The notes under the pieces are model-generated. The model did not search any database. It had not been told where the DNA came from and saw only the letters and a list, made by a program, of their open reading frames with translations. Of a DNA stretch of 64,000 nt, positions 1-64,000 are shown piece after piece. Within the stretch, counting starts at the first letter, position 1. Every line of letters begins with the position of its first letter. The position numbers and the translations under genes were made by a program. The DNA lies in assembly GCF_004209775.1 (NCBI RefSeq), contig NZ_CP035914.1, positions 1,612,001 through 1,676,000 of the forward strand, in the 5' to 3' direction. The stretch comes from Synechococcus sp. WH 8101. Lineage in GTDB: Bacteria; Cyanobacteriota; Cyanobacteriia; PCC-6307; Cyanobiaceae.

Positions 1-280
1 TGTGCTGAACCAAACCCCGGGCTGCAGAGCCGGCTGCATGCAGTGCCGAAAGATCCTGCACATCGAGATTCCCGAGCAGTTTCTCCAAGGGTCGCTGCAA
101 CGCCCCCGCCTTCAGCAGCAGGCGATAGGCCTCGGCTGTGGTGGTGAAGCCTTCGGGCACGCGGATGCCTTCAGCGCTCAAGCAGCGGCGCATCTCACCG
201 AGCGAAGCGCTTTTGCCACCCACGATCGCGATGGCATCGTGCCCGACCGCATCGAGCGGCAGCACAAGATCAGATGACAC
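1..280 (-). CDS. ppsA: Phosphoenolpyruvate synthase, N-terminal fragment (runs off the window)
   Basis: Only the first ~93 codons are present; the rest lies left of base 1. PpsA converts pyruvate and ATP to PEP, AMP and phosphate in the cytoplasm. The visible N-terminus has the family signature VGGKSASLGEM and then PEGFTTTAEAYR, which is the start of the PEP-utilising/pyruvate-phosphate dikinase nucleotide-binding domain. A GTG at 280 is the first possible start after an in-frame stop a few codons upstream. Divergent from the sigma factor gene, with ~115 bp between them for both promoters. Identification is by motif only. Confidence 0.8.
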   Translation of the reverse strand, partial: MSSDLVLPLDAVGHDAIAIVGGKSASLGEMRRCLSAEGIRVPEGFTTTAEAYRLLLKAGALQRPLEKLLGNLDVQDLSALHAAGSAARGLVQH

Positions 281-396
281 CGCCCCTCATCCCACTCATG
301 GAACGATGGGTTCGCCATGGCAGACCCGCGAGCTCTGCGTAGTTCTTGCAGTTGATCTGCAGCGAGAGGAGTGTGGCGCTGCGATCGGCCTAAGAC

Positions 397-1263
397 ATGG
401 CCAACATTCGCCCGGCCCAACCGATGCGTGATGGAGCTGTGACCCTGATCCTCAATGGGGCTGGTCGCCAGCCGATCCCCACAAAGGCGGAGCAACTCCA
501 CCTTGCGCGTCTGATCCGGCAGGGTCAGGCGGTGGGCGCCTCTCGATCTCAGGCTCGAGCCGGTCAACGGGCCTGCCAGCGCCTGATGAGCGGCAACGTT
601 CGACTGGCGGTGGCGATCGCCCGCGGTTTCATGCCGCGCCTGGGGCAGGGATCGAGCCTGGAATTCGCCGACCTGATTCAAGAGGCGATCATCGGGCTGC
701 ACACCGCGGCGCAACGCTTCGATCCGGAACGGGGGTGCAGCTTCAGCACTTATGCGGTGTGGTGGTGTCGCCAATCAGTGCATCGCCTGATCCAGGGGCA
801 GGCCCACACGATTCGGCTTCCGGCCCATGTGCAAGACCTGGAGCGGCGCTGGAATCTGCGTCCGCCCGGCCAGAATCTGGAGCAGTTTTGTGAGCAGTGG
901 CACACCACCCCTGAAGCGATGCAAGGGGTGCTGACCCTCGTGCATCAGGCCAGAACCCGCAGCATCGATGCCGCCGGAGGGGAGCAGGAGCGTGAGGGGA
1001 TGAGCCTGGCCGAACGGCTGAGTGTTGCCGCCAGTGATCCCCTTGATGCTCTGGACCGCAACCTGCTGCTGGATCGGCTGGCAGCGGCCCTACCGGAGGA
1101 GCTGGCCCTAGTCGAACGGCACGTGGTGAAGCAACACACCACCAAGGCGATGGCAACAGAAAGCGCCATCAGCGCCACGGCGATGGCCCGCCGACTGAAC
1201 CGGGCTCGCAGGAAGCTGCGGGACGCACTGGAGCCCAACAACAGAATCTCGAGACAACAATGA
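397..1263 (+). CDS. RNA polymerase sigma factor, sigma-70 family (group 2-like)
   Basis: A 288-aa cytoplasmic sigma factor that directs RNA polymerase to alternative promoters. Region 2 is clear: a 2.1-like NVRLAVAIARGF helix (~residues 68-79), the core-binding DLIQEAIIGLHTAAQRFDPERG stretch (split here: DLIQEAIIGL, FDPERG), and the -10-recognition part FSTYAVWWCRQSVHRLI with IRLPAHV. Regions 3 and 4 follow, with a helix-turn-helix-like C-terminus (AMARRLNRARRKLRDAL). It is shorter than the ~320 aa of typical cyanobacterial group 2 factors. The stop at 1263 lies just before the probable feoA promoter, so the two may be separate transcripts. Confidence 0.8.
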   Translation: MANIRPAQPMRDGAVTLILNGAGRQPIPTKAEQLHLARLIRQGQAVGASRSQARAGQRACQRLMSGNVRLAVAIARGFMPRLGQGSSLEFADLIQEAIIGLHTAAQRFDPERGCSFSTYAVWWCRQSVHRLIQGQAHTIRLPAHVQDLERRWNLRPPGQNLEQFCEQWHTTPEAMQGVLTLVHQARTRSIDAAGGEQEREGMSLAERLSVAASDPLDALDRNLLLDRLAAALPEELALVERHVVKQHTTKAMATESAISATAMARRLNRARRKLRDALEPNNRISRQQ

Positions 1264-1305
1264 CGTTGACACGAAACTGATTCGCAATAGCGGTAGAATC
1301 GCGGC

Positions 1306-1566
1306 ATGACCGAGCCCACCACCCTCATCCCCCTCAGCCAGGCGCGCGCTGGCCAGCGGGTCCGCATTCACTCCCTGCCCCAGCAGCCCGAGTGCCGCAG
1401 CCGCCTCGCCGCCATGGGAATCCAGATCAGCTCCGAGCTGGAGGTGCTCAGGCTTGGCGCCCCAGGGGGCCTTCTGCACCTCGCCAACGGCTTCCTCGAA
1501 TTCATGCTGCGCCGGGATGTGGCCCATCACATGACCGTGGAGCTGCTGGCGAACGCCTCACCATGA
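1306..1566 (+). CDS. feoA: FeoA family ferrous iron transport protein A
   Basis: An 86-aa SH3-like cytosolic protein that supports Fe(II) uptake by FeoB. Family hallmarks are the LSQARAGQRVRI opening, CRSRLAAMGI with the LxxMG element, and the C-terminal LRRDVAHHMTVEL strand. Its partner feoB is not adjacent; it lies about 6 kb away on the other strand. Immediately upstream (1266-1299) is an AT-richer stretch with TTGACA and TAGAAT boxes spaced 22 bp apart, too far for a standard promoter. A GATTCGCAATAGCG segment there could be a weak Fur-type site, but the match is poor. Confidence 0.85.
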   Translation: MTEPTTLIPLSQARAGQRVRIHSLPQQPECRSRLAAMGIQISSELEVLRLGAPGGLLHLANGFLEFMLRRDVAHHMTVELLANASP

Positions 1567-1591
1567 GTGCAAACGTCTCAACATCAATGTT

Positions 1592-2254
1592 TTGGTCATG
1601 ACCGACATGCGCCAGCCGCAGGCATGGGATGCGCGCTATCGGCAGGGCACGGACCGCTGGGAGCTGGGCATGGCAGCGCCACCGCTGCAAGCCTTTCTCG
1701 AGCAGCACCCCCTGGCACCCAAGCCCACTGGGACAGTGCTGGTGCCCGGTTGCGGGCGCGGCCATGAAGCCGCCCTGTTGGCCCGCCTGGGCTTCGATGT
1801 GGTGGGGCTGGATTTCAGCGTTGAAGCAATCCGTGAAGCCCGGCGCCTGCAGGGCGAACACGAGCACTTGCGCTGGCTTCAGGCCGATCTGTTCGATGGC
1901 GCCGCCCTGGATAGAGCCGGTCTGGGGGCCCACAGCCTCAGCGGCGTAGTGGAGCACACCTGCTTCTGCGCCATCGATCCCAGCCAACGCGACCACTACC
2001 GCAGCACGGTCGATCGCCTGCTGGAGCCGGGGGGATGGTTGCTCGGGGTGTTTTTCTGCCATGACCGACCCGGTGGCCCGCCCTACGGCAGCGATGCGGA
2101 GCAACTGGCAGCGAGCTGGTCGCAGATCGGATTCACCGGCGTGATCTGGGAGCCGGCCCGGGGCTCGGTGGCGCAGCGCAGTGATGAATGGCTTGGGCTC
2201 TGGAGCAAACCGAGCCAGGCTGACAACGAAGCCATCCCGGCAGGTTCGCGATGA
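1592..2254 (+). CDS. SAM-dependent methyltransferase, thiopurine-methyltransferase-like (TPMT/HOL family)
   Basis: A 220-aa cytoplasmic methyltransferase. It opens with the TPMT-family WDARYRQG motif, followed by the SAM-binding glycine motif VLVPGCGRGHEAALLARLGFD (residues ~49-69, given here as VPGCGRGHEA) and an acidic residue in VVGLDFS. A late WLLGVFF strand follows the core EHTCFCAI. Relatives methylate thiols or halides; the substrate here is unknown. Its stop overlaps the next methyltransferase (ATGA at 2251-2254), so the two are co-translated. Two in-frame ATGs lie within the first six codons, at 1592 and 1598. Confidence 0.8.
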   Translation: MVMTDMRQPQAWDARYRQGTDRWELGMAAPPLQAFLEQHPLAPKPTGTVLVPGCGRGHEAALLARLGFDVVGLDFSVEAIREARRLQGEHEHLRWLQADLFDGAALDRAGLGAHSLSGVVEHTCFCAIDPSQRDHYRSTVDRLLEPGGWLLGVFFCHDRPGGPPYGSDAEQLAASWSQIGFTGVIWEPARGSVAQRSDEWLGLWSKPSQADNEAIPAGSR

Positions 2255-2796
2255 CCCAACCCAACCCTCTGCAGGAACGGCTCACGCGCTGGGGCTTCAG
2301 CTGGGCCGGCCTGCGCGATAACCGCCACGGTGAATGGTGGCTGCTCGCCCAGATGACCCTGATCGCAGCCCATGCACTGCCACCGGAACCATCGCTGCAG
2401 GCCCTTGGCTGGCACTGGCCTCTGGTCTGGCGCGGGGTCGGTGGCGTGGTGGTGTTGATCGGTGTGGCTGTGGGCGCCCAGGCGGTGTTCTACCTGGGCG
2501 ATTCCCTCAGTCCGCTGCCGGAACCGATGCCCGGTGCCGCCCTGGTGACCGAAGGGGCCTATGGCCGCTGCCGTCATCCGCTGTATCAATCGCTGTTGTT
2601 GTGTTCGCTTGGTGTGGTGCTGCTGTTGGGGAGCCTGCTGCACCTGGGCCTGCTGCTCGCCCTGGCCCTGGTGCTGGGCTGGAAGGCGCGGCGGGAAGAG
2701 ACACGCCTCTGCGCTGAGCATCCGGATTACGCGACCTACCGGCAGAACACGGCTGCGATCGTGCCCTTTCTACCCTGGCTGGATTGGCGCGGTTGA
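2251..2796 (+). CDS. Isoprenylcysteine carboxyl methyltransferase-like integral membrane protein
   Basis: A 181-aa protein with four to five hydrophobic segments. Its C-terminus carries the ICMT/PEMT-type signature: LVTEGAYGRCRHPLY (~residues 98-112), a hydrophobic span, then RREETRLCAEHPDYATYR. This family transfers methyl groups from SAM to lipidic or membrane-embedded acceptors. It overlaps the preceding methyltransferase by 4 bp, suggesting one operon of two methyltransferases acting on a common product; that pairing is inference. The reading frame of the convergent flavoprotein gene extends 290 bp into this gene on the opposite strand. Confidence 0.75.
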   Translation: MTQPNPLQERLTRWGFSWAGLRDNRHGEWWLLAQMTLIAAHALPPEPSLQALGWHWPLVWRGVGGVVVLIGVAVGAQAVFYLGDSLSPLPEPMPGAALVTEGAYGRCRHPLYQSLLLCSLGVVLLLGSLLHLGLLLALALVLGWKARREETRLCAEHPDYATYRQNTAAIVPFLPWLDWRG

Positions 2797-4093
2797 ACCG
2801 CCGCTGCCAACGCAGAACGCCGAAGGCCCGGGCCAGGGGAGTGAACGGTCGCAGATAGCCCCCTTCGTGGGGCAGGCCTTTGAGCATGCGATTCCAGTAG
2901 ATCCAGGGGAAACCGAACCGCTCCAACAGCCACTGGAACCATCTCTCCCGCAGGGGGTTGACCAGAAAACTGCTCACCGGCTGGCGGCTGTAGTCGAATT
3001 CCATCAGCATCACCGTGTGATCCGTGGTGATCAACGGGCAAGCGGAATAGCCGTCGTACACGGCCGAGGCCTCTCGCCCCTCCAGTGCAGCGAGTACGTG
3101 GGCCGCCACCACCGGCGCCTGCTTGCGGATCGCCGCTGCCGTTTTGGCCGTGGGGAAATTGCCCACATCACCGATGGCCAACACGTTGGCGTAGTGGCGA
3201 TGTCGCCCACTGGCCGGATCCACATCCATCCAGCCCCCCGGCTCCGCTGAAGCGAGGGGACTGGTCGCCACCACCGGCGGAGCCGTCATCGGCGGCACCA
3301 CATGCAACAGGTCGTAGTGCAGCGTCTGCAACTGTGGGGATCCGTCCGGTGCCGTCACGGCGAACACCGCCTCGCGACTGCTGCCATGCACGGCCACGAG
3401 ACGGTGGTTGAGGTGAATCTCGGCGCCGTGCTCCCGTGCAATCCGCCCCATCTGCTCGGCATAGGCGGGCACGGGGAAGAGGCTGGGCTTGGCGCTGCAG
3501 AACAGGTAGCGAGTCCTGACGCCCACCCCACTGCGTTGCGCGAAGCGCTCGTGGGCGAGATGCAGGATCTTCTGGGGCGCTCCACCGCATTTGATCGGTG
3601 TTTCCGGTTCGGTGAAGATCGCGGTTCCGCCGGCGAAACGCTCCAGCATCCGGCGCGTGTCCTGGGCGAAACGACGGCTGTAGATGCTCACCACACCCTC
3701 ACGGCCCAGCGCCTGCACTAGACCCGGGATCGAGGTCCAGCCCAGCTCGAGGCCGAGGGCCACGATCAGCACGTCGTAGTGGAGCCGTTCACCCGTGATC
3801 AGCTCCAAACGGTTGGCCTCAGGCTCAAAGCGGGCAATGCGGCTGTGAATCCACTCCACATCGGGCGGAAGCACACTCTGCTCCGAACGGCTGGTCTGCT
3901 CCGGAGGGATGAAGCCACCAGCCACCAACACCCAGCCCGACTGGTAGTGGTGTTGCGTGGATGGCTCCACCAGGGTGATCGGCACGTCGGGATCGAGGCG
4001 ACGCAACCAGCTGGCCAGGGTGACACCGCCGGTGCCACCACCGGCGATCAGCACCCGGCGACGCCTTGATGCTCCTTGAGGGATGAATGCCAT
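2507..4093 (-). CDS. Sulfide:quinone oxidoreductase-like FAD/NAD(P)-binding protein with unusual C-terminal extension
   Basis: A pyridine-nucleotide-disulfide-type flavoprotein. The N-terminal Rossmann motif is VLIAGGGTGGVTLA (residues ~15-28), then an SQR-like HHYQSGW loop, a second dinucleotide region and the FAD-contacting VLAIGDVGNFPTAKTAAAIRKQAP block. KCGGAPQK contains one of the cysteines usually placed near the flavin in SQRs. Members oxidise sulfide or transfer electrons to quinone at the membrane. The recognisable fold ends near residue 430; ~97 further residues, rich in Arg, Pro and Ala, are encoded antisense to the convergent methyltransferase, so the true stop may have been lost. 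It is divergent from cydAB, which would fit a quinol-oxidising chain. Confidence 0.75.
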   Translation of the reverse strand: MAFIPQGASRRRRVLIAGGGTGGVTLASWLRRLDPDVPITLVEPSTQHHYQSGWVLVAGGFIPPEQTSRSEQSVLPPDVEWIHSRIARFEPEANRLELITGERLHYDVLIVALGLELGWTSIPGLVQALGREGVVSIYSRRFAQDTRRMLERFAGGTAIFTEPETPIKCGGAPQKILHLAHERFAQRSGVGVRTRYLFCSAKPSLFPVPAYAEQMGRIAREHGAEIHLNHRLVAVHGSSREAVFAVTAPDGSPQLQTLHYDLLHVVPPMTAPPVVATSPLASAEPGGWMDVDPASGRHRHYANVLAIGDVGNFPTAKTAAAIRKQAPVVAAHVLAALEGREASAVYDGYSACPLITTDHTVMLMEFDYSRQPVSSFLVNPLRERWFQWLLERFGFPWIYWNRMLKGLPHEGGYLRPFTPLARAFGVLRWQRRFNRANPARVERARSQPCSAGRSRNPDAQRRGVSLPAAPSSPAPGPGRAAGPGAAGSPTAAPHQANTTTAIDTADDGSGHRPLRSPGRHRASVPAAD

Positions 4094-4228
4094 GAAAGCA
4101 AGCCTCTCGCCATATTCATTAACCCCTTCATAGCGATATCGTGATATTCAGAACCAGAGTGTTTTCACCTGTTCTTCCGCCGCTAACAGTGGAAAACGAC
4201 ACCGCCTCAACCCGCCCGGAGCTGCTTC
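4094..4228. promoter_or_regulatory. Divergent promoter region between the SQR-like gene and cydAB, with a GATAT repeat
   Basis: This 135-bp intergenic segment must hold both promoters. At 4135-4148 the sequence reads GATATCGTGATATT, two GATAT elements in close succession that include the palindrome GATATC. Such arrangements are common for ArsR-type redox or sulfide sensors, but no regulator gene is nearby, so the operator assignment is a guess. Confidence 0.3.
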
Positions 4229-5599
4229 ATGCCCCTTGATCCCCTGGTGCTCTCACGCATGCAGTTCGCCCTCACGGCGATCTTCCACATGCTCTGGCCC
4301 GTGTTGTCGACCGGGCTGGCGATTTTCCTGGTGGTGCTCGAAGGCTTCTGGCTGCGCACCCGGGATCCCTTCTATTACCGCCAGGCCCGCTTCTGGGCGA
4401 AGCTCTACGTGCTCAATTTCGGCATCGGCGTGGCCTCAGGCCTGCCGATGGAGTTCCAGTTCGGCACTAACTGGGCTCCCCTGTCGGAATTCGTGGGGGA
4501 TTTCTTTGGGGCGGTGCTCGGCTTCGAAGGGGCGATGGCCTTCATGCTCGAAGCAGGCTTCCTCGGAATCATGCTGTTCGGCTGGAACCGGGTTCCCCCG
4601 GTCGTCCACTTTCTCTCCACCGTGATGGTGGCCTTCGGCGCCAATCTGTCGGTGTTCTGGATTCTCAGCGCCAATTCCTGGCTGCAGACGCCCGCTGGCG
4701 GCAGCTTCGCCGATGGCCATTTCCACGTGCAGAACTACTTCGCTGCGATCAACAACCCCTTCATGCTGCGCAGCGTGTGGCACATGAGCCTGGCCACCGT
4801 GGAAACCAGCATGCTGGTGGTGGCCGCGGTGAGTTGCTGGTGGCTGCTACGCCGCGAGGCAGCAGAGGCCATCCGCAGGTTCTTCAGTTTCTCCTTGAAA
4901 CTGGCTCTGGTGATTCTGCTGGTGGTGGCACCGATGCAGGTGATGGCGGGCCACGAGAGCGCCCTGCAGGTGGCCGAGCACCAACCCACCAAACTGGCCG
5001 CGATTGAGGGGATCTGGGACACCCAACCCGCCGGAAGTGCTCCGGAGTGGAGCCTGCTGGCCTTGCCGGATGAAGCGGCGGAGCGGAACCGTTGGCAACT
5101 GGGCGTGCCGGGTGGCTTCAGCTGGATTCTCGAAGGTCGCTCCCGCCTCAGCCATGACGTGCGGGGCCTGGACAGCTGGCCCCAGGCCGATCGCCCCAAG
5201 ATGGTGGGGTTGCTGTTTTATTCCTTCCGGGTGATGGCCGGCATCGGCATCGCCATCACCCTGTTGATGGCGGTGACCATTCTGCTGTGGTGGCGGCGGG
5301 GGCTGACGGCGGAGACCCTGAGCCAACTGCCCTGGCTTGGCTGGGCCTGGATCCTGGCGGCGCCGGCGGGATATCTTGCGATCGAAGCGGGCTGGGTGGT
5401 GCGCTGCGTGGGCCGGCAACCCTGGACGGTGTATGGCGAACTACGCACAGCCGATGCAGCCACGGTGTTGCCCGCTGGCGAGATTCTCACCAGCTTGATC
5501 AGCTTTGCCGTGCTCTACAGCGTGCTGCTGGTCTGCGCCCTCTGGTTCGGTTCCCGCATCATCCGCCGAGGCCCCGACCTCGACCTCACCGCTCCCTAA
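4229..5599 (+). CDS. cydA: Cytochrome bd-type quinol oxidase subunit I
   Basis: A 456-aa multi-pass membrane subunit that oxidises quinol and carries the three hemes of the bd terminal oxidase. The start LSRMQFALTAIFHMLWPVLS contains the N-terminal heme-ligand histidine; GLPMEFQFGTNW and the SANSWLQTPAG segment are family signatures. The Q loop is short, as in the cyanide-insensitive (CioA) group. Position 393 is odd: in the near-invariant E-x-GRQPW motif the glutamate that ligates heme b595 is a cysteine (RCVGRQPW). Followed 18 bp later by cydB. Confidence 0.9.
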   Translation: MPLDPLVLSRMQFALTAIFHMLWPVLSTGLAIFLVVLEGFWLRTRDPFYYRQARFWAKLYVLNFGIGVASGLPMEFQFGTNWAPLSEFVGDFFGAVLGFEGAMAFMLEAGFLGIMLFGWNRVPPVVHFLSTVMVAFGANLSVFWILSANSWLQTPAGGSFADGHFHVQNYFAAINNPFMLRSVWHMSLATVETSMLVVAAVSCWWLLRREAAEAIRRFFSFSLKLALVILLVVAPMQVMAGHESALQVAEHQPTKLAAIEGIWDTQPAGSAPEWSLLALPDEAAERNRWQLGVPGGFSWILEGRSRLSHDVRGLDSWPQADRPKMVGLLFYSFRVMAGIGIAITLLMAVTILLWWRRGLTAETLSQLPWLGWAWILAAPAGYLAIEAGWVVRCVGRQPWTVYGELRTADAATVLPAGEILTSLISFAVLYSVLLVCALWFGSRIIRRGPDLDLTAP

Positions 5600-5617
5600 C
5601 GCACGACCTCCCAAGCG

Positions 5618-6631
5618 ATGGACTTCCTCGACCTGTTCATGCCAGCGGTCTGGTTTGTGATCCTGGCCCTGTTTCTATTGCTGTATGTGATTCTCGACGG
5701 TTTTGATCTGGGCGTTGGCATCCTCTCGCTCACATCGTCAGACGAACAACAACGCAGCGTGTTGATGACCTCTCTGGGCAATGTGTGGGACGCGAATGAA
5801 ACCTGGCTCGTCTTGATGGGCGGGGCCCTGTTCGGCGCCTTCCCCCTCGCCTACGGCACCATTCTCCATGCCTTGTATGCCCCGATCTATCTGATGATCC
5901 TGGGGCTGATCCTGCGGGCGGTCGCCTTTGAATTCCGGGAGAACTCCAGCCAGAAACGGCCCTGGAATCTGATGTTCGGCCTGGGGAGCGTGCTGGCCGC
6001 TGCTGCACAAGGCGTGTGCCTCGGCACCGTGCTCACCGGCATTCCCACCGACAGCCAAGGCCACTTCATCGGCTCCACCTGGATCTGGCTGAACTGGACC
6101 AGCCTGTTGGTGGCGTTCACCCTGATCCAGGGTTATGTGCTGATCGGATCCACCTATCTGATTCTCAAAACCAGTGGTGATCTGCAGCGCCAGCATGTGC
6201 GAACGGCCCAGATTGCCGCTGCCACCACCCTGATCGGCGCTCTGGTGATCACCTCCACCACACCCTGGGTGTCGAGCAGCCTGCGGGAGCGGATCTTCGA
6301 TCACCAATTTCTCCCCTTGTTCATCGCCTTGCCGCTGCTGGGCATCGCCCTGATCGTGCAACTGTTCCGCAGCCTTCGCCTCGGCCAGGAGGTGTGGCCG
6401 ATGGTCTACACAGTGCTGCTGTTCGTGCTCAGCTTCGCGGGCCTGGGCCTGCTGGTGTTCCCGGCGATCATCCCCCCGTCGGTGACGATCTTCGAGGCCC
6501 ACGCCTCGATCACTTCCCTGGTGTTCATGCTCACCTTCATCGGTGTGCTGATCCCGATCATGCTCTTCTACAACCTCTACAACTACGTGGCCTTCCGCGG
6601 CAAAGTGCCCAGCCTCGAACAGGCCGACTGA
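5618..6631 (+). CDS. cydB: Cytochrome bd-type quinol oxidase subunit II
   Basis: A 337-aa, about eight-helix membrane protein that forms the second subunit of the bd oxidase. Family features include the opening VWFVILALFLLLYVILDGFDLGVG region (here as ILDGFDLGVG, ~residues 27-36), GNVWDANETWLVLMGG, and FEFRENS. Length is normal. Directly downstream of cydA in the same direction, so it should be co-transcribed with it. A short intergenic space then separates it from the peroxiredoxin gene, which may extend the same oxidative-stress theme. Confidence 0.9.
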   Translation: MDFLDLFMPAVWFVILALFLLLYVILDGFDLGVGILSLTSSDEQQRSVLMTSLGNVWDANETWLVLMGGALFGAFPLAYGTILHALYAPIYLMILGLILRAVAFEFRENSSQKRPWNLMFGLGSVLAAAAQGVCLGTVLTGIPTDSQGHFIGSTWIWLNWTSLLVAFTLIQGYVLIGSTYLILKTSGDLQRQHVRTAQIAAATTLIGALVITSTTPWVSSSLRERIFDHQFLPLFIALPLLGIALIVQLFRSLRLGQEVWPMVYTVLLFVLSFAGLGLLVFPAIIPPSVTIFEAHASITSLVFMLTFIGVLIPIMLFYNLYNYVAFRGKVPSLEQAD

Positions 6632-6706
6632 ACGCCGCTCCAAAGACGGAACCGCACTAAGCGAAATAACTCATAGTCATAACGAGTCCGCCTTAGTAGG
6701 CTCAAG

Positions 6707-6734
6707 ACATGCTCATCAACGCATATGAGCATGT
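6707..6734. promoter_or_regulatory. Perfect 10-bp inverted repeat over the peroxiredoxin start region
   Basis: ACATGCTCAT (6707-6716) and ATGAGCATGT (6725-6734) are exact inverted repeats separated by 8 bp. The right arm contains the first possible ATG of the peroxiredoxin. If translation starts instead at the ATG at 6752, the repeat lies just upstream as a possible operator or 5'-UTR hairpin. Confidence 0.5.
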
Positions 6735-7405
6735 CCAACTGCCATCCGACCATGGACTCCGCCACCCCTGCCGCCACACCGAGCCTGCCGCGCCTGAAGG
6801 AGCCGGCACCGGCCTTTGAAGCTCGCACCACCCACGGCCCTCGCAAACTCAGCGACTACAGCGGACGCTGGCTGGTGCTGTTCTCCCATCCGGCCGATTT
6901 CACTCCTGTGTGCACCACGGAATTCATCGGCTTCGCGCGTGCCTACTCCCAGTTTCAGGATCTCAACTGCGACCTGCTTGGTCTGTCAATCGATAGCAAT
7001 TACGCCCACCTCGCCTGGGTCCGCAACATCCGGGAGAAATTCGGCGTGGAGATCCCCTTCCCGATTATTGAGGACCTGTCGATGAAGGTGGCCCATGCTT
7101 ACGGCATGATCCAACCGGGAGCCTCCGACACATCAGCGGTTCGCGCCACCTTCGTGATCGACGATCACGGCATTCTGCGCGCCATGGTGTATTACCCGAT
7201 GACCAACGGCCGCTCGGTGGAGGAATTCCTGCGCCTGGTGAAAGCGCTCCAGACCTCTGACACCCATGGCGTTGCGACACCGGAAAACTGGAAACCCGGG
7301 GAACAGGTGATCGTGCCCCCACCGGCCGATGCGGCCGCAGCCGATCAACGCATGCACGAAGGCTACGACTACACCGATTGGTACTTCTGCAAGAAGTCGC
7401 TCTGA
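6725..7405 (+). CDS. Peroxiredoxin, 1-Cys/Prx6 type
   Basis: A 226-aa cytoplasmic thiol peroxidase that reduces hydrogen peroxide and organic peroxides. The peroxidatic Cys is in FTPVCTTEFIGFAR (~residue 62), preceded by SHPADFTPV. The long C-terminal arm with NWKPGEQVIVPP is typical of Prx6-type enzymes, and a further Cys sits near the end (WYFCKKSL). The conserved fold begins at PAPAFEARTTHG, so translation may start at the ATG at 6752 and leave the inverted repeat untranslated. Downstream of cydAB and on the same strand. Confidence 0.88.
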   Translation: MSMSNCHPTMDSATPAATPSLPRLKEPAPAFEARTTHGPRKLSDYSGRWLVLFSHPADFTPVCTTEFIGFARAYSQFQDLNCDLLGLSIDSNYAHLAWVRNIREKFGVEIPFPIIEDLSMKVAHAYGMIQPGASDTSAVRATFVIDDHGILRAMVYYPMTNGRSVEEFLRLVKALQTSDTHGVATPENWKPGEQVIVPPPADAAAADQRMHEGYDYTDWYFCKKSL

Positions 7406-7427
7406 GCCAGCTGAAGCGATGACGAGA

Positions 7428-7556
7428 TCAGCGAACGCCGTTGCGACTCGTCATCGCTTCTTCCCATTCGGCGAACACCGACATCTTGACCAGCAGGCTG
7501 GAGTCCGGGTTCAGTCTCTGGCGCAACAGCAGCTCGAACGCTTTCACTTGGAGCAT
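7428..7556 (-). pseudogene. Small reading frame or gene remnant downstream of feoB
   Basis: Between the peroxiredoxin and feoB (7406-7743) there is no full gene. A 42-codon frame on the minus strand starts at 7556 and encodes a helical, protein-like peptide with KAFELLLRQRLNP. The same frame remains open upstream of the ATG through roughly 18 more codons to an in-frame TGA. A second, partly overlapping frame starts at feoB's stop (TGATG) with MQVNGVIRRRDLFFLVL, is interrupted by one TGA, and ends in a Lys/Cys-rich tail (KKKGCKKSKCSK). These may be two frameshifted parts of one decayed small gene following feoB. No family was recognised. Confidence 0.3.
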
Positions 7557-7743
7557 TTGGATTTCTTGCAACCCTTTTTCTTCGTGGGTGACGGGATCAA
7601 CACCCGGTTGTCAGATGCCTTGGTGCCCACTCAGAAACTGAGGGGTGATGTGGCGATCAGCTCAGGAGCGATGTCCACCTTCACCTTCTCGACCAGAACC
7701 AAAAAGAACAAATCGCGGCGACGAATCACACCATTGACTTGCA

Positions 7744-9684
7744 TCAACTCCCCATGGCCAAGATCAAACCTCCTCCCTGATACACGATCAGCGCCAGAAT
7801 CCAGGCCAGGCTCAGCGACCAGGCCAACGACATGATTGCAAAGTTGCGGCTCTTGGATTCCTGCAGCTGGGCGGCAATCGTGCCAAGGCAGGGGGTGTAA
7901 AGCAGCACGAAGGTCATGAAGCTGAGGGATTGCAGTGGGGTGATCACGCTCTGAATCGCCCCACCCAGATTGGATTCGGTGGTCTTGTAGATCACGGCCA
8001 TCGCCCCCAGCAGGATCTCCTTAGCAATCAAGCCAAAGAACAGCGACACCGTGAGTTCGGGGTTCATGCCGATCGGCCCCAAGATGGGCTGAAAGAACTG
8101 ACCGATCGCATCGGCGTAGCTGCCGCCGGATCCCTCCCGCGCACCCGGCGGCAAGTTGGTGAGCAGCCAGATCGCCGCCGCACCACCGATGATGAAAATG
8201 CGTGTGGTGAAGAGAAAGTTCAGCATCGACGACCAACCCCGGCGGAGGATCGTGATCAGGCTCGGCGCTCGATAAGGAGGCAGCTCCAGCACAAACGACT
8301 CATTGCTGGGATAGGCGCGCTTGAAGATCAAACCGGTGATGATCGCCGCCAGAAAACTCATCCAATAGAAGCTGAACAGCACCAACCCCGGCGCCCACCA
8401 GGGTTTCGGAAAGAACACCCCAGCAAGAAACACAAACACCGTGAGCCGGGCCTGACAGAGGGCAAAGGGAATGCAGAGCATCGCCAGCAGGCGCATGCCC
8501 TGGTCGCGGACCACGCGGGTGCCCAGGATCGAGGGCACATTGCAACCGAACCCCATCACCTGGAGCACAAAGCTGCGACCATCCAGCCCCAGCCAGCGCA
8601 TGAAGCCATCCATCAAGAAGGCGGCGCGCGGCAGATAGCCCGAATCTTCGATGATGCCGATCAACACATAAAACACAAAGATCAGAGGCAGGAAGGTGGC
8701 CACCGTGCTCACCCCCAGCCAGATGCCATCGAGAAGGAAGCGCTTCAACCAATCAGGCGAACCGAGCCACGTCAGCCCCGGCTCCAGCCAGCGGCCCTGG
8801 ATCCAGTCGAGGCCGAAACCGAGCCAGTCCTGCAGTGGCGTGGTGACCGCATACAGCAGCTGGAACACCACCAGCACAATCGCCAGAAACAGCACCACCC
8901 CCACAAGGGGATGCAGCAGGATGCGATCCACCGCTCTCGTGCGGTGATTAAGCAGCCGCTCCGGCAGTGTCACGAATCGGGTGATCAGCTGCTCCTGCAC
9001 CACCTCGGAAACCTTCGGCTCCAGGTTGAGAGGCTGCTGAGCCCTGGCCGATCGGCACTCCAAACGTTCACCCAGCTGGTGGACGCGATCAATCAGAGCG
9101 TGAATGCCCTGGTTGCGCTTGGCACTCACCGGCAACAGCGGCAAACCCAACGCCTTGGACAGGCCTTCATGGTTGATCTCAATCCCGAAACGCTGCGCTT
9201 CATCGCTCATGTTGAACGCCGCCACCACCGGCAGCCCCAGGGCCTGGATCTGCATCAACAAGCGCAGCTGACTGGTGATCTGACTGGCATTGAGCACCAC
9301 CAACACCAGGTCGGGCGGCGTGTTGCGCATGAAGCGCTGCACCACAGCCTCGTCTTCACTGCTGCCGCTGAAATCGTGGATGCCGGGGAGATCCACCAGT
9401 TCATAGGCGCGCCCCTGGCGATCCGCCGGCATGGCCCCACGCAGCAGCTCCACGGTGAGCCCGGGCCAGTTGGCAATCTGGGCATTGCCGCCGGTAAGGC
9501 GGTTGTAAAGGGTGGACTTGCCCGTGTTGGGCATGCCGAGGAGGGCAATCTTCAGAGCAGACAGGTCCGCACTGCGGCGATGCCGCAGTCGGCGACGCCA
9601 GCGCGGCCTGACAGGCCCTGGCCCGCCATCTGGACAGGCACAGGAGTCAGCGGACGACGGAACGGGCTGATCAGAATCAGACAT
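7744..9684 (-). CDS. feoB: Ferrous iron transport protein B
   Basis: A 646-aa inner-membrane Fe(II) transporter. The N-terminal G domain is complete: G1 GMPNTGKST, G3 DLPGIHD, G4 NMSD; a helical linker and about eight membrane helices follow with two gate repeats. The second half carries the typical GFGCNVPSI and CLGTIAA motifs with their conserved Cys. A ~35-residue Cys/Pro/Arg-rich extension precedes the G domain. The start is the ATG at 9684; a GTG directly before it is the alternative. It is separated from feoA, which is unusual because feoAB are normally an operon. Confidence 0.92.
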   Translation of the reverse strand: MSDSDQPVPSSADSCACPDGGPGPVRPRWRRRLRHRRSADLSALKIALLGMPNTGKSTLYNRLTGGNAQIANWPGLTVELLRGAMPADRQGRAYELVDLPGIHDFSGSSEDEAVVQRFMRNTPPDLVLVVLNASQITSQLRLLMQIQALGLPVVAAFNMSDEAQRFGIEINHEGLSKALGLPLLPVSAKRNQGIHALIDRVHQLGERLECRSARAQQPLNLEPKVSEVVQEQLITRFVTLPERLLNHRTRAVDRILLHPLVGVVLFLAIVLVVFQLLYAVTTPLQDWLGFGLDWIQGRWLEPGLTWLGSPDWLKRFLLDGIWLGVSTVATFLPLIFVFYVLIGIIEDSGYLPRAAFLMDGFMRWLGLDGRSFVLQVMGFGCNVPSILGTRVVRDQGMRLLAMLCIPFALCQARLTVFVFLAGVFFPKPWWAPGLVLFSFYWMSFLAAIITGLIFKRAYPSNESFVLELPPYRAPSLITILRRGWSSMLNFLFTTRIFIIGGAAAIWLLTNLPPGAREGSGGSYADAIGQFFQPILGPIGMNPELTVSLFFGLIAKEILLGAMAVIYKTTESNLGGAIQSVITPLQSLSFMTFVLLYTPCLGTIAAQLQESKSRNFAIMSLAWSLSLAWILALIVYQGGGLILAMGS

Positions 9685-9719
9685 CACATCAGTGTACTAA
9701 CAGAAACTGCGACTCCTTC

Positions 9720-9818
9720 TCAAGTTGTCATGGCTCCGCGGCCGACGCCCGCGATGTAATAGTTGAACACCTCGAACCACTCGATGGTGGATGCCCGCTC
9801 GATCCTCTGGATGCGCAT
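9720..9818 (-). other. Possible 32-codon reading frame upstream of feoB
   Basis: An ATG at 9818 opens a short frame rich in aromatic residues (EWFEVFNYYIAG) ending about 36 bp before the feoB start. A GAAGGAG ribosome-binding-like sequence follows its stop and could serve feoB. The peptide could be a leader, a degraded gene end or chance; no homology was recognised. Confidence 0.2.
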
Positions 9819-9861
9819 CGAGCCGGTTTAGCCACTCGTTCCATGGCGGCGCCAACCAGGT

Positions 9862-10347
9862 TCATTGGCATGAGGACTGATCCACGACATACGGCATCGG
9901 TCGCGCCAATCCGGGCTGGTACAAAGGGTGCGCCGGCTCACCGGATTGATTGATTTTCAGGCACATCAACTCCGGAATCATCACCCGGACGTCCTGAGAG
10001 CGACCCAAATAGGAGCCATGATTTCCCCATGCCGCGACCACAAGCCCAGCCTTCTTAACCAGCCTGATGATCCAATCATCATTGCCTGAACCAATGGGTT
10101 GATCAGCGGCCTTCAGATCACCTGGGGTCGTTGCTCGAAATGCAAAGAGGTTGGCCATGCATAACCCTCCATATCCCCAGTCGTGAGAAAAAGCGATGCA
10201 TCGACGGATCGTTGGATCATTGACAGCTTCATCGGCACTGGATGGATTCAGACCGATAAACATTGCGCAGGGCCTTGAATCATCCCAGAGGCGCCACAAC
10301 GCATACCGATACGTCCTGCAGCCTGAAAAAATGGCATCGGATTTCAC
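9862..10347 (-). CDS. DUF1643 domain-containing protein
   Basis: A 161-aa cytoplasmic protein. The family signature is present: YRYALWRLWDDSRPCAMFIGLNPSSADE near residues 13-40 (core FIGLNPSSAD), then DPTIRRCIAFSHDWGYGG and NLFAFRATTP, and a late VAAWGNHG. Function in the family is unknown. Codon use is a little less GC-rich than that of the neighbours. It stands alone between feoB and the znu operon, and its start at 10347 is the first Met before the conserved domain. Confidence 0.8.
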   Translation of the reverse strand: MKSDAIFSGCRTYRYALWRLWDDSRPCAMFIGLNPSSADEAVNDPTIRRCIAFSHDWGYGGLCMANLFAFRATTPGDLKAADQPIGSGNDDWIIRLVKKAGLVVAAWGNHGSYLGRSQDVRVMIPELMCLKINQSGEPAHPLYQPGLARPMPYVVDQSSCQ

Positions 10348-10434
10348 GACTGCTCCTTTATGTTTTTAGCTTGATATATCCATCCTCAGCAAACAGAGAG
10401 ATGGTGGTCCGGGGTCTCCATAGGTTGGGAGAAG

Positions 10435-11277
10435 TCAAAGGGAGCGTGCCAGGTGGCGTCGCGTCGTTTGGCTGATCACCAGCGCCACCACAAAGCCCAG
10501 AAATTGCACCATCACCACACACGGACCTGAGGGCAGGTTCGTTAAGCCGGAGCCCAGTAACCCCACGAGGGCGCACCCTCCTCCCAGAAGAGCTGAACTG
10601 ACTACGTAAACAGGAAAACGACGGCTGAGAAGGCGGCCGGCGCACGCAGGAATCACCACAAACGCACTGATCAACAAGACACCCACCGCCTTGATCGAGA
10701 CCGCCACAACCACGGCCAACAGAACAATGAAGGACAGGCGGTGCCAGCCGCTGCGCACGCCCATTGCCCCGGCGAGGTCGGTGTTGAGCGTGAGCAACAC
10801 CTGAGCGCGAAGGCTCAGAGTGAGATACAGCAAAGCAACCAGGAGTAATCCAGCAATCACGCCGAGATCCAGCCAGCTGATGCCCAGAATGTCGCCGAAG
10901 AGCAACTGCTGGATCCCACCGCGATAGGTCTCCACCAGACTCAGAGCCAGCACAGCAGCCGCCAGCGAGCTCGAATACACAATGTTCAGCAGGGCATCGG
11001 TGGGTAGAGCACTGCGTTGCACCAGTTGATGCACCAGCAAGGCGAAGACCACGGCAAACGGAATCAACACCAAGGTGGGATTGATCCCGAGCAAGATGCC
11101 CACGGTGATCCCCAGCAAGGCCGAATGGCCAAGCGCATCGCTGAAGAACGACAGCTGGCGCAAGACCGCAAAGCTGCCCAACACACCTCCGAGGCTGCCC
11201 GTGAGCAGCCCCCCCACCAGGGCCCGTTGCATGAAGGGTTCGGCCAGGATGGGAACCAGGGAGGCACCATCAGCCAT
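10435..11277 (-). CDS. znuB: Zinc ABC transporter, membrane permease
   Basis: A 280-aa ABC-3 family permease with seven to eight hydrophobic helices. Diagnostic segments are LRQLSFFSDALGHSALLGI (core FSDALGHSA, residues ~41-49), DALLNIVYSSSLA, and VGVLLISAFVVIPA near the end. It forms the pore through which ZnuA-delivered zinc enters the cytoplasm. Its start overlaps the end of znuC (11270-11277), indicating tight translational coupling in a znuA-C-B order. Confidence 0.88.
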   Translation of the reverse strand: MADGASLVPILAEPFMQRALVGGLLTGSLGGVLGSFAVLRQLSFFSDALGHSALLGITVGILLGINPTLVLIPFAVVFALLVHQLVQRSALPTDALLNIVYSSSLAAAVLALSLVETYRGGIQQLLFGDILGISWLDLGVIAGLLLVALLYLTLSLRAQVLLTLNTDLAGAMGVRSGWHRLSFIVLLAVVVAVSIKAVGVLLISAFVVIPACAGRLLSRRFPVYVVSSALLGGGCALVGLLGSGLTNLPSGPCVVMVQFLGFVVALVISQTTRRHLARSL

Positions 11278-12040
11278 GGTGCTGATGGCGGTAAGTGATC
11301 ATGTTGGGGCCGTAGAGCTCATTGAGCCGCTCCGGGCTGAGGGCGTGATCGGGGCTGCCGCTGCAGCGCAAACGCCGATTCAGGCAGAGCACCTGATCGC
11401 AGCTGCGGCGCACCATGTCGAGATCGTGGGAGACCTGCAGCACTGTCCAGCCCTCCTGCCGGCGCAGGTCGAACAGCAGCTGTTGGAACTGCTCATTGGA
11501 GGGCGCATCCAGACCCGCCTGGGCTTCATCCAACACCAACAACTGACGGGGGCGCACCACACAGAACGCCAGCAACACCCGCTTCAGCTGACCGCCTGAG
11601 AGCTCACTGAGCAGGCGCAGGCCCAGATCCACGCAACCGGTGCGCTGCAGGGCCTGCTCCACCGCAGCCTGGCGCCTGCGGCGCTGCGCCCATGGCAGCC
11701 GAATGCCAGGGGGATCAAATCCGTACGCAACGAACTCCGCCACCGTGAGCGGGAAACGCCCTTGCAGAGCCAGGGTCTGGGGCATGTAAGCGATCTGGGA
11801 CCGCACGGCCCGTGGCAGCTGCCCATCGGGGCCCAACGGCTGCCCGAGGATCTCCACGGCACCGGATCGCCGTGGCAGCAGTCCCAGCAAGGCCGCCACC
11901 AGGGTGCTTTTGCCCGCACCATTGGGCCCCACCAGGGCGGTGTCGCTTTCCGGGGCAAGGGCGAAAGTGACGCCCTCCACCGCCAAACGCCCACTGCGCT
12001 CGACGCTGAGATCGTGCACCTGCAGGACCGGTTGGGTCAT
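11270..12040 (-). CDS. znuC: Zinc ABC transporter, ATP-binding protein
   Basis: A 256-aa ATPase that powers zinc import. Walker A is GPNGAGKST (~residues 38-46), the Q-loop lies in IAYMPQ, the signature is LSGGQLKRVLLA and Walker B is LLVLDEAQAGLD; the usual Walker B-adjacent E is present, while the D-loop region reads QAGLD. It begins 6 bp after znuA and overlaps znuB by 8 bp. The assignment to zinc rather than manganese rests on the histidine-rich binding protein next door. Confidence 0.88.
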   Translation of the reverse strand: MTQPVLQVHDLSVERSGRLAVEGVTFALAPESDTALVGPNGAGKSTLVAALLGLLPRRSGAVEILGQPLGPDGQLPRAVRSQIAYMPQTLALQGRFPLTVAEFVAYGFDPPGIRLPWAQRRRRQAAVEQALQRTGCVDLGLRLLSELSGGQLKRVLLAFCVVRPRQLLVLDEAQAGLDAPSNEQFQQLLFDLRRQEGWTVLQVSHDLDMVRRSCDQVLCLNRRLRCSGSPDHALSPERLNELYGPNMITYRHQHHG

Positions 12041-12046
12041 CGGGCC

Positions 12047-13010
12047 TTAACCACCGAACGCCTTGATCAGATCGGCCACGTTGCGCCGCATCACCACAAA
12101 ATAGGTGTCCGGCTCACGGGCGGACACTTCGGAACCGGTGCCCAGGGGATCAAACACACTGATGGCAACTCCCAGATCCTTCGCCAGGGCTCGATAGGAG
12201 CGCTGGTGCTCCTGGGGCTCGGACAGCAACACCTTGATCTGCTGACGCTGCACGACCGCCGACAGCCGCTGCAGATCAGCGGGGCTCGGGCTCAACTCCG
12301 GCACATCCACCAGAAAATCGGCCTTGAGCTTGTAGCGCTGGGCGAAGTAAGGGGCGAAATCGTGGAAGGTAATGAAGGTTTTGCCTTGGTAGGGCTTCAG
12401 TTGGCTGGCAAATGCGTCGTCCAGCGCCCGCAGCTCTGCGGTGTAGGCCGCTGCATTGCGCGTGTATCCCTCAGCGCAGCTGGGGTCGGCCTTGATCAGG
12501 CCATCGCGGATCGTTTCCACCTGCTGCACAGCCCGCAGCGGATCCAGCCAGATGTGGGGATTCACCTCCCCATGGCTGTGGCCGTGCTCATGGTCGTGGT
12601 CCTTGTCGTGGTCGTGCTCCTCAGGGGAGTCGATGGTGGCAATGCCGCGACTGGAATCAATCACCACCAGCTCGCTGTTGCCGGCTGACGCCACCAGTTT
12701 GTCGAGAAAGGCTTCCATCCCCAGGCCGTTGGTCACCAGCACCCGGGCCTGGCGCAGCGCCACCAGATCGCCAGGTTTGGCCTGGACGTCGTGGGGGCCC
12801 GTGGTGGGGGGGGATCAAGGACTTGACCGTGGCGCAATCGCCGGCGACCGCGCGGGTGAACAGGGTGATCGGCAGGAAGGTGGTGACCACCGGCAGCTTC
12901 GAGGGGATTCCGGCAGATGGATCCGAGCGAGGCGTGATGCCGCAGGCCGTCATCACACCGGCGAGGAGCACTGCAGCGGAGCAGCGCCAGACACGGGGGA
13001 GAAGCGACAC
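12047..13010 (-). pseudogene. znuA: Zinc-binding lipoprotein ZnuA, frame broken by one extra base
   Basis: The gene is in two frames that join at a run of eight G (12806-12813; eight C on the coding strand). Seven would restore the conserved sequence LIPPTTGPHDVQAKPGD. The N-terminal part has a lipoprotein signal (LLAGVMTAC) and the opening VVTTFLPITLFTRAVAG; the C-terminal part has the histidine/aspartate-rich zinc loop (HDHDKDHDHEHGHSHG) and NPHIWLDP. A GTG at 13010 is chosen because the upstream ATG at 13040 lies inside a probable Zur site. This is either a sequencing error in a homopolymer, a slippage-controlled gene or a real mutation; the intact downstream frame and operon favour the first two. 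Confidence 0.75.
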
Positions 13011-13024
13011 AGGGAACGCGTTAC

Positions 13025-13039
13025 CGATAATCGTTCTCA
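13025..13039. promoter_or_regulatory. Fur/Zur-like operator between znuA and the porin gene
   Basis: On the minus strand the 15-mer TGAGAACGATTATCG matches the 6-3-6 palindrome TGATAA-CGA-TTATCA at 13 of 15 positions, the form typical of FUR-family boxes. It sits 15 bp upstream of the chosen znuA start and 85 bp upstream of the porin start, so one zinc-responsive repressor could control both. Confidence 0.55.
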
Positions 13040-13123
13040 TTGTATTCTTCTGCCGCGCGATAGAACGTGCCGCGCGACCGACCGCTTGCTGCCTTCGTCC
13101 TGTTTCTGTGTGAGGACCTCTGA

Positions 13124-14752
13124 ATGAACTTCTTCCAGCACCTGCTGGTGGCGCCTGCGGCCCTGGGCCTGCTGGCTCCACTGGCTGTTGACGCCACCAA
13201 GCCCGCGACTGCCGCTGAGCTGAACGCAAGACCGCTAAACATCCGTGGCGTTTCCGACTACGCCAGCTCCAGCGAGCAGGTCACCAGCATCACCCAGTTC
13301 TCGGATGTGTATCCGACCGACTGGGCCTACCAGGCTCTGAGCAACCTGATCGAGCGCTACGGCTGCGTTGCCGGTTACCCCAACGGCACTTACCGCGGTC
13401 AGCGCGCCATGACCCGCTTTGAAGCGGCCGCCCTGCTGAACGCCTGTCTCGACCGCGTCACCGAAGTGACCGACGAGCTCAAGCGCCTGATGAAGGAATT
13501 CGAGAAGGAGCTCGCCATCCTCAAGGGCCGCGTGGATGGCCTCGAAGCCAAAGTGGGCGAGCTTGAAGCAACTCAGTTCTCCACCACCACCAAGCTGGAA
13601 GGGCAGACCACCTTTGTAGTGGGTGCCAACAGCTTTGGGGGGAATGCCAAGGGAAACCTGGATGAACCCAATGCCACCCGAGCGAACAAGGACTACGGAG
13701 CCACCACCTTCAACTACGACCAGCAGCTGATCTTCAACACCAGCTTCACCGGCAAAGACAACCTGATCGCCGTGCTGCGTGCCGGCAACTTCGATGATGG
13801 CACCAATGCCTTCGGCGGCGGTGGTCCGAGCCCACTCTCCCAGCTCGAAGTCGCCTTCCAGGAAGGAGACACGCCGAATTTTGTCGTAATCGACAAGCTT
13901 TTCTACACCTTTCCTCTCGGTGACAACATCGTGCTGACAGCTGGCGGCAGCGTTGGCCAGGAAGACATGCTCGGCATCTGGCCCAGCGTGTATCCCAGCA
14001 GCACCGTGCTCGATGTGCTCACCCTCAACGGGGCGCCAGCGGCCTACAACAAAAACCTGGGGGCAGGCGCCGGCATCACCTGGAACACCAACGGCTTCAG
14101 CGTTACCGCCAACTATGTGGCCGCCAACGGCAACAGCAGCAACCCCAACGAAGGCGGCATCGCCACCAACGGATCGGGCGGAACCGGCACCGTGCAGATC
14201 GGCTACCAGAGCGACACCTGGGGACTGGCCGCTCTCTATTCGTCGATCCAGAACGGGAACGACATCATTGTGTACGGCACCACCTTTGCTCTGGAGAGCT
14301 TCACCAACAAAGGCACCACCTCAGCCTTTGCCCTCAGTGGCTACTGGCAACCGGAAGAAAGCGGCTGGATCCCCTCCATCAGCGCCGGCTGGGGCATCAA
14401 CTCCACCTCCTACAACGGCAGCGTTTACAACGATCCGAGTGTGGATGCCAGCCGCTTGGTCACCACCAGCCAATCCTGGAGTGTGGGCCTCGACTGGACC
14501 GACGTCTTCATCCGAGGCAACAACGCCGGCATGGCTGTCGGCCAACCGGTGTTCGCAACTGCGCTGGAATCCGGGGACACACCACGGGACGGCAATTATG
14601 TGTGGGAGTGGTGGTATCAGTTCCAGGTGACGGACAACATCAGCATCACTCCCGCCCTCTTCTACCTCTCTCGTCCTTACGGTCAGGACACACCTGCTGG
14701 CGACACGTTCAACCAGTTCGGTGGCTTGGTGAAAACCCAGTTCCTGTTCTGA
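13124..14752 (+). CDS. Outer-membrane porin with SLH and OprB-like domains
   Basis: A 542-aa cyanobacterial major outer-membrane channel (SomA-like, also called iron uptake porin). An N-terminal signal peptide (to about residue 30) is followed by an SLH domain with FSDVYPTDWAYQAL and YGCVAGYPNGTYRG (residues ~66-90), which binds peptidoglycan-linked polysaccharide. A coiled-coil segment (ELKRLMKEFEKELAILKGR, ~120-150) leads into a beta-barrel rich in Gly/Asn/Thr and ending in Phe (VKTQFLF), the usual outer-membrane assembly signal. Divergent from znuA across the putative Zur box, which suggests it may admit zinc. Followed by a strong hairpin. Confidence 0.88.
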   Translation: MNFFQHLLVAPAALGLLAPLAVDATKPATAAELNARPLNIRGVSDYASSSEQVTSITQFSDVYPTDWAYQALSNLIERYGCVAGYPNGTYRGQRAMTRFEAAALLNACLDRVTEVTDELKRLMKEFEKELAILKGRVDGLEAKVGELEATQFSTTTKLEGQTTFVVGANSFGGNAKGNLDEPNATRANKDYGATTFNYDQQLIFNTSFTGKDNLIAVLRAGNFDDGTNAFGGGGPSPLSQLEVAFQEGDTPNFVVIDKLFYTFPLGDNIVLTAGGSVGQEDMLGIWPSVYPSSTVLDVLTLNGAPAAYNKNLGAGAGITWNTNGFSVTANYVAANGNSSNPNEGGIATNGSGGTGTVQIGYQSDTWGLAALYSSIQNGNDIIVYGTTFALESFTNKGTTSAFALSGYWQPEESGWIPSISAGWGINSTSYNGSVYNDPSVDASRLVTTSQSWSVGLDWTDVFIRGNNAGMAVGQPVFATALESGDTPRDGNYVWEWWYQFQVTDNISITPALFYLSRPYGQDTPAGDTFNQFGGLVKTQFLF

Positions 14753-14763
14753 GCCAATCAAAA

Positions 14764-14790
14764 GCCCCCTGCGGTTGGTCCGCAGGGGGC
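14764..14790. terminator. Bidirectional hairpin terminator between porin and cytochrome c6
   Basis: An 11-bp perfect stem (GCCCCCTGCGG / CCGCAGGGGGC) with a 5-nt loop. On the minus strand it is followed by TTTTGATT and so terminates petJ; on the plus strand it lies 12 bp after the porin stop. Confidence 0.85.
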
Positions 14791-14827
14791 ACTGTTTGAG
14801 ATCGCAGAAGGCAGATGTGCAAACAGC

Positions 14828-15193
14828 TCAGCTCCAGCCGTTGCCTGCCTGCTGTTCCACATAGGCCGCCACATCGGCAATGTCGGTGTCGCTCAGCTTG
14901 CCAAGGAAGGAGGGCATCGCGTTTTTGCCTTTGGTCACCTGGGCGGCAATCGCCGCTTCGTGACCTTCGCCATAGCCGCTGAGGTAGGCATCCAGATCGG
15001 CCTGCTTCAGGGTGCGCTCCGCGTTCACCACGTTGCCGCCACCGATATGGCAGGCCGCACAGTTGGCGGAGAACACCTGAGCACCATGGGCAGCATCCGC
15101 CGCAAAGGCGGCCATGGGTGACAGGAGGCCGATCAAAAGGGCCAGGGCGGCACCGAACAGAACACGCATGGGTGAAATGACAGTCGGATTCAT
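14828..15193 (-). CDS. petJ: Cytochrome c6
   Basis: A lumenal electron carrier between the cytochrome b6f complex and photosystem I or the terminal oxidase. The 121-aa precursor has a signal peptide ending in AAFAAD, the heme-binding CAACH motif in [14 protein letters not shown], and the axial Met in [14 protein letters not shown]. The C-terminal helix [17 protein letters not shown] is typical. The ATG at 15193 is preceded by GAGGGCG at good spacing; the ATG at 15169 is the alternative. A second, closely related copy lies at 22318-22659. Confidence 0.92.
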
Positions 15194-15345
15194 TGTCACG
15201 CCCTCTTGGAGCAGAACTGGCTGCGGATGCCGATGTCGTGATGAAGTGTTATCGCGGGCAGGCCCCGGACTCCAGCCCGGGTCATCCGCTGCGTTGCCGC
15301 ATCTAACGTCATCCAGCACAAGGGTTCCCGCAGGGCTGAACGTTG

Positions 15346-15702
15346 ATGGCTGCGATCCGGCTCCTGGAACTGTTGATTTTGCTCACGGCCCTCATCGGCT
15401 TCTGCGGGCTGCTGCTGCGCAAAAACCTGATCCAGAAAGTGCTGGCGATGGATGTGCTCGGCAGCGCCGTGGTTGCCCTGTTTGTGCTGCTGGCCGCCCG
15501 CACCGGGCTGCGCAGTCCGATCCTGCCCACGGGCGGCCAACCCCTCACCCAGGCCCTGCTGCAGAACGCCGACCCGATTCCCCAGGCGGTGATCCTCACG
15601 GCCATCGTGATCGGCCTCTCGATTCAGGCCCTGTTGCTGGTGGTGATCAGCCGCCTGTCGGCTGTGGATCCCTGCCTGGAACCGGAGAGCTTTGAAGAAT
15701 GA
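15346..15702 (+). CDS. mrpC: Mrp Na+/H+ antiporter subunit C
   Basis: A 118-aa, three-helix protein homologous to NuoK/Mnh[17 protein letters not shown] and [18 protein letters not shown] are diagnostic; the second carries the conserved TAIVI helix. It is part of the multi-subunit cation/proton antiporter in the plasma membrane that exports Na+ at alkaline pH. First gene of a seven-gene operon, overlapping mrpD by 4 bp. An in-frame TTG directly precedes the chosen ATG. Confidence 0.88.
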
Positions 15703-17201
15703 GCCCACTCGCTCTCCCCATCACTGCCCTGCTGGGCCCCTATCTGGCCGCCTTTCTCAATGCCCTGCTGCCCTCCCTCGGACGGCCCTTGTTGCTCGCC
15801 TGCAGCCTGAGCTGTGCCGGGCTTGGCCTGAAGGCGATCCTCAGCGGCAGCCCGCAGCTGCTGACCTGGCTCGGCCCCCTCGGAGTGCAGCTGGCCATCG
15901 ACCCTCTGGCGGGTTGGTTTCTGCTTCTGGATGGCCTGGTGTTTTGCGCCGTGTTGCTCGATGGCTGGAGCCGACCGCAACGGGCCAGCCAACTCACCCT
16001 GATGCTCGTGCTGCTGGGAGGTTTGGGCGGGGCCGCGGTGGTGAGCGATCTGATCAGCCTTTACGTGACCCTGGAGGTGATCAGCATCGCCGCCTTTCTG
16101 CTGATCCTCTCCGAGACCGACACCAACCTCTGGATCGGCCTGCGCTATCTGCTGATCGGCAACACCGCCATGACTCTGTACTTGGTGGGTGCTGCCTTGC
16201 TCTATGCCCAGACAGAAAGCTTCGGCCTCAGCGAGGCCTCAGCGCTGCCTCTCTGCGCGGGCCATGTGTTCCTGCTGATCGGCCTCTTCACCAAAGGCGG
16301 CCTCTTCCTGAATGGGTTCTGGCTGCCCGCCACCCATGCGGCAGCCGCAGCACCGATCTCGGCCCTGCTCTCAGGCTCGGTCGTGACCGCCGGGGTGATC
16401 CCCCTGGTGCGCTTCAGCCTCCTCAATGAAGCGCTGGCCCTGCGCATCGGCGCGGTGGGACTGGCCAGTGCGCTGCTGGGCGTGATCGCCGGCCTGATCT
16501 GCACCGATGTGAAGCGGTTGCTGGCCTGGAGCACCCTGTCGCAGATGGGATTGCTGGTGTTGATGCCCGCCAGCGCCGGCCTCTTCGGCCTGGCCCATGG
16601 ACTGGCCAAGGCCGCGCTCTTTCTCAGTTGCCGCCAACTGCCCACCCGGGCACTGGCCCACTGGAACCTCGCGCACTGCCGCCCGGATCAGCGCCTCGCC
16701 TTCTGGCTGGCCCCCCTCTCCCTCGCCGGCCTGCCGCCCCTGATCGGTGCCCTAGCCAAAACCGGCACTCCCTCCCTCGCCGGCCCCTGGCTCGCCCCCC
16801 TGCTCAGCTTGATCGCGATTCTGGCGATCGCGGTGTACGCCCGTCTCTGGAGCCGAGGCGAAACAACGCCTGCACCTGGGGATCTGACCCAAGCGACCGC
16901 CTCAGACGCCCGGTGCTGGTCGGCGGGAGTGGTGCTGCTGCTGGCGTTGTTGTGGCTGCCCCTGCTTCGGCCCGCCTCCCTCACCCCCCTGCTGATGCCC
17001 ACCAAGTGGCTCTGGCTCGGCGCGAACCTGGCGGCAGGCCTGCTGCTCCATCAGCTGCTGCAGTCACAACGCCAAGGTCCAACCGACGCTCCCTGCACCG
17101 CGCCTCCCTTTGTGCTCGAACGCCTAGAACACCTGATCGGAGGGCTGGGCTTGATGGGCAGCGGCCTGCTCCTGAGCCTGCCGGGAGGGTGGCCGCGATG
17201 A
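15699..17201 (+). CDS. mrpD: Mrp antiporter subunit D, proton-translocating
   Basis: A 500-aa protein with about 14 hydrophobic segments, homologous to NuoM/NuoN. The catalytic glutamate helix is visible in LISLYVTLEVISIAAF, and the lysine helices in IGLFTKGGLFLNGFWLPATH and DVKRLLAWSTLSQMG. It is the main ion-translocating subunit here, because no full MrpA is encoded. Overlaps mrpC and mrpE by 4 bp each (ATGA), so translation is coupled through the operon. Confidence 0.88.
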   Translation: MSPLALPITALLGPYLAAFLNALLPSLGRPLLLACSLSCAGLGLKAILSGSPQLLTWLGPLGVQLAIDPLAGWFLLLDGLVFCAVLLDGWSRPQRASQLTLMLVLLGGLGGAAVVSDLISLYVTLEVISIAAFLLILSETDTNLWIGLRYLLIGNTAMTLYLVGAALLYAQTESFGLSEASALPLCAGHVFLLIGLFTKGGLFLNGFWLPATHAAAAAPISALLSGSVVTAGVIPLVRFSLLNEALALRIGAVGLASALLGVIAGLICTDVKRLLAWSTLSQMGLLVLMPASAGLFGLAHGLAKAALFLSCRQLPTRALAHWNLAHCRPDQRLAFWLAPLSLAGLPPLIGALAKTGTPSLAGPWLAPLLSLIAILAIAVYARLWSRGETTPAPGDLTQATASDARCWSAGVVLLLALLWLPLLRPASLTPLLMPTKWLWLGANLAAGLLLHQLLQSQRQGPTDAPCTAPPFVLERLEHLIGGLGLMGSGLLLSLPGGWPR

Positions 17202-17608
17202 CCTGGTTGCTCAGCTGCCTCTTCCGCCTGCTGCTCTGGTGCCTGCTCACCGGCGATCGCTCCGGCCTGAACCTGCTCATCGGCGCGATCGTGGCCGTGT
17301 TGTTACCCCAACGGCGCGGACGCAGCGATCTGCTGTCGTTGCTGCGGGCGCTGGTTCAGGCGATCGCGGCCATCCCCCACGCCTATGCCGAAGCCTTTCG
17401 GCTGATGCTGGCGCCGGCGGAAACGGAACAGTGGCTGGAGCGACCCTCAAGCGGCACCCGCACCGCAGCAGCGATCTTTCTTGAGGTGTTTGCGATCACG
17501 CTCACGCCCTTCACCCTGGTGCTCGGGGTCAGCGCCGGGCCCGATGGCCCCACCTACCGCATCCATCAGCTGCAGCCGAGCAGCGGCCTTGAGGAGCGCG
17601 AACCATGA
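17198..17608 (+). CDS. mrpE: Mrp antiporter subunit E
   Basis: A 136-aa membrane-associated subunit. The N-terminus has two hydrophobic stretches (LLLWCLLTGD, NLLIGAIVAVLLP), and the family pattern of a conserved TLTPFTLVLGV core near residues 95-108 is present. Needed for assembly of the Mrp complex in better studied bacteria. The start ATG overlaps mrpD's stop, and its own stop overlaps mrpF's start. Confidence 0.8.
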   Translation: MTWLLSCLFRLLLWCLLTGDRSGLNLLIGAIVAVLLPQRRGRSDLLSLLRALVQAIAAIPHAYAEAFRLMLAPAETEQWLERPSSGTRTAAAIFLEVFAITLTPFTLVLGVSAGPDGPTYRIHQLQPSSGLEEREP

Positions 17609-17853
17609 CGCTGCTGCTCTGGGGCATGGTGCTGGCCCTGCTGGTGCCGATCACGGTGATGGTGCGACCGATTCCCGCCTGGGATCGTCTGGCGGCCTTC
17701 GCCAGCGTGTCGACCAAGGTGGCGATGATCATTCTGGTGGTAGCGGTGATCCGGGACGAGCGGATGCTCGCCCTGGTGGGTGCGATCGCCCTGAGCGCCG
17801 GCAACGCCGGCATGATGCTGCTCGCCCATCTGCTGCGGGAGGTGGAAACCTGA
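17605..17853 (+). CDS. mrpF: Mrp antiporter subunit F
   Basis: An 82-aa three-helix protein. MVRPIPAWDRLAAF and the central VSTKVAMIILVVAVIRDER resemble the MrpF/MnhF core (RGPTxxDRxxA). The product is a small structural subunit of the Na+/H+ antiporter. Overlaps both neighbours by 4 bp or less. Confidence 0.75.
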   Translation: MTLLLWGMVLALLVPITVMVRPIPAWDRLAAFASVSTKVAMIILVVAVIRDERMLALVGAIALSAGNAGMMLLAHLLREVET

Positions 17854-18137
17854 TGCACGCCTGGCTCCATCCCCTCAGCCTGATCCTGCTCAGCCTCGGC
17901 CTGCTGATGTGGTTCTGGGGCACCTGGCCCCTGCTGCAGCAGCGCAGCCTGCTGGTGAAGCTGCATCGCCTCTCGGTGGCCGACACACTCGGCTCGGCCC
18001 TGATGCTCGCGGGGCTGTGGCTGCGCCGTGCCGATCTCTGGCCCCTGCTGCTGCTGGCGCTGATCGGCCTGATGCTTTGGAACACGATCTTCGGCTACGT
18101 GCTCGCCAGCTCCTCCCAGACCCCCCGAAGCCGATGA
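17853..18137 (+). CDS. mrpG: Mrp antiporter subunit G-like
   Basis: A 94-aa protein with three hydrophobic segments. LLSLGLLMWFWGTWPLL, followed by LVKLHRLSVADTLGSALMLAGL, matches the MrpG/MnhG pattern, in which an LH-x-LS-x-ADT-x-G motif marks the second helix. Its start codon shares bases with mrpF's stop (TGATG), and its stop overlaps the next start. Confidence 0.8.
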   Translation: MHAWLHPLSLILLSLGLLMWFWGTWPLLQQRSLLVKLHRLSVADTLGSALMLAGLWLRRADLWPLLLLALIGLMLWNTIFGYVLASSSQTPRSR

Positions 18138-18658
18138 ATGCCTTGCTCAGCCTGCAGGGACAGCTGGATGTGCTGCTGCCGATCACGGCCCTGCTTCCCC
18201 TCTGCGCCCTGCTGTTGGTGAGTCAGTCGAGCCCCTGGCAGAGCCTGATGCTGCGCGGCATCCTCGGCTCCCTCTCCACCCTGCTTTACGCCCTGCTCGG
18301 CGCCGTGGATGTGGCCCTCACCGAAGCCCTGGTGGGCACCTTGCTCTCTACCACCCTCTACGCGGTGGCGATGCGTTCCTCCATGACCCTGCGCCTCGAT
18401 GACCGGCGCCAGCAAGCCGGCAGCGAAGACGAGGAGCTGCTGCAGTGGATCAGCCCCCTGAACCTCCGGCTCCGGCTGATGACCAGCGCCGACATCATCA
18501 GCGGCCAGACCAGGGTGCGCCACGGCTGGCTCGAAGAGGGCCGCACCCTGGTGCTCACCCGGGCCGCCCTGGCACGACGCCTGCGAAACACACCGGGATT
18601 CGAACGCTGGCAGGCCCTTGGCGGCAGCCTCCGCCTCCAGGAGGACCCAGCAGCATGA
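18134..18658 (+). CDS. MrpA C-terminal-domain-like subunit (DUF4040/MbhD type)
   Basis: A 174-aa protein. Residues ~1-90 form three hydrophobic helices with LMLRGILGSLSTLLYALLGAVDVALTEALVG (core DVALTEALVG), the part that in large MrpA proteins follows the NuoL-like domain. The remaining ~85 residues are soluble, charged and not recognised. No gene for the NuoL-like part of MrpA is present, so this cluster follows the split cyanobacterial architecture. Overlaps mrpG and mrpB by 4 bp. Confidence 0.72.
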   Translation: MNALLSLQGQLDVLLPITALLPLCALLLVSQSSPWQSLMLRGILGSLSTLLYALLGAVDVALTEALVGTLLSTTLYAVAMRSSMTLRLDDRRQQAGSEDEELLQWISPLNLRLRLMTSADIISGQTRVRHGWLEEGRTLVLTRAALARRLRNTPGFERWQALGGSLRLQEDPAA

Positions 18659-19320
18659 ACTGGATCTGGATCTATCTGTTGGCAGCGATCGCCCTGTTCG
18701 CGGCCCCCCTGCAGAGCGCACTGCCTTCGGTGGATGGCATCACCACCAGCATCGAAACGATCCGGCAACAGACCGGGGTGCCCAATCTCGTGTCGGGGGT
18801 GATCCTGCAGACCCGCCTGTTCGACACGGTGGCGGAGGTGGTGGTGTTCACCCTGGCCGCCAGCGGCGTGCGCCAGGTGCTGAGCGGTGAACCCCAGCGC
18901 CTGAGGGTGCGCGGCATGGTGGATGCGCCATCCCGGGTGCTCTGCGAAGTGGGATCCACCGTGGCCGCCCTGATCGCCGTCGAACTGGCCCTGCGTGGTC
19001 ACCTCAGCCCCGGCGGCGGTTTCGCGGCGGGCGTGGCGGGCGGCACCGCGATCGGCCTGTTGTTGATCAGCGGCGGCGCCGAGCGCTACGAAGGCTTGTA
19101 TCGCCGTTGGCGGGCCGATTGGCTCGAAAAAGTTGCCGTGGTGGTGTTCATCCTGATCGCCGCGGCCTCCCTGGCCGGGGTCGAGCTGCCCCAGGGGCGT
19201 TTCGGTGCCCTGTTCAGCGGCGGCTGGATCCCGCTGCTCAACGCCCTGGTGGCCATCAAGGTGACCCTCGGCTCCTGGGCGATGATTCAGCGATTGGTGC
19301 GGCACCGCGGCTTGCTTTAA
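18655..19320 (+). CDS. mrpB: Mrp antiporter subunit B
   Basis: A 221-aa membrane protein. The N-terminal part resembles the MbhE/MrpA terminus (NLVSGVILQTRLFDTVAEVVVF; core TRLFDTVAEV). The second half is classic MrpB/MnhB with LRGHLSPGGGFAAGVAGG, a charged, glycine-rich turn. This fusion of MrpA-terminal and MrpB elements is common in cyanobacterial mrp clusters. Last gene of the operon; its stop overlaps the convergent gene by 4 bp. Confidence 0.82.
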   Translation: MNWIWIYLLAAIALFAAPLQSALPSVDGITTSIETIRQQTGVPNLVSGVILQTRLFDTVAEVVVFTLAASGVRQVLSGEPQRLRVRGMVDAPSRVLCEVGSTVAALIAVELALRGHLSPGGGFAAGVAGGTAIGLLLISGGAERYEGLYRRWRADWLEKVAVVVFILIAAASLAGVELPQGRFGALFSGGWIPLLNALVAIKVTLGSWAMIQRLVRHRGLL

Positions 19321-20645
19321 GGCAGCCAGCGGGCCAGCGCCACCGGGAAATCGAGCACGGTGAGCTGGAGCCCCGCCAGCTTCACCAGGGCCGGTTGGGC
19401 CGCACCCTGTGGGCCCTTGCGCAAGGTGAGCAACAGCTGTTGTCCCACTGGATCGAACGCGAGGGATGCCCCGCTCTCCAGCGACCACGGCGCCAGAGAG
19501 CGCCGAGCCTGCACCGTTCCCTGCGGATCCAGCTGCAGCAAGGTATCCGTACCCTGCCCGCCCCCCTCGCGCAGCACCACCCAGATACGGGTGCCCATCG
19601 CATCACAGCTGGCCGCCATCACCGCCTGCTCCCCCAGCCAGAGCTGACGGGGAGCCTGCGACGGAATCACCAGCTCCAGGGAGCGCCGGTAGTCGGGCCA
19701 GTGACGCACCAACACCGCCCGTCCGGCACCACTGCAGAAGGCGCGCAGATCCCGGCTGCCAGGCAGGAGCTGCCGCCGCTCCGTGCCACCATCCGCCGAC
19801 TGCAGCGCCTCCAGCGAAGCCAGGGCCAGACCGTTGTCGGTCGGCAGCACCACGGCCCCACCACTCGGCAGCAGCTGAATCGTGCCGGAGGGTTGCACAG
19901 CGAGATCCACACGACGCCCGGCGCGCTCGCGCAGGGTCACCTGATCACTGTCTGGCTCCTGACCACCGGTCTGGATCAGCAGATCCCCCTGGCGGTCAGC
20001 GCTCAGGTGCACAAACATCTGGGCAGGGGCTGTGAGCGGGATCGTCTGACCCCGCAGCGGAAACGAGGGACGCTCCGGAGCCGGCAGCAGCGACCGGGGT
20101 TGCAACCGTTGCAGCCAGCCCCGCTGATAGCCCTGGGCATCGGCGCTGACATAGGCCACGCCAGCCCCCTGGCCGAGAGGCTCCACCTGCAGGATGCGCG
20201 GATGCATGCCGCTGAGGGGCATCCAGGTGCCGTCATGGCGACGCAGCCGCAGTTGTTCCCCCTGGCGCGTGCGGGCCACCACCAGCAGATGGGGGCGTGG
20301 ATCCCACCACCAGGCCGTTGTGGGCAGGGCGAGGCCGCGGTTGTCGTCTCCGCCCAACTGGAGCTGCAAGGGTTGACGCAACGGCTGCTCCAGATCGAGC
20401 AGCAAACGCAGCAGCCGTTGCTCCCCCTGAAAGCGATGGGGACGGTCGGGCTGCAGACGACTGTCCTGCTGCACGGACGCGAGGCGCATCGGTCGGCTGA
20501 AGCGCAGATCCAGCGCTGCAGCAGCGGAATGCACCGGCGCCGGCGCGATGGTTTCCATGTGAGGCGGTTGGCGCAGCAGGACCTGCTGCTGGACGATCGC
20601 CAGCCCGGCCGAACCGATCAGCAGAAGCCACAGCGTCCGTGTCAT
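19317..20645 (-). CDS. Conserved hypothetical secreted or membrane-anchored protein, propeller-like
   Basis: 442 aa. An N-terminal hydrophobic segment (LWLLLIGSAGLAIV) is followed by a periplasmic-type region. About 380 residues then show recurrent short beta-rich units with W/L-x-LDPQG and LQPRSLLP-like elements, suggesting a beta-propeller. No enzyme motif or named family is recognised. Its start overlaps the stop of the TIGR03943 gene (20642-20645), placing it third in a permease, TIGR03943, propeller operon. By context it may be a periplasmic partner of that putative metal-handling permease complex. Confidence 0.6.
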   Translation of the reverse strand: MTRTLWLLLIGSAGLAIVQQQVLLRQPPHMETIAPAPVHSAAAALDLRFSRPMRLASVQQDSRLQPDRPHRFQGEQRLLRLLLDLEQPLRQPLQLQLGGDDNRGLALPTTAWWWDPRPHLLVVARTRQGEQLRLRRHDGTWMPLSGMHPRILQVEPLGQGAGVAYVSADAQGYQRGWLQRLQPRSLLPAPERPSFPLRGQTIPLTAPAQMFVHLSADRQGDLLIQTGGQEPDSDQVTLRERAGRRVDLAVQPSGTIQLLPSGGAVVLPTDNGLALASLEALQSADGGTERRQLLPGSRDLRAFCSGAGRAVLVRHWPDYRRSLELVIPSQAPRQLWLGEQAVMAASCDAMGTRIWVVLREGGGQGTDTLLQLDPQGTVQARRSLAPWSLESGASLAFDPVGQQLLLTLRKGPQGAAQPALVKLAGLQLTVLDFPVALARWLP

Positions 20646-21340
20646 GGCTCCAGGGGCCGCTCCGGTCGCGGGATCGGCGTGATCCGCTCCGGCACCACCA
20701 CCGGTCGCTGTCGACCCGCCACGCTCTTCACGGTCATGGTGCCGTCAATCTCCAACCACTGATTCACCGCTGGTGCCACCCCACCTGGCCAGGCCACATC
20801 CAGCCCGGCCGGCGTCGCATCAGCCAGACAACAGCGCACCAGCAAGCGCGCCAGCTGGGGCGGCTGACCGGCACGCTCCAGCACGAATCCACTGATGCGC
20901 ACCGGTGCCCCGTCATGCAGGGCAGGGTCGGGCTGACTGCGCAACAGACGCACCCATTCGGTGAGGCTGCGCTGCTCCGGGGGCAGATGAAAGATCAAGA
21001 CCGGTCCGTCGGGCAGGGCCGTGGGCCGGGTGGCCGCCAGATCACTGAAGGAGGGGGCCGGTGGAAACGCCAGCACGGCAGCTGCCGCACCAGCACTCAA
21101 CACCCAGTGCCAGGGCACCGCTCCACTGGCGCGCAGGCGCAGGGCCGGCGGGCGGCGCCACCCCAGGGGCAGCCACCAGAGCACAGCGAGGAGAAGCAGC
21201 AGAGCTCCAGCCAGGCTCACCAGGGGATGGAAGGCTTCGCGCAGAAGCAACGACAAACGGCCGGACCAACTACTCCAGAACAACAACCAGCCCCAGAGCG
21301 CCAGCAGCAGGGAGGGAAGCATCGCCGCCAGCACCCTCAC
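20642..21340 (-). CDS. TIGR03943 family permease-complex membrane protein
   Basis: A 232-aa protein with two N-terminal hydrophobic helices (LLLALWGWLLFW, LVSLAGALLLLLAVLW), a third near residue 77, and a soluble C-terminal domain. That domain has an OB-like VRISGFVLERAG core and a cysteine pair in LLVRCCLADAT, both typical of TIGR03943. The family is nearly always next to an ArsP/DUF318-type permease, as here. The start GTG at 21340 overlaps the permease stop (GTGA). Proposed role from context: auxiliary subunit of a metal or metalloid efflux or uptake complex. Confidence 0.75.
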   Translation of the reverse strand: MRVLAAMLPSLLLALWGWLLFWSSWSGRLSLLLREAFHPLVSLAGALLLLLAVLWWLPLGWRRPPALRLRASGAVPWHWVLSAGAAAAVLAFPPAPSFSDLAATRPTALPDGPVLIFHLPPEQRSLTEWVRLLRSQPDPALHDGAPVRISGFVLERAGQPPQLARLLVRCCLADATPAGLDVAWPGGVAPAVNQWLEIDGTMTVKSVAGRQRPVVVPERITPIPRPERPLEP

Positions 21341-22299
21341 AGCAGCAGCCCATTGACCCATTGCCCCATCAGCAGCACCACCATCGCCGCCGCCACCGCT
21401 GTGATCGCAATCGCCCGGGGCTTGAGCACCACCGTGAACAAGCCAGCGAGCTTGAGATCCACCACCGGCCCCAGGAGCAGAAAGGCGAGCAGGGCACCAG
21501 GCGTGACCTGGGCCGCAAAGCCCAGGGCCAGGAAGGCATCCACACTGGAGCAGACCGAAATCACCACCGCCATCAGCATCAGGGCGAGGATCGAGAGCGT
21601 TGGCGCCTCCCCCACGGCCAGAAGCCAGCTGCGGGGTAGAAAGGTCTGCACGCTGGCAGCGATTGCGCAACCCACAACCAACAGGCTGAGCAGATCGAGG
21701 AACTCACGGCTGCTGTGGGCGAGCAGATCCGCAGGCGCCAGCCGGGCCGGTGCCGGTGCCGGCAGGGGTGCCTCGATGGCAGAGGCGCCGAGCATGCCGC
21801 TGCGGCGCTCCAACAGGCCCACCTGGGCGAGAGGCTGGCACAGACGCCGCTCCTCCAGGAGAGCATCGGTGAGCAGGGCGTGCTCGGGAACAGGCCGCAA
21901 CACGAAGGTGAGCGCCAGGGCGATCAGAAAGGCACCGCAAGGCCGGGCGATCAGTAGCCAGGGTTGATCGGGAAACGCCGCCCAGGTGCTGGCGATCACG
22001 ATCGGGTTGAGCACCGGCGCGGCGAAGAGAAAGCCGAAGCCGGTGCCGAGGGGCGCACCACTGGCGATCAGACGCCGGGCAATCGGCACGTTGCCGCACT
22101 CACAGGCGGGCAGGGCAAACCCCATCAGGGCGCCCACCACGGGGGCCAGGAAGGGCTGGCGTGGCAACAGACGGATCCAACCGGTCTGGGGCAGCAGCCA
22201 ACGCGCCAGACCGGAGATGGCCACACCGAGCAACAGAAAGGGCAGGGCCTCCAGCAACAGGCCCTGAAAGATCGCCCAGGCTGTGGAGAGGGGAGCCAT
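21337..22299 (-). CDS. Permease of the ArsP/DUF318 family
   Basis: A 320-aa membrane protein with eight or so helices in two repeats. The first repeat holds MGFALPACECGNVPIARRL, with the CxCG cysteines typical of this family; the second has VCSSVDAFLALGFA and LLGPVVDLKLAGL. Such permeases transport organoarsenicals in some bacteria, but those paired with a TIGR03943 protein are often found in zinc- or cobalt-responsive loci. The ATG at 22299 is preferred to an in-frame TTG just upstream. First gene of a three-gene operon. Confidence 0.8.
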   Translation of the reverse strand: MAPLSTAWAIFQGLLLEALPFLLLGVAISGLARWLLPQTGWIRLLPRQPFLAPVVGALMGFALPACECGNVPIARRLIASGAPLGTGFGFLFAAPVLNPIVIASTWAAFPDQPWLLIARPCGAFLIALALTFVLRPVPEHALLTDALLEERRLCQPLAQVGLLERRSGMLGASAIEAPLPAPAPARLAPADLLAHSSREFLDLLSLLVVGCAIAASVQTFLPRSWLLAVGEAPTLSILALMLMAVVISVCSSVDAFLALGFAAQVTPGALLAFLLLGPVVDLKLAGLFTVVLKPRAIAITAVAAAMVVLLMGQWVNGLLL

Positions 22300-22317
22300 C
22301 AAGGCTCCGCCGCAACT

Positions 22318-22659
22318 TCAGCTCCAGCCCTTGCTGGCCTGCTCTTCCACATAGGCCGCCACATCAGAAATCTGAGTTTCGGTGAGCGTATCGATGAATG
22401 CCGGCATGGCGTTGCGGCCGTAGGTCACCTGGGCGACGATCGCGCTCTCATGACCATTGGAATACTGGGCCAGATAGTTCTGCAGATCGGCCTGCTTCAA
22501 GGTGCGCTCGCCGTTGACGATATTGCCCCCACCGGCATGGCAGGCGGCACAGTTGGCGGAAAACACCTTCGCTCCCAGGGCGGCATCCGCAGCGGAGGCG
22601 CTCAGTGGCGACACCAAACCACAGAGCAGAGCAAGGGCAAAGGAGAGAAGCAGGCGCAT
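22318..22659 (-). CDS. petJ: Cytochrome c6, second copy
   Basis: A 113-aa precursor with signal peptide ending in LSASAAD, heme motif CAACH in [13 protein letters not shown], and axial Met in [12 protein letters not shown]. It differs from the copy at 14828-15193 throughout the mature protein (for example YGRNAMPAF against KGKNAMPSF), so it is a true paralogue and not a recent duplicate. Upstream codons are open, but the signal peptide fits a start at 22659. The two copies may respond to different metal conditions. Confidence 0.9.
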
Positions 22660-22829
22660 GACCAACAGCGCAGTGTTGGTCACATTGTTGGCAGGAATCT
22701 CCAGCGGGGTTGTTCGCAACCAGCAGTTGTCATCGATTTGTCACCGAAGACCGATCGAGCCGCCATCAACAACCGATCGGAGACAGATCGCCTGGCCATC
22801 CGTATCGTCCAGACAATGGCATCAGCACC

Positions 22830-23312
22830 TTGATCCCTCCCTTCCCCCGGCACTGCCTCGCCGTCCTGGTCGGTCTGCTCTGCTGGCTGCTGCCCCTGGC
22901 GCTGCCAACCGCGGCGATGGCCTGTGTGCCAGGGCTGGATTGGGGCATGCAGCGCTCTCATCTGGAAGACCGCCTCGGGGTGTCGCTCACCGAGGCGGGC
23001 GATCGCACCCTTGAAGCCCATGGGTTGACGATCGGTGAGCTGCCCGTGACGCGCCTGCGGCTTCAGCTCAGCGATGGGGGTCTCCAACAGCTCGCCTATG
23101 AATTGGAGCCGGATGCGATGACGGAAGTGCTGGCTGGCCTGCGCTCGCGTTATGGCGCTCCGGTGAGCACCACGGTGGAAACGGAGGGCCAACCCATGCA
23201 GCAGGTGTGGGTCTGGAACACCGGCACCGATTGCATCACAGCGGTGCGAGCAGGAGACGAAGCGTTCCTGCTCAGCTACCGGCCGAGTCGACTCAATCCA
23301 GCCCTGCTCTGA
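22830..23312 (+). CDS. Hypothetical secreted protein
   Basis: About 160 aa. A strong hydrophobic signal (CLAVLVGLLCWLLPLALPTAAMA) precedes a compact ~130-residue domain starting CVPGLDWGM. The domain has two cysteines, one at the signal junction and one in TGTDCITAV, which could form a disulfide. The frame has no ATG near the signal peptide, so a TTG at 22830 is proposed; an ATG at 22710 would add 40 unlikely residues. No family recognised. Confidence 0.55.
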   Translation: MIPPFPRHCLAVLVGLLCWLLPLALPTAAMACVPGLDWGMQRSHLEDRLGVSLTEAGDRTLEAHGLTIGELPVTRLRLQLSDGGLQQLAYELEPDAMTEVLAGLRSRYGAPVSTTVETEGQPMQQVWVWNTGTDCITAVRAGDEAFLLSYRPSRLNPALL

Positions 23313-23330
23313 CTTCGCTGGGCAACGCCA

Positions 23331-23921
23331 TCAAGCGCTGATCGCTACCGGCAAGAACAGCAAGCCACCGCCCAGCACCACAAACACCGCACCGGCACGA
23401 CGCAGCAGGGGGGCGGGAAGGCGTTGCATTAACACGGTGGTCACACCCACTACCAGGGCAGAAGCCAGCAGGGCACCGGTCCACCAGAGCAGGCTGCCCT
23501 GATCGCGGGGGGCTTCCAGGCCGTGAAGCATGGCGTGGATCGCGATGCCACCAGCCACCAACGGACCAGCCACAGCCGCCAGACGGGCGGGCGCCATCAG
23601 CACCAGCCCCACCGCAGCGATCGCCAGGGAGGCGAGGATTTCAGCAGCGGGAACTGTCACACCAGCGAAGCCGATCGCAGCACCCAGCAGGGCACCAGCC
23701 AGGGCCCAGAGCAACAGGCGCGTGGAGAGAGCCGCCGCAACGGTGCCGACCGCCACCAGCATCACCAGGTGATCGAGTCCGAGCAGCGGGTGGGCAACAC
23801 CGGCGAGCAAGCCACCGGAAGCCTCGCCGTGGGCCTGGGCGGAGGGGGACGCAAGCGTGGCCACCAGGGCGGCTGTCAGTCCGACCGGCAGGAGCAGTCG
23901 GCGGTTGGGGGTGAAAACCAT
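23331..23921 (-). CDS. HupE/UreJ family membrane protein (probable cobalt or nickel permease)
   Basis: A 196-aa protein with a signal-like first helix ending in QAHGEAS, then six helices. The signature HPLLGLDHLVMLVAVG (His/Asp metal-binding motif, ~residues 44-59) and a second histidine set, GGIAIHAMLHGLEAP, are present. In cyanobacteria, HupE genes under B12 riboswitches have been proposed as cobalt importers. Lies 31 bp downstream of a second HupE-like gene in the same operon. Confidence 0.82.
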   Translation of the reverse strand: MVFTPNRRLLLPVGLTAALVATLASPSAQAHGEASGGLLAGVAHPLLGLDHLVMLVAVGTVAAALSTRLLLWALAGALLGAAIGFAGVTVPAAEILASLAIAAVGLVLMAPARLAAVAGPLVAGGIAIHAMLHGLEAPRDQGSLLWWTGALLASALVVGVTTVLMQRLPAPLLRRAGAVFVVLGGGLLFLPVAISA

Positions 23922-23952
23922 GGGAATAAAACCGAAAAACAACGCGGAGTGA

Positions 23953-24588
23953 TCAGGCCACCAGGGCCGTCCAGGCGAAGGCGGCGCCAATGCCGATCCA
24001 GATGCCGGCAGCTAGACGTCGACCGTTCTCACCGATCGCGGCGATCCAGCGCCTTGAGCCAAGGCACACGGCGAGCAGCAGAGCTCCCTGACCGAGAAAC
24101 AGTCCGAGGAAATAGGCGAACAGCGGCGTGGGTTCGGCCCCCACGATCATGCCACCGAGCAGATAGCCATGCAGGCCCATCACCGGCAGCAACAGGGCGC
24201 TGGGCAGGCTGCCAAGGGCGATCAGGCCTTCGATCGCCAGGCTCAGCGACACCAGCACTTCCGCGAACGGCACCAGGTCGGCCGACAGGGGCACCACCTG
24301 GGTGAGGGCCGCCCCCAGCAACCCAGTGCCCAGCAACGGCAACACCCAGGCCACGGGACGCCCCAGGCCGATGAAACCGATCGCCAGCAGGAAGAGCAGA
24401 TGGTCGGGACCCAGCAGGGGGTGGCCGATACCGCTCACCAGTCCCTGCCAGGCATTGAGCTCGGCCCCCTCAGCCATGCCGAAGGGGTGATGGGCGAGGG
24501 CGGGGCCGGCCAGGCTCAGCAGCAACAGGGCGCTGCCACCGAGCAAACCGATGCCACGAAAGGCACCGGAACAGCGGGAAAACTTCAA
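23953..24588 (-). CDS. HupE/UreJ family membrane protein, riboswitch-proximal copy
   Basis: A 211-aa protein with a signal-like N-terminus ending PALAHHPFGM, whose HHPFG would be a metal-binding amino terminus after cleavage. The family motif is HPLLGPDHLLFLLAIGFIG (core GPDHLLFLLA); the second is MGLHGYLLGG. About six helices. It is the first gene after the cobalamin riboswitch, so its expression should fall when B12 is plentiful. With the downstream paralogue it probably forms a two-component cobalt uptake system. Confidence 0.82.
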   Translation of the reverse strand: MKFSRCSGAFRGIGLLGGSALLLLSLAGPALAHHPFGMAEGAELNAWQGLVSGIGHPLLGPDHLLFLLAIGFIGLGRPVAWVLPLLGTGLLGAALTQVVPLSADLVPFAEVLVSLSLAIEGLIALGSLPSALLLPVMGLHGYLLGGMIVGAEPTPLFAYFLGLFLGQGALLLAVCLGSRRWIAAIGENGRRLAAGIWIGIGAAFAWTALVA

Positions 24589-24607
24589 GTCGATCCTCGT
24601 CGATGGA

Positions 24608-24745
24608 AACCCCGGCGGGCGTTCTGACTGCCATCTGGCCAGGGCCGATGGTTCACAGCTGCGGGACAGCGATGGATTTTCACCATCTTTCCCCGTTACC
24701 TCCGGAGGCTGATCCCCACCGGAACCGAGACACCCTGTTCTAGCT
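24608..24745 (-). ncRNA. Cobalamin (B12) riboswitch
   Basis: On the minus strand the leader of the hupE pair contains, in order, the cobalamin-element features CGGTTCCGGTGGGG, GGGGAAAGATGGTGAAA, AATCCATCGCTGTCCCGC, AGCTGTGAACC, and the closing B12 box CAGTCAGAACGCCCGCC. It ends about 20 bp before the hupE start, so control is likely by sequestering the ribosome-binding site or by termination. Confidence 0.9.
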
Positions 24746-24751
24746 CAGGGC

Positions 24752-25012
24752 TCAATGGCCAGACTGAGCATTCCCACCATGGTCATGGGTGCTGCAGGGC
24801 ATCCACTTGCTGCCCATCGCATGGGCCCCCTTGCAGTTGAACAAAGGCGCGGCCGCCTCGGCCTCCGCCTTGGTGTCGTAGAGCGCTTTCACGGCACCGC
24901 TGCCAGAGGACGACCCACCACTGGTGTGCTGGGCACGGCCGGGTGCGGCCAGCAAGCCTGCAGAACAGAAGGACACGGCGATCAGCAGGGTCGCCACCGG
25001 TGACTGACGCAT
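24752..25012 (-). CDS. DUF3721 domain-containing small secreted protein
   Basis: An 86-aa protein. The signal peptide (ATLLIAVSFCSAGLLAAPGRA) is followed by a Ser/Gly linker and the DUF3721 signature: a KALYDTKAEAEAAAP helix, then FNCKGAHAMGSKWMPC with two cysteines and a histidine. The arrangement suggests a small metal-binding fold. It ends in THDHGG, further possible ligands. Immediately upstream of the B12 riboswitch and on the same strand as the cobalt-type HupE genes, which fits a metal-related role; that role is inference. Confidence 0.75.
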   Translation of the reverse strand: MRQSPVATLLIAVSFCSAGLLAAPGRAQHTSGGSSSGSGAVKALYDTKAEAEAAAPLFNCKGAHAMGSKWMPCSTHDHGGNAQSGH

Positions 25013-25081
25013 GGGAATGGAAGGATTCAGGTCATTCTCATGCCAAACCGCCCCAAACCGATCAAGCTGCGTTGAACAACG

Positions 25082-26014
25082 TTGGCAGCCGATCCATTGC
25101 GCTCGGGGGGTTCCCAGTTCCAGCCCGCTTCCACTCTCTTCAGCCTGCTGCTGGCACTGATCACCGTGGCCTGCAGCTCAAGGCCACAGCCGGCCGCCCC
25201 GCGCAGCGACAGCAGCACACCATCCCAGGCCTGCCTCGGCGATGCCAGCCAGGCCGCCCAAGCCCGGCGTGTGGCCGTGGTGCCCCAGCTGCCCCCCTCG
25301 GAGATCTACAGCCGCTGGGCCCCCCTGCTCCAGGAGCTGGGCCAGCGCAGCAAGCTCTGCTTTGAGCTGGTGGTGCCGCCGTCGATACCAGCCTTCGAGC
25401 AACTGCTGGAGACCGGCGGCGTCGACTACGCCTTCATGAATCCCTATCACCAGGTGATGGTGAAAGACACCTATCAACCGCTGATCCGAGATGACCAGCG
25501 CCAACTGAAGGGCGTGCTGGTGATCCATCGCAAGTCGACAGTGAACACACTGGACGACCTCAAAGGCCAGACCGTCGCCTTCCCCGCTCCCAATGCCTTT
25601 GCGGCGTCGCTGTTGATCCGGGCCGATCTGCGCCAGCGCGGAATTCCGATCGAGGCGGATTACGTCACCAGCCACTCGAACGTGTATCGCTCCGTCGCCT
25701 TGAAGCTGAGCAGCGCCGGTGGCGGCGTCAACAACACGCTCAACCGGGAGGAGCCGGAGATCGCGCGACACCTGAAGATCCTCCACACCACCCGCGGCTA
25801 TGCCGCCCACCCCTTCTCCGCCCTGCGCAGCCTCCCCACAGCGGAAACCACCGCACTCGCGGAGGCCTGGCTCGCCCTCGGCAACCAGTCGCAGCAACAG
25901 CCCCTGCTCAACCGGGTGCAGATCCCGCGCCCCGTGCGCAGCGACTATCCGCAGGATTACGGCCCGTTGGACCAGCTCGGACTTGATGCCCTGGTGCAGC
26001 GGAGCGCGCCATGA
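25082..26014 (+). CDS. PhnD-like periplasmic binding lipoprotein
   Basis: A 310-aa substrate-binding protein of the phosphate/phosphite/phosphonate type. A lipoprotein signal ends in LITVACSS (lipobox Cys ~residue 31). The binding domain opens with RRVAVVPQLPPSEIYSRWAPLL and contains VDYAFMNPYHQVMV, GVLVIHRKS, TVAFPAPNAFAASLLIRADL and YVTSHSNVYRSVA, all family-typical. The start is TTG at 25082. Its stop overlaps the diguanylate cyclase start (ATGA) and no ABC permease is nearby, so it more likely supplies ligand sensing to the cyclase than transport. Confidence 0.82.
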   Translation: MAADPLRSGGSQFQPASTLFSLLLALITVACSSRPQPAAPRSDSSTPSQACLGDASQAAQARRVAVVPQLPPSEIYSRWAPLLQELGQRSKLCFELVVPPSIPAFEQLLETGGVDYAFMNPYHQVMVKDTYQPLIRDDQRQLKGVLVIHRKSTVNTLDDLKGQTVAFPAPNAFAASLLIRADLRQRGIPIEADYVTSHSNVYRSVALKLSSAGGGVNNTLNREEPEIARHLKILHTTRGYAAHPFSALRSLPTAETTALAEAWLALGNQSQQQPLLNRVQIPRPVRSDYPQDYGPLDQLGLDALVQRSAP

Positions 26015-27282
26015 ACGGCGCGACCCTGCGGCGGCTGGCGATGCTGGGTGGGGTCACCCTGCTGGCCACAACGATTGGGCTCTTGGGGTATTGGCGTTCG
26101 GAATCGATCGTGCGCCTAAGCCAGGAGCGCAACCGACAGGCCTTGCTGCGGGGGCTGAGCATCGCCCTGGTGGATCCCCTGATCGGCGAAGATCTCGCCG
26201 GCCTGGAATCACGCCTCAAGCAGGCGATGGCCGACCCGAATCTGCACGGCATCGAGGTGCGCAACCGCCAGGGCCAGACCCTGGCCCACCTGGAACGCCC
26301 GAGCCCGGGAGCACCCCCCAGCACAGTGATCGGCGCCCCTGCCGCCACCGAGCCAGGACTGATCGAACTCCGCAGCACCATCAAGGCCGGCGGACCGGTC
26401 GGCAGCCTGGCGATGACGCGCTGGTCCACACCGGTGGAACAGCTGCTGTTGGAACTGCGGTTGCAGATCCTGCTGATCAGCCTGATGGCGGCCCTGGTGT
26501 GTGGAGCCGCGATGTGGCTGGTGGCCCTGGGGCTGCAGGCACGCAACCGGCAACAGCGGTTGGTCCTGGAACAGGAAAACCAGTCGCTGCAACAGGACGC
26601 CCTGGTGGATCCGCTCACCGGGCTGGCGAACCGACGCCAGCTGGAGCATTGCCTGGAGCAGCACCTCAGCGCGATGCAGCGCGGCACCACTCCCACCCTG
26701 GCCCTCTGCCTGCTCGACCTGGATGGCTTCAAGCCGATCAACGACGTGTTTGGCCATGAAGCTGGCGATCACCTGCTGCAAGAGGTGGGAAAGCGCCTGC
26801 GGGCAGGTGTACGCCAGAGCGATCTGGTGGCGAGGCTCGGCGGCGATGAATTCGTTCTTGTGCTCATCAGCACCACCTCGCCCCAGCAGGTGGAGGGATT
26901 GCTCAACCGCCTGATCGAGCAGATCCGCCAACCAGTGCATTACCGCGACACCACGGTGTCGGTGACGGCCAGTTTCGGCTGCACCTTGCTGCAGCCCCAC
27001 ACTGACCGACGCGGCAAGGCCGAGTTACCGGGCGTGTCCCAGCTGCTGCGCTGCGCCGATCAGGCGATGTATCAGGCCAAACACCACGGGCGTGACAACT
27101 GGAGAATCGTGACGGTCCACAGCATCAACGACCTGACGAGCCTGGCGGCCCCAGCTCCGGCAGCGGCTGCCTCAAGTGGTCAGGTTGGCCTGCTTGTGCC
27201 GCAACACACCGTGCTGGGGCGCGAACAGAAAAGCGAGCAGAAACAATCCGGTCTGTACCAAAACGATGCAACCGGCCGTTGA
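26011..27282 (+). CDS. Membrane-bound diguanylate cyclase with periplasmic sensor domain
   Basis: A 423-aa c-di-GMP synthase. One helix at ~residues 10-28, a periplasmic sensor to ~148, a second helix at ~150-172, a short coiled coil and the GGDEF domain (~190-360). The active site is RLGGDEFVLVL, preceded by the RxxD inhibitory site (RQSD) at the correct five-residue distance. LVDPLTGLANRR and DLDGFKPINDVFGHEAGD are intact. The ~60-residue tail after the domain is Ala/Gln-rich and overlaps the convergent permease gene by 111 bp. It likely responds to the co-translated PhnD-like lipoprotein. Confidence 0.88.
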   Translation: MNGATLRRLAMLGGVTLLATTIGLLGYWRSESIVRLSQERNRQALLRGLSIALVDPLIGEDLAGLESRLKQAMADPNLHGIEVRNRQGQTLAHLERPSPGAPPSTVIGAPAATEPGLIELRSTIKAGGPVGSLAMTRWSTPVEQLLLELRLQILLISLMAALVCGAAMWLVALGLQARNRQQRLVLEQENQSLQQDALVDPLTGLANRRQLEHCLEQHLSAMQRGTTPTLALCLLDLDGFKPINDVFGHEAGDHLLQEVGKRLRAGVRQSDLVARLGGDEFVLVLISTTSPQQVEGLLNRLIEQIRQPVHYRDTTVSVTASFGCTLLQPHTDRRGKAELPGVSQLLRCADQAMYQAKHHGRDNWRIVTVHSINDLTSLAAPAPAAAASSGQVGLLVPQHTVLGREQKSEQKQSGLYQNDATGR

Positions 27283-28014
27283 GCTGTCGCTCCAGTAGCT
27301 GAGATACACCCCGAACAGACTCGACACCACGCTGCTGCCCACAGCCAGCCAGGTCATGCGATCAAAGCGATCGGTGAGCAGATAGGCGGTGGCGCCAGGG
27401 GTCACCAACATCGCCACCACGAGGATGATCCCCACGGTCTGCAGGCCGGCCACCGCCGCTAGCGACAAAATTGAAAGCAGCAGGTAGTGCAATACACCGG
27501 TGTTGATCCCGATCGAACGGGCATGGGTGGGATCAAAACAGAACAGCAGCAGATCGCGCCGCAACAGCAGCAGCACCGCCGTCACCACCGCCGAAATCAA
27601 AAGGGTCTGCTGAATGTCAGCGGCAGAGATGCCCAGCACATTGCCGAAGAGGATGTGGGTGAGATCGATGTTGCTCCGGGTCTTCGACACCAACACGAGC
27701 CCCAGGGCGAAAAACCCCGTGAACACCAGGCCGATCACCGTGTCTTCCTTGATGCGCGATTTCTGCTTCACGAAACCGATCGCCGCCACCGAGCCCACAC
27801 CGAACACAAAGGCCCCAAGCGAAAAGGGCAAACCAAGGGCGTAGGCAAGCACCACCCCAGGTAGCACCGCATGGGAGACGGCATCCCCCATCAAGGCCCA
27901 ACCCTTCAAGGTCATGTAACAGGAGAGCAGGCCGCACACGGCCCCCACCAGGCCGCTCACCACCAGGGCACGCACCATGAAGTCATGGCGAAGGGGTTCC
28001 AGCAACCAGTCCAT
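27172..28014 (-). CDS. mntB: Metal (manganese-type) ABC transporter permease
   Basis: A 280-aa ABC-3 permease with about eight helices. MTLKGWALMGDAVSHAVLPGVVLAYALG (core GDAVSHAVLPG), IKEDTVIGLVFTGFFALG and VGIILVVAMLVTPGATAYLL are diagnostic of the MntB/SitC/PsaC group. The start chosen is the ATG at 28014 because upstream codons give unrelated sequence. Only 7 bp separate it from the DUF1028 gene, so it probably ends that operon. Its likely ATPase and binding protein lie 9.5 kb away at 37487-39267. Confidence 0.85.
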   Translation of the reverse strand: MDWLLEPLRHDFMVRALVVSGLVGAVCGLLSCYMTLKGWALMGDAVSHAVLPGVVLAYALGLPFSLGAFVFGVGSVAAIGFVKQKSRIKEDTVIGLVFTGFFALGLVLVSKTRSNIDLTHILFGNVLGISAADIQQTLLISAVVTAVLLLLRRDLLLFCFDPTHARSIGINTGVLHYLLLSILSLAAVAGLQTVGIILVVAMLVTPGATAYLLTDRFDRMTWLAVGSSVVSSLFGVYLSYWSDSSTAGCIVLVQTGLFLLAFLFAPQHGVLRHKQANLTT

Positions 28015-28021
28015 CGGCAGA

Positions 28022-28756
28022 TCAGGCGACCGTTCGATCTTCGCTGGCCGGATCGGCGCTAGCCCGATGGGGGATCGTGCGGTTGAGCGGGGTGCGATCC
28101 AGGGAGGGGCGCTGCAGCAGTTCCTGACGCCATTGCTGGGCCCAGCGCATCTGACTGCGCTCGTAGATCCGCTCCAGTTCCACAACGGCATCGTCGTGGA
28201 AATCCACACGAAGATCGAGCAAAGGGAACGCCGCTTCGCCGCTCACCTGAAGCGCCGCCGATGTCGAGCGCTCCGCGCGCCGGTCACCCCCAGCATCCTC
28301 GCCGGCTCGCAGCGCCTGGAGCAGCCGTCGCCCTAACTTCCAACTGGCGTCGGAGGCCAAGAAGGTCGCTTCCATCGCCAGTAGCACCTCCTCCCCCACA
28401 AGCAGATTGCCGGCCACGGCCACGTTGTCGCTGCAACGATGCCCAGCCCAGGCGCCGCAACCGTCTCCGGTCCAGCCGGCGGTGTGGCCCGACCCATCGA
28501 TCAACTGCACCTGGCGCAGCTCTGCCTGGGGGTCATCGGCGAGCAATCCAGTGAGCACCACGGGGGCACTTTGGTGCTGCTCCAGCCGCTCCAGTCCGCA
28601 GATGCCGAGATAAGGGTTGGTATGCGCCTGAGTGGCCACCGCTCCAACACCGGCACGGATGTGAGGCACGGTGGAACCCACGGCCAGATGGCAGGTGGCC
28701 ACAGCCACGCCAAAGCGACCGTTGTGGGGATCCCGGGCCAGGATCGAAAAGGTCAT
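28022..28756 (-). CDS. DUF1028 family Ntn-hydrolase-like protein
   Basis: 244 aa. MTFSILARDPHNGRFGVAVATCHLAVGSTVPHIRAGVGAVATQA at the N-terminus (core GRFGVAVATCHLAVGS) is the DUF1028 fold; later VAGNLLVGEEVLLAMEATF matches the family. Members are often next to amidohydrolases and may act on acylated amino acids or ureides. The start at 28756 overlaps the stop of the M20 hydrolase (ATGA). A ~50-residue Arg/Ser/Thr-rich tail has no counterpart known to me. Confidence 0.8.
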   Translation of the reverse strand: MTFSILARDPHNGRFGVAVATCHLAVGSTVPHIRAGVGAVATQAHTNPYLGICGLERLEQHQSAPVVLTGLLADDPQAELRQVQLIDGSGHTAGWTGDGCGAWAGHRCSDNVAVAGNLLVGEEVLLAMEATFLASDASWKLGRRLLQALRAGEDAGGDRRAERSTSAALQVSGEAAFPLLDLRVDFHDDAVVELERIYERSQMRWAQQWRQELLQRPSLDRTPLNRTIPHRASADPASEDRTVA

Positions 28757-30045
28757 GGCGCCGGATCCAGGCTGCGGTCGAGCTGAAACAGGCTCTCCAA
28801 CAAAACGGCAGTGCCGGCTTGGCACTGATCGAGGCTGGTGAATTCAGCCGCTGAATGGCTCAGGCCCCGATGGCTGGGCACAAAGATCATCCCCATCGGC
28901 CAGCGGCGACCGATCTCCTGGGCATCATGACTGGCCCGGCTGGGCAGATAGCTGCTGGGCAGGCCCAACCGCTCGGCGGCCTGGCGGATCGCAGCCATCA
29001 AGGTGGGGTCGGCCGGGGTTGGGGCCACCGCGAACTGGGGTTCCATCGCCAGGCGGCAGCCGGAGCGAGCACGGATCTGCTCCAAAGCGTGTTCCAGACC
29101 AGCCTCGAGCCCATCGAGCACCGTCGCATCGAGATCGCGCATGTCGACCGTGAGCGTCACCGCACCCGACACCACATTGGCCGCATTGGGCCACACATCG
29201 AGCCGACCAACGGTGGCCACGGGGTCGCCGGGATGGTCCGCAGCCAGACGCTCCACCGCCAGCACCACCTGGGCGGCTGCCACCAGGGCATCCTGACGCC
29301 GATCCATCGGGGTAGTGCCGGCATGGTTGGCCTGGCCCTCCACCCGGATTGTGAAGCGGCGCTGTCCGACGACCCCCTCCACCACTCCGATCAGGTCACC
29401 GCGATCCTCAAGCACGCCCCCCTGTTCCACGTGCAACTCCAGGAAGGCGGCGATCGCCTGATCCTCGCGGCGGGCCTGGGGCAGGGCATGCCAATCGCCA
29501 CCGATGCTGGCGAGATTGCGCTCGATCGATTCGCCATTGCTGGTGGCATAGGCGTCAGGGTCGGCAGGGGCGACACCGGCCATTCCCTTGCAGCCCACCA
29601 TCGTGGACTCCTCATCGGCGAACACCACCACTTCCAGCGGATGGCGCAGGCGAAGGCCCCGCTCCCCCAGGCAGCGCACCACCTCCAGACCGGCCAGCAC
29701 CCCCAGGGCGCCGTCATAGCGGCCACCCGTGGGCACCGTGTCGAGATGGGAGCCGGTCATCAGGGCGGGCAAGCTGGGCTCCGTGCCCTCAAGGCGACCG
29801 ATCAGGTTGCCGGCCGCATCGACCCGCACCGTCAAGCCGGCTTCCAGCAACCAGGAGCTGAACAGTTCACGCCCCTGACGATCAGCAGGGGTGAAACCGC
29901 GACGGCAGACGGAACCATCCTCCTGACCGCCCACTTCCGCCATCGATTCCAGGCTGGCGAGCAAGCGCAAGCTGTTCGGTTCGAGGCGACCCTGCCCGGC
30001 CTGACCGTGGAATTCAGCAGTTGGGAGCGTTTGCAGCAGGGTCAA
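28753..30045 (-). CDS. Zn-dependent M20 amidohydrolase (N-carbamoyl-amino-acid or allantoate hydrolase type)
   Basis: A 430-aa cytoplasmic hydrolase of the HyuC/AllC group. Metal-binding motifs are GSHLDTVPTGGRYDGALGV (His and Asp ligands), FADEES (catalytic Glu pair), ELHVEQGGVLE and, near the end, PSHRGLSHSAAEFT with its metal His. The dimerisation lid contains ANHAGTTPMDRRQDAL. The reaction releases ammonia and CO2 from N-carbamoyl compounds or ureides. Part of an operon with carbamoyltransferase and asparagine synthetase, suggesting nitrogen salvage. Confidence 0.85.
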   Translation of the reverse strand: MTLLQTLPTAEFHGQAGQGRLEPNSLRLLASLESMAEVGGQEDGSVCRRGFTPADRQGRELFSSWLLEAGLTVRVDAAGNLIGRLEGTEPSLPALMTGSHLDTVPTGGRYDGALGVLAGLEVVRCLGERGLRLRHPLEVVVFADEESTMVGCKGMAGVAPADPDAYATSNGESIERNLASIGGDWHALPQARREDQAIAAFLELHVEQGGVLEDRGDLIGVVEGVVGQRRFTIRVEGQANHAGTTPMDRRQDALVAAAQVVLAVERLAADHPGDPVATVGRLDVWPNAANVVSGAVTLTVDMRDLDATVLDGLEAGLEHALEQIRARSGCRLAMEPQFAVAPTPADPTLMAAIRQAAERLGLPSSYLPSRASHDAQEIGRRWPMGMIFVPSHRGLSHSAAEFTSLDQCQAGTAVLLESLFQLDRSLDPAP

Positions 30046-30127
30046 GCACCAATCTCAGTGGGAAGAGATTAACGATCTCGGCAATGCTGAGGCGGTGATG
30101 TATCGAGCGCCACCATTCACCATCCGC

Positions 30128-32152
30128 TCACACGTGCCAGCCGAGGGCATCCGCTTTCTGGCGCGCCTGGGCGGGCACATCGGTGGCAATGAACATCCGA
30201 TGCAGCATCTGCACCCCGAGCAGATGGTTGATCAGGGCGTCCATCTGCACCCGATCCGCATCGGTGGTGGCGGGATCCTCATGGCGGGCGAACAGGTCGC
30301 GCACCCCATCGGCGCTGAGCAGACCGGCCTCGGCGATCGCCGCATCACTGAGGTAGTCGTCGGCCAGCTGGCGCATCTGATTCCACTTGTCGGGCTCGGT
30401 GTGGGCCGGAGGAGCCATGAAGGCGAATTTCTCGCGCTTGTAGAGCACCTCGGGCAACAGCCCGGCCATCGCTTCACGCAACACGTATTTCTCCGTTTTG
30501 CCCTTGATGCGCAGCTCCGGAGGCACCTGCACCGCCGCCGCGACCAGATGGTGATCCAGGAACGCGGGCCTCGCTTCCATCGAATTGGCCATGTCCACCC
30601 GATCGCCACCCCAGGTGAGGATTTGGCCCTCAAGCATGGTCTTGATCCACACGTATTGGGCCTTGTCGAGGGCGTGGCGCCCCTCGAGCTGATCGGCATC
30701 GAGGGTGGCGGCAATCGCTTTGCCAGGGGCATAGCCCTCCAGCGCCTGGCGATGGGGCTCCGCCAGCAGGTCGGGCACCAGGGGAGCGCAGGCCAGCCAG
30801 GGCTGCAGGCAGCTGGGGGTGAAGCCCACCACCGCATCGAGATCGGGATCATCCACCTGATCCGCCGCCAACATCGCGCCCTGCACCAGGGCATTCGACT
30901 GCTGCAGCAGCTCTTCCCAGCTGCGTCGCTCCGCTTCCGGCAGGTCGTTGAAACCATGCAGAAACATGTCGCGGCGGAAGGCGGGATAGCCCCCGAAGAG
31001 CTCATCGGAGCCCTCACCGGTCATCACCACCTTGTAATCCACGGCATTCACATGGCGGCTCATCAGAAATTTCGCCACCGCCAGGGTGTTGTAGATCGTG
31101 CGTTCGGTGTGCCAGAGGGTGCGCTCCATCCAGCCATAGAGCTCCTTACCCGACAAGCGCATCAGGTCCTGTTCGGCGCCGGTCGCCTCCGCCATCTCCC
31201 GGGCGATCGGCGATTCGTCGTAACGGGCGTCATCGAAGCCGATCGTGAACGCCTTCACCGGGTTTTGACTCACCGCCGCCGCCAGCCCGAGGATCGAACA
31301 GCTGTCGATACCGCCGGAGAGATAGCAGCCCACCGGCACGTCGGCCACCATGCGCAGCTCCACCGCTTCCAGCAGGGCGGCCCGGATCGTGTCGATATGC
31401 TCCTGCTCGGTGATGGCGGCGTCGCGCTCCCCCTGTCTGGGGAAATCAAGATCCCAGTATTTCCAGTGCTCCACCGTGAGCTGGCCCTCGCGGCGACGCA
31501 CGGTGATGCCATGACCGGGTGGCACCTGGTGCACACCGGCGAAAGCGGTGGTGCCCGGCACCATCGTCTGCATGAGCTGGTGGAAGAGTCCCTCCGAGGT
31601 GAAGCGCCGCTCCACAGCCGGATGGGCAAACAGCACCTTGAGCTCGGAGCCGAACACCAAGCCCGCCGGCGTCAGCGCCCAATACTGGGGCTTGATGCCG
31701 AAGCGATCCCGCACCAGATGCAGGGCATCGTCGGCTTCGTCGTAGATCGCGAAGGCGAATTCGCCGCGCAGCTGCGGCAGGGTGGCCTCAAGCCCCTGCT
31801 GTTGATAGAGGCGCAGCAGAATTTCTGAATCGCTCTTGCTGTCGAAATGCACACCGCGGGCGGTGAGATCGGCGCGGATGCGCTGGAAGTCGTAGAACTC
31901 ACCGTTGTGGGCCATCAGCAGCCGCGCCCCGGGGCCGGCGGCCTCGCTCAGGAAGGGCTGACGGGCCCGCGTCTCGTTGAGGTCGATGATCGAGAGGCGG
32001 GCATGGCAAAAGCCCACGCCGGCATCGTCAAGGCTGCGGTAGCCGAAGCCATCCGGACCACGATGCTCCTGGATCGCGGCCATGTTCACCAGCAGCTGGG
32101 GATCGACGCGCTGATGGGCCTGGGCGCTGAACACCCCTCCGATTCCACACAT
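30128..32152 (-). CDS. asnB: Asparagine synthetase (glutamine-hydrolysing)
   Basis: A 674-aa class-II glutamine amidotransferase/synthetase. It starts MCGIGGVF with the catalytic Cys2; the glutaminase domain has HRGPDGFGY, RLSIIDL and NGEFYDF. The synthetase half has the pyrophosphate loop YLSGGIDSCSILGLAAA and the GEGSDELFGGYPAFR motif. It makes asparagine from aspartate, glutamine and ATP. Nine bases downstream of the carbamoyltransferase gene and on the same strand, so almost certainly co-transcribed. Confidence 0.92.
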   Translation of the reverse strand: MCGIGGVFSAQAHQRVDPQLLVNMAAIQEHRGPDGFGYRSLDDAGVGFCHARLSIIDLNETRARQPFLSEAAGPGARLLMAHNGEFYDFQRIRADLTARGVHFDSKSDSEILLRLYQQQGLEATLPQLRGEFAFAIYDEADDALHLVRDRFGIKPQYWALTPAGLVFGSELKVLFAHPAVERRFTSEGLFHQLMQTMVPGTTAFAGVHQVPPGHGITVRRREGQLTVEHWKYWDLDFPRQGERDAAITEQEHIDTIRAALLEAVELRMVADVPVGCYLSGGIDSCSILGLAAAVSQNPVKAFTIGFDDARYDESPIAREMAEATGAEQDLMRLSGKELYGWMERTLWHTERTIYNTLAVAKFLMSRHVNAVDYKVVMTGEGSDELFGGYPAFRRDMFLHGFNDLPEAERRSWEELLQQSNALVQGAMLAADQVDDPDLDAVVGFTPSCLQPWLACAPLVPDLLAEPHRQALEGYAPGKAIAATLDADQLEGRHALDKAQYVWIKTMLEGQILTWGGDRVDMANSMEARPAFLDHHLVAAAVQVPPELRIKGKTEKYVLREAMAGLLPEVLYKREKFAFMAPPAHTEPDKWNQMRQLADDYLSDAAIAEAGLLSADGVRDLFARHEDPATTDADRVQMDALINHLLGVQMLHRMFIATDVPAQARQKADALGWHV

Positions 32153-32161
32153 AACGGTTCC

Positions 32162-33277
32162 TCAGATCACATCCATGACGCGGTCGATGCGCTCCACCAT
32201 GCAGGTGAGCAACGCCATGCGCAAAAACACCGCACCGCGAGCCTGCGAGAAATACCAGTTGTGGGGCGTGGCGTCCATACAGGTGCTCAACTCCGCACCA
32301 CGGGCGAGCGGATGCAACACGATGGCGTTGGGCTTGAACGGCAGATCATGGGTGATCCGAAAGGAATCACCGTGGGTCTCGTAGCTGTCGCCCACCCAGG
32401 CGATCGCATTGATGTAGAGCACATCCAGTTCGGGCAATTCGCTCCGCAGGCTGGAGGTCCAGCGCACCGTCAGCCCCGCCTCCCGCAACTCCTCCAACTG
32501 GCCGGGATCAAACAGATCCCCACTGGCATTGGTGGCGGGATCATGAATGATCACCAGCTCCGACACCATGTAGGGGAATTTGGCCAGGATGCGCAGCAAT
32601 GAGCGCACCGTGCGCATCCGGCTGGGGATTCCGATCACCCCGATACGGATGCGTTCCGCCTCAGGCAGAGAGGGATTGGCCAGCTCAGGCCGCCATTTAA
32701 AGATCGTGTAGAGATCGGCCATCGCCTGGGTGGGATGTTCATCGATGCCGTTGCCCGCATTGATGATCGGGATCCGCAATCCCTCCACCATCTGATACAC
32801 GGCATCCGCCTGGTTGTCGCGCAACACCACACAATCGCCGTAGTTGTTGAACATGTGGGCGACATCCAGAAGCGATTCCCCCTTGGCGATCCCGGTGGAG
32901 CCGCGATCGGTGATGTTGATCGAATCGCCGCCGAGCCGGTGCCAGGCGCTATCGAAGGAGAGGCGGGTGCGGGTGCTCGGTTCATAGAAGGCGTTGATCA
33001 GCACCTTGCCGCGCAGGGGATGGTTGTGGGCGATGTAGCGGTTGGGATTGCTCTCAAACTTGGCCGCCAAACGAAACAGCTGCAGCAGAGAATCGGCGCG
33101 GAAAGGCCGGATCGAGATCACATGCTGGTCGGCGAGATCCAACAGGGCATCACCGTTCTCCTGCACCGCATTGAGCAGCGACTGGGGATGACTGGATCCG
33201 TACACATCCGGGCCAAGACGCTCAAAACGCTGGGGATCGCAGCGATGGTCGCGCTCAATCACAGGACAACTGGCCAT
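32162..33277 (-). CDS. Aspartate/ornithine carbamoyltransferase family protein
   Basis: 371 aa. The carbamoyl-phosphate-binding motif FYEPSTRTRLSF (~residues 100-111), the HPTQAMADLYTI element and late HPLARGAEL are those of aspartate-transcarbamylase-like enzymes (DPLPR replaced by HPLAR). It is about 60 residues longer than the housekeeping PyrB, mostly at the N-terminus, with a start at the ATG at 33277. With asnB and an M20 hydrolase downstream it may serve a catabolic or ureide pathway rather than pyrimidine synthesis. The substrate cannot be read from sequence. Confidence 0.8.
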   Translation of the reverse strand: MASCPVIERDHRCDPQRFERLGPDVYGSSHPQSLLNAVQENGDALLDLADQHVISIRPFRADSLLQLFRLAAKFESNPNRYIAHNHPLRGKVLINAFYEPSTRTRLSFDSAWHRLGGDSINITDRGSTGIAKGESLLDVAHMFNNYGDCVVLRDNQADAVYQMVEGLRIPIINAGNGIDEHPTQAMADLYTIFKWRPELANPSLPEAERIRIGVIGIPSRMRTVRSLLRILAKFPYMVSELVIIHDPATNASGDLFDPGQLEELREAGLTVRWTSSLRSELPELDVLYINAIAWVGDSYETHGDSFRITHDLPFKPNAIVLHPLARGAELSTCMDATPHNWYFSQARGAVFLRMALLTCMVERIDRVMDVI

Positions 33278-33422
33278 AACAACAACAGCGACACCACCGA
33301 AGGCGAAGATGTGGAGCGGGTGGGCATCCGGTGTGTCTTTGGACACCCTTAGACCAGGCTGTGCACGGGGGGCGAGCCCATGCACGGTTTTCTTTACGAG
33401 ATTGACGCGTTTTTGTAGCCGT

Positions 33423-33434
33423 TCAAACGTTTGA
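33423..33434. promoter_or_regulatory. Perfect 12-bp palindrome upstream of the carbamoyltransferase operon
   Basis: TCAAACGTTTGA is a perfect palindrome between the small membrane gene after the symporter and the carbamoyltransferase start, 146 bp upstream of the latter. It may bind a LacI- or GntR-like repressor of the nitrogen operon; no such regulator gene is adjacent. Confidence 0.35.
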
Positions 33435-33455
33435 CCGGTGCAAAGGTTCGCTGAG

Positions 33456-33593
33456 CTACCAGATGCGCCCCCGTCGCCATTCGATCCACCAGATCAGCAG
33501 CAGGGCGAACACGGCGAGGATCAATCCCAGCAGGCTGCCCACCACCACCAGTTCAAACAGGGTCGGTCCGGCGATCCAGGTCATGGCCAGCAT
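33456..33593 (-). CDS. Small single-pass membrane protein downstream of the symporter
   Basis: A 45-aa peptide: a short polar start, one hydrophobic helix (LVVVGSLLGLILAVFALLLI, ~residues 14-33) and a positively charged tail (EWRRGRIW). It starts 3 bp after the symporter stop with GAGGGTTGAGGA upstream, so it is translated from the same message. Its fit with the operon suggests a small accessory subunit of the symporter. Confidence 0.55.
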   Translation of the reverse strand: MLAMTWIAGPTLFELVVVGSLLGLILAVFALLLIWWIEWRRGRIW

Positions 33594-33596
33594 TCC

Positions 33597-35015
33597 TCAA
33601 CCCTCCTTCAAGATGTGCCAGGAGAAACGCTCCGGCCACAGCTGGGTGCCCACTGCCATCACCAGGGCCGACACCGCCGCGGAAATCAACGCAGCGCAGT
33701 AGGGCGCAATCAGGGTGTAAGCCAGGAGGCCGCACCCACTTCCCGCCACCATCGCAGCGATGGCGGCGGTGCGATTGGCACTACGCCAGTAGAGGCCATA
33801 GGCCACCGGCCAGATCGTGGAGGCCACCAGGGCACCGGTGAAGAACAGCACCGAGGCGAGCGAATCCAGCCGCGGCCAGGAGAGTGCCAGGGTGACGACC
33901 CCGAGGCCGATCACCACCAGCCGGGTCGCGCGTTTGAGCTCGGCATCGCTGAGCCGGGGGTTGAGCAGTTTGAACACCACATCCTCAGCCACCAGATCGG
34001 CCGTGGAGGCGAGCAGAGAATCCAGCGTGGAGGTGAGCGAAGCGAACACCACCACGAACACCATCGCCGCGCCGCCGGCGCCCAGCAGCTGGGAGGCCAC
34101 CACAGGGAACACCATGTTCACCTGGGGCAGCTCAATCGCCTGGGCCAGCGCCACCAAGCCGATCGAACCGGTCACCACAGGAACGGTCATCCAGGCGAGG
34201 CCACCGAACACAAACGAGCGAAACACCACCGAGGGGCGGCTGGCGAACACCCGCGACCACCAGATGTTGTTGTGAAACACCTCACCCATCGAGAAGAGGG
34301 CCGAATTCCAGGCGATCAACAGACCGGCGGGAAGCAACAGATTGAGGCGGCCGGGATGGCTGGCCACCAAGGCGCGATGCACCTCCGGCACGGGGAACTG
34401 GCGAAAGGCGAGCACGGCCACCACCACCAGGAGCACCATGATCAGCAACGACTGAATGAAATCGGTGCCCACCACGGCGCGCATGCCGCCATAAAGGGTG
34501 TAGATCGTGGACACGCCGATCACCACCACCATGCCGAGGCGGTAATCGAAACCCGATAAGGCCTCCAGCAGGATCCCCGCCCCCATCGCCTGGGTCATCA
34601 GGAAGCCGAGGGTGTAGATCGCCGTGATCACCATGAACACCCACCAGGCCGCCCGGCCGTAGCGCAGCCGAAAGAAATCGCCGCTAGTGCGACCGGCAGG
34701 CATCAGTTGCTTGATGCGCAGGGCCAGCGGGGCGAACAGAATCAGGCCCAAGCCGGCCAGGGCATAGCTGAACATGCCCCAGAGCCCGTTGCGGTAGCCG
34801 AATTCGGGCGCCAGCAGGGTGGTGTTGCCGGTCACCCAGGAGGCCATCAGGGTGGCGGTGCTCAAGGCCAGGCCGATATTCCGCCCCGCCAGCATGTAGT
34901 CGTCGGCGTCGCCCTTGCCCTTTCGCCCCCAGGACACGCCGAGGGCGATCCAAAGCACGGAGAAGATCACCACCAGAGCCCAGGCGATCCCGGGCGCCAG
35001 AAAGGGTTGGGCCAT
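33597..35015 (-). CDS. Sodium:solute symporter (SSS family, urea-transporter-like)
   Basis: A 472-aa, about 13-helix plasma-membrane protein. Family signatures include [28 protein letters not shown] (core YMLAGRNIG), GFRLRYG-type [24 protein letters not shown] and the Na+-site region [14 protein letters not shown]. The region [16 protein letters not shown] resembles DUR3-like urea/polyamine symporters. The start ATG at 35015 overlaps the stop of a 42-aa membrane peptide (TGATG), and another small membrane gene follows. The neighbouring ureide-type hydrolase and carbamoyltransferase suggest a nitrogenous solute; the substrate is unproven. Confidence 0.85.
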
Positions 35016-35143
35016 CAATCCGCTCCCTCGAAGGGATCGCGGCCCTGCCAGTGCCGATACCCCTGCCAGATCATCAACGTGGTGGCCAGTGTGACCACGG
35101 CACCGAGCCCAAAAATCAGCAGGGCCTGTGGCAAATCATCCAT
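35015..35143 (-). CDS. Small single-pass membrane protein upstream of the symporter
   Basis: A 42-aa peptide with one hydrophobic helix ([19 protein letters not shown], ~residues 8-26) followed by [14 protein letters not shown]. Its TGA shares bases with the symporter's ATG, so expression is coupled. It resembles the short companion proteins of other SSS carriers in size and position only; no sequence family was recognised. Confidence 0.55.
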
Positions 35144-35297
35144 TGGATTGCGTGCTGCCCTGGGGGGAACCTACCCGTGCCGCCAAGGCTTGCCCATTCC
35201 GCAAGGGAGAGGAAAACTTTCTGAATCCGTAACAACACCCACATTCAGCCGTCACCGCGCTCCTGTTCTGTGTGATCACTCGACTGGGTCACCCACC

Positions 35298-37469
<2,172 letters not shown>

Positions 37470-37486
37470 GTCAACCAGAGACTCAC

Positions 37487-38320
37487 TCAGGCGGTGGGCT
37501 CATCGGAACTGTGACCGGTGAGCAGATCCGGGGGGAGCCCACCGAAGGCGAGGGAGAGGTTCTCTGGCGTGAACACCTCCGAAGTCTCGCCATAGGCGAG
37601 CACGGTTTTGTTGATCAGCACCACGAGGTCGCAAAAATCGCGCACATGGCTGAGGTCGTGGGTGGAGATCAGGATCGTGCGCCCCTCGCGGCGGAACTGG
37701 AAAAACAGTTCAGCCATCAGTTTCTCGGTGCGCACATCCACACCGTTGAACGGCTCATCCAGAAGCAGCACTGAGGCTCCCTGGGCGATGGCCCGGGCCA
37801 GAAAAGCCCGCTTGCGCTGACCGCCGGAAAGGGCGCCGATCGGGCGATGGCGCAGATCGAGCAGATCCACCCGGCTCAGGGCCTCACGCACCGCCACGCG
37901 ATCGGCCTGGCTGGGAATCCGCAGCAGATTCATGGCGCCGTATCGCCCCATCATCACCACATCCCACACCGACACAGGAAAGGCGCAATCGATCCCCTCG
38001 TTCTGGGGCACATAGGCCACGGCCTGTTCACGCTGGGCCTCACTCACCTGCAGGCCATTGATCCGGATCCTGCCCCGACTGGGCCGTAGAAAGCCTGTGA
38101 GGGCTTTGAAGAGGGTGGATTTACCAGCGCCATTCATCCCCACCAGGCCGCAGATGCAGCCAGGGGGCAAATGCAGCGATGCGTCGTAAAGGGCAACGCT
38201 GCCGTTGTAGTCCACGCAAAGCTGATCCACGTCGATGCGGTTGGAATCAGCAGCAGGGAGGCTCCCCACCCGGTGCCCGCGTCGCTGCTCCCCCATCCAG
38301 GCATCGATCGAAGCCGTCAT
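37487..38320 (-). CDS. mntA: Metal (manganese-type) ABC transporter ATP-binding protein
   Basis: A 277-aa ATPase. Walker A is GMNGAGKSTLFKALTG (~residues 61-76), then AYVPQNEGIDCAFPVSVWDVVMMGRYG, signature LSGGQRKRAFLARA, Walker B VLLLDEPFNGVD and the H-loop STHDLSHV. The DVVMMGRYG stretch is typical of the Mn/Fe group. It overlaps the binding-protein gene by 4 bp. The cognate permease is probably the gene at 27172-28014. A ~28-residue extension precedes the usual start. Confidence 0.85.
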   Translation of the reverse strand: MTASIDAWMGEQRRGHRVGSLPAADSNRIDVDQLCVDYNGSVALYDASLHLPPGCICGLVGMNGAGKSTLFKALTGFLRPSRGRIRINGLQVSEAQREQAVAYVPQNEGIDCAFPVSVWDVVMMGRYGAMNLLRIPSQADRVAVREALSRVDLLDLRHRPIGALSGGQRKRAFLARAIAQGASVLLLDEPFNGVDVRTEKLMAELFFQFRREGRTILISTHDLSHVRDFCDLVVLINKTVLAYGETSEVFTPENLSLAFGGLPPDLLTGHSSDEPTA

Positions 38321-39267
38321 CCTGGCAGGTCTGATCCCTTCAGCCCGTCGAGCAGCAGCTTGACGTTGTGGCGCTGCAGATCGATCAGGGTGGGGGCTGG
38401 TCCACCGGGCTCTGAAAGGGAATCGACGTAGAAACTGCCGCCGAAGCGGGCGCCGCTGGCACGGGCCACCTCCCGCTGCGCCTTGTCGCTCACGGTGGTT
38501 TCGCAGAACACCACCGGCACCTGGCGCGAGCGCACGGTCTCGATCAACTGCACCATCCGGCGGGGCGTGATCTGACTCTCCGCATTCACCGGCCAGAGAT
38601 AGGCCTCCTCAAGGCCATAGTCATGGGCGAGATAGCTGAAGGCTCCTTCGCAGCTCACCAGCACCCGTTGCTTGGGCGGGATGGTTGCCAGGGCCACACG
38701 CAGCTCCTGATCCAGCGCCTGCAGGCGCTGCTTGTAGGCCGCTCCGTTCTGCTGATACGTGGTCTGTCCCTCCGGATCCAGTTGGCTGAACGCGTCCACC
38801 AGGCGATCCACATACACCTGGGCTCGCTTAGGGGACATCCAGGCATGGGGATTGGCTTGGCCCGCAGCGGCATCCGAGGCGATCAGCAGCGGCTCCATCC
38901 CTTGCGAGAGGGTCACGGTGGGCACATCGCCGGCCGAGGCGATGTAACGCTTCGCCCAGCGCTCCAGCCCAAAGCCGTTCTCCACAATCAGATCCGCCCC
39001 GGCAGCCCGCTCCATGTCGCTGGGAGTGGGTTCATAGCCATGCACCTCGGCACCGATCCGGGTGATCGATTGCACATCGAGGCGATCACCGGCCACCTGC
39101 CGTGCCATATCGGCCAGCACGGTGAAGGTGGTGAGCACGCGCGGGCGACCGTCCACGGCCTGCGGCGGGGTTGATCGAGGCTCACCGCAGGCCACCAGCA
39201 ACGCCAGAGCAGCGGCTCCCCCCAGGCGAAGCAAGGCCGACCCCACCCCTCCGACGCACGCCATCAT
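38317..39267 (-). CDS. mntC: Manganese/zinc-type ABC transporter substrate-binding lipoprotein
   Basis: A 316-aa cluster A-I metal-binding protein. A lipoprotein signal ends in LALLVACGEP. Metal ligands expected for MntC/PsaA-type proteins are visible: GAEVHGYEPTPSDME (His), NPHAWMSPKRAQVYV (His), VSCEGAFSYLAHDYGL (Glu in place of the usual second-domain His) and a late SFYVDSLSE (Asp). There is no His-rich loop, in contrast to ZnuA, which favours Mn or Fe. Overlaps the ATPase gene by 4 bp. Confidence 0.85.
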   Translation of the reverse strand: MMACVGGVGSALLRLGGAAALALLVACGEPRSTPPQAVDGRPRVLTTFTVLADMARQVAGDRLDVQSITRIGAEVHGYEPTPSDMERAAGADLIVENGFGLERWAKRYIASAGDVPTVTLSQGMEPLLIASDAAAGQANPHAWMSPKRAQVYVDRLVDAFSQLDPEGQTTYQQNGAAYKQRLQALDQELRVALATIPPKQRVLVSCEGAFSYLAHDYGLEEAYLWPVNAESQITPRRMVQLIETVRSRQVPVVFCETTVSDKAQREVARASGARFGGSFYVDSLSEPGGPAPTLIDLQRHNVKLLLDGLKGSDLPG

Positions 39268-39340
39268 CCCGCGATCAACAGCAGCTTGTTCCAGAAAACG
39301 CTAAAGAAGTGCCGTCTCTCCCCTGCCGCCTCCGCACACG

Positions 39341-39457
39341 ATGAATAGCGAATCCCAGATCTGGCCGGTGGTGCTGGTGTCAGCCACGGTTGTGATTCTG
39401 CTGATGATCCTCTCGATCACCAGCACCGGCAGCGGCGAAGTCGTGGGGGTGGGCTGA
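39341..39457 (+). CDS. Small single-pass membrane protein
   Basis: A 38-aa peptide starting MNSESQIW, then one hydrophobic helix (PVVLVSATVVILLMILSI, ~residues 9-26) and a Gly/Ser/Val tail. It is divergent from the Mn-binding lipoprotein gene and isolated from other plus-strand genes. The composition is that of cyanobacterial small thylakoid or plasma-membrane peptides, but no family was recognised. Confidence 0.45.
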   Translation: MNSESQIWPVVLVSATVVILLMILSITSTGSGEVVGVG

Positions 39458-39474
39458 GCTGGAGCCCGACACCC

Positions 39475-39732
39475 TCAAGAGCGACGCATCTCCTGTTCGA
39501 TCTCTGCCTCACTGAAACCAGGGTCGGGGTGGGCTGCCGTCCAGGCCTGGATTAACAGCGAGAGCCCCCAGAACGCGATCGGATAGATCGGCCAGAAAAA
39601 GCCACGATCGCTGCCCAGCCACACCAGCACCAGAACCACGTTCACCACCACATAGAGGCGGAACTGGTTGTTCAGGTTGCGCCGACGGCGCAACCGTTGC
39701 AGAGCCTCATGACGCGCCGCTTCATCATTCAT
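39475..39732 (-). CDS. 2TM domain-containing small membrane protein
   Basis: An 85-aa protein. A charged N-terminal helix (EALQRLRRRRNLNNQFRLY; core RLRRRRNLNNQ) leads into two hydrophobic helices (VVVNVVLVLVWLGS and FFWPIYPIAFWGLSLLIQAW) and an acidic tail. This matches the 2TM domain pattern, in which WPIYP and a following Trp are conserved. Function unknown. Its stop lies 18 bp from the plus-strand small ORF's stop. Confidence 0.7.
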   Translation of the reverse strand: MNDEAARHEALQRLRRRRNLNNQFRLYVVVNVVLVLVWLGSDRGFFWPIYPIAFWGLSLLIQAWTAAHPDPGFSEAEIEQEMRRS

Positions 39733-39763
39733 GGAAATGCAGGCGAGGGAACAAAGGAACGAC

Positions 39764-40147
39764 TCAGGCGCTGATCCAGGCTTCCGCCTCGCTGCGGTCG
39801 TGGAAGTGACGCATCTCGCCGGCGAGCAGCAGCTTGCCGATGTTGCTTAGCAACTCCATCCAACGGGCTTCGGTGACCAAAGCCATCCGCTCCACCTGGC
39901 GGCCGTGGGTCATCACCACCTTGAGGTCGTCGAGCGCTGCGCGCAGTTCCCACCCCTGAAGCTCGCGGGCATCAAACAGCAAGCGCAAGCGATCACCGGT
40001 CTGTTCCGCAAACGCCGCATCCAGTTGGGGCATGAAGGCGACGTAGTCGTCATGGGTGAGGGTGCCCCGAGCGGTGACGCGAACCACGGGAACTGGACCC
40101 AACGTCAACGACTCGATCTGGAGGCCATGGCTGGTGGAGGTCGTCAT
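39764..40147 (-). CDS. STAS/SpoIIAA-like domain protein
   Basis: 127 aa. After a short start (MTTSTSHGLQIESL), the protein has the SpoIIAA-like pattern: VVRVTARGTLTHDDYVAFMPQLDAA, LRLLFDARELQGWELRAALDDLKVV and a C-terminal FHDRSEAEAWI helix. Such single-domain proteins bind lipids or act as regulatory partners. The ATG at 40147 precedes the conserved domain; upstream codons to 40225 give a less plausible extension. Flanked by small membrane protein genes. Confidence 0.75.
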   Translation of the reverse strand: MTTSTSHGLQIESLTLGPVPVVRVTARGTLTHDDYVAFMPQLDAAFAEQTGDRLRLLFDARELQGWELRAALDDLKVVMTHGRQVERMALVTEARWMELLSNIGKLLLAGEMRHFHDRSEAEAWISA

Positions 40148-40208
40148 CAGTGTTGCTGCGGTTACCCCAGCGTTAGCAACATTGGAGCCGAGAGCAGCCA
40201 ATGTCGCC

Positions 40209-40370
40209 TTAATCGTCAAAGTCATGGTCGTGCTTGTTCATCGCTTCGATCACCAGGTCGTGGATCATCAATCGGGTTTCCAGGCGACTGTGATGGGCCA
40301 CCGTGCGCTGGATCACGTAGTACACGACCAACATCACGGGGAGAACGGCGATGCAGGTGATTTCATACAT
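40209..40370 (-). CDS. Small membrane protein with acidic/His tail
   Basis: A 53-aa peptide starting MYEITCIAVLPVMLVVYYVI, a single hydrophobic helix, then THR-type polar residues and an MNKHDHDFDD tail that might bind a metal ion. It lies 62 bp upstream of the STAS-like gene start on the same strand, and divergently 11 bp from fetA's start. Not a recognised family. Confidence 0.5.
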   Translation of the reverse strand: MYEITCIAVLPVMLVVYYVIQRTVAHHSRLETRLMIHDLVIEAMNKHDHDFDD

Positions 40371-40381
40371 GGCGTTCAGAC

Positions 40382-41041
40382 ATGAACGGCTCTTCCACCA
40401 GCATGCCGCTGTTTTCCGCCCGTGCACTGGAGCCGATCCAGGCCGGTCGGGCCTGCTGGCAGCAGATCAGCTTTTCCCTGCAAAAGGGCGATCGGCTCGG
40501 CCTTGTCGCCCCATCCGGTGCAGGCAAAACCCTGCTGCTACGCGCCTTGGCTCAACTCGACCCCCTGCGCAGCGGTGACCTCTCATGCCGTGGCACCAGC
40601 CCCGGGCAGCTAGGCATGACGCAATGGCGCGCCATGGTGATGCTGGTGGCGCAACGCTGCGCCGTGACACCAGGAACGGTAGAAGACAATCTGCGCCTGC
40701 CACTGCACTGGCGCCAACATCGCCACCAGACCAGCTGGCAGCCCGCCACGATCGTGGCCTGGCTGGAAGCGCTGGGGCGCACGAGCGACTTTCTCGGCTG
40801 GGATGCGGAGCAACTCTCTGGCGGTGAGCAGCAAGTGCTGAACCTGCTCCGGGCCCTGCAACTGCAACCGGCGGTGCTGCTGCTCGACGAATGCACCGCC
40901 TCGCTCGACCCCACCACCTGCCGAGCGATGGAGACCCTGCTGCAGCGCTGGCTCAGCGAGGCGGAACGCGCCTGCGTGTTCACCAGCCATGACCCGGATC
41001 AGATCGAGCGCTTCTGCAACCGGGTGCTGGCACTGCCATGA
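40382..41041 (+). CDS. fetA: ABC transporter ATP-binding protein, FetA-like
   Basis: A 219-aa ATPase. Walker A APSGAGKTLLLRALAQLDP (~residues 43-61; core PSGAGKT), Q-loop region VMLVAQR, signature LSGGEQQVLNLLRAL, Walker B AVLLLDECTASLD, and H-loop FTSHDP. The protein pairs with the overlapping FetB permease (ATGA, 41038-41041). In E. coli FetAB exports iron and raises peroxide resistance. The first 10 residues could be extra; an ATG also occurs at codon 8. Confidence 0.82.
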   Translation: MNGSSTSMPLFSARALEPIQAGRACWQQISFSLQKGDRLGLVAPSGAGKTLLLRALAQLDPLRSGDLSCRGTSPGQLGMTQWRAMVMLVAQRCAVTPGTVEDNLRLPLHWRQHRHQTSWQPATIVAWLEALGRTSDFLGWDAEQLSGGEQQVLNLLRALQLQPAVLLLDECTASLDPTTCRAMETLLQRWLSEAERACVFTSHDPDQIERFCNRVLALP

Positions 41042-41868
41042 GCATGGGCACGGGGGCCATCGCCATCAGCAACGGACAGCTGGCCGCATCGGCGAGCTTG
41101 ATACTCCTGAACATCGTCCTGTCGATGGGCCTGCGCCTCGGCCTGGGGCGCTCCCTGCTGCTGGCATCGGTCCGGATGGTGGTGCAACTGCTGCTGATCG
41201 GGCAGGTGCTGCAGTGGCTGTTTCTGCAACAAAACCCTGGCCTGATCCTTGCCCTGTCGCTGTTGATGGCCCTCATGGCCAGCCTGGCTGCGGTGCATCG
41301 CACCCGACACCGTTTCGCCGGGATTTACTGGCAAAGCTTCCTGAGCATCACCGCCTCCGCGGCCCTTGTCACGGGTCTGGCGATGGCCGGCATCATCCGG
41401 GTGCAACCCTGGACCACAGCGCAATATTGGATTCCGCTTCTGGGGATGGTGTTGGGTAACACGCTCAATGCAATCTCACTCGGACTCGACACGTTGATGG
41501 AGCGAATGCTGAGTCAACGCGCGATTCTCGAATGTGCACTTTCACTCGGTGCCAGTCGGTGGGAAGCCTGCAGACCGCAGGTGCGTGAAGCCATTCGTGT
41601 GGCGATGATTCCCACCATCAATTCGATGATGGTGATGGGTCTGGTGAGCCTGCCTGGAATGATGACAGGCCAGATCCTTGAAGGGGCGCTGCCTTCCGCT
41701 GCAGTGCGCTATCAAATCGTGATTCTGTTCATGATTGCCTCGGCCACAGCCCTTGGCGTCACAGCGATTGTTGCCCTTGCCTACCTGCATCTCACCAGCC
41801 CTCAACACCATCTACGCCTCGATCGCCTGCAACGCCTCGATCAACCAATGAGGAAACGGATCCTTTAG
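41038..41868 (+). CDS. fetB: ABC transporter permease, FetB-like (iron export)
   Basis: A 276-aa membrane protein with about six helices. LGLGRSLLLASVRMVVQLLLIGQVL (core ASVRMVVQLLLIG), LGMVLGNTLNAISLGLD, and INSMMVMGLVSLPGMMTGQILEGA are diagnostic of the UPF0014/FetB family. It forms the pore of the FetAB complex. Downstream, at 41865-41960 on the other strand, is a 31-aa frame whose end overlaps this stop. Confidence 0.88.
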   Translation: MSMGTGAIAISNGQLAASASLILLNIVLSMGLRLGLGRSLLLASVRMVVQLLLIGQVLQWLFLQQNPGLILALSLLMALMASLAAVHRTRHRFAGIYWQSFLSITASAALVTGLAMAGIIRVQPWTTAQYWIPLLGMVLGNTLNAISLGLDTLMERMLSQRAILECALSLGASRWEACRPQVREAIRVAMIPTINSMMVMGLVSLPGMMTGQILEGALPSAAVRYQIVILFMIASATALGVTAIVALAYLHLTSPQHHLRLDRLQRLDQPMRKRIL

Positions 41869-41960
41869 GGCAAAGGGTGATTCACCCGATACCCGGCCAT
41901 GGTGATCCCAATCATCAACAACACCAAGGCCAGCGAACCCAGCCAATCCACATGATTCAT
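41865..41960 (-). CDS. Very small single-pass membrane peptide
   Basis: A 31-aa frame starting MNHVDWLGSLALVLLMIGITM, one hydrophobic helix with a short polar tail. The sizes and shape are like those of small thylakoid peptides, but it does not match PetL, PetN, PetM or Psb peptides that I know. Its stop overlaps fetB's stop on the opposite strand. Confidence 0.35.
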   Translation of the reverse strand: MNHVDWLGSLALVLLMIGITMAGYRVNHPLP

Positions 41961-42274
41961 ACGCTCTCCCTCGCGCCCGACTTCTTTATTAAAAACCGGG
42001 CAAGCGACTGGCACAAGGGCGGTCGAGAGCGAACACGCAAATCTTTACAACAAATCGTTTCAGGCGATGGATCGCGGCCAATTTCATACTTCAAAGCAAA
42101 AAATCACCGGGAAAGCATCAAGAACCACTACCGCGCCCCGGCGTGGCCAGCCAGCAAAGCGCCCACCAACAACTGGCACAGTGCCAGTGCGAAGGCCAAG
42201 GTGTGGTTGTGAGGAGTGCCCCTCCGATCCGGAGTCGAAACAAGGTCAGACGCCTGGATTCGGATGTGCCACAG

Positions 42275-42301
42275 AGCCCTGCCTTCGGCGGGGCTTTTTT
42301 C
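42275..42301 (+). terminator. Rho-independent terminator, possibly ending an unrecognised RNA
   Basis: A stem AGCCC-T-GCC / GGC-G-GGGCT with a short TTC loop, followed by six T. No gene on the plus strand ends in the ~400 bp before it (41961-42274), so it may terminate a small non-coding RNA transcribed from near 42180-42210. No known RNA family was recognised in that stretch. Confidence 0.7.
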
Positions 42302-42406
42302 TTGCCGCCTCTCCCAAACGCATCCAGAACCACCCGGGAAAATGACGCCACCGCTACACCCGCTGCGGCGCCAAGTCGGTTCAGTGCAAGGAGATTCAGC
42401 GACGCG

Positions 42407-42604
42407 ATGCGCGCGCTCTCCATCCACTTGCTGATCCTGGCCCGCCTGGTGGCTAACGACGGCATCTTCCTCGACAAGCGGCGCATGCCCCAGCGAACCC
42501 GTTCGCGTGAAGTGAATGCGGCGATTCAACGCACCTGGCGCCGGGGAGGACGACCACGATCCGGACAATCAGCCGATCGTCCACACCAGATCTGGTGCAC
42601 CTGA
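42407..42604 (+). CDS. Doubtful 65-aa hypothetical protein
   Basis: Starts MRALSIHLLILARL, with AAGGAG 13 bp upstream. Ends in HQIWCT. The last 14 bp of its final segment (CACACCAGATCTGG) recur 78 bp downstream inside the next frame, so this region may be a partly duplicated or frameshifted gene. Codon use is like the rest of the genome; no family recognised. Confidence 0.25.
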   Translation: MRALSIHLLILARLVANDGIFLDKRRMPQRTRSREVNAAIQRTWRRGGRPRSGQSADRPHQIWCT

Positions 42605-42788
42605 ACCCGGAAGCGCCAACGTGGCGATGCAGGCTTCCCGAAAGGGTGCCAAACCCGGCCCACCACACCAGATCTGGGACTTGCGCCGAGCCAACCACCA
42701 GGACTATTGGTATGTGCGGTGGATGGCACGACGCGTTTTCGCTCTAGCGTCCGCTCAGGGTCGGGTGATGGGGCACATCACCGACTGA
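42516..42788 (+). CDS. Hypothetical protein of up to 90 aa ending at a terminator
   Basis: The C-terminal part, HQIWDLRRANHQDYWYVRWMARRVF, is strongly protein-like (aromatic and basic, core DYWYVRWMARR), and its stop lies 5 bp before a strong terminator, which supports expression. The start is uncertain: the ATG at 42516 overlaps the preceding frame, and an ATG at 42621-42626 would give a ~54-aa protein. No family recognised. Confidence 0.45.
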   Translation: MRRFNAPGAGEDDHDPDNQPIVHTRSGAPEPGSANVAMQASRKGAKPGPPHQIWDLRRANHQDYWYVRWMARRVFALASAQGRVMGHITD

Positions 42789-42793
42789 CGTGA

Positions 42794-42821
42794 CCCCCGG
42801 TCTTGAAGCCGGGGGATTTTT
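42794..42821 (+). terminator. Rho-independent terminator
   Basis: Stem CCCCCGG / CCGGGGG with an 8-nt loop, followed by ATTTTTA, just after the stop of the small plus-strand frame at 42788 and 45 bp before the next gene. Confidence 0.85.
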
Positions 42822-42866
42822 ATGGGGCCTTGCTATCAACTGGGGATCCAGGTCGTTCCTGACACG

Positions 42867-43892
42867 ATGACCATCCATCCCGGCCGCCACCTCTCCCCCG
42901 AACTGCGCCAGTGCCTGGGGCAGGCCGGCCTGCCCTGCCTGATGACCATGGCGCGCCTGCGCGGAGAGCCATCGGAGCGGGCCCTGGCGGCGATTCGCGG
43001 CATCCGTGATCACCTGCTGGAGTTGCCGGACGTGGATCTGAGCCGTCTGCCCAGCCTGGAGCCGGAGGCAATGGCCGCGGGCATCACGGCCTGCGATGCC
43101 GATCCGGAATGGCGGGAACGCATCCTCCGAGGCATGACCCTGGTGGCCCTATTCGATGGCGAGCCCAGCCCTGAGGCCCTGGAGCTGCTGGAACGCACCG
43201 CCCGCAGCTTCCAGGTGAACGCATCGCCAGTGCGCTCCTACCGGAATGTGATGCAGGAGCGCCTAGGGATGGTGCGCCTCGATCTGGTGCGACGCAGCTT
43301 TGTGCGCGATGCAGCACGCGCCACCTTGCGGGATGGGGGGCTACCGATGCTGGCTGCCACCTTGAAGGTGGTGAGCGGACACCGTGATCAGGCCACCCTG
43401 GAGCGGTTCCAGGCCCTGCAGGACTACCCGAGCGGCAGCTTCGGCAAGGCCTACGCCGACTTCATCAGCATCAATCAGTTCAATTTCCCAGGTGATGTGG
43501 GCGGACCGCCGGTGCCGGTGTTTCGCCACGACTGTTGCCATGTGCTGGGCGGATACGGCACCACGGCAGCGGAAGAAGGCGGTGTGGTGGGCTTCCAGGC
43601 CGGTTTCGAGCACCTCGATCCCTTTGATGTGGTGATGTTCGCCATGGCGGAATTCGAGCTGGGGATCGGCGCCTCACCGTTCATCCCTGGGGAATTCGGC
43701 CAACTCGATCCCGACCGCCTGTTCGCAGGGCTGGAACACGGCAGCCACGTGAGCACCGATCTGATCCGCGACATCGATCCCTGGGACCATTTCGCCGATC
43801 CGCTGGAGGAGGTGCGTCAACGCTTTGCCATTCCTCCCCGGGGCCGCAACCCTGAGTATCCCCAGCCCAGTGCTGCCCCTATTCAGGATTGA
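42867..43892 (+). CDS. Coq4-like/TerB-like domain hypothetical protein
   Basis: 341 aa. The N-terminal half (~residues 1-170) is helical with a TerB-like pattern ([27 protein letters not shown]; core [10 protein letters not shown]). The C-terminal half has [24 protein letters not shown], an HD-x2-H...E arrangement like the metal site of Coq4-type proteins. A role in quinone or lipid metabolism is possible but unproven. The start ATG at 42867 precedes the conserved part. Its end overlaps the convergent DUF2256 gene by 14 bp. Confidence 0.55.
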
Positions 43893-44055
43893 GGTCGGCA
43901 AGGCGTTCGCGCTGTTGCTGACGGTTGCGATCACGGCGACACCGCTCTGAGCAGTAGCGCACCTCATCCCACACGTCCTTCCACTTGCGACGCCACTGAA
44001 ACGGGCGTCCGCACACGGCACAGATCTTGGTGGGGCGATCACGCGGTCGCGTCAT
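43879..44055 (-). CDS. DUF2256 zinc-ribbon-like protein
   Basis: A 58-aa protein with the DUF2256 signature: [16 protein letters not shown], then [16 protein letters not shown]. The CxxC...CxxxC set would bind one zinc ion. Widespread in cyanobacteria and plants; function unknown. The start is the ATG at 44055; an ATG nine bases further upstream (44064) would add three residues. This gene marks the left border of the prochlorosin island. Confidence 0.85.
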
Positions 44056-44236
44056 TGGAGCCAAGGCACTACGCAGCCATAGGGATCAACTCAGAATCAT
44101 CGCGCCCATGCACAGGCACTGCAGGATGCGGTGGGCGCCCCTTCTGAAACAAGCAGGGTTAGTGGAGGATTCTGTGGGAAGAAGGCGATGGTCAGCCAAA
44201 CCATTAAAATTGAAAAAGGATCCTTAATAATCTCGC

Positions 44237-44485
44237 CTAATCACAGCCCTGTATTTTACTTTTAAATTCCCAGTAAAATTCAGCCAACCCACCAGCCAAG
44301 CCTTCCAGCTCCTCCTCAGAAACCTCTGCCTGAGATTTCTTCAACTCATCAGCAGAAATCACATAGCCCGCAGCCTTGGCAATGGCCACCACGGCATCGG
44401 CATCGCCTGCCGCCTTCAGCTTCTCCTGAAGCCCTGCATCAGCCATGACTGCTTCCAGGAAAGCTTTAAGTTGATTTTCTGACAT
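44237..44485 (-). CDS. procA: Prochlorosin-type precursor 1 (Nif11 leader, one-Cys core)
   Basis: 82 aa. The leader [13 protein letters not shown]...[17 protein letters not shown]...EEELEGLAGG (~66 residues) is the Nif11-derived type recognised by ProcM. The GG cleavage site is followed by a 16-residue core with one Ser and one Cys five residues later, enough for one lanthionine ring. Its promoter -10 is degenerate (CATACT). It is the outermost member of the array, farthest from procM. Assigned by leader similarity to the other members. Confidence 0.88.
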   Translation of the reverse strand: MSENQLKAFLEAVMADAGLQEKLKAAGDADAVVAIAKAAGYVISADELKKSQAEVSEEELEGLAGGLAEFYWEFKSKIQGCD

Positions 44486-44606
44486 CGCTTTGAGAGTGAG
44501 AGGTGTGATGACATCCAGTATGGCCTATCTGTCTTCAGGCTGCGTTGATAGCAAAGGCGCCAGGAACTGGCGACTAAATGAAGGATCTTTGTGGAATATT
44601 GAAGAA

Positions 44607-44643
44607 ATAAAAAAACCCCTGAGTTCTGCAGAGACTTGGGGGT
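44607..44643 (-). terminator. Terminator of precursor 2
   Basis: A 9-bp stem with ACCCC...GGGGT ends, followed by T-rich DNA on the minus strand, 25 bp after the stop of the gene at 44668. The same hairpin type follows several other cassettes. Confidence 0.75.
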
Positions 44644-44667
44644 AAAAGGTGAAATAAGTCCCTTCCG

Positions 44668-44943
44668 CTACATTGGTCCCGACGCGACTCTACCGACCGG
44701 ATCCACATCAATCCCATAAATCCTCATAATTCCCTGCACAGCCCACCTCCCAGCCACGCCTTCCAGCTCCTTTTCGGAAATCTCTGCCTGAGATTTCTTC
44801 AACTCATCAGCAGAAATCACAAAACCCGCAGCTTTCGCAATCGCCACCACGGCATCCGCATCACCTGCCGCCTTCAGCTTCTCCTGGAGATCTGCATCAG
44901 CCTTGACGGCTGCCAGGAAAGCCTTGAGTTGCTCTTCTGACAT
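44668..44943 (-). CDS. procA: Prochlorosin-type precursor 2, degenerate (no Cys, GG to GR)
   Basis: 91 aa. The Nif11-type leader is intact, but the cleavage motif reads VAGR instead of VAGG, and the 25-residue core has one Ser and no Cys. The core is clearly homologous to precursor 5 (both contain RIYGIDVD, VGR and ASGP). It can form no lanthionine and is probably not cleaved, so it is best seen as a decaying paralogue of precursor 5. The start is the ATG at 44943 (a GTG precedes it). Confidence 0.8.
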   Translation of the reverse strand: MSEEQLKAFLAAVKADADLQEKLKAAGDADAVVAIAKAAGFVISADELKKSQAEISEKELEGVAGRWAVQGIMRIYGIDVDPVGRVASGPM

Positions 44944-44946
44944 CAC

Positions 44947-45216
44947 TTGGAGTGGGGGCGGTGTAGATCACTCCAGTATCGCCCAACTTCATCCTCTTCG
45001 CAGCAAGATGGGATAACGTACGCACAAACAACTACTACAGCGAGTGAGATGAGACTTCCCCAAAAAAGTGCTTTTTACCACCTCGCCGAGCTGGCGCAAC
45101 AACGATCGAATAGCATTCGCAATGGAAATAAAAAACGCAAGTTGTCGGTATAAATTTTGATGCATCTTACATAGTACAGGAGGGATAGATGCCGAGACTT
45201 ACCTTGGCATTCATTA
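44947..45216. other. Intergenic remnant region left of the first insertion sequence
   Basis: Contains the promoter region of precursor 2 (-10 GATACT type at about 44973). From ~45070 there is a short plus-strand stretch (FYHLAELAQQ) that may be a fourth, badly decayed copy of the DNA glycosylase fragment described downstream. The rest is AT-rich and shows no gene. Confidence 0.35.
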
Positions 45217-46937
45217 GGGCTTCCTGAGAAAGTGAGCCCGAGCCCAATCCGTCAAAGACCTGAGCTCGAATGGCCTGGAGTCTTGTAGTTCATGCGGGGG
45301 CCACCTGATTACTCAGATACGCGTAACGTGAATCCTTCCCTGGTTCATTGCCGAGGAGAAGCTGGAGCCAGTACGCAAAAAAGACAAAAAGAAGCTCCAG
45401 CAGCTTCTCCAGGTTCATCACCAAAACATTCAGTGCAATGGTTGAACCCTGTGTCGCAGGGAGCTTCTCACGAATCAGGCCCAGTCCAAAGCGCCGCTTG
45501 CCTTGTCCAATCTTGCCTTCAACGGCATTCCTTTGGCGCTGGTCATCGATGAATTGCTGCTTCTCTGCCGCCACCAACTCAGGATCGTTCTTCGGCCGTC
45601 CCAGACGGGGGCCGCTCAAGCGGATTCCGTGACGCTGACAGAATGCACGGTTTGATCTTGACCGGTAGATCTGGTCAGCACAAATCACTTTCGGATAGTG
45701 ACCATATCGGCGGCGATAGGCGATCGCTTGAGCCTTGAGGTCCTCTCCTTCGTTATAGGGGTCGTAGCTGAGCCGATCAAGGAAGATGAATCCCTCACCG
45801 GTGACAGAGATTGAGATCTTGGCTCCGAACTCAACATTGCAACGAGCTTTCCCGCGTACAATCGGTCTGACATGTGCCTGGCAGAGGCTGACGATGCGAG
45901 CAGGGATGCTTCTGCTGTCTGCGTGATAGAGAATGGTCTGCTGTCGGACCAGCTCGCTGATCACAAGCAGCTTCTGGTAGATATGTCGTCCAGCAGCCAG
46001 AAGGCAGCCACCACAAGCGATCAGGGCGTCAATACTTGCCAGATTCCTCTTGAGATAGCCAAGCTGCTGCTTGATCGCCTTGCGGATCTTGCTGATACGG
46101 GGCTTCTTCTTCTTGGCCACAGCAAGAAACTGCTGTCTCGCCTTTTTGCGGTGTGTACGCGGCTTGTGGCCAAAGCGTTCCCTGACCTGAGGATGCATCG
46201 CGTCAATCAGGATCTCAGTCACCTCCCTGGCTTCATTGAGCAGGGATAGATCGGTGGGATGACGGATATCCACCGGCGCACAGGTGGCATCGATTAAGAG
46301 TGAACCCTGGTTCGCCTGCTTCTGGGGTGACGGTTGTGGCTGGTCGGCTGTGCTGGTCGATCCGCCTCCACTGCCGTCGTCGTCGCCGGGATCATGGTCA
46401 ATGGATGAGCGAATCACCTTCAGGCCATGGCGCACAATTCGTTCGTTGCAGTCATTCACAACAGCTTCCGGCAGGCGCTTGCGGAAATACACCATCATCG
46501 ATGGATCAAACGGTGCCGAATACTGGAATGCTTCCAGGCCGATGAAGAACTGCAAGTATGGGTTCTCCTTGATCTGCTCGACCAGTTCTTCATCCGTGAG
46601 CCCGAGGCGAGCCTTGATGATCAAGGCACCCAGTGCCATGCGAAAGGGCTTTGCTGGCGCTCCAAATCCCTTGCAGAACTGAGCCGCGTAATCATCCTCC
46701 AGCTCATCCCACGGAATGAGCTCAGCCAGCTTGATCCAGCGATTGTCACCCGAGAGTTTGCCACCAAACGGCAGGAAGAAGTCTTCGAACGAGAGCTGAT
46801 GACGATGCTCACGCCGGTACATGTGGAAAACTCCGGGCCGCTTTTGGGCTCAAATTGGCCAGTTCTCGCACATTTTAGCGTCAAAAAGAGCTGACATCCA
46901 TTGCGCTGCAGTGGATCCGGTCTTGTTCAGGAAGCCC
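45217..46937 (-). mobile_element. Complete insertion sequence 1 (1721 bp)
   Basis: Bounded by inverted ends GGGCTTCCTGA (45217-45227) and TCAGGAAGCCC (46927-46937). Both ends are flanked by the direct repeat TCATTA (45211-45216 and 46938-46943), the probable target duplication. It encodes one intact transposase, so it may still be active. Confidence 0.85.
45290..46822 (-). CDS. Transposase, IS5/IS1182-like DDE family
   Basis: A 510-aa transposase. N-terminal helical domain SFEDFFLPFGGKL...WDELEDDYAAQF, then GLTDEELVEQIKENPYLQFFIGLE, the DUF772-type segment. The catalytic core has SLLIDATCAPVDIRHPTDL (first Asp), GAKISISV, and a later CADQIYRSRSNRAFC and NAVEGKIGQGKRRFGLG with the final Glu. 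Complete, with no stop or frameshift, and only gene of the 1.7-kb element. Confidence 0.85.
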   Translation of the reverse strand: MYRREHRHQLSFEDFFLPFGGKLSGDNRWIKLAELIPWDELEDDYAAQFCKGFGAPAKPFRMALGALIIKARLGLTDEELVEQIKENPYLQFFIGLEAFQYSAPFDPSMMVYFRKRLPEAVVNDCNERIVRHGLKVIRSSIDHDPGDDDGSGGGSTSTADQPQPSPQKQANQGSLLIDATCAPVDIRHPTDLSLLNEAREVTEILIDAMHPQVRERFGHKPRTHRKKARQQFLAVAKKKKPRISKIRKAIKQQLGYLKRNLASIDALIACGGCLLAAGRHIYQKLLVISELVRQQTILYHADSRSIPARIVSLCQAHVRPIVRGKARCNVEFGAKISISVTGEGFIFLDRLSYDPYNEGEDLKAQAIAYRRRYGHYPKVICADQIYRSRSNRAFCQRHGIRLSGPRLGRPKNDPELVAAEKQQFIDDQRQRNAVEGKIGQGKRRFGLGLIREKLPATQGSTIALNVLVMNLEKLLELLFVFFAYWLQLLLGNEPGKDSRYAYLSNQVAPA

Positions 46938-47119
46938 TCATTAAATCTTGACTTGGCGCACAGAACCCCTTGCTGAGCCCATAGCCAGCCAAGCTAATAG
47001 CATTTAGCCGGGCATTGGATATTAATTAAAGGCTTAGAATTGATTATTAATTAAACAAATTTATCTGCACTTGTGGAAGCGATGCAGAAAAATATCAACT
47101 CAGGAAGAGAGATTTTCAA

Positions 47120-47395
47120 TTAACAAGCCGCAAACCCACCACAGGAGAAACTATCACCGACATCCTCGTAGTCAGTCATAATCCCGCACCACCAACCACC
47201 ACCAGCCATGCCTTCCAGCTCCTTTTCTGAAACCTCTGCTTGAGACCCTTGGAGCTCTTCAGCAGAAATCAAAAAGCCCGCAGCCTTGGCAATCGCCACC
47301 ACGGCATCAGCATCTCCAGTCGCCTTCAGCTTCTCCTGTAGCCCCGCATCAGCCTTGACGGCTTCCAGGAAGGCTTTCAGTTGCTCTTCTGACAT
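47120..47395 (-). CDS. procA: Prochlorosin-type precursor 3 (three-Cys core)
   Basis: 91 aa. Standard Nif11 leader with AVVAIAKAAGFLIS and ELEGMAGG. The 25-residue core has Cys at core positions 4, 19 and 25, Thr8, Ser16 and Ser18, so up to three rings are possible, which makes it one of the most heavily cross-linkable products here. Promoter: -35 CTGACA, 17-bp spacer, -10 CATGAT. Confidence 0.9.
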   Translation of the reverse strand: MSEEQLKAFLEAVKADAGLQEKLKATGDADAVVAIAKAAGFLISAEELQGSQAEVSEKELEGMAGGGWWCGIMTDYEDVGDSFSCGGFAAC

Positions 47396-47424
47396 GATTT
47401 TTGAGAAGGGGAGGTGAGAACTCC

Positions 47425-47453
47425 ATCATGGCTGACCTTCAGCCTGGTGTCAG
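47425..47453 (-). promoter_or_regulatory. Promoter of precursor 3
   Basis: Minus strand: -35 CTGACA (47448-47453), 17 bp, -10 CATGAT (47425-47430). Same layout as the other cassettes. Confidence 0.6.
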
Positions 47454-47534
47454 CAGGATGTGTTGAGAATGACTCAGTAACTACGTTCAGAACCACCACG
47501 ACTGCCCATCTACTTCTGCCTCTGCTCTAAGTAG

Positions 47535-47714
47535 GCGTCTACATCAGGTGGCGGTGAGATTTCGGCGAGCCAACGGCATCCGTGATGGCGATGGAAAGCG
47601 AAGTTGTTGGTGAATGTTTTGAGAGAATAAGGATAAAAGAAGAGAGAGATATTGAAGATGATTTTGGTGTGCCCAGGATTTTTGGTTTGGTGTTCAGTGC
47701 CTCCTTGGGTCTAG
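47535..47714. repeat. Cassette repeat, copy A (left part, interrupted by IS5-type element)
   Basis: About 180 bp that match copies B (50585-50890) and C (56434-56725), including GGCATCCGTGAT and the (G)TTGGGTCT block. On the plus strand it reads as the end of an unidentified protein (RFRRANGIRDGD). The insertion sequence at 47715 splits it; the continuation is 48956-49065 (TGTCAGGCTGCGTTGATGG). Confidence 0.75.
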
Positions 47715-48955
47715 GGAGACTCTGGAAAACCAGGGCCATTCGCGGGACAATGTCCCTGTGATCGCAGGCCAGGACTGGGTTGATGGGCGGCAAACAGCTC
47801 GGCTTCTTGGATTACGAGCTCACCACGGCCAAGAAGCAGACCAAACGGGAGAAGTTTCTCTCTGAGATGGAGGTGGTGGTGCCATGGCAGGCGCTGATCG
47901 ACTTGATCGAGCCCCACTACCCAAAGACGAGCAAGAAAGGCGGTAGGCCTCCCTATCCGTTGGCCACCATGCTGCGGATCCACCTGTTGCAGCAGTGGTA
48001 TTCACTCAGCGATCCGGCCATGGAAGAGGCCCTGATCGAGGTGCCCACCATGCGCCGCTTTGCCGGCATCGAGTTGATCAGCGACCGGATCCCTGATGAG
48101 ACGACGATCCTGACCTTCCGCCACCTGCTGGAGAAGCACGATCTGGGCCAGCAGATCTTTGAGACGGTCAAAGCCCATCTCAGCACAAGGGGCATGACGA
48201 TGCGCCAAGGCACGATCGTCGATGCCACCTTGATTGCGGCACCCAGTTCCACCAAGAACAAAGAAGGGAAGCGCGATCCCGAGATGCACCAGACCAAGAA
48301 GGGAAACCAGTGGTATCACCGCTGCGCGGAAGGCTGCGCCTACGGGATGAAAGTCCATATCGGCGTCGACAAGGACTCCGGCCTGATCCATTCAGTCGTC
48401 GCCACAGCCGCCAACGTGCACGACCTCACCCCAGCGGCTGAGCTGTTGCATGGCGATGAGGAGGTCGTCTACGGCGACGCCGGCTACCAGGGCATCACTA
48501 AACGACCTGAAATGGCGGGCCATTCAGCAGTGTTTCGGGTGGCGATGCGACCAGGCAAACGCCGAGCGCTACCTGACACTCCAGAAGGAAGGCTTGAGGA
48601 TCTGATCGAGGCTGCAAAGGCACACGTCCGCGCCAAGGTTGAGCACCCATTCAGGGTGATCAAACAACAGTTCGGCTTTCAAAAGACCCGACTGCGTGGC
48701 CTGGCCAAGAATCGATGCAAGATTAATGTGATGGCCGCACTGACCAATCTGTTTCTCGCTCGTGGCCATCTACTGGCTGCAGCATGAACACAGAACTGGT
48801 GTGGCTGTTGGGATGAACAGGGTGCCAAAAGAGAAGGCAAAGAGCCCGTAATCAGCTATCCAGGGGCTGATTCAAGTCTCAATGCAACACAAAGGCCACG
48901 TCAGACAACTTTTGGCGGCCCCGCGCCGCTCAAACCGGCGTTGCCCAGAGCTTCC
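47715..48955 (+). mobile_element. Complete IS5-type insertion sequence 2 (about 1241 bp)
   Basis: Imperfect 11-bp ends GGAGACTCTGG and (reversed) GGAAGCTCTGG, with the target duplication CTAG at 47711-47714 and 48956-48959, typical for IS5. It splits cassette repeat copy A exactly, so it arrived after that cassette was duplicated. Confidence 0.85.
47783..48787 (+). CDS. Transposase, IS5 family
   Basis: A 334-aa DDE transposase. Segments LIDLIEPHYPKTSKKGGRPPYPLATMLRIHLLQQWY (core GGRPPYPLATMLRIH) and YSLSDPAMEEALIEVPTMRRFAG form the N-terminal domain; IVDATLIAAPSSTKNK gives the first Asp, VYGDAGYQG the second, and VEHPFRVIKQQFGF the final Glu. Intact. The start ATG at 47783 follows an in-frame TTG. 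Confidence 0.92.
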   Translation: MGGKQLGFLDYELTTAKKQTKREKFLSEMEVVVPWQALIDLIEPHYPKTSKKGGRPPYPLATMLRIHLLQQWYSLSDPAMEEALIEVPTMRRFAGIELISDRIPDETTILTFRHLLEKHDLGQQIFETVKAHLSTRGMTMRQGTIVDATLIAAPSSTKNKEGKRDPEMHQTKKGNQWYHRCAEGCAYGMKVHIGVDKDSGLIHSVVATAANVHDLTPAAELLHGDEEVVYGDAGYQGITKRPEMAGHSAVFRVAMRPGKRRALPDTPEGRLEDLIEAAKAHVRAKVEHPFRVIKQQFGFQKTRLRGLAKNRCKINVMAALTNLFLARGHLLAAA

Positions 48956-49034
48956 CTAGTGTCAGGCTGCGTTGATGGAAATGGAGCCAGGTATTGGAGG
49001 CTGGATGAAGGATCTTTGTGGGCTATTGAAAAAA

Positions 49035-49062
49035 TAAAACGCCCCTGACGCTACAGGGGCTC
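49035..49062 (-). terminator. Terminator of precursor 4
   Basis: Perfect 7-bp stem GCCCCTG / CAGGGGC with a 6-nt loop, followed by GTTTTATT on the minus strand, 24 bp after the stop at 49086. Confidence 0.85.
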
Positions 49063-49085
49063 TTGTCATCTTTATACCACGTCTT

Positions 49086-49364
49086 CTAATGACAGACAGA
49101 TTTCATGGCCCAGGTCGCGAGAAAGTTTCCGCCTCTATGAACGTAATTGTAGGTCTCATTACATTCACCACCAGCCACACCTTCCAACTCCTCTTCTGAA
49201 ATCTCTGCCTCAGCTCTCTTCAGCTCTTCAACAGAAATCCCAAAGCCAGCAGTCTTAGCAATCGCCACCACGGCATCGGCATCACCTGCCGCTTTTAGCT
49301 TCTCCTGAAGACCTGCATCAGCCTTGACGGCTTTCAGGAAAGCCTTGAGTTGCTCATCTGACAT
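49086..49364 (-). CDS. procA: Prochlorosin-type precursor 4 (two-Cys core)
   Basis: 92 aa. The Nif11 leader is intact, with AVVAIAKTAGFGIS and ELEGVAGG. The 26-residue core has Cys2 and Cys25 with Thr5, Thr18 and Ser23. Cys2 followed by Thr5 and Ser23 before Cys25 allow two non-overlapping rings or one large overlapping set. A TATAAT -10 box is at 49396-49401. Confidence 0.9.
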   Translation of the reverse strand: MSDEQLKAFLKAVKADAGLQEKLKAAGDADAVVAIAKTAGFGISVEELKRAEAEISEEELEGVAGGECNETYNYVHRGGNFLATWAMKSVCH

Positions 49365-49395
49365 TGTTTTGAGAGGGAGAAGTGTGAAATTCCAT

Positions 49396-49401
49396 TATAG
49401 C
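49396..49401 (-). promoter_or_regulatory. -10 box of precursor 4
   Basis: A consensus TATAAT on the minus strand, 31 bp upstream of the start codon. The -35 is not the CTGACA type seen in most other cassettes. Confidence 0.55.
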
Positions 49402-49485
49402 TTATCTGTCTTCAGGAAGCGTTGATGACGAAGGCGCCAGAAATTGGCGACTAAATGAAGGGTCTTGGTTGGATATTGAAGAAAT

Positions 49486-49517
49486 AAAAAGCCCCTGAGT
49501 TCTGCAGTGATTTGGGG
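49486..49517 (-). terminator. Terminator of precursor 5
   Basis: Stem with CCCC(T)GAG / CTTGGGG-like pairing followed by TTTTTATT on the minus strand, the same form as the terminator of precursor 2. Confidence 0.7.
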
Positions 49518-49543
49518 GAAGAAGGTGAAATGCGACCCTCCCG

Positions 49544-49810
49544 CTAGATTGGTCCTGACGCAGCTCTACCGACCTGATCCACATCAATCCCATAAATCCT
49601 TGCGCAGCCCACCCCCCCAGCCACGCCTTCCAATTCTTCATCCGAAAGCTCTGCCTGAGCTTTCATCAGATCATTAGCAGAAATTACAAAGCCCGCAGCT
49701 TGAGCAATCGCCACCACGGCATCCGCATCTTTTGCTATCTTTAGCCTTTCTTGAAGACCTGCATCAGCCTTGACGGCTTCTAGGAACGCTATGAGTTGGT
49801 CTTCTGACAT
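49544..49810 (-). CDS. procA: Prochlorosin-type precursor 5 (one-Cys core)
   Basis: 88 aa. Nif11 leader with AVVAIAQAAGFVIS and ELEGVAGG. The 22-residue core has Cys3 and Ser19, so a single large lanthionine ring of about 17 residues is possible. It shares its core with the degenerate precursor 2, and the flanking 3' DNA of the two is also similar, so one arose from the other by duplication. Confidence 0.88.
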   Translation of the reverse strand: MSEDQLIAFLEAVKADAGLQERLKIAKDADAVVAIAQAAGFVISANDLMKAQAELSDEELEGVAGGVGCARIYGIDVDQVGRAASGPI

Positions 49811-50128
49811 CGCTTTAAGTGGGTGAGGTGTATTTGCTTCAATTTTCTCGCAACTCCAGTCTGATGTCAGAAGGATTTAATTCGTCCCAGCCATTGGCTG
49901 CTGCACTGGATATCTAGTTCCTACCTGAGGATGATAGATCTTATTCTAGTGTGTCTTGAGTTATTTTGTGAGCGCTGAACACCTTATTGGTCCTGTTGAA
50001 AGGTAGCTCTGATAGCGATGCTGCCAGGTATAAGATGCTGGTTCATTGGCTTGTACGCATTATTGATGCAATGAAAAGCCCATGCGATTACAGAAAAATC
50101 CGGAACAAAAGATTCATGGATTTACCAT
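49811..50128. other. Intergenic space with no gene
   Basis: About 320 bp between precursors 5 and 6. A weak, degraded version of the cassette tail (AAAGCCCATGCGATTACAG) lies near 50075-50095. I see no reading frame with coding character and no promoter that can be supported. Confidence 0.5.
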
Positions 50129-50407
50129 CTAGAGACACATGATATAGGTGCAAAACAGAGAGGGCATTTTACAGAGTGGGCCCATAGTAGCTCCTCCAGA
50201 TCTGCCCTGACCCCCAGCCACACCTTCCAGCTCTTCTTCTGAAACCTCTGCCTGAGCCCTCTTCAACTCATCAGCAGAAATCGCAAAGCCCGCTGCCTTA
50301 GCAATCGCCACTACGGCATCAACGTCTGTTGCCGCTTTTAGCTTCTCCTGAAGACCCGCATCAGCCTTGACGGCTTCCAAGAATACCTTGAGTTGCTCAT
50401 CTGACAT
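50129..50407 (-). CDS. procA: Prochlorosin-type precursor 6 (three-Cys core)
   Basis: 92 aa. Leader with AVVAIAKAAGFAIS and ELEGVAGG. The 26-residue core has Cys13, Cys20 and Cys25 and Ser4, Thr8, Ser17 and Thr21, so three rings are plausible. Promoter: -35 ATGACA, 17 bp, -10 GATAAT. The leader carries a conservative variation (DVDAVVAI) not seen elsewhere. Confidence 0.9.
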   Translation of the reverse strand: MSDEQLKVFLEAVKADAGLQEKLKAATDVDAVVAIAKAAGFAISADELKRAQAEVSEEELEGVAGGQGRSGGATMGPLCKMPSLFCTYIMCL

Positions 50408-50438
50408 CGCATTGAGTGGGGGAGGTGTGATGACCTCA

Positions 50439-50467
50439 ATTATCGCTCAACTCCAGCCTGGTGTCAT
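50439..50467 (-). promoter_or_regulatory. Promoter of precursor 6
   Basis: Minus strand: -35 ATGACA (50462-50467), 17 bp, -10 GATAAT (50439-50444). Confidence 0.65.
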
Positions 50468-50584
50468 CATGCCACTGGGGCTCAAGGATGCTGAAGCGAT
50501 TAGTTGAGACAAGAGGTGCTAAAAGAAGCAAGAGAAAAGGTGTCTCACCAGAACAGCAACAACTGCCTTGTGCATTTGATTGTC

Positions 50585-50890
50585 GCCTCAATCAAATCCC
50601 TGACGACTGGCACCAGATTGCGTTGAAGTTTCGCAGGGCGAATGGCATCCGTGATGGTGATAGGGAGCGAAGTATGTGGTAGCTGCGTTGAGGAAATAAG
50701 GGTAGGAGTAAGGAGAAAAGCTTTGAGGATTGCCTTGGTGTGCCTCGAGTTTTTGTTGCGATGCACTGAGTGTCTTAATGGGACTGTCGTTAGGCAGCAG
50801 TGATGGCAATGGTGCCAGGTATTGGAGAGTAAATAAGGTTTTTCTGCGGGATATTTAAGAAACAGAAGCCCATGCGTTTGCCGGGACTTT
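50585..50890. repeat. Cassette repeat, copy B
   Basis: Matches copy C with many substitutions. On the plus strand it reads NQIPDDWHQIALKFRRANG and soon a stop, the supposed end of a lost gene; then it passes through GCGTTGAGGAAATAAGGGT to a degraded terminator near 50865-50890. No IS interrupts it. Confidence 0.7.
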
Positions 50891-50921
50891 GGGTGTATAG
50901 CCTCCCTTTTCTCCCAGTCTA

Positions 50922-51164
50922 TTATACAATCGAATAGTTGTGTTCTTTTCCACAATATATTGGCATGCCCCCAGCTACGCCTTCCAACTCCTCGTCCGAC
51001 AAGTCCGACTGAGTCTTCTGAAGCTCCTCAGCAGAAATCACAAAACCTGCTGACTTGGCAATCGCCACCACCGCGTCCGCATCTGCAGCAGCCTTCAGCT
51101 TCTCCTGAAGCCCTGCATCAGCCTTGACGGCTTCCAGGAAATCCTTGAGTAGCTCTTCTGACAT
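50922..51164 (-). CDS. procA: Prochlorosin-type precursor 7 (short one-Cys core)
   Basis: 80 aa; the start is MSEELLKDFLEAV at 51164, although upstream codons are open. Leader ends [10 protein letters not shown]. The 14-residue core has Cys5 and Ser12, so one lanthionine could form. Promoter CTGACA-17-GATGAT is present. Upstream on the plus strand lies fragment 1 of the DNA glycosylase. Confidence 0.88.
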   Translation of the reverse strand: MSEELLKDFLEAVKADAGLQEKLKAAADADAVVAIAKSAGFVISAEELQKTQSDLSDEELEGVAGGMPIYCGKEHNYSIV

Positions 51165-51195
51165 TGTTGTGAGGGAGCGAGGTGTGGTGACCTCC

Positions 51196-51224
51196 ATCAT
51201 CGCCCAAGCTCTGTCAGGTGTCAG
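51196..51224 (-). promoter_or_regulatory. Promoter of precursor 7
   Basis: Minus strand: -35 CTGACA (51219-51224), 17 bp, -10 GATGAT (51196-51201). Confidence 0.6.
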
Positions 51225-51249
51225 CAGGATTGCATAAGACCCAGCCAAA

Positions 51250-51437
51250 AGCAGCCACTCCCATAGCCACCACGACCTCCCAGCCTCCCCCAATCTTTCT
51301 TCTCTCACCCCGCGGAGCTGGTGGCTGCTGAACTGCTCGGCTGCTTGTTGGTGAAACGCCAATTGGACGGCAGCTTGCTAAGGAACGTGGTGGTGGAAAC
51401 GGAGGCTTTAATCACGATCTGCGATTCAATCCAATAG
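51250..51437 (+). pseudogene. 3-methyladenine DNA glycosylase fragment 1
   Basis: The plus strand here encodes [22 protein letters not shown] and then VVVETEA, the first ~45 residues of a methylpurine-DNA glycosylase (MPG), before running out of homology and stopping at 51437. MPG excises alkylated purines. No ATG precedes it; the ATA in CCCATAGCC is common to all copies. Diverges from precursor 7. Confidence 0.75.
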
Positions 51438-51560
51438 CTTGCTAAGTACTCAATCATCTTTGCATATAATCGAGACATCTACTGTGCGAAGGTAATTCAT
51501 CACCTCGTTTCCAGGCGAGCCCACATGAGAAGCGCCAAGTAATTCCATGTTACGGATCTG

Positions 51561-51791
51561 TTATTTCACGTTCCTGGGTAGTATGCCATTCATGCCCCCA
51601 GCTACGCCTTCCAACTCCTCATCTGAAAGCTGTGCTTGAGCCTTCTTCAGCTCCTCAGCGGAAATCACAAAGCCTGCAGCCTTGGCAATCGCCACAACGG
51701 CATCAGCATCTTCAGCCATCTTGAGCTTATCCTGGAGACAAGCATCAGCCTTGACAGACACCATAAAGGCCTTGAGTTGCTCTTCTGACAT
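51561..51791 (-). CDS. procA: Prochlorosin-type precursor 8, ring-incompetent core
   Basis: 76 aa from the ATG at 51791; open codons upstream are not conserved. The leader is complete, with AVVAIAKAAGFVIS and [10 protein letters not shown], but carries a Cys and many Met/Lys changes. The 10-residue core has no Cys, Ser or Thr, so ProcM can make no rings in it. It may be a dead cassette or a non-lanthipeptide product. The promoter (CTGACG-17-CATGAT) is still recognisable. Confidence 0.82.
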   Translation of the reverse strand: MSEEQLKAFMVSVKADACLQDKLKMAEDADAVVAIAKAAGFVISAEELKKAQAQLSDEELEGVAGGMNGILPRNVK

Positions 51792-51865
51792 CGATGCGTC
51801 TGAGAGGGACATCATTGATGCCATCATGACACATTTTCAGCCTCGCGTCAGATTCAACAATCGCG

Positions 51866-52117
51866 TCAGATGCATCCATCCCTTCCGTTGATCATCGCCC
51901 TGTGGCTAGCGCCACCGGCCACACCCTCGAGCTCTGAGTCTGAAAGGCCCTCCGGGAATAGATAAGATTCTATGATTGCATCAGCAGAAATCAAAAAGCC
52001 AGCTGCATGAGCTATCGCAACCACAGCATCAGAATCGGTTGCTGCATTGATTTTCTCCTGAAGGCCGGCATCAGACTTGATAGCAGCCAAGAAAGCGTTG
52101 AGTTGCTGCTCTGACAT
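51866..52117 (-). CDS. procA: Prochlorosin-type precursor 9, divergent leader
   Basis: 83 aa. The leader differs more than the others: MSEQQLNAFLAAIKSD, a changed middle (IIESYLFPEGLSD) and one residue group longer before ELEGVAGG. The 14-residue core has Ser2 and Cys13, so one ring of about 12 residues is possible. Upstream DNA lacks the usual promoter block. It may be an older member or one obtained separately. Confidence 0.82.
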   Translation of the reverse strand: MSEQQLNAFLAAIKSDAGLQEKINAATDSDAVVAIAHAAGFLISADAIIESYLFPEGLSDSELEGVAGGASHRAMINGRDGCI

Positions 52118-52200
52118 ATGGCAGGTGGATAACAGAAATCAAACCTAGAGGAGCACGTCTATGCTTGCAAGAGAGATGCGATGAGGCATCATCATCTAGC

Positions 52201-52470
52201 TCAGAGGCATCCATTGGGCACAACCTGCCGATTGGTATGCACAGGGGTTCCAGGAGGGAACCAAGTGCCACCAACAACTTGCTCTAAATCGGCTTCAGAC
52301 AACGTATTCCATGCCTGCTGCAAAGCGTCGACTGAGAGAAAGAAACCCCTATCTCGTGCCAAGTCACCCAGCTCCTGGAACGATTGGAGACGACTCACCT
52401 GTTGACGCAAGTCAGCGTCCGATTGGATCACCTTCAAAAAGTTCTGCAGATCGGTGTTGCCGCTGTTCAT
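52201..52470 (-). CDS. Nif11-like precursor 10, distant
   Basis: 89 aa. The leader is only distantly related (MNSGNTDLQNFLKVIQSD, then GFFLSVDALQQAW and LEQVVGG), but length, GG site and helix pattern are those of Nif11 precursors. The 21-residue core has Thr1, Thr7, Thr11 and one Cys at position 20. Whether ProcM accepts this leader is open. It lacks the standard cassette promoter and terminator. Confidence 0.7.
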   Translation of the reverse strand: MNSGNTDLQNFLKVIQSDADLRQQVSRLQSFQELGDLARDRGFFLSVDALQQAWNTLSEADLEQVVGGTWFPPGTPVHTNRQVVPNGCL

Positions 52471-52780
52471 CTCAGCAATCTGGTCTTACTAAATTTTAAC
52501 AGCCTGGACCATCATCAGGCTACACGTGGCTGAATGACCTGGAGCCGTTGGCGTAGTGGAGAAGCTACGGCAGCAGGAATTTCAGTGATGGCATTCTAGA
52601 AAAGCCATAACAATCTTCATGGTTTCAAGAGGGATCACAACGTACTTACGGCCAAGACCTAGAAATGCGACCCTTGAAGTCGGGTCGATCGGCTCTCTCT
52701 AAAGGGTGTTGTCGGGTCACATTATTTGGCAATCAATCGGCGAGGGCTCGCATGTAGGATCGAGAGAAATATCTCTGTCT
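52471..52780. other. Intergenic region upstream of the SMR pair
   Basis: 310 bp without a gene. A hairpin CGACCC...GGGTCG at about 52676-52692 and scattered AT-rich stretches may hold the SMR promoter. A guanidine-type riboswitch was considered because SMR pumps are its usual targets, but the required paired ACGR hairpins are not convincing. Confidence 0.4.
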
Positions 52781-53152
52781 ATGGAAAGCGAGCCACAGAT
52801 CCAGCCGCATGCGAAGCGCCGTTGGGGTGCATTAATCGAATTGTTTCTAGCAATCGCAGCGGAGCAGATCGGCACCTCAGCGATGAAGGCATCGAATGGC
52901 TTCACGCAATTGCCACTCACCGTGTTGGCTCTTGCAGGCTACGCCCTGTCCATGCTGTGGTTCGGGAGAAGCATGCGTGTGCTGCCCATGGGATTCGCCT
53001 ATGCCCTTTGGGTTGGTATCGGCATGGTGGTAGCAAGTATTTCGGGGATTGTTCTTTTTTCAGAGGTCTTAACACCTTCTGTGGTCATTGGCTTGATATT
53101 CGTTTTTGCAGGAATTCTTGTTTTAAACTCAAGCCAACAGGAGGCCGTCTGA
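52781..53152 (+). CDS. SMR family small multidrug/metabolite exporter, subunit 1
   Basis: A 123-aa four-helix protein. The active-site Glu is in LFLAIAAEQIGTSAMKASNGF (Glu ~residue 26), and the fourth helix ends VFAGILVLNSS. A ~20-residue N-terminal addition distinguishes it. Pairs with the next gene (TGATG overlap), as in heterodimeric SMR exporters such as MdtIJ. Substrates of this family are cations such as quaternary amines, polyamines or guanidinium. Confidence 0.85.
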   Translation: MESEPQIQPHAKRRWGALIELFLAIAAEQIGTSAMKASNGFTQLPLTVLALAGYALSMLWFGRSMRVLPMGFAYALWVGIGMVVASISGIVLFSEVLTPSVVIGLIFVFAGILVLNSSQQEAV

Positions 53153-53502
53153 TGTTAATTGGCTACGCCGTTCTGATTGCCGCCATTCTTTTTGAGAATC
53201 TTGGCACGGCCGCATTAAAGGGTTCCAATGGATTCAAGAGACCAGTGCTGGGTTCAGTTGCGGTCTTGGGATACATCCTGTCGTTCGCTTTTATGGGGCA
53301 GGCCTTGGCAAGGCTACCCCTTGCCATTGCCTATTCCATTTGGTCTGGCCTCGGCATGTCTGTTGTGACCCTGACGGGAATTCTCGTTTACAAAGAGAAA
53401 TTTGGATGGAAAGTTGCTCTTGGCTTGCTTCTCATCTTTTCGGGTGTCGTGATCTCAAACTATCCGGGCTTGGTGGAGTCAATGCCAGGAGTCGCCAGGT
53501 GA
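53152..53502 (+). CDS. SMR family small multidrug/metabolite exporter, subunit 2
   Basis: A 116-aa four-helix protein. Glu13-14 region AILFENLGTAALKGSNGF with the active-site Glu, LPLAIAYSIWSGLGM with the typical Trp, and GLLLIFSGVVI near the end. Heterodimer partner of the preceding subunit. Its end overlaps the convergent Rieske oxygenase gene by 24 bp. Both genes sit inside the prochlorosin array and may be an inserted accessory module. Confidence 0.85.
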   Translation: MLIGYAVLIAAILFENLGTAALKGSNGFKRPVLGSVAVLGYILSFAFMGQALARLPLAIAYSIWSGLGMSVVTLTGILVYKEKFGWKVALGLLLIFSGVVISNYPGLVESMPGVAR

Positions 53503-54627
53503 TTTGGGGTTGTTCAGCTCAGGGATGAGTTGTCTGAGCATGTCGTGGTGTTCTCGCAACGCTTTTTCAGAATCCCCGAGCAGCCCATGATCCCAGTATT
53601 TTGAGGCAGTAGCTTGATAGTGAAGCTCGCAGACATGTTTGTCCTCCAACATCACCTCCGCGTCAATGGCTGTGGATGTTTTTCTAGCGAATGTCATGCT
53701 CTCGCTTTCTCCGTCGTACTTGTAAGTCGCTCCCGTCATCACCGAGGTCTGCACGTCGAGCGGAATGGAGCGGTAGAAGCCTGCTGATTCGGGATAAAAG
53801 ACGAGGACTGAAACTGGAAATAGCCCAATGTAAAGCCAGGCTTGTGGAATGGAACGGAAGGGGTCCGGATGTTGTTCCACCAGCTCTCGATAGCGCTGAT
53901 TCAACTCTCGCCTCGATGGGTTCTCGTTGAAGGGACCTCGGATTCGATGCGTTCCATTAATCCATGGGCCTTCCTCGTAGCGGCGTCCATAGAGATCAGT
54001 GAGGCCAGGATGGGCAGTGGGGCAGTGGTAGCACTCGTTGTCCACATCCACCATTGCTTTCCAGTTCACCGGTGTGATCGGGCTGGTGTAGAGGCCATCC
54101 GTTGGTTCGAGTGATTCCAGCGGGTAAACACTGAGCTCGTCCTCATGACGCGCCATCATTTCAGCGATCGAGCTCTGCGGGCCAGGTTCAAAGCGCAGAA
54201 AGAGGAAGCCTCGCCAAATCTCCAACTCCAAGGGCTTCAGCGCCCAGGTGTTGCTGTCCAGGTCAGGGAATTTTTCTGGCTGGGAGACTTTCTTAAGATC
54301 TCCTTCCAATGTGTAAACCCAGGCATGGAATGGACACATGATGGCGCCACGACAATGCCCCTGATCCCCTTCCACCAGCCTTGAGCCGCGATGCCGGCAG
54401 GTGTTGTGAAATGAGCGAATCACGCCGTCCTGCCCCCGCATCACCAGGGCTCGTTCACCCAACAGGTCAAAGCTGAGCCAGTCTCCAGGCTGCTTGAGAT
54501 CGTTGACGTGACCGACGACATGCCAATGATTAAGAAAAACCTTCTCTTTCTCCGCGTCCAGTAGCGATGCGCTTCGGTAGCTCCAGGCCGGGAGTCCGTC
54601 GCGATTCCAGGTGTTTGCTGATGTCAT
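53479..54627 (-). CDS. Rieske-type oxygenase, alpha subunit (choline/betaine/carnitine demethylase-like)
   Basis: A 382-aa non-heme iron oxygenase. Rieske cluster: CRHRGSRLVEGDQG and CPFHAWVYTLEG (CxH...CxxH). The mononuclear iron site is in VDVDNECYHCPTAHPGL with His-x4-His, and a later Asp. The YHCPTAHPGL form is close to GbcA/CntA-type enzymes acting on quaternary ammonium compounds, rather than aromatic dioxygenases. Start ATG at 54627, overlapping a 38-aa frame. The adjacent SMR pair exports cations, which fits a shared substrate; inference. Confidence 0.82.
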   Translation of the reverse strand: MTSANTWNRDGLPAWSYRSASLLDAEKEKVFLNHWHVVGHVNDLKQPGDWLSFDLLGERALVMRGQDGVIRSFHNTCRHRGSRLVEGDQGHCRGAIMCPFHAWVYTLEGDLKKVSQPEKFPDLDSNTWALKPLELEIWRGFLFLRFEPGPQSSIAEMMARHEDELSVYPLESLEPTDGLYTSPITPVNWKAMVDVDNECYHCPTAHPGLTDLYGRRYEEGPWINGTHRIRGPFNENPSRRELNQRYRELVEQHPDPFRSIPQAWLYIGLFPVSVLVFYPESAGFYRSIPLDVQTSVMTGATYKYDGESESMTFARKTSTAIDAEVMLEDKHVCELHYQATASKYWDHGLLGDSEKALREHHDMLRQLIPELNNPKSPGDSWH

Positions 54628-54740
54628 GGTTCGATTCGACTCAACTCTTGGTAGCAAGCGCGGAGCGGATTGACCTGATCAGAGGCGCGGGCCCGGTCTC
54701 CCAGCTGCTTCAACTGCAGCCGTTGCTGGGTTGTGGTCAT
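54624..54740 (-). CDS. Small hypothetical protein upstream of the oxygenase
   Basis: A 38-aa soluble helical peptide (MTTTQQRLQLKQLGDRARAS). It has GAGGTG at a good distance before the ATG, and its stop overlaps the oxygenase start (ATGA), both signs of a translated gene. No family recognised. Confidence 0.5.
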   Translation of the reverse strand: MTTTQQRLQLKQLGDRARASDQVNPLRACYQELSRIEP

Positions 54741-55396
54741 GATCACCTCACAGCGCACGCCTCAAAAGCTAACCCTTAGTCAACTCATTGGATTAGTCAC
54801 ACTGGTGGGTACGCAACCCCCTTGTTCAGACCAGCCAAGCTGGGCGGCAACGTGCCATAGAGATATTGATTAATCGCTGGGGTGATTGACAGAGCCATCG
54901 CAACGGGACAAGACGGTTAATAGCTTCAGCATTCTATCTGCTGGCACAGGTACCGTATCAATGGGTCGAGTGGCTAAGGGGACTGGCTTGCCGTTGCTTG
55001 CCATCCTCACTTCGGTGCTTTATAACCACTATAGAAGATTGGATGTCTCTCCCTACTTCATAACGCAGTTGTAAGCCAAAGAGGGAAGATAGAGCCACAC
55101 ACTATAGAAACTCACCATGCCCACCTCGAATACCTGGATGCGTTGACGCACAAAATCTGCGTCTAAGTAGCGGGCAAAGAAGGGATTGCTCTTAAGCGAG
55201 TTCAAATTGTGCTGGGATCTGAGTTGGGTGGCTCTTATTTGACAGCTCATATAAAAATATATTAGCCAACATTGCCTCCGGAATTGGTTATCGCCTCCCC
55301 TTAGCGACCCGCAGATGACATACCGAAGAAGTAACTAATGAAACTAAATACGCAGGAAAGCAAGAAACATTGCACCAGAGTCTAAAATCAGATACC
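54741..55396. other. AT-rich intergenic region without a recognisable gene
   Basis: About 650 bp between the small gene and precursor 11. Base composition is clearly more AT-rich than in the core genome. Only short frames without coding character are visible, including a 65-codon frame at 55053-55250 on the minus strand with no conserved pattern. It probably holds the promoter of the oxygenase. Confidence 0.4.
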
Positions 55397-55672
55397 TCAA
55401 CAACTATGTCCTGTTTGTCTACAATTTGCGTAGTACTGATTGGTAATACCAAATAAGACCTTTTTCCAATCCCATCCTCCACCAGCCACTCCTTCTAACT
55501 CCTCCTCTGAAACCTCCAGAGAGCTTTTAAGCCCCTCAACAGAAATTACAAAGCCCGCAGCCTTGGCAATCGCCACCACGGCATCAGCATCCGCAGCCGT
55601 CTTTAACTTCTCCTGAAGTGCCGCATCAGCCTTGACGACACCCAGGAAGGCTTTGAGTTGCTCTTCTGACAT
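55397..55672 (-). CDS. procA: Prochlorosin-type precursor 11 (two-Cys core)
   Basis: 91 aa. The leader has a single-residue deletion ([19 protein letters not shown]) but is otherwise standard. The 26-residue core has Thr12, Cys19, Thr22, Ser25 and Cys26, so two rings, one near the C-terminus, are possible. The promoter is the best in the island: CTGACA, 17 bp, TATAAT. Confidence 0.9.
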   Translation of the reverse strand: MSEEQLKAFLGVVKADAALQEKLKTAADADAVVAIAKAAGFVISVEGLKSSLEVSEEELEGVAGGGWDWKKVLFGITNQYYANCRQTGHSC

Positions 55673-55703
55673 CGCTTTGAGAGGGTGAGGAATGGTTAAT
55701 TTT

Positions 55704-55732
55704 ATTATAACCCATCCTCAGCCTCGTGTCAG
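55704..55732 (-). promoter_or_regulatory. Promoter of precursor 11
   Basis: Minus strand: -35 CTGACA (55727-55732), exactly 17 bp, -10 TATAAT (55704-55709), close to the sigma-70 consensus. Confidence 0.75.
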
Positions 55733-55832
55733 CAAGCATTCGGCAACGCAAGCAGCAAGGTTCGCTTCGGCGCAATGGTGTCTGGTATTGGAGGTCGTCT
55801 TTAGTACTTCGAGGGTGGTTGAAGAAACAATA

Positions 55833-55856
55833 AAACCCTCTGCAAGCGCAGGAGTT
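55833..55856 (-). terminator. Terminator of precursor 12
   Basis: Stem CTCTGC / GCAGGAG with a 4-nt loop, followed by TTTTATTG on the minus strand, just after the stop at 55871. Confidence 0.65.
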
Positions 55857-55870
55857 TGTGCAGGCCTATG

Positions 55871-56161
55871 TCAATGACTACAAGGTTGTCCATTTCCTTG
55901 GCCGGGGTGAAACACACTGTAAATGTAATCGGCCATCCCAGTCATGAAAGCATTGCAACCACCAGCCACGCCTTCCAGCTCCTCCTCTGTAACCCCTGCC
56001 TGAGGCTTCTTCAGATCTTCAGCAGTAAACACAAAGCCCGCAGCCATCGCAATCGCCACCACAGCATCAGCATCAGCATCAGTAGCCGTCTTCAGCTTCT
56101 CCTGAAGACCTGCATCAGCCTTGACCGCTTCCAGGAAGGCTTTGAGTTGCTCTTCTGACAT
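55871..56161 (-). CDS. procA: Prochlorosin-type precursor 12 (two-Cys core)
   Basis: 96 aa from the ATG at 56161. The leader has a duplicated Asp-Ala ([18 protein letters not shown]), showing slippage in a GATGCT repeat, and ends [10 protein letters not shown]. The 28-residue core has Cys1, Thr6, Ser14, Cys26 and Ser27, so two wide or nested rings are possible. Promoter CTGACA-16-GATACT. DNA glycosylase fragment 2 lies upstream on the plus strand. Confidence 0.9.
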
Positions 56162-56192
56162 TGCTTTGAGTGGGCGAAGTGTAATGAGTTCC

Positions 56193-56220
56193 AGTATCGC
56201 CCACTTCAGCCTGATGTCAG
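56193..56220 (-). promoter_or_regulatory. Promoter of precursor 12
   Basis: Minus strand: -35 CTGACA (56215-56220), 16 bp, -10 GATACT (56193-56198). Confidence 0.6.
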
Positions 56221-56246
56221 CAGGATGGCGTGACAACCAGGCAACA

Positions 56247-56438
56247 GCAGCCACTCCCATAGCCACCACGACCATCCAAGACCTCCCCTCCCTCCCCCAA
56301 GCCTTCTTCTCTCGCCCCGCCCAGTTGGTCGCCCCCGACCTCATCGGCTGCCTGCTGGTGAAACGCCAAGAGAGTGGCGAGCTGCTCTGGGGCGTGATTG
56401 TGGAAACGGAGGCGTATTCCCATCAATCAAATCCCTGA
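56247..56438 (+). pseudogene. 3-methyladenine DNA glycosylase fragment 2
   Basis: Encodes [19 protein letters not shown] and [15 protein letters not shown], the first ~55 residues of an MPG-type DNA glycosylase with its catalytic Glu, and then passes straight into cassette repeat copy C and a stop (56438). Truncated, without start codon. Divergent from precursor 12, exactly as fragment 1 is from precursor 7 and fragment 3 from precursor 13. Confidence 0.82.
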
Positions 56439-56725
56439 CGAGTGGCATCAGGTTGCGGTGAGATTTAGAAGAGCCAATGGCATCCGTGATAGCGATAGGG
56501 AGCGAAGTTATTGGTGAATGCGTTGAGGGAATAAGGATAGAAGTAGGGAGAAGAAATATTGAAGATGGTTTTGGTGTGCTCTGGATTTTCGGTTTTGCGC
56601 TCAGCGCCTCGTTGGGTCTGTTGTCAGGCTGCGTTGATGGCAATGGTGCCAGGTATTGGAGACTGATTTGCTGGTTTATTGGTGTGTCTGAAGAAATAAA
56701 AAGCCCCTGCGACTGCAGGGGCTTT
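56434..56725. repeat. Cassette repeat, copy C (complete)
   Basis: The undisturbed ~290-bp version. It begins ACGAGTGGCATCAGGTTG, reads on the plus strand as EWHQVAVRFRRANGIRDSD, passes GTTGGGTCTGTTGTCAGGC and TGCCAGGTATTGGAG, and ends with the terminator of precursor 13. Comparing it with copy A shows where the IS5-type element entered that copy. Confidence 0.75.
56703..56722 (-). terminator. Terminator of precursor 13
   Basis: Perfect 8-bp stem GCCCCTGC / GCAGGGGC with a 4-nt loop, followed by TTTTTATTTC on the minus strand, 30 bp after the stop at 56752. Confidence 0.88.
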
Positions 56726-56751
56726 AGAGGATTAGGATCGGATCCTATAGC

Positions 56752-57000
56752 TCAATCTATTCGCCTGCCTCCTTTAGAACAGGCCAGCCAATCGAAGGCA
56801 CCACCACCAGCCACGCCTTCCAGCTCCTCATCGGAAATCTCTGCCTGAGCTCTCTTCAAATCTTCAGCAGAAATCACAAAGCCCGCAGCCTTGGCAATCA
56901 CCACCACAGCATCCACATTTTCTGCTGCCTTCAGCTTTTCTTGAAGACCCGCATCAGCCTTGACGGCTTCCAGGAAAGCCTTGAGTTGCTCTTCTGACAT
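56752..57000 (-). CDS. procA: Prochlorosin-type precursor 13 (one-Cys core)
   Basis: 82 aa. Leader with AVVVIAKAAGFVIS and [10 protein letters not shown]. The 16-residue core has Cys8 directly followed by Ser9; with only that pair, a ring would need linkage to the adjacent Ser, which is sterically unlikely, so the natural product may be linear or merely dehydrated. Promoter CTGTCA-17-GATACT. DNA glycosylase fragment 3 is upstream. Confidence 0.88.
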   Translation of the reverse strand: MSEEQLKAFLEAVKADAGLQEKLKAAENVDAVVVIAKAAGFVISAEDLKRAQAEISDEELEGVAGGGAFDWLACSKGGRRID

Positions 57001-57031
57001 CGCGTTGAGTGGGCGAGGTGTGTCTGGCTTC

Positions 57032-57060
57032 AGTATCGCCCAGTCTCAGCTTGGTGACAG
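57032..57060 (-). promoter_or_regulatory. Promoter of precursor 13
   Basis: Minus strand: -35 CTGTCA (57055-57060), 17 bp, -10 GATACT (57032-57037). Confidence 0.6.
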
Positions 57061-57098
57061 CAGGATGGCATAAGACGTAGGCACGAGTAGCCACTCCC

Positions 57099-57383
57099 AT
57101 AGCCACCCAGCCCATCGCCAAGGATTTCCCCGCTCTCCCCCGCAGCTTCTTCTGCCGCCCCGCCGAGCAGGTCGCCCCCGACCTGATTGGCTGCAGGTTG
57201 GTGAAACGCCAAGCCGATGGCGAGCTGCTCTGGGGTGTGATTGTGGAAACGGAGGCGTATTCCCAAGACGACCCCGCCTGCCACGGCTATCGCCGCCGCT
57301 CCCCCAGCAACGAAACGCTCTTCGGTGAGCCAGGGCGTTTCTATGTGTATGTGAGCTATGGCATCCACCACTGCGTGAAATGA
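57099..57383 (+). pseudogene. 3-methyladenine DNA glycosylase fragment 3 (longest)
   Basis: Encodes [25 protein letters not shown] (core [12 protein letters not shown]), [30 protein letters not shown] and [16 protein letters not shown], then a TGA. This is ~90 residues of the ~190 expected for MPG, with the catalytic Glu of ETEAY intact; the DNA-contact residues of the second half are missing. No ATG precedes it. It gives the fullest view of the ancestral divergent neighbour of the cassette. Confidence 0.85.
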
Positions 57384-57412
57384 GTGCTTGATCGCCAAGC
57401 ACCCGTCAGATC

Positions 57413-58384
57413 TCATTGGATTGGCCGATCCAACCGCTGCTGGCACAACCATCTCAGGCGATCCATCGCCTGTTCACGCAGAAGCAGCTCTGGTCGATGG
57501 TCCAGGTGGTGCTCAAGCTCGCATGCGCGCAGCATCACCAAATCCAGTGCGAGGCGTGCATCTGTTTCCGATAACGCGTTGGTGTAGGTCGTCCAACGCC
57601 CTGATGCCGATTCAGTAGCCAGACAGCGGCCAAACAACTCCGCATGAAACCGACCCAGTGCTGCCACCATGCCCATGCAGTCGGCGATCAGTTCATCCAA
57701 CAGGTTGATGCGCATCTGACTCAGCAGGCGTTTGGTGGCCAGATGGGTGAGCTCATGCTCCAGGCGCAGGTTGGATGAGGCCTGCAACCATTCGGCCTCT
57801 GTGAGATCTCCAGGCACATCGCTAGCCTGCACCGAGCCATAGGGCGCATCATGCAGAACGATCAGCCGCGCTCTGCTCTGGCGGCCGAACGCTCGAATCA
57901 AGCCCCAGTGAATCAGGCCACTCACTGCCTGAGCATGCACGCCATCAACCAGCTTCGCGGGTTCGCCGCGATGAGCCAGGGCACGCACCAACAGCACAAA
58001 ATCAGCCCAACTGGGCGTCTGCACTACAGGCATGGCGCCGCAAGGATGCGGTGCGATCCAGAAACGCAACGCCTCTGGATCGTGCCAGTGGGGAGGTGCA
58101 TCAACGCCTGCGATCAAAGCCTGATCCACGCTCTCCCCACGGAGCACCAAAGCCTTGTAGAGATCGCTAGAGCTGATGCCACTCTGTTGCGGCAAAAGCA
58201 ACTGAGGCAGCCCGCTTTGCAGAAGCTCCAACACGCTCTGGCCCTGCAACACGCCATCCAAAGCATCAGCGGTGAGGTTGCTCCACCACGCCAACTCCGG
58301 GGGCTGAGCCAACGGAAACGCCGGCCAGGCTTTTGTTGCATCAGGAAATCCTTCGCAATAGCTGGCAAGCGTGGAATGGATCAT
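57413..58384 (-). CDS. Putative zinc metallopeptidase-like protein adjacent to procM
   Basis: 323 aa, cytoplasmic (no signal peptide). Residues 210-214 read HELTH, an HExxH zinc motif; DELIAD about 20 residues later (230-235) supplies a Glu in the position of the third gluzincin ligand. The flanking residues (LRLEHELTHLATKRLL; core EHELTHLATK) are helical, as in metallopeptidases. The N-terminal ~190 residues are of unknown fold, with several Trp-Pro and Cys-Gly features. No named family recognised. It lies between the last cassette and procM on the minus strand, so a role in leader removal, resistance or regulation is conceivable but not shown. Confidence 0.55.
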   Translation of the reverse strand: MIHSTLASYCEGFPDATKAWPAFPLAQPPELAWWSNLTADALDGVLQGQSVLELLQSGLPQLLLPQQSGISSSDLYKALVLRGESVDQALIAGVDAPPHWHDPEALRFWIAPHPCGAMPVVQTPSWADFVLLVRALAHRGEPAKLVDGVHAQAVSGLIHWGLIRAFGRQSRARLIVLHDAPYGSVQASDVPGDLTEAEWLQASSNLRLEHELTHLATKRLLSQMRINLLDELIADCMGMVAALGRFHAELFGRCLATESASGRWTTYTNALSETDARLALDLVMLRACELEHHLDHRPELLLREQAMDRLRWLCQQRLDRPIQ

Positions 58385-58626
58385 CCCAACCAGGATTCTC
58401 AGCTCGCGGTGGAGTGATCGAGAGCGACTACAGCGTGAAGTTGACCATTCAGATCACCCATGAAGCGGAAGAGAACAAGGGCAGGCGCGAAAAGAAAATT
58501 AGAGAATAGGGCTCGTGAGCTTGCGAAATACTTGATCAATATCGTATCGCCTGCAAGGAAGCAAAACTCAAAGCCATCCTTCTACGTCCCGAACCCTTTA
58601 TTTCAAATATAAATGCGCCGAGAGAA

Positions 58627-58914
58627 TCAATGAATAATGGTCTCTGTTCCGGGCTCGCCAATGACGCAAGGGTTCTTCGTCATATCGCACATAAAAGTTG
58701 GGCCAAATGGATCGCCGCCGCCTGCAACACTCTCGAGTTCTTTATCGGTCAGCCCACGAGAGACGTTCAGCAATTCAGAGGGCTCAATTGAAAATCCCGC
58801 CGCCTTGGCGATCGACACAGCTTCCTCAGCCGTCTTGGCCTGCGAAATTCGCTCTCGAAGGCCTGCATCGTCACGACAGGCATTAAGGAAGGATTTGAGT
58901 TGATACTCGGTCAT
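58627..58914 (-). CDS. procA: Prochlorosin-type precursor 14, procM-proximal (two-Cys core)
   Basis: 95 aa from the ATG at 58914. The leader is the second most divergent (MTEYQLKSFLNACRDDAG, SIAKAAGFSIEPSELL, KELESVAGG). The 29-residue core has Thr7, Cys10, Thr13, Cys17, Thr24 and Thr26: a clear Thr-x2-Cys and Thr-x3-Cys arrangement, with two small non-overlapping methyllanthionine rings the likely product. It has its own promoter (TTGACA at 58960-58965, 17 bp, TAAAAA). Divergent from procM by 109 bp. Confidence 0.88.
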   Translation of the reverse strand: MTEYQLKSFLNACRDDAGLRERISQAKTAEEAVSIAKAAGFSIEPSELLNVSRGLTDKELESVAGGGDPFGPTFMCDMTKNPCVIGEPGTETIIH

Positions 58915-59022
58915 TGAAAATATAGAGCTACCATTCTTTTTAAGCTGTCTACTAAGGATTGTCAACAGTCGGTCTCAACAATCGGGGTAGGATTGACCAC
59001 TCAACAGGAATAACTCGGCTTC
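58915..59022. promoter_or_regulatory. Divergent promoter region between precursor 14 and procM
   Basis: 108 bp containing a TTGACA for the minus-strand precursor (58960-58965) and a TTGACC (58993-58998) directed toward procM. The close spacing makes joint control of one substrate and its enzyme possible. Confidence 0.45.
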
Positions 59023-62000
59023 ATGGCCTGGACCCAACAGTGGCTTGAGCTCATCGCTCCAGACGAGCCCCACAAGCTCGAGCGACGCCTCGCCTGGGAC
59101 CAGTGGGCTAACAGCAACGCCTTTGCGGAGTGGCTCTCGGCTCCACCGCAGATCGAAACCAACCAATCCAAAGCCTGGCAAGAGGCCCTGACCCATTGCC
59201 AGGGATGGCTTCAATGCGCCTGGGATCAGCCCCTCCAGCCGGTGCAGGCCAGCGAACAGCGGCCCTTTGTCGACCTTTGGCTGCCAGTTCGGGATGGCGC
59301 CGCAGCAGAGCTGCGTGCAGCGCTTGAGCGCAGCGCTGGGCTTGATCGCATCGGCCCCAACGTGGTCGATCAACTGGCCGACTCCCTGCTGAATCGGCTC
59401 TGCGCCATCGGCGAGCAGGTGCTCTGGGATCAGTTCAACACGGGCCGCACTCCTGGAGCGATGCTGCTCGCCCATCTGGGGTCTGCAGGTGATGGAGAAG
59501 GGCCGCCGGTGCGAGAGCTCTACACCCGCTTCATCACAACGCACCGGCGCGATGGCTTGCAGAGCCTGCTCACCACCTTCCCCGTGTTGGGGCGCTTCAT
59601 CGGCACGGTGGTGGCCCTCTGGCATCAGGGCAGCCTGGAGATGCTGGAGAGGATCCAACAGGATCGCTCCATCCTGGCCGAGCATTGTTCGATCCCTCGC
59701 GATTGGTGCCTGCAGGCGGTGCAGCAGGGCCTCAGTGATCCCCACCGCGGTGGTCGCGCTGTGGCCATCCTCAGCTTCACATCACCGGATCGCAGCAACA
59801 GCCATCGGTTGGTCTACAAACCCAAAGACATGGGAGTGGATGCGGCTTACCAGGCCCTGATTAAGGACCTCAATGCCAACTCCGAGCTGCCTCCCCTGCG
59901 CAGCCTCGTGGTGCAGACCTGCGATGGCTATGGCTACATGGAGTATGTGTCCCACACCCTCTGCACCAACGCTGAGGAGCTGGAGCGCTTCTACCGCAAC
60001 GCCGGCCGACTCACCGCCCTGCTGCACCTGCTCGGCTGTACCGATTGTCACCATGAAAATCTGATCGCCAGCGGTGATCAGTTGGTGTTGATCGACACGG
60101 AGACCCTGCTGGAAGCTGACCTTCCCGATCACATCCAGGCGGCTGCTGAGGCAGCAGAACACCAGGAGCCCTCAGGCCTGCAGCAGCGCTTTCGGGGCTC
60201 CGTGCTCAGATCCGGTCTGCTGCCCCAGTGGTTGTTCATGGGCCAGGCCAAACAGGCCATCGACATCAGTGCCCTTGGCATCGCACCTCCCGCCAAAGAG
60301 GAGATCACGATGGCCGGCTGGCTTGGGATCAACAGCGACGGCATGATGCCCGGCCGGATCAACCGAGCGGCCGAATGCCCCACCAGCCTGCCGGTGGGCT
60401 TTGGCCACAGCAATCCGTTGTCCGACCATCTGGAGCCGTTCTGCGCCGGTTTTCGGCTCCAGGCTCAAGAGTTGCTGCAGCTGCGCGAGCGTTGGTTGAG
60501 CCCAGACAGTCCGCTGGATCGTTTTGAGGGCCTGCCGCGCCGGATCGTGTTGCGGGCCACGCGGGTGTATTTCGCCCTGCAGCGGCAACAACTCGAAGCC
60601 TCAGCCTTACGGACAGAAGAGGCCCAGGCCCTGCGCCTCGAGCAACTGGGCCGCAGCTTTCTTTTAGCCGAGAGCAAACCGCTGCACTGGCCAGTGTTTG
60701 CCGCCGAGCGCGAGCAAATGCAACGGCTGGATATTCCATTCTTCACGCATCCGATCGATCGCGATGGCCTGGAACTCGACGAGAAAGGCTCGCTGCTGCC
60801 GGGGTTCATCGAAACCAGTGGCCTGGCCTCCGCACGCAAGCGGCTCAGGGCCTTCAATGCAGCCGAAATCGACTTTCAGGAGCGCTTGATTCGTGGTGCC
60901 GTGCAGGCCCGCATTCTCAAGCAACGGCAACAGGTCAGTCCATCGGAAGGCATCAATCAACAAGAAGCCCCCCCCCATCCGGCTCCTGCGATCACAGCGG
61001 TTGAGGCTGCCACCACCATCGCCCAGACGCTCCTAGATCTTGCGATCCGAGATCCACAGGGGCAGATCGAGTGGTTGGGAATGGATCTCGGTGCCGATGG
61101 TGAGAGTTTTTCGTTTGGGCCGGTCGGTCTCTCGCTCTACGGCGGTTCGATCGGCATCGCTTGCCTGTTGAAGCGGCTCCAAGCCCTCGGCACCGCGCCA
61201 GCCAAAGTGGAGGCGATCCAAGCGGCGATCCTCAAACCACTGCATGACCTTGTGGGTCAAGCCCATGGCGATGGGCTGAGGCGCTGGTGGCGCGACCAAC
61301 CCCTGGGCCTGAGTGGCTGCGGCGGCATTCTTCTGGCACTACTCGAGATCGGGGAAACCGAGTTGGCCGCCCAACTCCTGAAAGGAGCCCAGCCCCGCTT
61401 CATCGAGGCCGATCAGCAATGGGATGTGATCGGCGGCTGCGCAGGTCTGATCGGACCCTTACTGCAGCTCCGATCCACAGCATCGATTGAACTGGCTGTT
61501 TTGGCTGGCGATCGGTTATTGCAAGCCCAGGATGCCAATGGCAGCTGGCGACTGTCGACGCGCCACTCCGGACTGCTGGGGTTCTCCCACGGCACTGCGG
61601 GCTATTCCGCCGCCCTGGCGCGGCTCCATCAGGCCACAGACGAGGAGCGCTTTCTAAGGGCAGCACGCCAAGCCGTATCCCATGAGCGAGGCCATTTCCA
61701 CGCCGATGTCGGCAACTGGCCCGATTTTCGCGGCCAACAGACATCTGCGGAAGGACCCTCTTACATGGTGAGCTGGTGCCATGGCGCACCCGGCATTGCT
61801 CTCGGCCGCGCCTGTCTCTGGGGCACCGAACTCTGGGATGACCAGTGCGCTGAGGAACTCAGCATCGCTCTTGAAACCACAGCATCGATCAAGCAAATTA
61901 GGATGGACCATCTCTGTTGCGGCTCCCTCGGCTTGATGGTGCTGCTGCGCGATCTGGCCCAAGGGCCCTGGCCGCTGAGCGAACGCGTCCAACAGCTGGC

Positions 62001-62211
62001 GTTGGCCCAAGCCAGGCAGATCCAGGAGCAGGCGCTGGATCGATGCCAAGGCACGGAACCACAGCTGCGCTGCTTTGGCACCCAGGAAGGCAACCTGGTC
62101 TTGCCAGGCTTCTTCACAGGATTGAGCGGGATGGCCTTGGCGTTGCTGGATGATCGCGACTCACAATGTGCAATTAACACACTCTTGAGCGCCGGCCTAC
62201 TGAAAAAGTAA
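59023..62211 (+). CDS. procM: Class II lanthionine synthetase, ProcM type
   Basis: A 1062-aa bifunctional LanM. The N-terminal dehydratase (to ~residue 640) has VYKPKDMGVD, GYMEYVSHTL, the phosphotransfer-type motif TDCHHENLI and LIDTETLL; it phosphorylates and eliminates water from core Ser/Thr. The C-terminal LanC-like cyclase (~680-1060) has GFSHGTAGY (His856), SWCHGAPG (Cys919) and LCCGSLG (Cys965-Cys966). Three Cys zinc ligands with CCG in place of the usual CHG characterise the promiscuous ProcM group; the 46-residue spacing to the second Cys matches ProcM's C924/C970/C971. The only such enzyme in the window, so it should serve all fourteen precursors. Confidence 0.95.
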   Translation: MAWTQQWLELIAPDEPHKLERRLAWDQWANSNAFAEWLSAPPQIETNQSKAWQEALTHCQGWLQCAWDQPLQPVQASEQRPFVDLWLPVRDGAAAELRAALERSAGLDRIGPNVVDQLADSLLNRLCAIGEQVLWDQFNTGRTPGAMLLAHLGSAGDGEGPPVRELYTRFITTHRRDGLQSLLTTFPVLGRFIGTVVALWHQGSLEMLERIQQDRSILAEHCSIPRDWCLQAVQQGLSDPHRGGRAVAILSFTSPDRSNSHRLVYKPKDMGVDAAYQALIKDLNANSELPPLRSLVVQTCDGYGYMEYVSHTLCTNAEELERFYRNAGRLTALLHLLGCTDCHHENLIASGDQLVLIDTETLLEADLPDHIQAAAEAAEHQEPSGLQQRFRGSVLRSGLLPQWLFMGQAKQAIDISALGIAPPAKEEITMAGWLGINSDGMMPGRINRAAECPTSLPVGFGHSNPLSDHLEPFCAGFRLQAQELLQLRERWLSPDSPLDRFEGLPRRIVLRATRVYFALQRQQLEASALRTEEAQALRLEQLGRSFLLAESKPLHWPVFAAEREQMQRLDIPFFTHPIDRDGLELDEKGSLLPGFIETSGLASARKRLRAFNAAEIDFQERLIRGAVQARILKQRQQVSPSEGINQQEAPPHPAPAITAVEAATTIAQTLLDLAIRDPQGQIEWLGMDLGADGESFSFGPVGLSLYGGSIGIACLLKRLQALGTAPAKVEAIQAAILKPLHDLVGQAHGDGLRRWWRDQPLGLSGCGGILLALLEIGETELAAQLLKGAQPRFIEADQQWDVIGGCAGLIGPLLQLRSTASIELAVLAGDRLLQAQDANGSWRLSTRHSGLLGFSHGTAGYSAALARLHQATDEERFLRAARQAVSHERGHFHADVGNWPDFRGQQTSAEGPSYMVSWCHGAPGIALGRACLWGTELWDDQCAEELSIALETTASIKQIRMDHLCCGSLGLMVLLRDLAQGPWPLSERVQQLALAQARQIQEQALDRCQGTEPQLRCFGTQEGNLVLPGFFTGLSGMALALLDDRDSQCAINTLLSAGLLKK

Positions 62212-62213
62212 AG

Positions 62214-64000
62214 TCAATGACTGGCCAACATGCGCTGAAGGTAACCATGGTTCTTTAGTTCATCCCACTGGCCTGATTCCGCAGGGCAGCCGCGCTCGAG
62301 GATCACAATCTGATCCGCCTGTTGAATAGTCGCCAGTCGATGAGCGATGGAAATCCGCGTAATGCCAAGGGCGTTGATCGTTTCAGTGATCGCCAGCTGA
62401 GATCGATTATCAAGGGCGCTGGTGGCTTCATCCATGATCAACACCTTCGGTTGGGTGATCAGAGCACGGGCGATCGCAATGCGCTGCACCTGGCCACCCG
62501 ACACGTTGCCGCCGGAATCGCTGAGCAGGGTCTCCAACTGCATGGGCATCGCACGCACTTCGTCGGCCACTGCAGCCCTTTCAAGGGCTTCCCAGACCTC
62601 CTGCTCAGTGCGTTGCACGCCACCGCAGATCACATCGTAAATCGAGCCAGCATTCAGGCGTGCGGTCTGCATCACCACACCAAGCTGACGGCGATAGGCG
62701 CGAATCGCCAGCTGACTCAGGGGAATACCATCTACCAATAATTCACCTCCCATCGGTGTGATGAAGCCCAGCAACATTCGCACCAGTGTGGTTTTACCGC
62801 ACCCACTCGGGCCGGTGATCGCCGTGTGTTGACCCGCCGGGATCGAGAACGACAAATTCTGAAAAAGAGATTCACTGCTGCCCGGAAACTCATAGGCAAT
62901 GCGGCGCAAACGAAACTCACCCTTCAATTGATGGTGCACCGCATCGGCTTGATAGCCAGGCTCCACGTCGGCGTACATCACCGGTTCAGCCCGCTGCCAC
63001 AGCACAGCAGCGCGCCCAGCAACGTTGGCAATGAGGTTGACCGCACCGGTCACCGAACCATTGAAGCTACCGAAGGCAGCATTGAAGGAAATAAAAGCCA
63101 CCACCGTTTGATTTAATTCAAAGCTGGTCGGGCTGTTGAGAACCCGATAAGCCACTACAGCAAACAAAAACAAGCTGGCCAGAGGCGAGACAAGCGTGCC
63201 GTATTGCTCAATCGCATCGCTATACACGCTGCTGCGTAATTGCAGGAGGGCATAGCGATTCACCTCACGCAACCATCGCAACAGCACAAACGGTTCCGCA
63301 CCGGCACTGCGTATCTGGGGCATGCCCATCACGGCTTGGAGAGAAAAATTGGTGATTTCTGCTCCACTCTCGAGCAAGGGCATCTGCAGCTGAATCGAGC
63401 GCCAGGTGATCCAAAGCAGGCAGATCACGGCCACCAACGTGAAGGCACTGGCCCAGAGGGCCAGATGACTGTCGTAGACGAACATCAACACGAAATAGCT
63501 GACCGCGAACAAGCTCGACAGCAACGTGGAGAGCACACCATTACCCATCAACTGGCGCAACTGGCTGATGGAGCTGACGCGAGAAGCAAGATCACCAGTG
63601 GTATAGCGGCTGACAAAACTCATCGGAAGGCGCATCACCCGATCCCAAACGGCCGATTGCAAGCGGAGATCGGCCACACTCTCCAGCCGCAGCATCATCA
63701 AATTCTGGAGATATTGGGTGGCGACCGAACCGATCACGATCAACACCACCACGGCGAGCCCCTGAAAAAGCAACTCCTGATCGTTTTGCGGCAGGATGCG
63801 ACTCACAAGAAGATTGGTCAGCATCGGGATCGACAGATTGAATCCCATCACCACAGCTGACGTGATGATCAACGCCAGCAAGGCTGCGAATTCCGTGCCG
63901 AAAGCAAAGCGCAACACCGCCAGGGGACCAGGGACACGCTCCGGTAAGGAAAGGTAAATTTCAAAGCCCGTATCTTCAAACGCCGTGGCATCCGTAGCGG
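62214..64000 (-). CDS. Bacteriocin-type ABC exporter, ATP-binding/permease (NHLM/LanT-like), 5' end outside window
   Basis: 595 codons of a half-transporter are visible; the reading frame is open to the right edge, so the N-terminus is missing. A six-helix membrane domain (starting LRFAFGTEFAALLALIITSAVV) is followed by the ATPase: Walker A GPSGCGKTT, signature VSGGQVQRIAIARA, Walker B VLIMDEATSALD and an ISIAHR H-loop. Exporters of this group move processed Nif11-type peptides; whether a C39 double-glycine peptidase precedes the visible part cannot be told. Convergent with procM, only 2 bp between their stops. Confidence 0.85.
   Translation of the reverse strand, partial: ATDATAFEDTGFEIYLSLPERVPGPLAVLRFAFGTEFAALLALIITSAVVMGFNLSIPMLTNLLVSRILPQNDQELLFQGLAVVVLIVIGSVATQYLQNLMMLRLESVADLRLQSAVWDRVMRLPMSFVSRYTTGDLASRVSSISQLRQLMGNGVLSTLLSSLFAVSYFVLMFVYDSHLALWASAFTLVAVICLLWITWRSIQLQMPLLESGAEITNFSLQAVMGMPQIRSAGAEPFVLLRWLREVNRYALLQLRSSVYSDAIEQYGTLVSPLASLFLFAVVAYRVLNSPTSFELNQTVVAFISFNAAFGSFNGSVTGAVNLIANVAGRAAVLWQRAEPVMYADVEPGYQADAVHHQLKGEFRLRRIAYEFPGSSESLFQNLSFSIPAGQHTAITGPSGCGKTTLVRMLLGFITPMGGELLVDGIPLSQLAIRAYRRQLGVVMQTARLNAGSIYDVICGGVQRTEQEVWEALERAAVADEVRAMPMQLETLLSDSGGNVSGGQVQRIAIARALITQPKVLIMDEATSALDNRSQLAITETINALGITRISIAHRLATIQQADQIVILERGCPAESGQWDELKNHGYLQRMLASH

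Follow-up and report, generated by a model that had tools for sequence, protein, structure and literature searches.

Results

A DUF7005 gene between procA-like genes and procM

The window, that is, the whole stretch of 64,000 nucleotides of Synechococcus sp. WH 8101 DNA that was analysed, encodes a 323-aa protein (P0001) close to procM. The features of this region are listed in Table 1. The first-pass annotation had described an HExxH motif at residues 210-214 and an acidic DELIAD segment downstream. Both were confirmed in the minus-strand open reading frame: HELTH occupies residues 210-214 and DELIAD residues 230-235, and E231 of DELIAD lies 17 residues past the last His of HExxH. From composition alone, 0.03 HExxH motifs are expected in P0001. 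The same annotation had assigned the protein to no recognised family. However, the Pfam model PF22541 (DUF7005) matches P0001 with 166.8 bits against a cut-off of 27, and nearly the whole model is covered. The family entry assigns no function. P0001 is the sole DUF7005 copy found in its own genome. In contrast to the DUF7005 proteins of non-picocyanobacterial Cyanobacteria, which have 382-407 aa, P0001 lacks a segment after about residue 169.

Searches of NCBIfam with P0001 gave zero matches. Sequence searches of the PDB with the protein, the full profile and the active-site profile gave no convincing relative, and no zincin was found via the profiles; the best matches, heptanedioate aldolase (E 0.027) and osteocalcin and IF-1 (E 0.11-2), were judged to be chance. 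DUF7005 was not found in the viral collections and phages searched. Because the highest 19-residue Kyte-Doolittle mean in P0001 is just 1.33, a membrane segment is unlikely, and the absence of a strongly hydrophobic stretch suggests that the protein is cytoplasmic. Scans for promoters and terminators around the DUF7005 gene gave no signal above shuffled sequences.

Table 1. Features around the DUF7005 gene in the window
Feature	Position	Strand	Basis
DUF7005 protein P0001, 323 aa, putative gluzincin-like metallopeptidase	57413..58384	-	ORF with ATG start; PF22541 E 8.2e-49
HELTH codons (H210-E211-L-T-H214)	57743..57757	-	HExxH in 39/39 ORFs, window included
DELIAD codons (D230, E231 = putative third ligand, D235)	57680..57697	-	Family conservation and signature scans
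Nif11-type procA-like precursor (...DKELESVAGG-core) between DUF7005 and procM	58627..58965	-	49% identity to Nif11 reference L096:15628-15966
procA-like precursor downstream of DUF7005	56752..57000	-	Pattern match (ten-residue motif)
ProcM/LanM lanthipeptide synthetase	59023..62211	+	PF13575 E 3.4e-102
NHLM_micro_ABC2-like ABC transporter, continues past window end	62214..64000	-	Scores under NCBIfam cut-offs
Methylpurine-DNA glycosylase piece, truncated	57123-57383	+	PF02245 E 1.6e-27, profile positions 1-76 of 181
Methylpurine-DNA glycosylase piece, truncated	~56280-56420	+	Sequence likeness to the 57123-57383 piece
Rieske ring-hydroxylating oxygenase alpha subunit	53479-54657	-	

The stop codon of the Nif11-type precursor gene lies 242 bases upstream of the DUF7005 start. 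The precursor on the other side of DUF7005 is one of ten procA-like pattern matches across 49-57 kb of the window. Past the window end, in the same direction as the ABC2-like transporter gene (TIGR03797-like), there are genes for ABC1 with a C39 domain (TIGR03796-like), HlyD (TIGR03794-like) and TolC (L095); the scores on which the names TIGR03797-, TIGR03796- and TIGR03794-like are based are below the curated cut-offs. Two genes separate this exporter operon from the DUF7005 gene: procM, which runs in the other direction, and that of one Nif11 precursor. The exporter's C39 domain has Cys22, His96 and Asp112 at what we take to be the catalytic positions. The two glycosylase pieces in Table 1 are convergent to the procA genes, and give the impression that part of a nearby gene had been copied by procA units. 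The Rieske oxygenase gene lies within the procA array.

Conservation of the HExxH motif and comparison with other HExxH proteins

HExxH and DE[LI]xAD are kept in all 39 DUF7005 ORFs, including that of the window; it should be mentioned that this count contains an exact duplicate locus (L053/L055), a near-duplicate pair (L067/L093) and three incomplete or frameshifted copies (L061, L129 and L135). Twenty members from picocyanobacteria, other Cyanobacteria and Spirosoma (Bacteroidota) were aligned; these were drawn from 28 DUF7005 sequences, with L055, L060, L064, L065, L069, L071, L073 and L093 omitted. All 20 match DUF7005 in Pfam, and their identities to the window protein range from 26 to 65%. 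The alignment has 31 invariant columns, which include R207, L208, E209, H210, E211, H214, N227, D230, E231, L232, A234, D235 and G238.

For comparison, we collected 12 M4 peptidases and six TIGR04267 proteins from cyanobacterial genomes. A thirteenth M4 locus (L159) did not give a usable protein, and one of the six TIGR04267 proteins (L165) scores under the family cut-off. In M4 peptidases, zinc is coordinated by the second Glu, and an Asp four residues further along holds a ligand His. The pattern HExxH-x(14-22)-[ND]Exx[SA]DxxG was found in all 38 DUF7005 relatives and all 12 M4 peptidases and in none of the six TIGR04267 proteins. Conversely, RPxxGxxH after HExxH was found in four of the six TIGR04267 proteins, but in 0/38 DUF7005 and 0/12 M4 proteins. 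Among 1498 distinct open stretches of at least 150 aa from the collected loci, 85 possess HExxH and 49 possess the full signature (37 DUF7005 and 12 M4), which is absent from the remaining 36 HExxH stretches; these patterns were devised after looking at the sequences, and few other peptidases are present among the stretches scanned.

At the profile level, DUF7005 scored 29.2 against M4 (maximum over 60 column shuffles, 21.6) and 21.2 against TIGR04267 (best of 60 column shuffles, 20.8). The hhalign probability was 4.7% for DUF7005 and M4, with an alignment that extended little beyond HELTH, and 0.6% for DUF7005 and TIGR04267. A Pfam search with the 20 DUF7005 members gave nothing but DUF7005 at E <0.039, so no M4 model matched any of them, and assignment of DUF7005 to M4 was rejected. 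Assignment to TIGR04267 was also rejected, because the NCBIfam model matched none of the 20 members and RPxxGxxH does not occur in the 38 relatives. Because the motif is shared with M4 but a family-level match is absent, we call DUF7005 gluzincin-like and do not treat it as a member of M4. Thus, the gluzincin pattern proposed in the first-pass annotation stood: HExxH and the downstream Glu are conserved, and outside DUF7005 the signature was seen only in M4 among the stretches scanned. The presence of a conserved and specific gluzincin-like pattern is supported, and the peptidase role of DUF7005 is putative. An AlphaFold model of P0001, computed from a three-sequence alignment, had a pLDDT of 34 and a pTM of 0.19, values too low for a fold to be read from it.

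Linkage of DUF7005 with exporter operons in other genomes

The order HlyD-ABC1(C39)-ABC2-DUF7005, or a close variant, is present in L052, L055, L056, L058 and Spirosoma L094 (the contig of L055 starts inside ABC1, and in L058 DUF7005 comes first). Within the taxonomic family of the window's genome, DUF7005 lies directly behind or heads an exporter operon in L055, L056 and L058, and likewise in the metagenome-assembled contig L052. The L052 contig, which is labelled Bifidobacterium breve, carries a TolC-HlyD-ABC-ABC-DUF7005 operon close to picocyanobacterial ones and is presumably mis-binned. In other Cyanobacteria, the usual order is DUF7005-cNMP-HlyD-ABC1-ABC2, mostly with ParA; the cNMP-binding neighbour in L066 is TIGR03896 (bacteriocin-type transport-associated). 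Nine of the ten full-length DUF7005 copies outside the family have RiPP-type genes within about 10 kb, namely LanM (L066 and L075), radical SAM, YcaO and SagB (L067), or precursors; no RiPP gene was seen within that distance of the tenth copy (L070). In L076, ABC1 and ABC2 flank an 89-aa remnant of DUF7005.

Four plasmid records carry DUF7005, and in all four it lies in a RiPP locus: Nostoc UHCC 0926, Nostoc C057, Pseudanabaena galeata and Spirosoma oryzicola. Two of these records repeat loci of the ten-copy set (the Nostoc UHCC 0926 record is without annotated features and was read from L066, a contig of equal length, and Nostoc C057 is nearly identical to L067). In the 20 kb around DUF7005 of Nostoc C057, precursors and modification genes were found and no exporter was seen. 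The gene order in the Spirosoma oryzicola plasmid (Bacteroidota) is cNMP-TolC-HlyD-ABC1-ABC2-DUF7005. Thus, linkage of DUF7005 with NHLM exporter genes recurs in separate lineages: in other picocyanobacteria, in further Cyanobacteria and, on a plasmid, in Bacteroidota.

Some of these loci encode unusual large proteins. Upstream of ParA-DUF7005 in L066 (6608-8419, +) is a gene for a 604-aa protein whose N-terminal part is a Nif11 leader domain (PF07862, TIGR03798), joined to the sensor domains dCache and HAMP, so that a signalling protein carries a leader of the precursor type. In the Nostoc-type loci L067 (11450-14041) and L068 (11426-14029), proteins of 864-868 aa with zero Pfam matches are encoded between a dCache gene and ParA-DUF7005, and ORFs of 892 and 864 aa are present at the same place in L069 and L071.

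The first-pass annotation had proposed a new component beside procM. The link to RiPP maturation and export held, whereas the tie to procM itself did not. LanM was found within about 9 kb of DUF7005 in none of the 12 other loci of the family (L054-L065), two of which have contigs that end sooner. At three of these 12 loci there is an NHLM-type exporter, and at nine there is none within about 9 kb. Furthermore, in G557 the procM-exporter stretch is 89% identical to that of the window and has no DUF7005 at that spot. Because LanM was seen at none of the 12 loci, nine of them have no NHLM-type exporter within about 9 kb, and other copies occur with radical-SAM/YcaO genes, we dropped a procM-specific role.

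Co-occurrence with LanM and C39 exporters

Among the 31 genomes of the genus, DUF7005 is present in 17 and LanM in 13 (counting a fragment in G193), and 12 genomes possess both. DUF7005 occurs in 12/13 LanM-positive and 5/18 LanM-negative genomes (Fisher 4e-4, which ignores shared ancestry). In the genus, DUF7005 and LanM co-occur, mostly without linkage. For the exporter, TIGR03797 was dropped as a proxy, because it matches ABC transporters generally (201/201 genomes and 14/14 controls). When a strong C39 domain was defined as E <1e-20, a line chosen after viewing the list, DUF7005 was found in 15/18 genomes of the genus with a strong C39 and in 2/13 other genomes (Fisher 2.5e-4, again ignoring shared ancestry). 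Five carriers of DUF7005 are LanM-negative. Three of them (G542, G156 and G562) have kept C39; in the two without C39, the DUF7005 copy is frameshifted, with pieces in two frames (G123), or cut by the contig end (G560).

The reverse cases are G537, G553 and G555, which possess a strong C39 without DUF7005. Because LanM and the exporter are intact in G553, DUF7005 is not indispensable. In G551, DUF7005 is frameshifted near the C-terminus, though LanM and C39 are present. In G193 (L077), LanM is reduced to a 390-aa fragment, and the exporter and DUF7005 persist.

In the sample of 201 genomes from the taxonomic family, DUF7005 was found in 10/13 LanM-positive and 3/188 LanM-negative genomes, and in 11/43 strong-C39 and 2/158 other genomes; it was not found in 188 of the 201. 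LanM without DUF7005 occurs in G072, G107 and G186. Because 32 of the 43 strong-C39 genomes do not possess DUF7005, it does not accompany C39 exporters in general; the C39 domain also marks other exporters.

DUF7005 copies beside dnaG and the origin of the window's copy

Of the 17 carriers in the genus, 15 have DUF7005 within 1.3 kb of dnaG and unlinked to the exporter. The remaining two are G560, where the DUF7005 gene runs off the end of the contig, and the window's genome. In G071, LanM (281 kb), DUF7005 (712 kb, dnaG not nearby) and the C39 exporters (1057 and 2259 kb) occupy separate places. A tree was constructed without L055 (duplicate), L061 (frameshifted) and L135 (cut by a contig end). 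In this tree, the window's copy falls outside a clade of 17 unlinked copies that includes those of its congeners (support 100/99), and groups with the exporter-linked L052, L053 and L056 (support 84/86, which is not strong). The locus L140 of G557 matches window positions 59013-63989 at 89% and 56808-57395 at 82%, and the intervening stretch, with DUF7005 and the adjacent precursor, is unmatched. G557 carries a dnaG-side DUF7005 instead (L132), which is 40% identical to the window's copy. From the tree placement and the comparison with G557, an exporter-type DUF7005 appears to have replaced the dnaG-side copy in the window's genome, beside procM; this direction of change is our reading of the sequences.

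Discussion

We propose that DUF7005 is a soluble, cytoplasmic gluzincin-like zinc peptidase that serves NHLP/Nif11 RiPP export and maturation by hydrolysing the common leader element. We favour this proposal tentatively, at somewhat short of even confidence. On this basis, the product of the window gene is probably an overlooked protease of long-leader peptide maturation. The evidence on hand is the conserved motif, the specific two-part signature, the family assignment, the operon linkage and the co-occurrence; from these we infer zinc binding, peptidase activity and the leader as the substrate. In the proposed mechanism, the long-leader precursor would be modified in the producing cell (in the window's case by ProcM), and cleavage after the double Gly would fall to the ABC exporter's C39 domain. 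In DUF7005, H210, H214 and E231 would bind zinc, E211 would act as the general base, and the leader element common to the precursors would be hydrolysed. DUF7005 might destroy the spent leader of 60-70 residues, which would otherwise occupy ProcM and C39, or it might trim the leader ahead of C39 action. Because the C39 residues of the window's exporter look intact, leader removal has no obvious need for a second peptidase. The type of modification varies among DUF7005 loci (LanM, radical SAM, YcaO/SagB), so the shared element is the leader plus the exporter. Since the leader, nearly always with the exporter, and not the modification enzyme is the common denominator, leader-directed proteolysis is our first choice.

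Four other explanations were considered. One is that DUF7005 is not a peptidase but a silent or regulatory subunit of the export operon, for example in the control of exporter assembly, and that the HExxH/E site is structural. DUF7005 lies between MinD/ParA-like and cNMP-binding genes in six of the ten full-length copies outside the family (L066-L069, L071 and L074), and in three of these six a dCache-domain gene is one or two genes past ParA. To our knowledge, no hydrolytic activity has been reported for any DUF7005 member. However, every presumed catalytic residue, including the general-base Glu, is kept in the 39 ORFs, and we consider this explanation unlikely.

Operon linkage fits equally an active metallopeptidase of the same pathway that acts on the core, by trimming after the GG cleavage or by nicking rings, as MfuP (M61) does. 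There is a precedent in a class II lanthipeptide cluster with a PCAT and a metalloprotease, described in the available part of a protease review (PMC10885120). However, lanthionine, radical-SAM and azole clusters all have DUF7005, and a single genome with it may encode many unrelated cores. With clusters and cores so varied, a protease aimed at the leader is more natural than one specific for the core, and action on the core seems distinctly unlikely.

It is quite improbable that DUF7005 is a housekeeping metallopeptidase without a role in the pathway, whose linkage and co-occurrence come from shared ancestry or hitchhiking. The position beside dnaG in most carriers of the genus, the L070 copy without RiPP neighbours, the inflation of the statistics by related genomes and the many strong-C39 genomes of the family without DUF7005 would suit this explanation. 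Against it, DUF7005 adjoins NHLM exporters again and again, in distant Cyanobacteria as well as on a plasmid of the Bacteroidota, and a gene that was not found in most genomes of its own family is a poor fit to a housekeeping gene. Finally, although RiPP-cluster HExxH proteins once called peptidases have proved to be oxygenases (PMC12636437, available sections) and the TIGR04267 profile score is barely over the best shuffle, it is very improbable that DUF7005 belongs with the Fe(II)/alpha-ketoglutarate HExxH enzymes such as ChlH, BpmH and PflC and acts on the peptide by hydroxylation or oxidative cleavage, given that the TIGR04267 model matches no DUF7005 member of the alignment and that RPxxGxxH is absent from, and [ND]Exx[SA]DxxG universal in, the DUF7005 relatives.

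Prochlorosins are the standard case of one enzyme that modifies many substrates. Removal of their leaders has been hard to reproduce: when the isolated protease domain of a Prochlorococcus MIT9313 transporter was assayed in vitro, one laboratory found it inactive, and LahT150, which comes from another organism, took its place (PMC6363468). A wider proposal would be that DUF7005 is a new thermolysin-like metallopeptidase family and an overlooked, widely shared component of NHLP/Nif11 secretion across phyla, that leader processing or clearance depends on it, and that its absence from the assay explains the inactive MIT9313 domain. We regard this wider proposal as rather unlikely. If leader-directed proteolysis by DUF7005 is true, such a conserved second peptidase, found with the exporters whatever rings are formed, would fill a gap in the maturation pathway and could serve as a tool enzyme, and a function could be assigned to a Pfam family that has none so far.

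In the one library of open-access literature searched, no paper on DUF7005 and none on TIGR03896 (by identifier and name) was found, and searches for Nif11 with peptidase, HExxH or metalloprotease gave nothing on DUF7005. The family is not mentioned in the available parts of a survey of cyanobacterial bacteriocins (PMC3140520), of a prochlorosin survey that gives S9, M24 and M32 peptidases (PMC10783134), of the protease review cited above, or of PMC13060382 and PMC7268733.

Compared with known systems, DUF7005 is found within operons of NHLP/Nif11 export systems (TIGR03794, TIGR03796, TIGR03797 and TIGR03896). As far as its accessible text goes, the description of these systems in 2010 comprises HlyD, C39-ABC and ABC proteins and precursors and does not name a further peptidase (PMC2887384). 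DUF7005 resembles M4 peptidases (thermolysin; PF01447) in HELTH followed by (N/D)E-xx-(S/A)D-xx-G about 17-20 residues on; however, its spacer is three residues shorter and there is no profile-level similarity beyond the motif. Like the TIGR04267/IPR026337 proteins (ChlH, BpmH and PflC), it is an HExxH protein within RiPP clusters, but the motif after HExxH is different and their family model is unmatched. MfuP (M61) is likewise a second metal-dependent protease beside a C39 exporter, as described in the available part of PMC10885120, but it belongs to another peptidase family, a distinction that we draw by family name and not by sequence.
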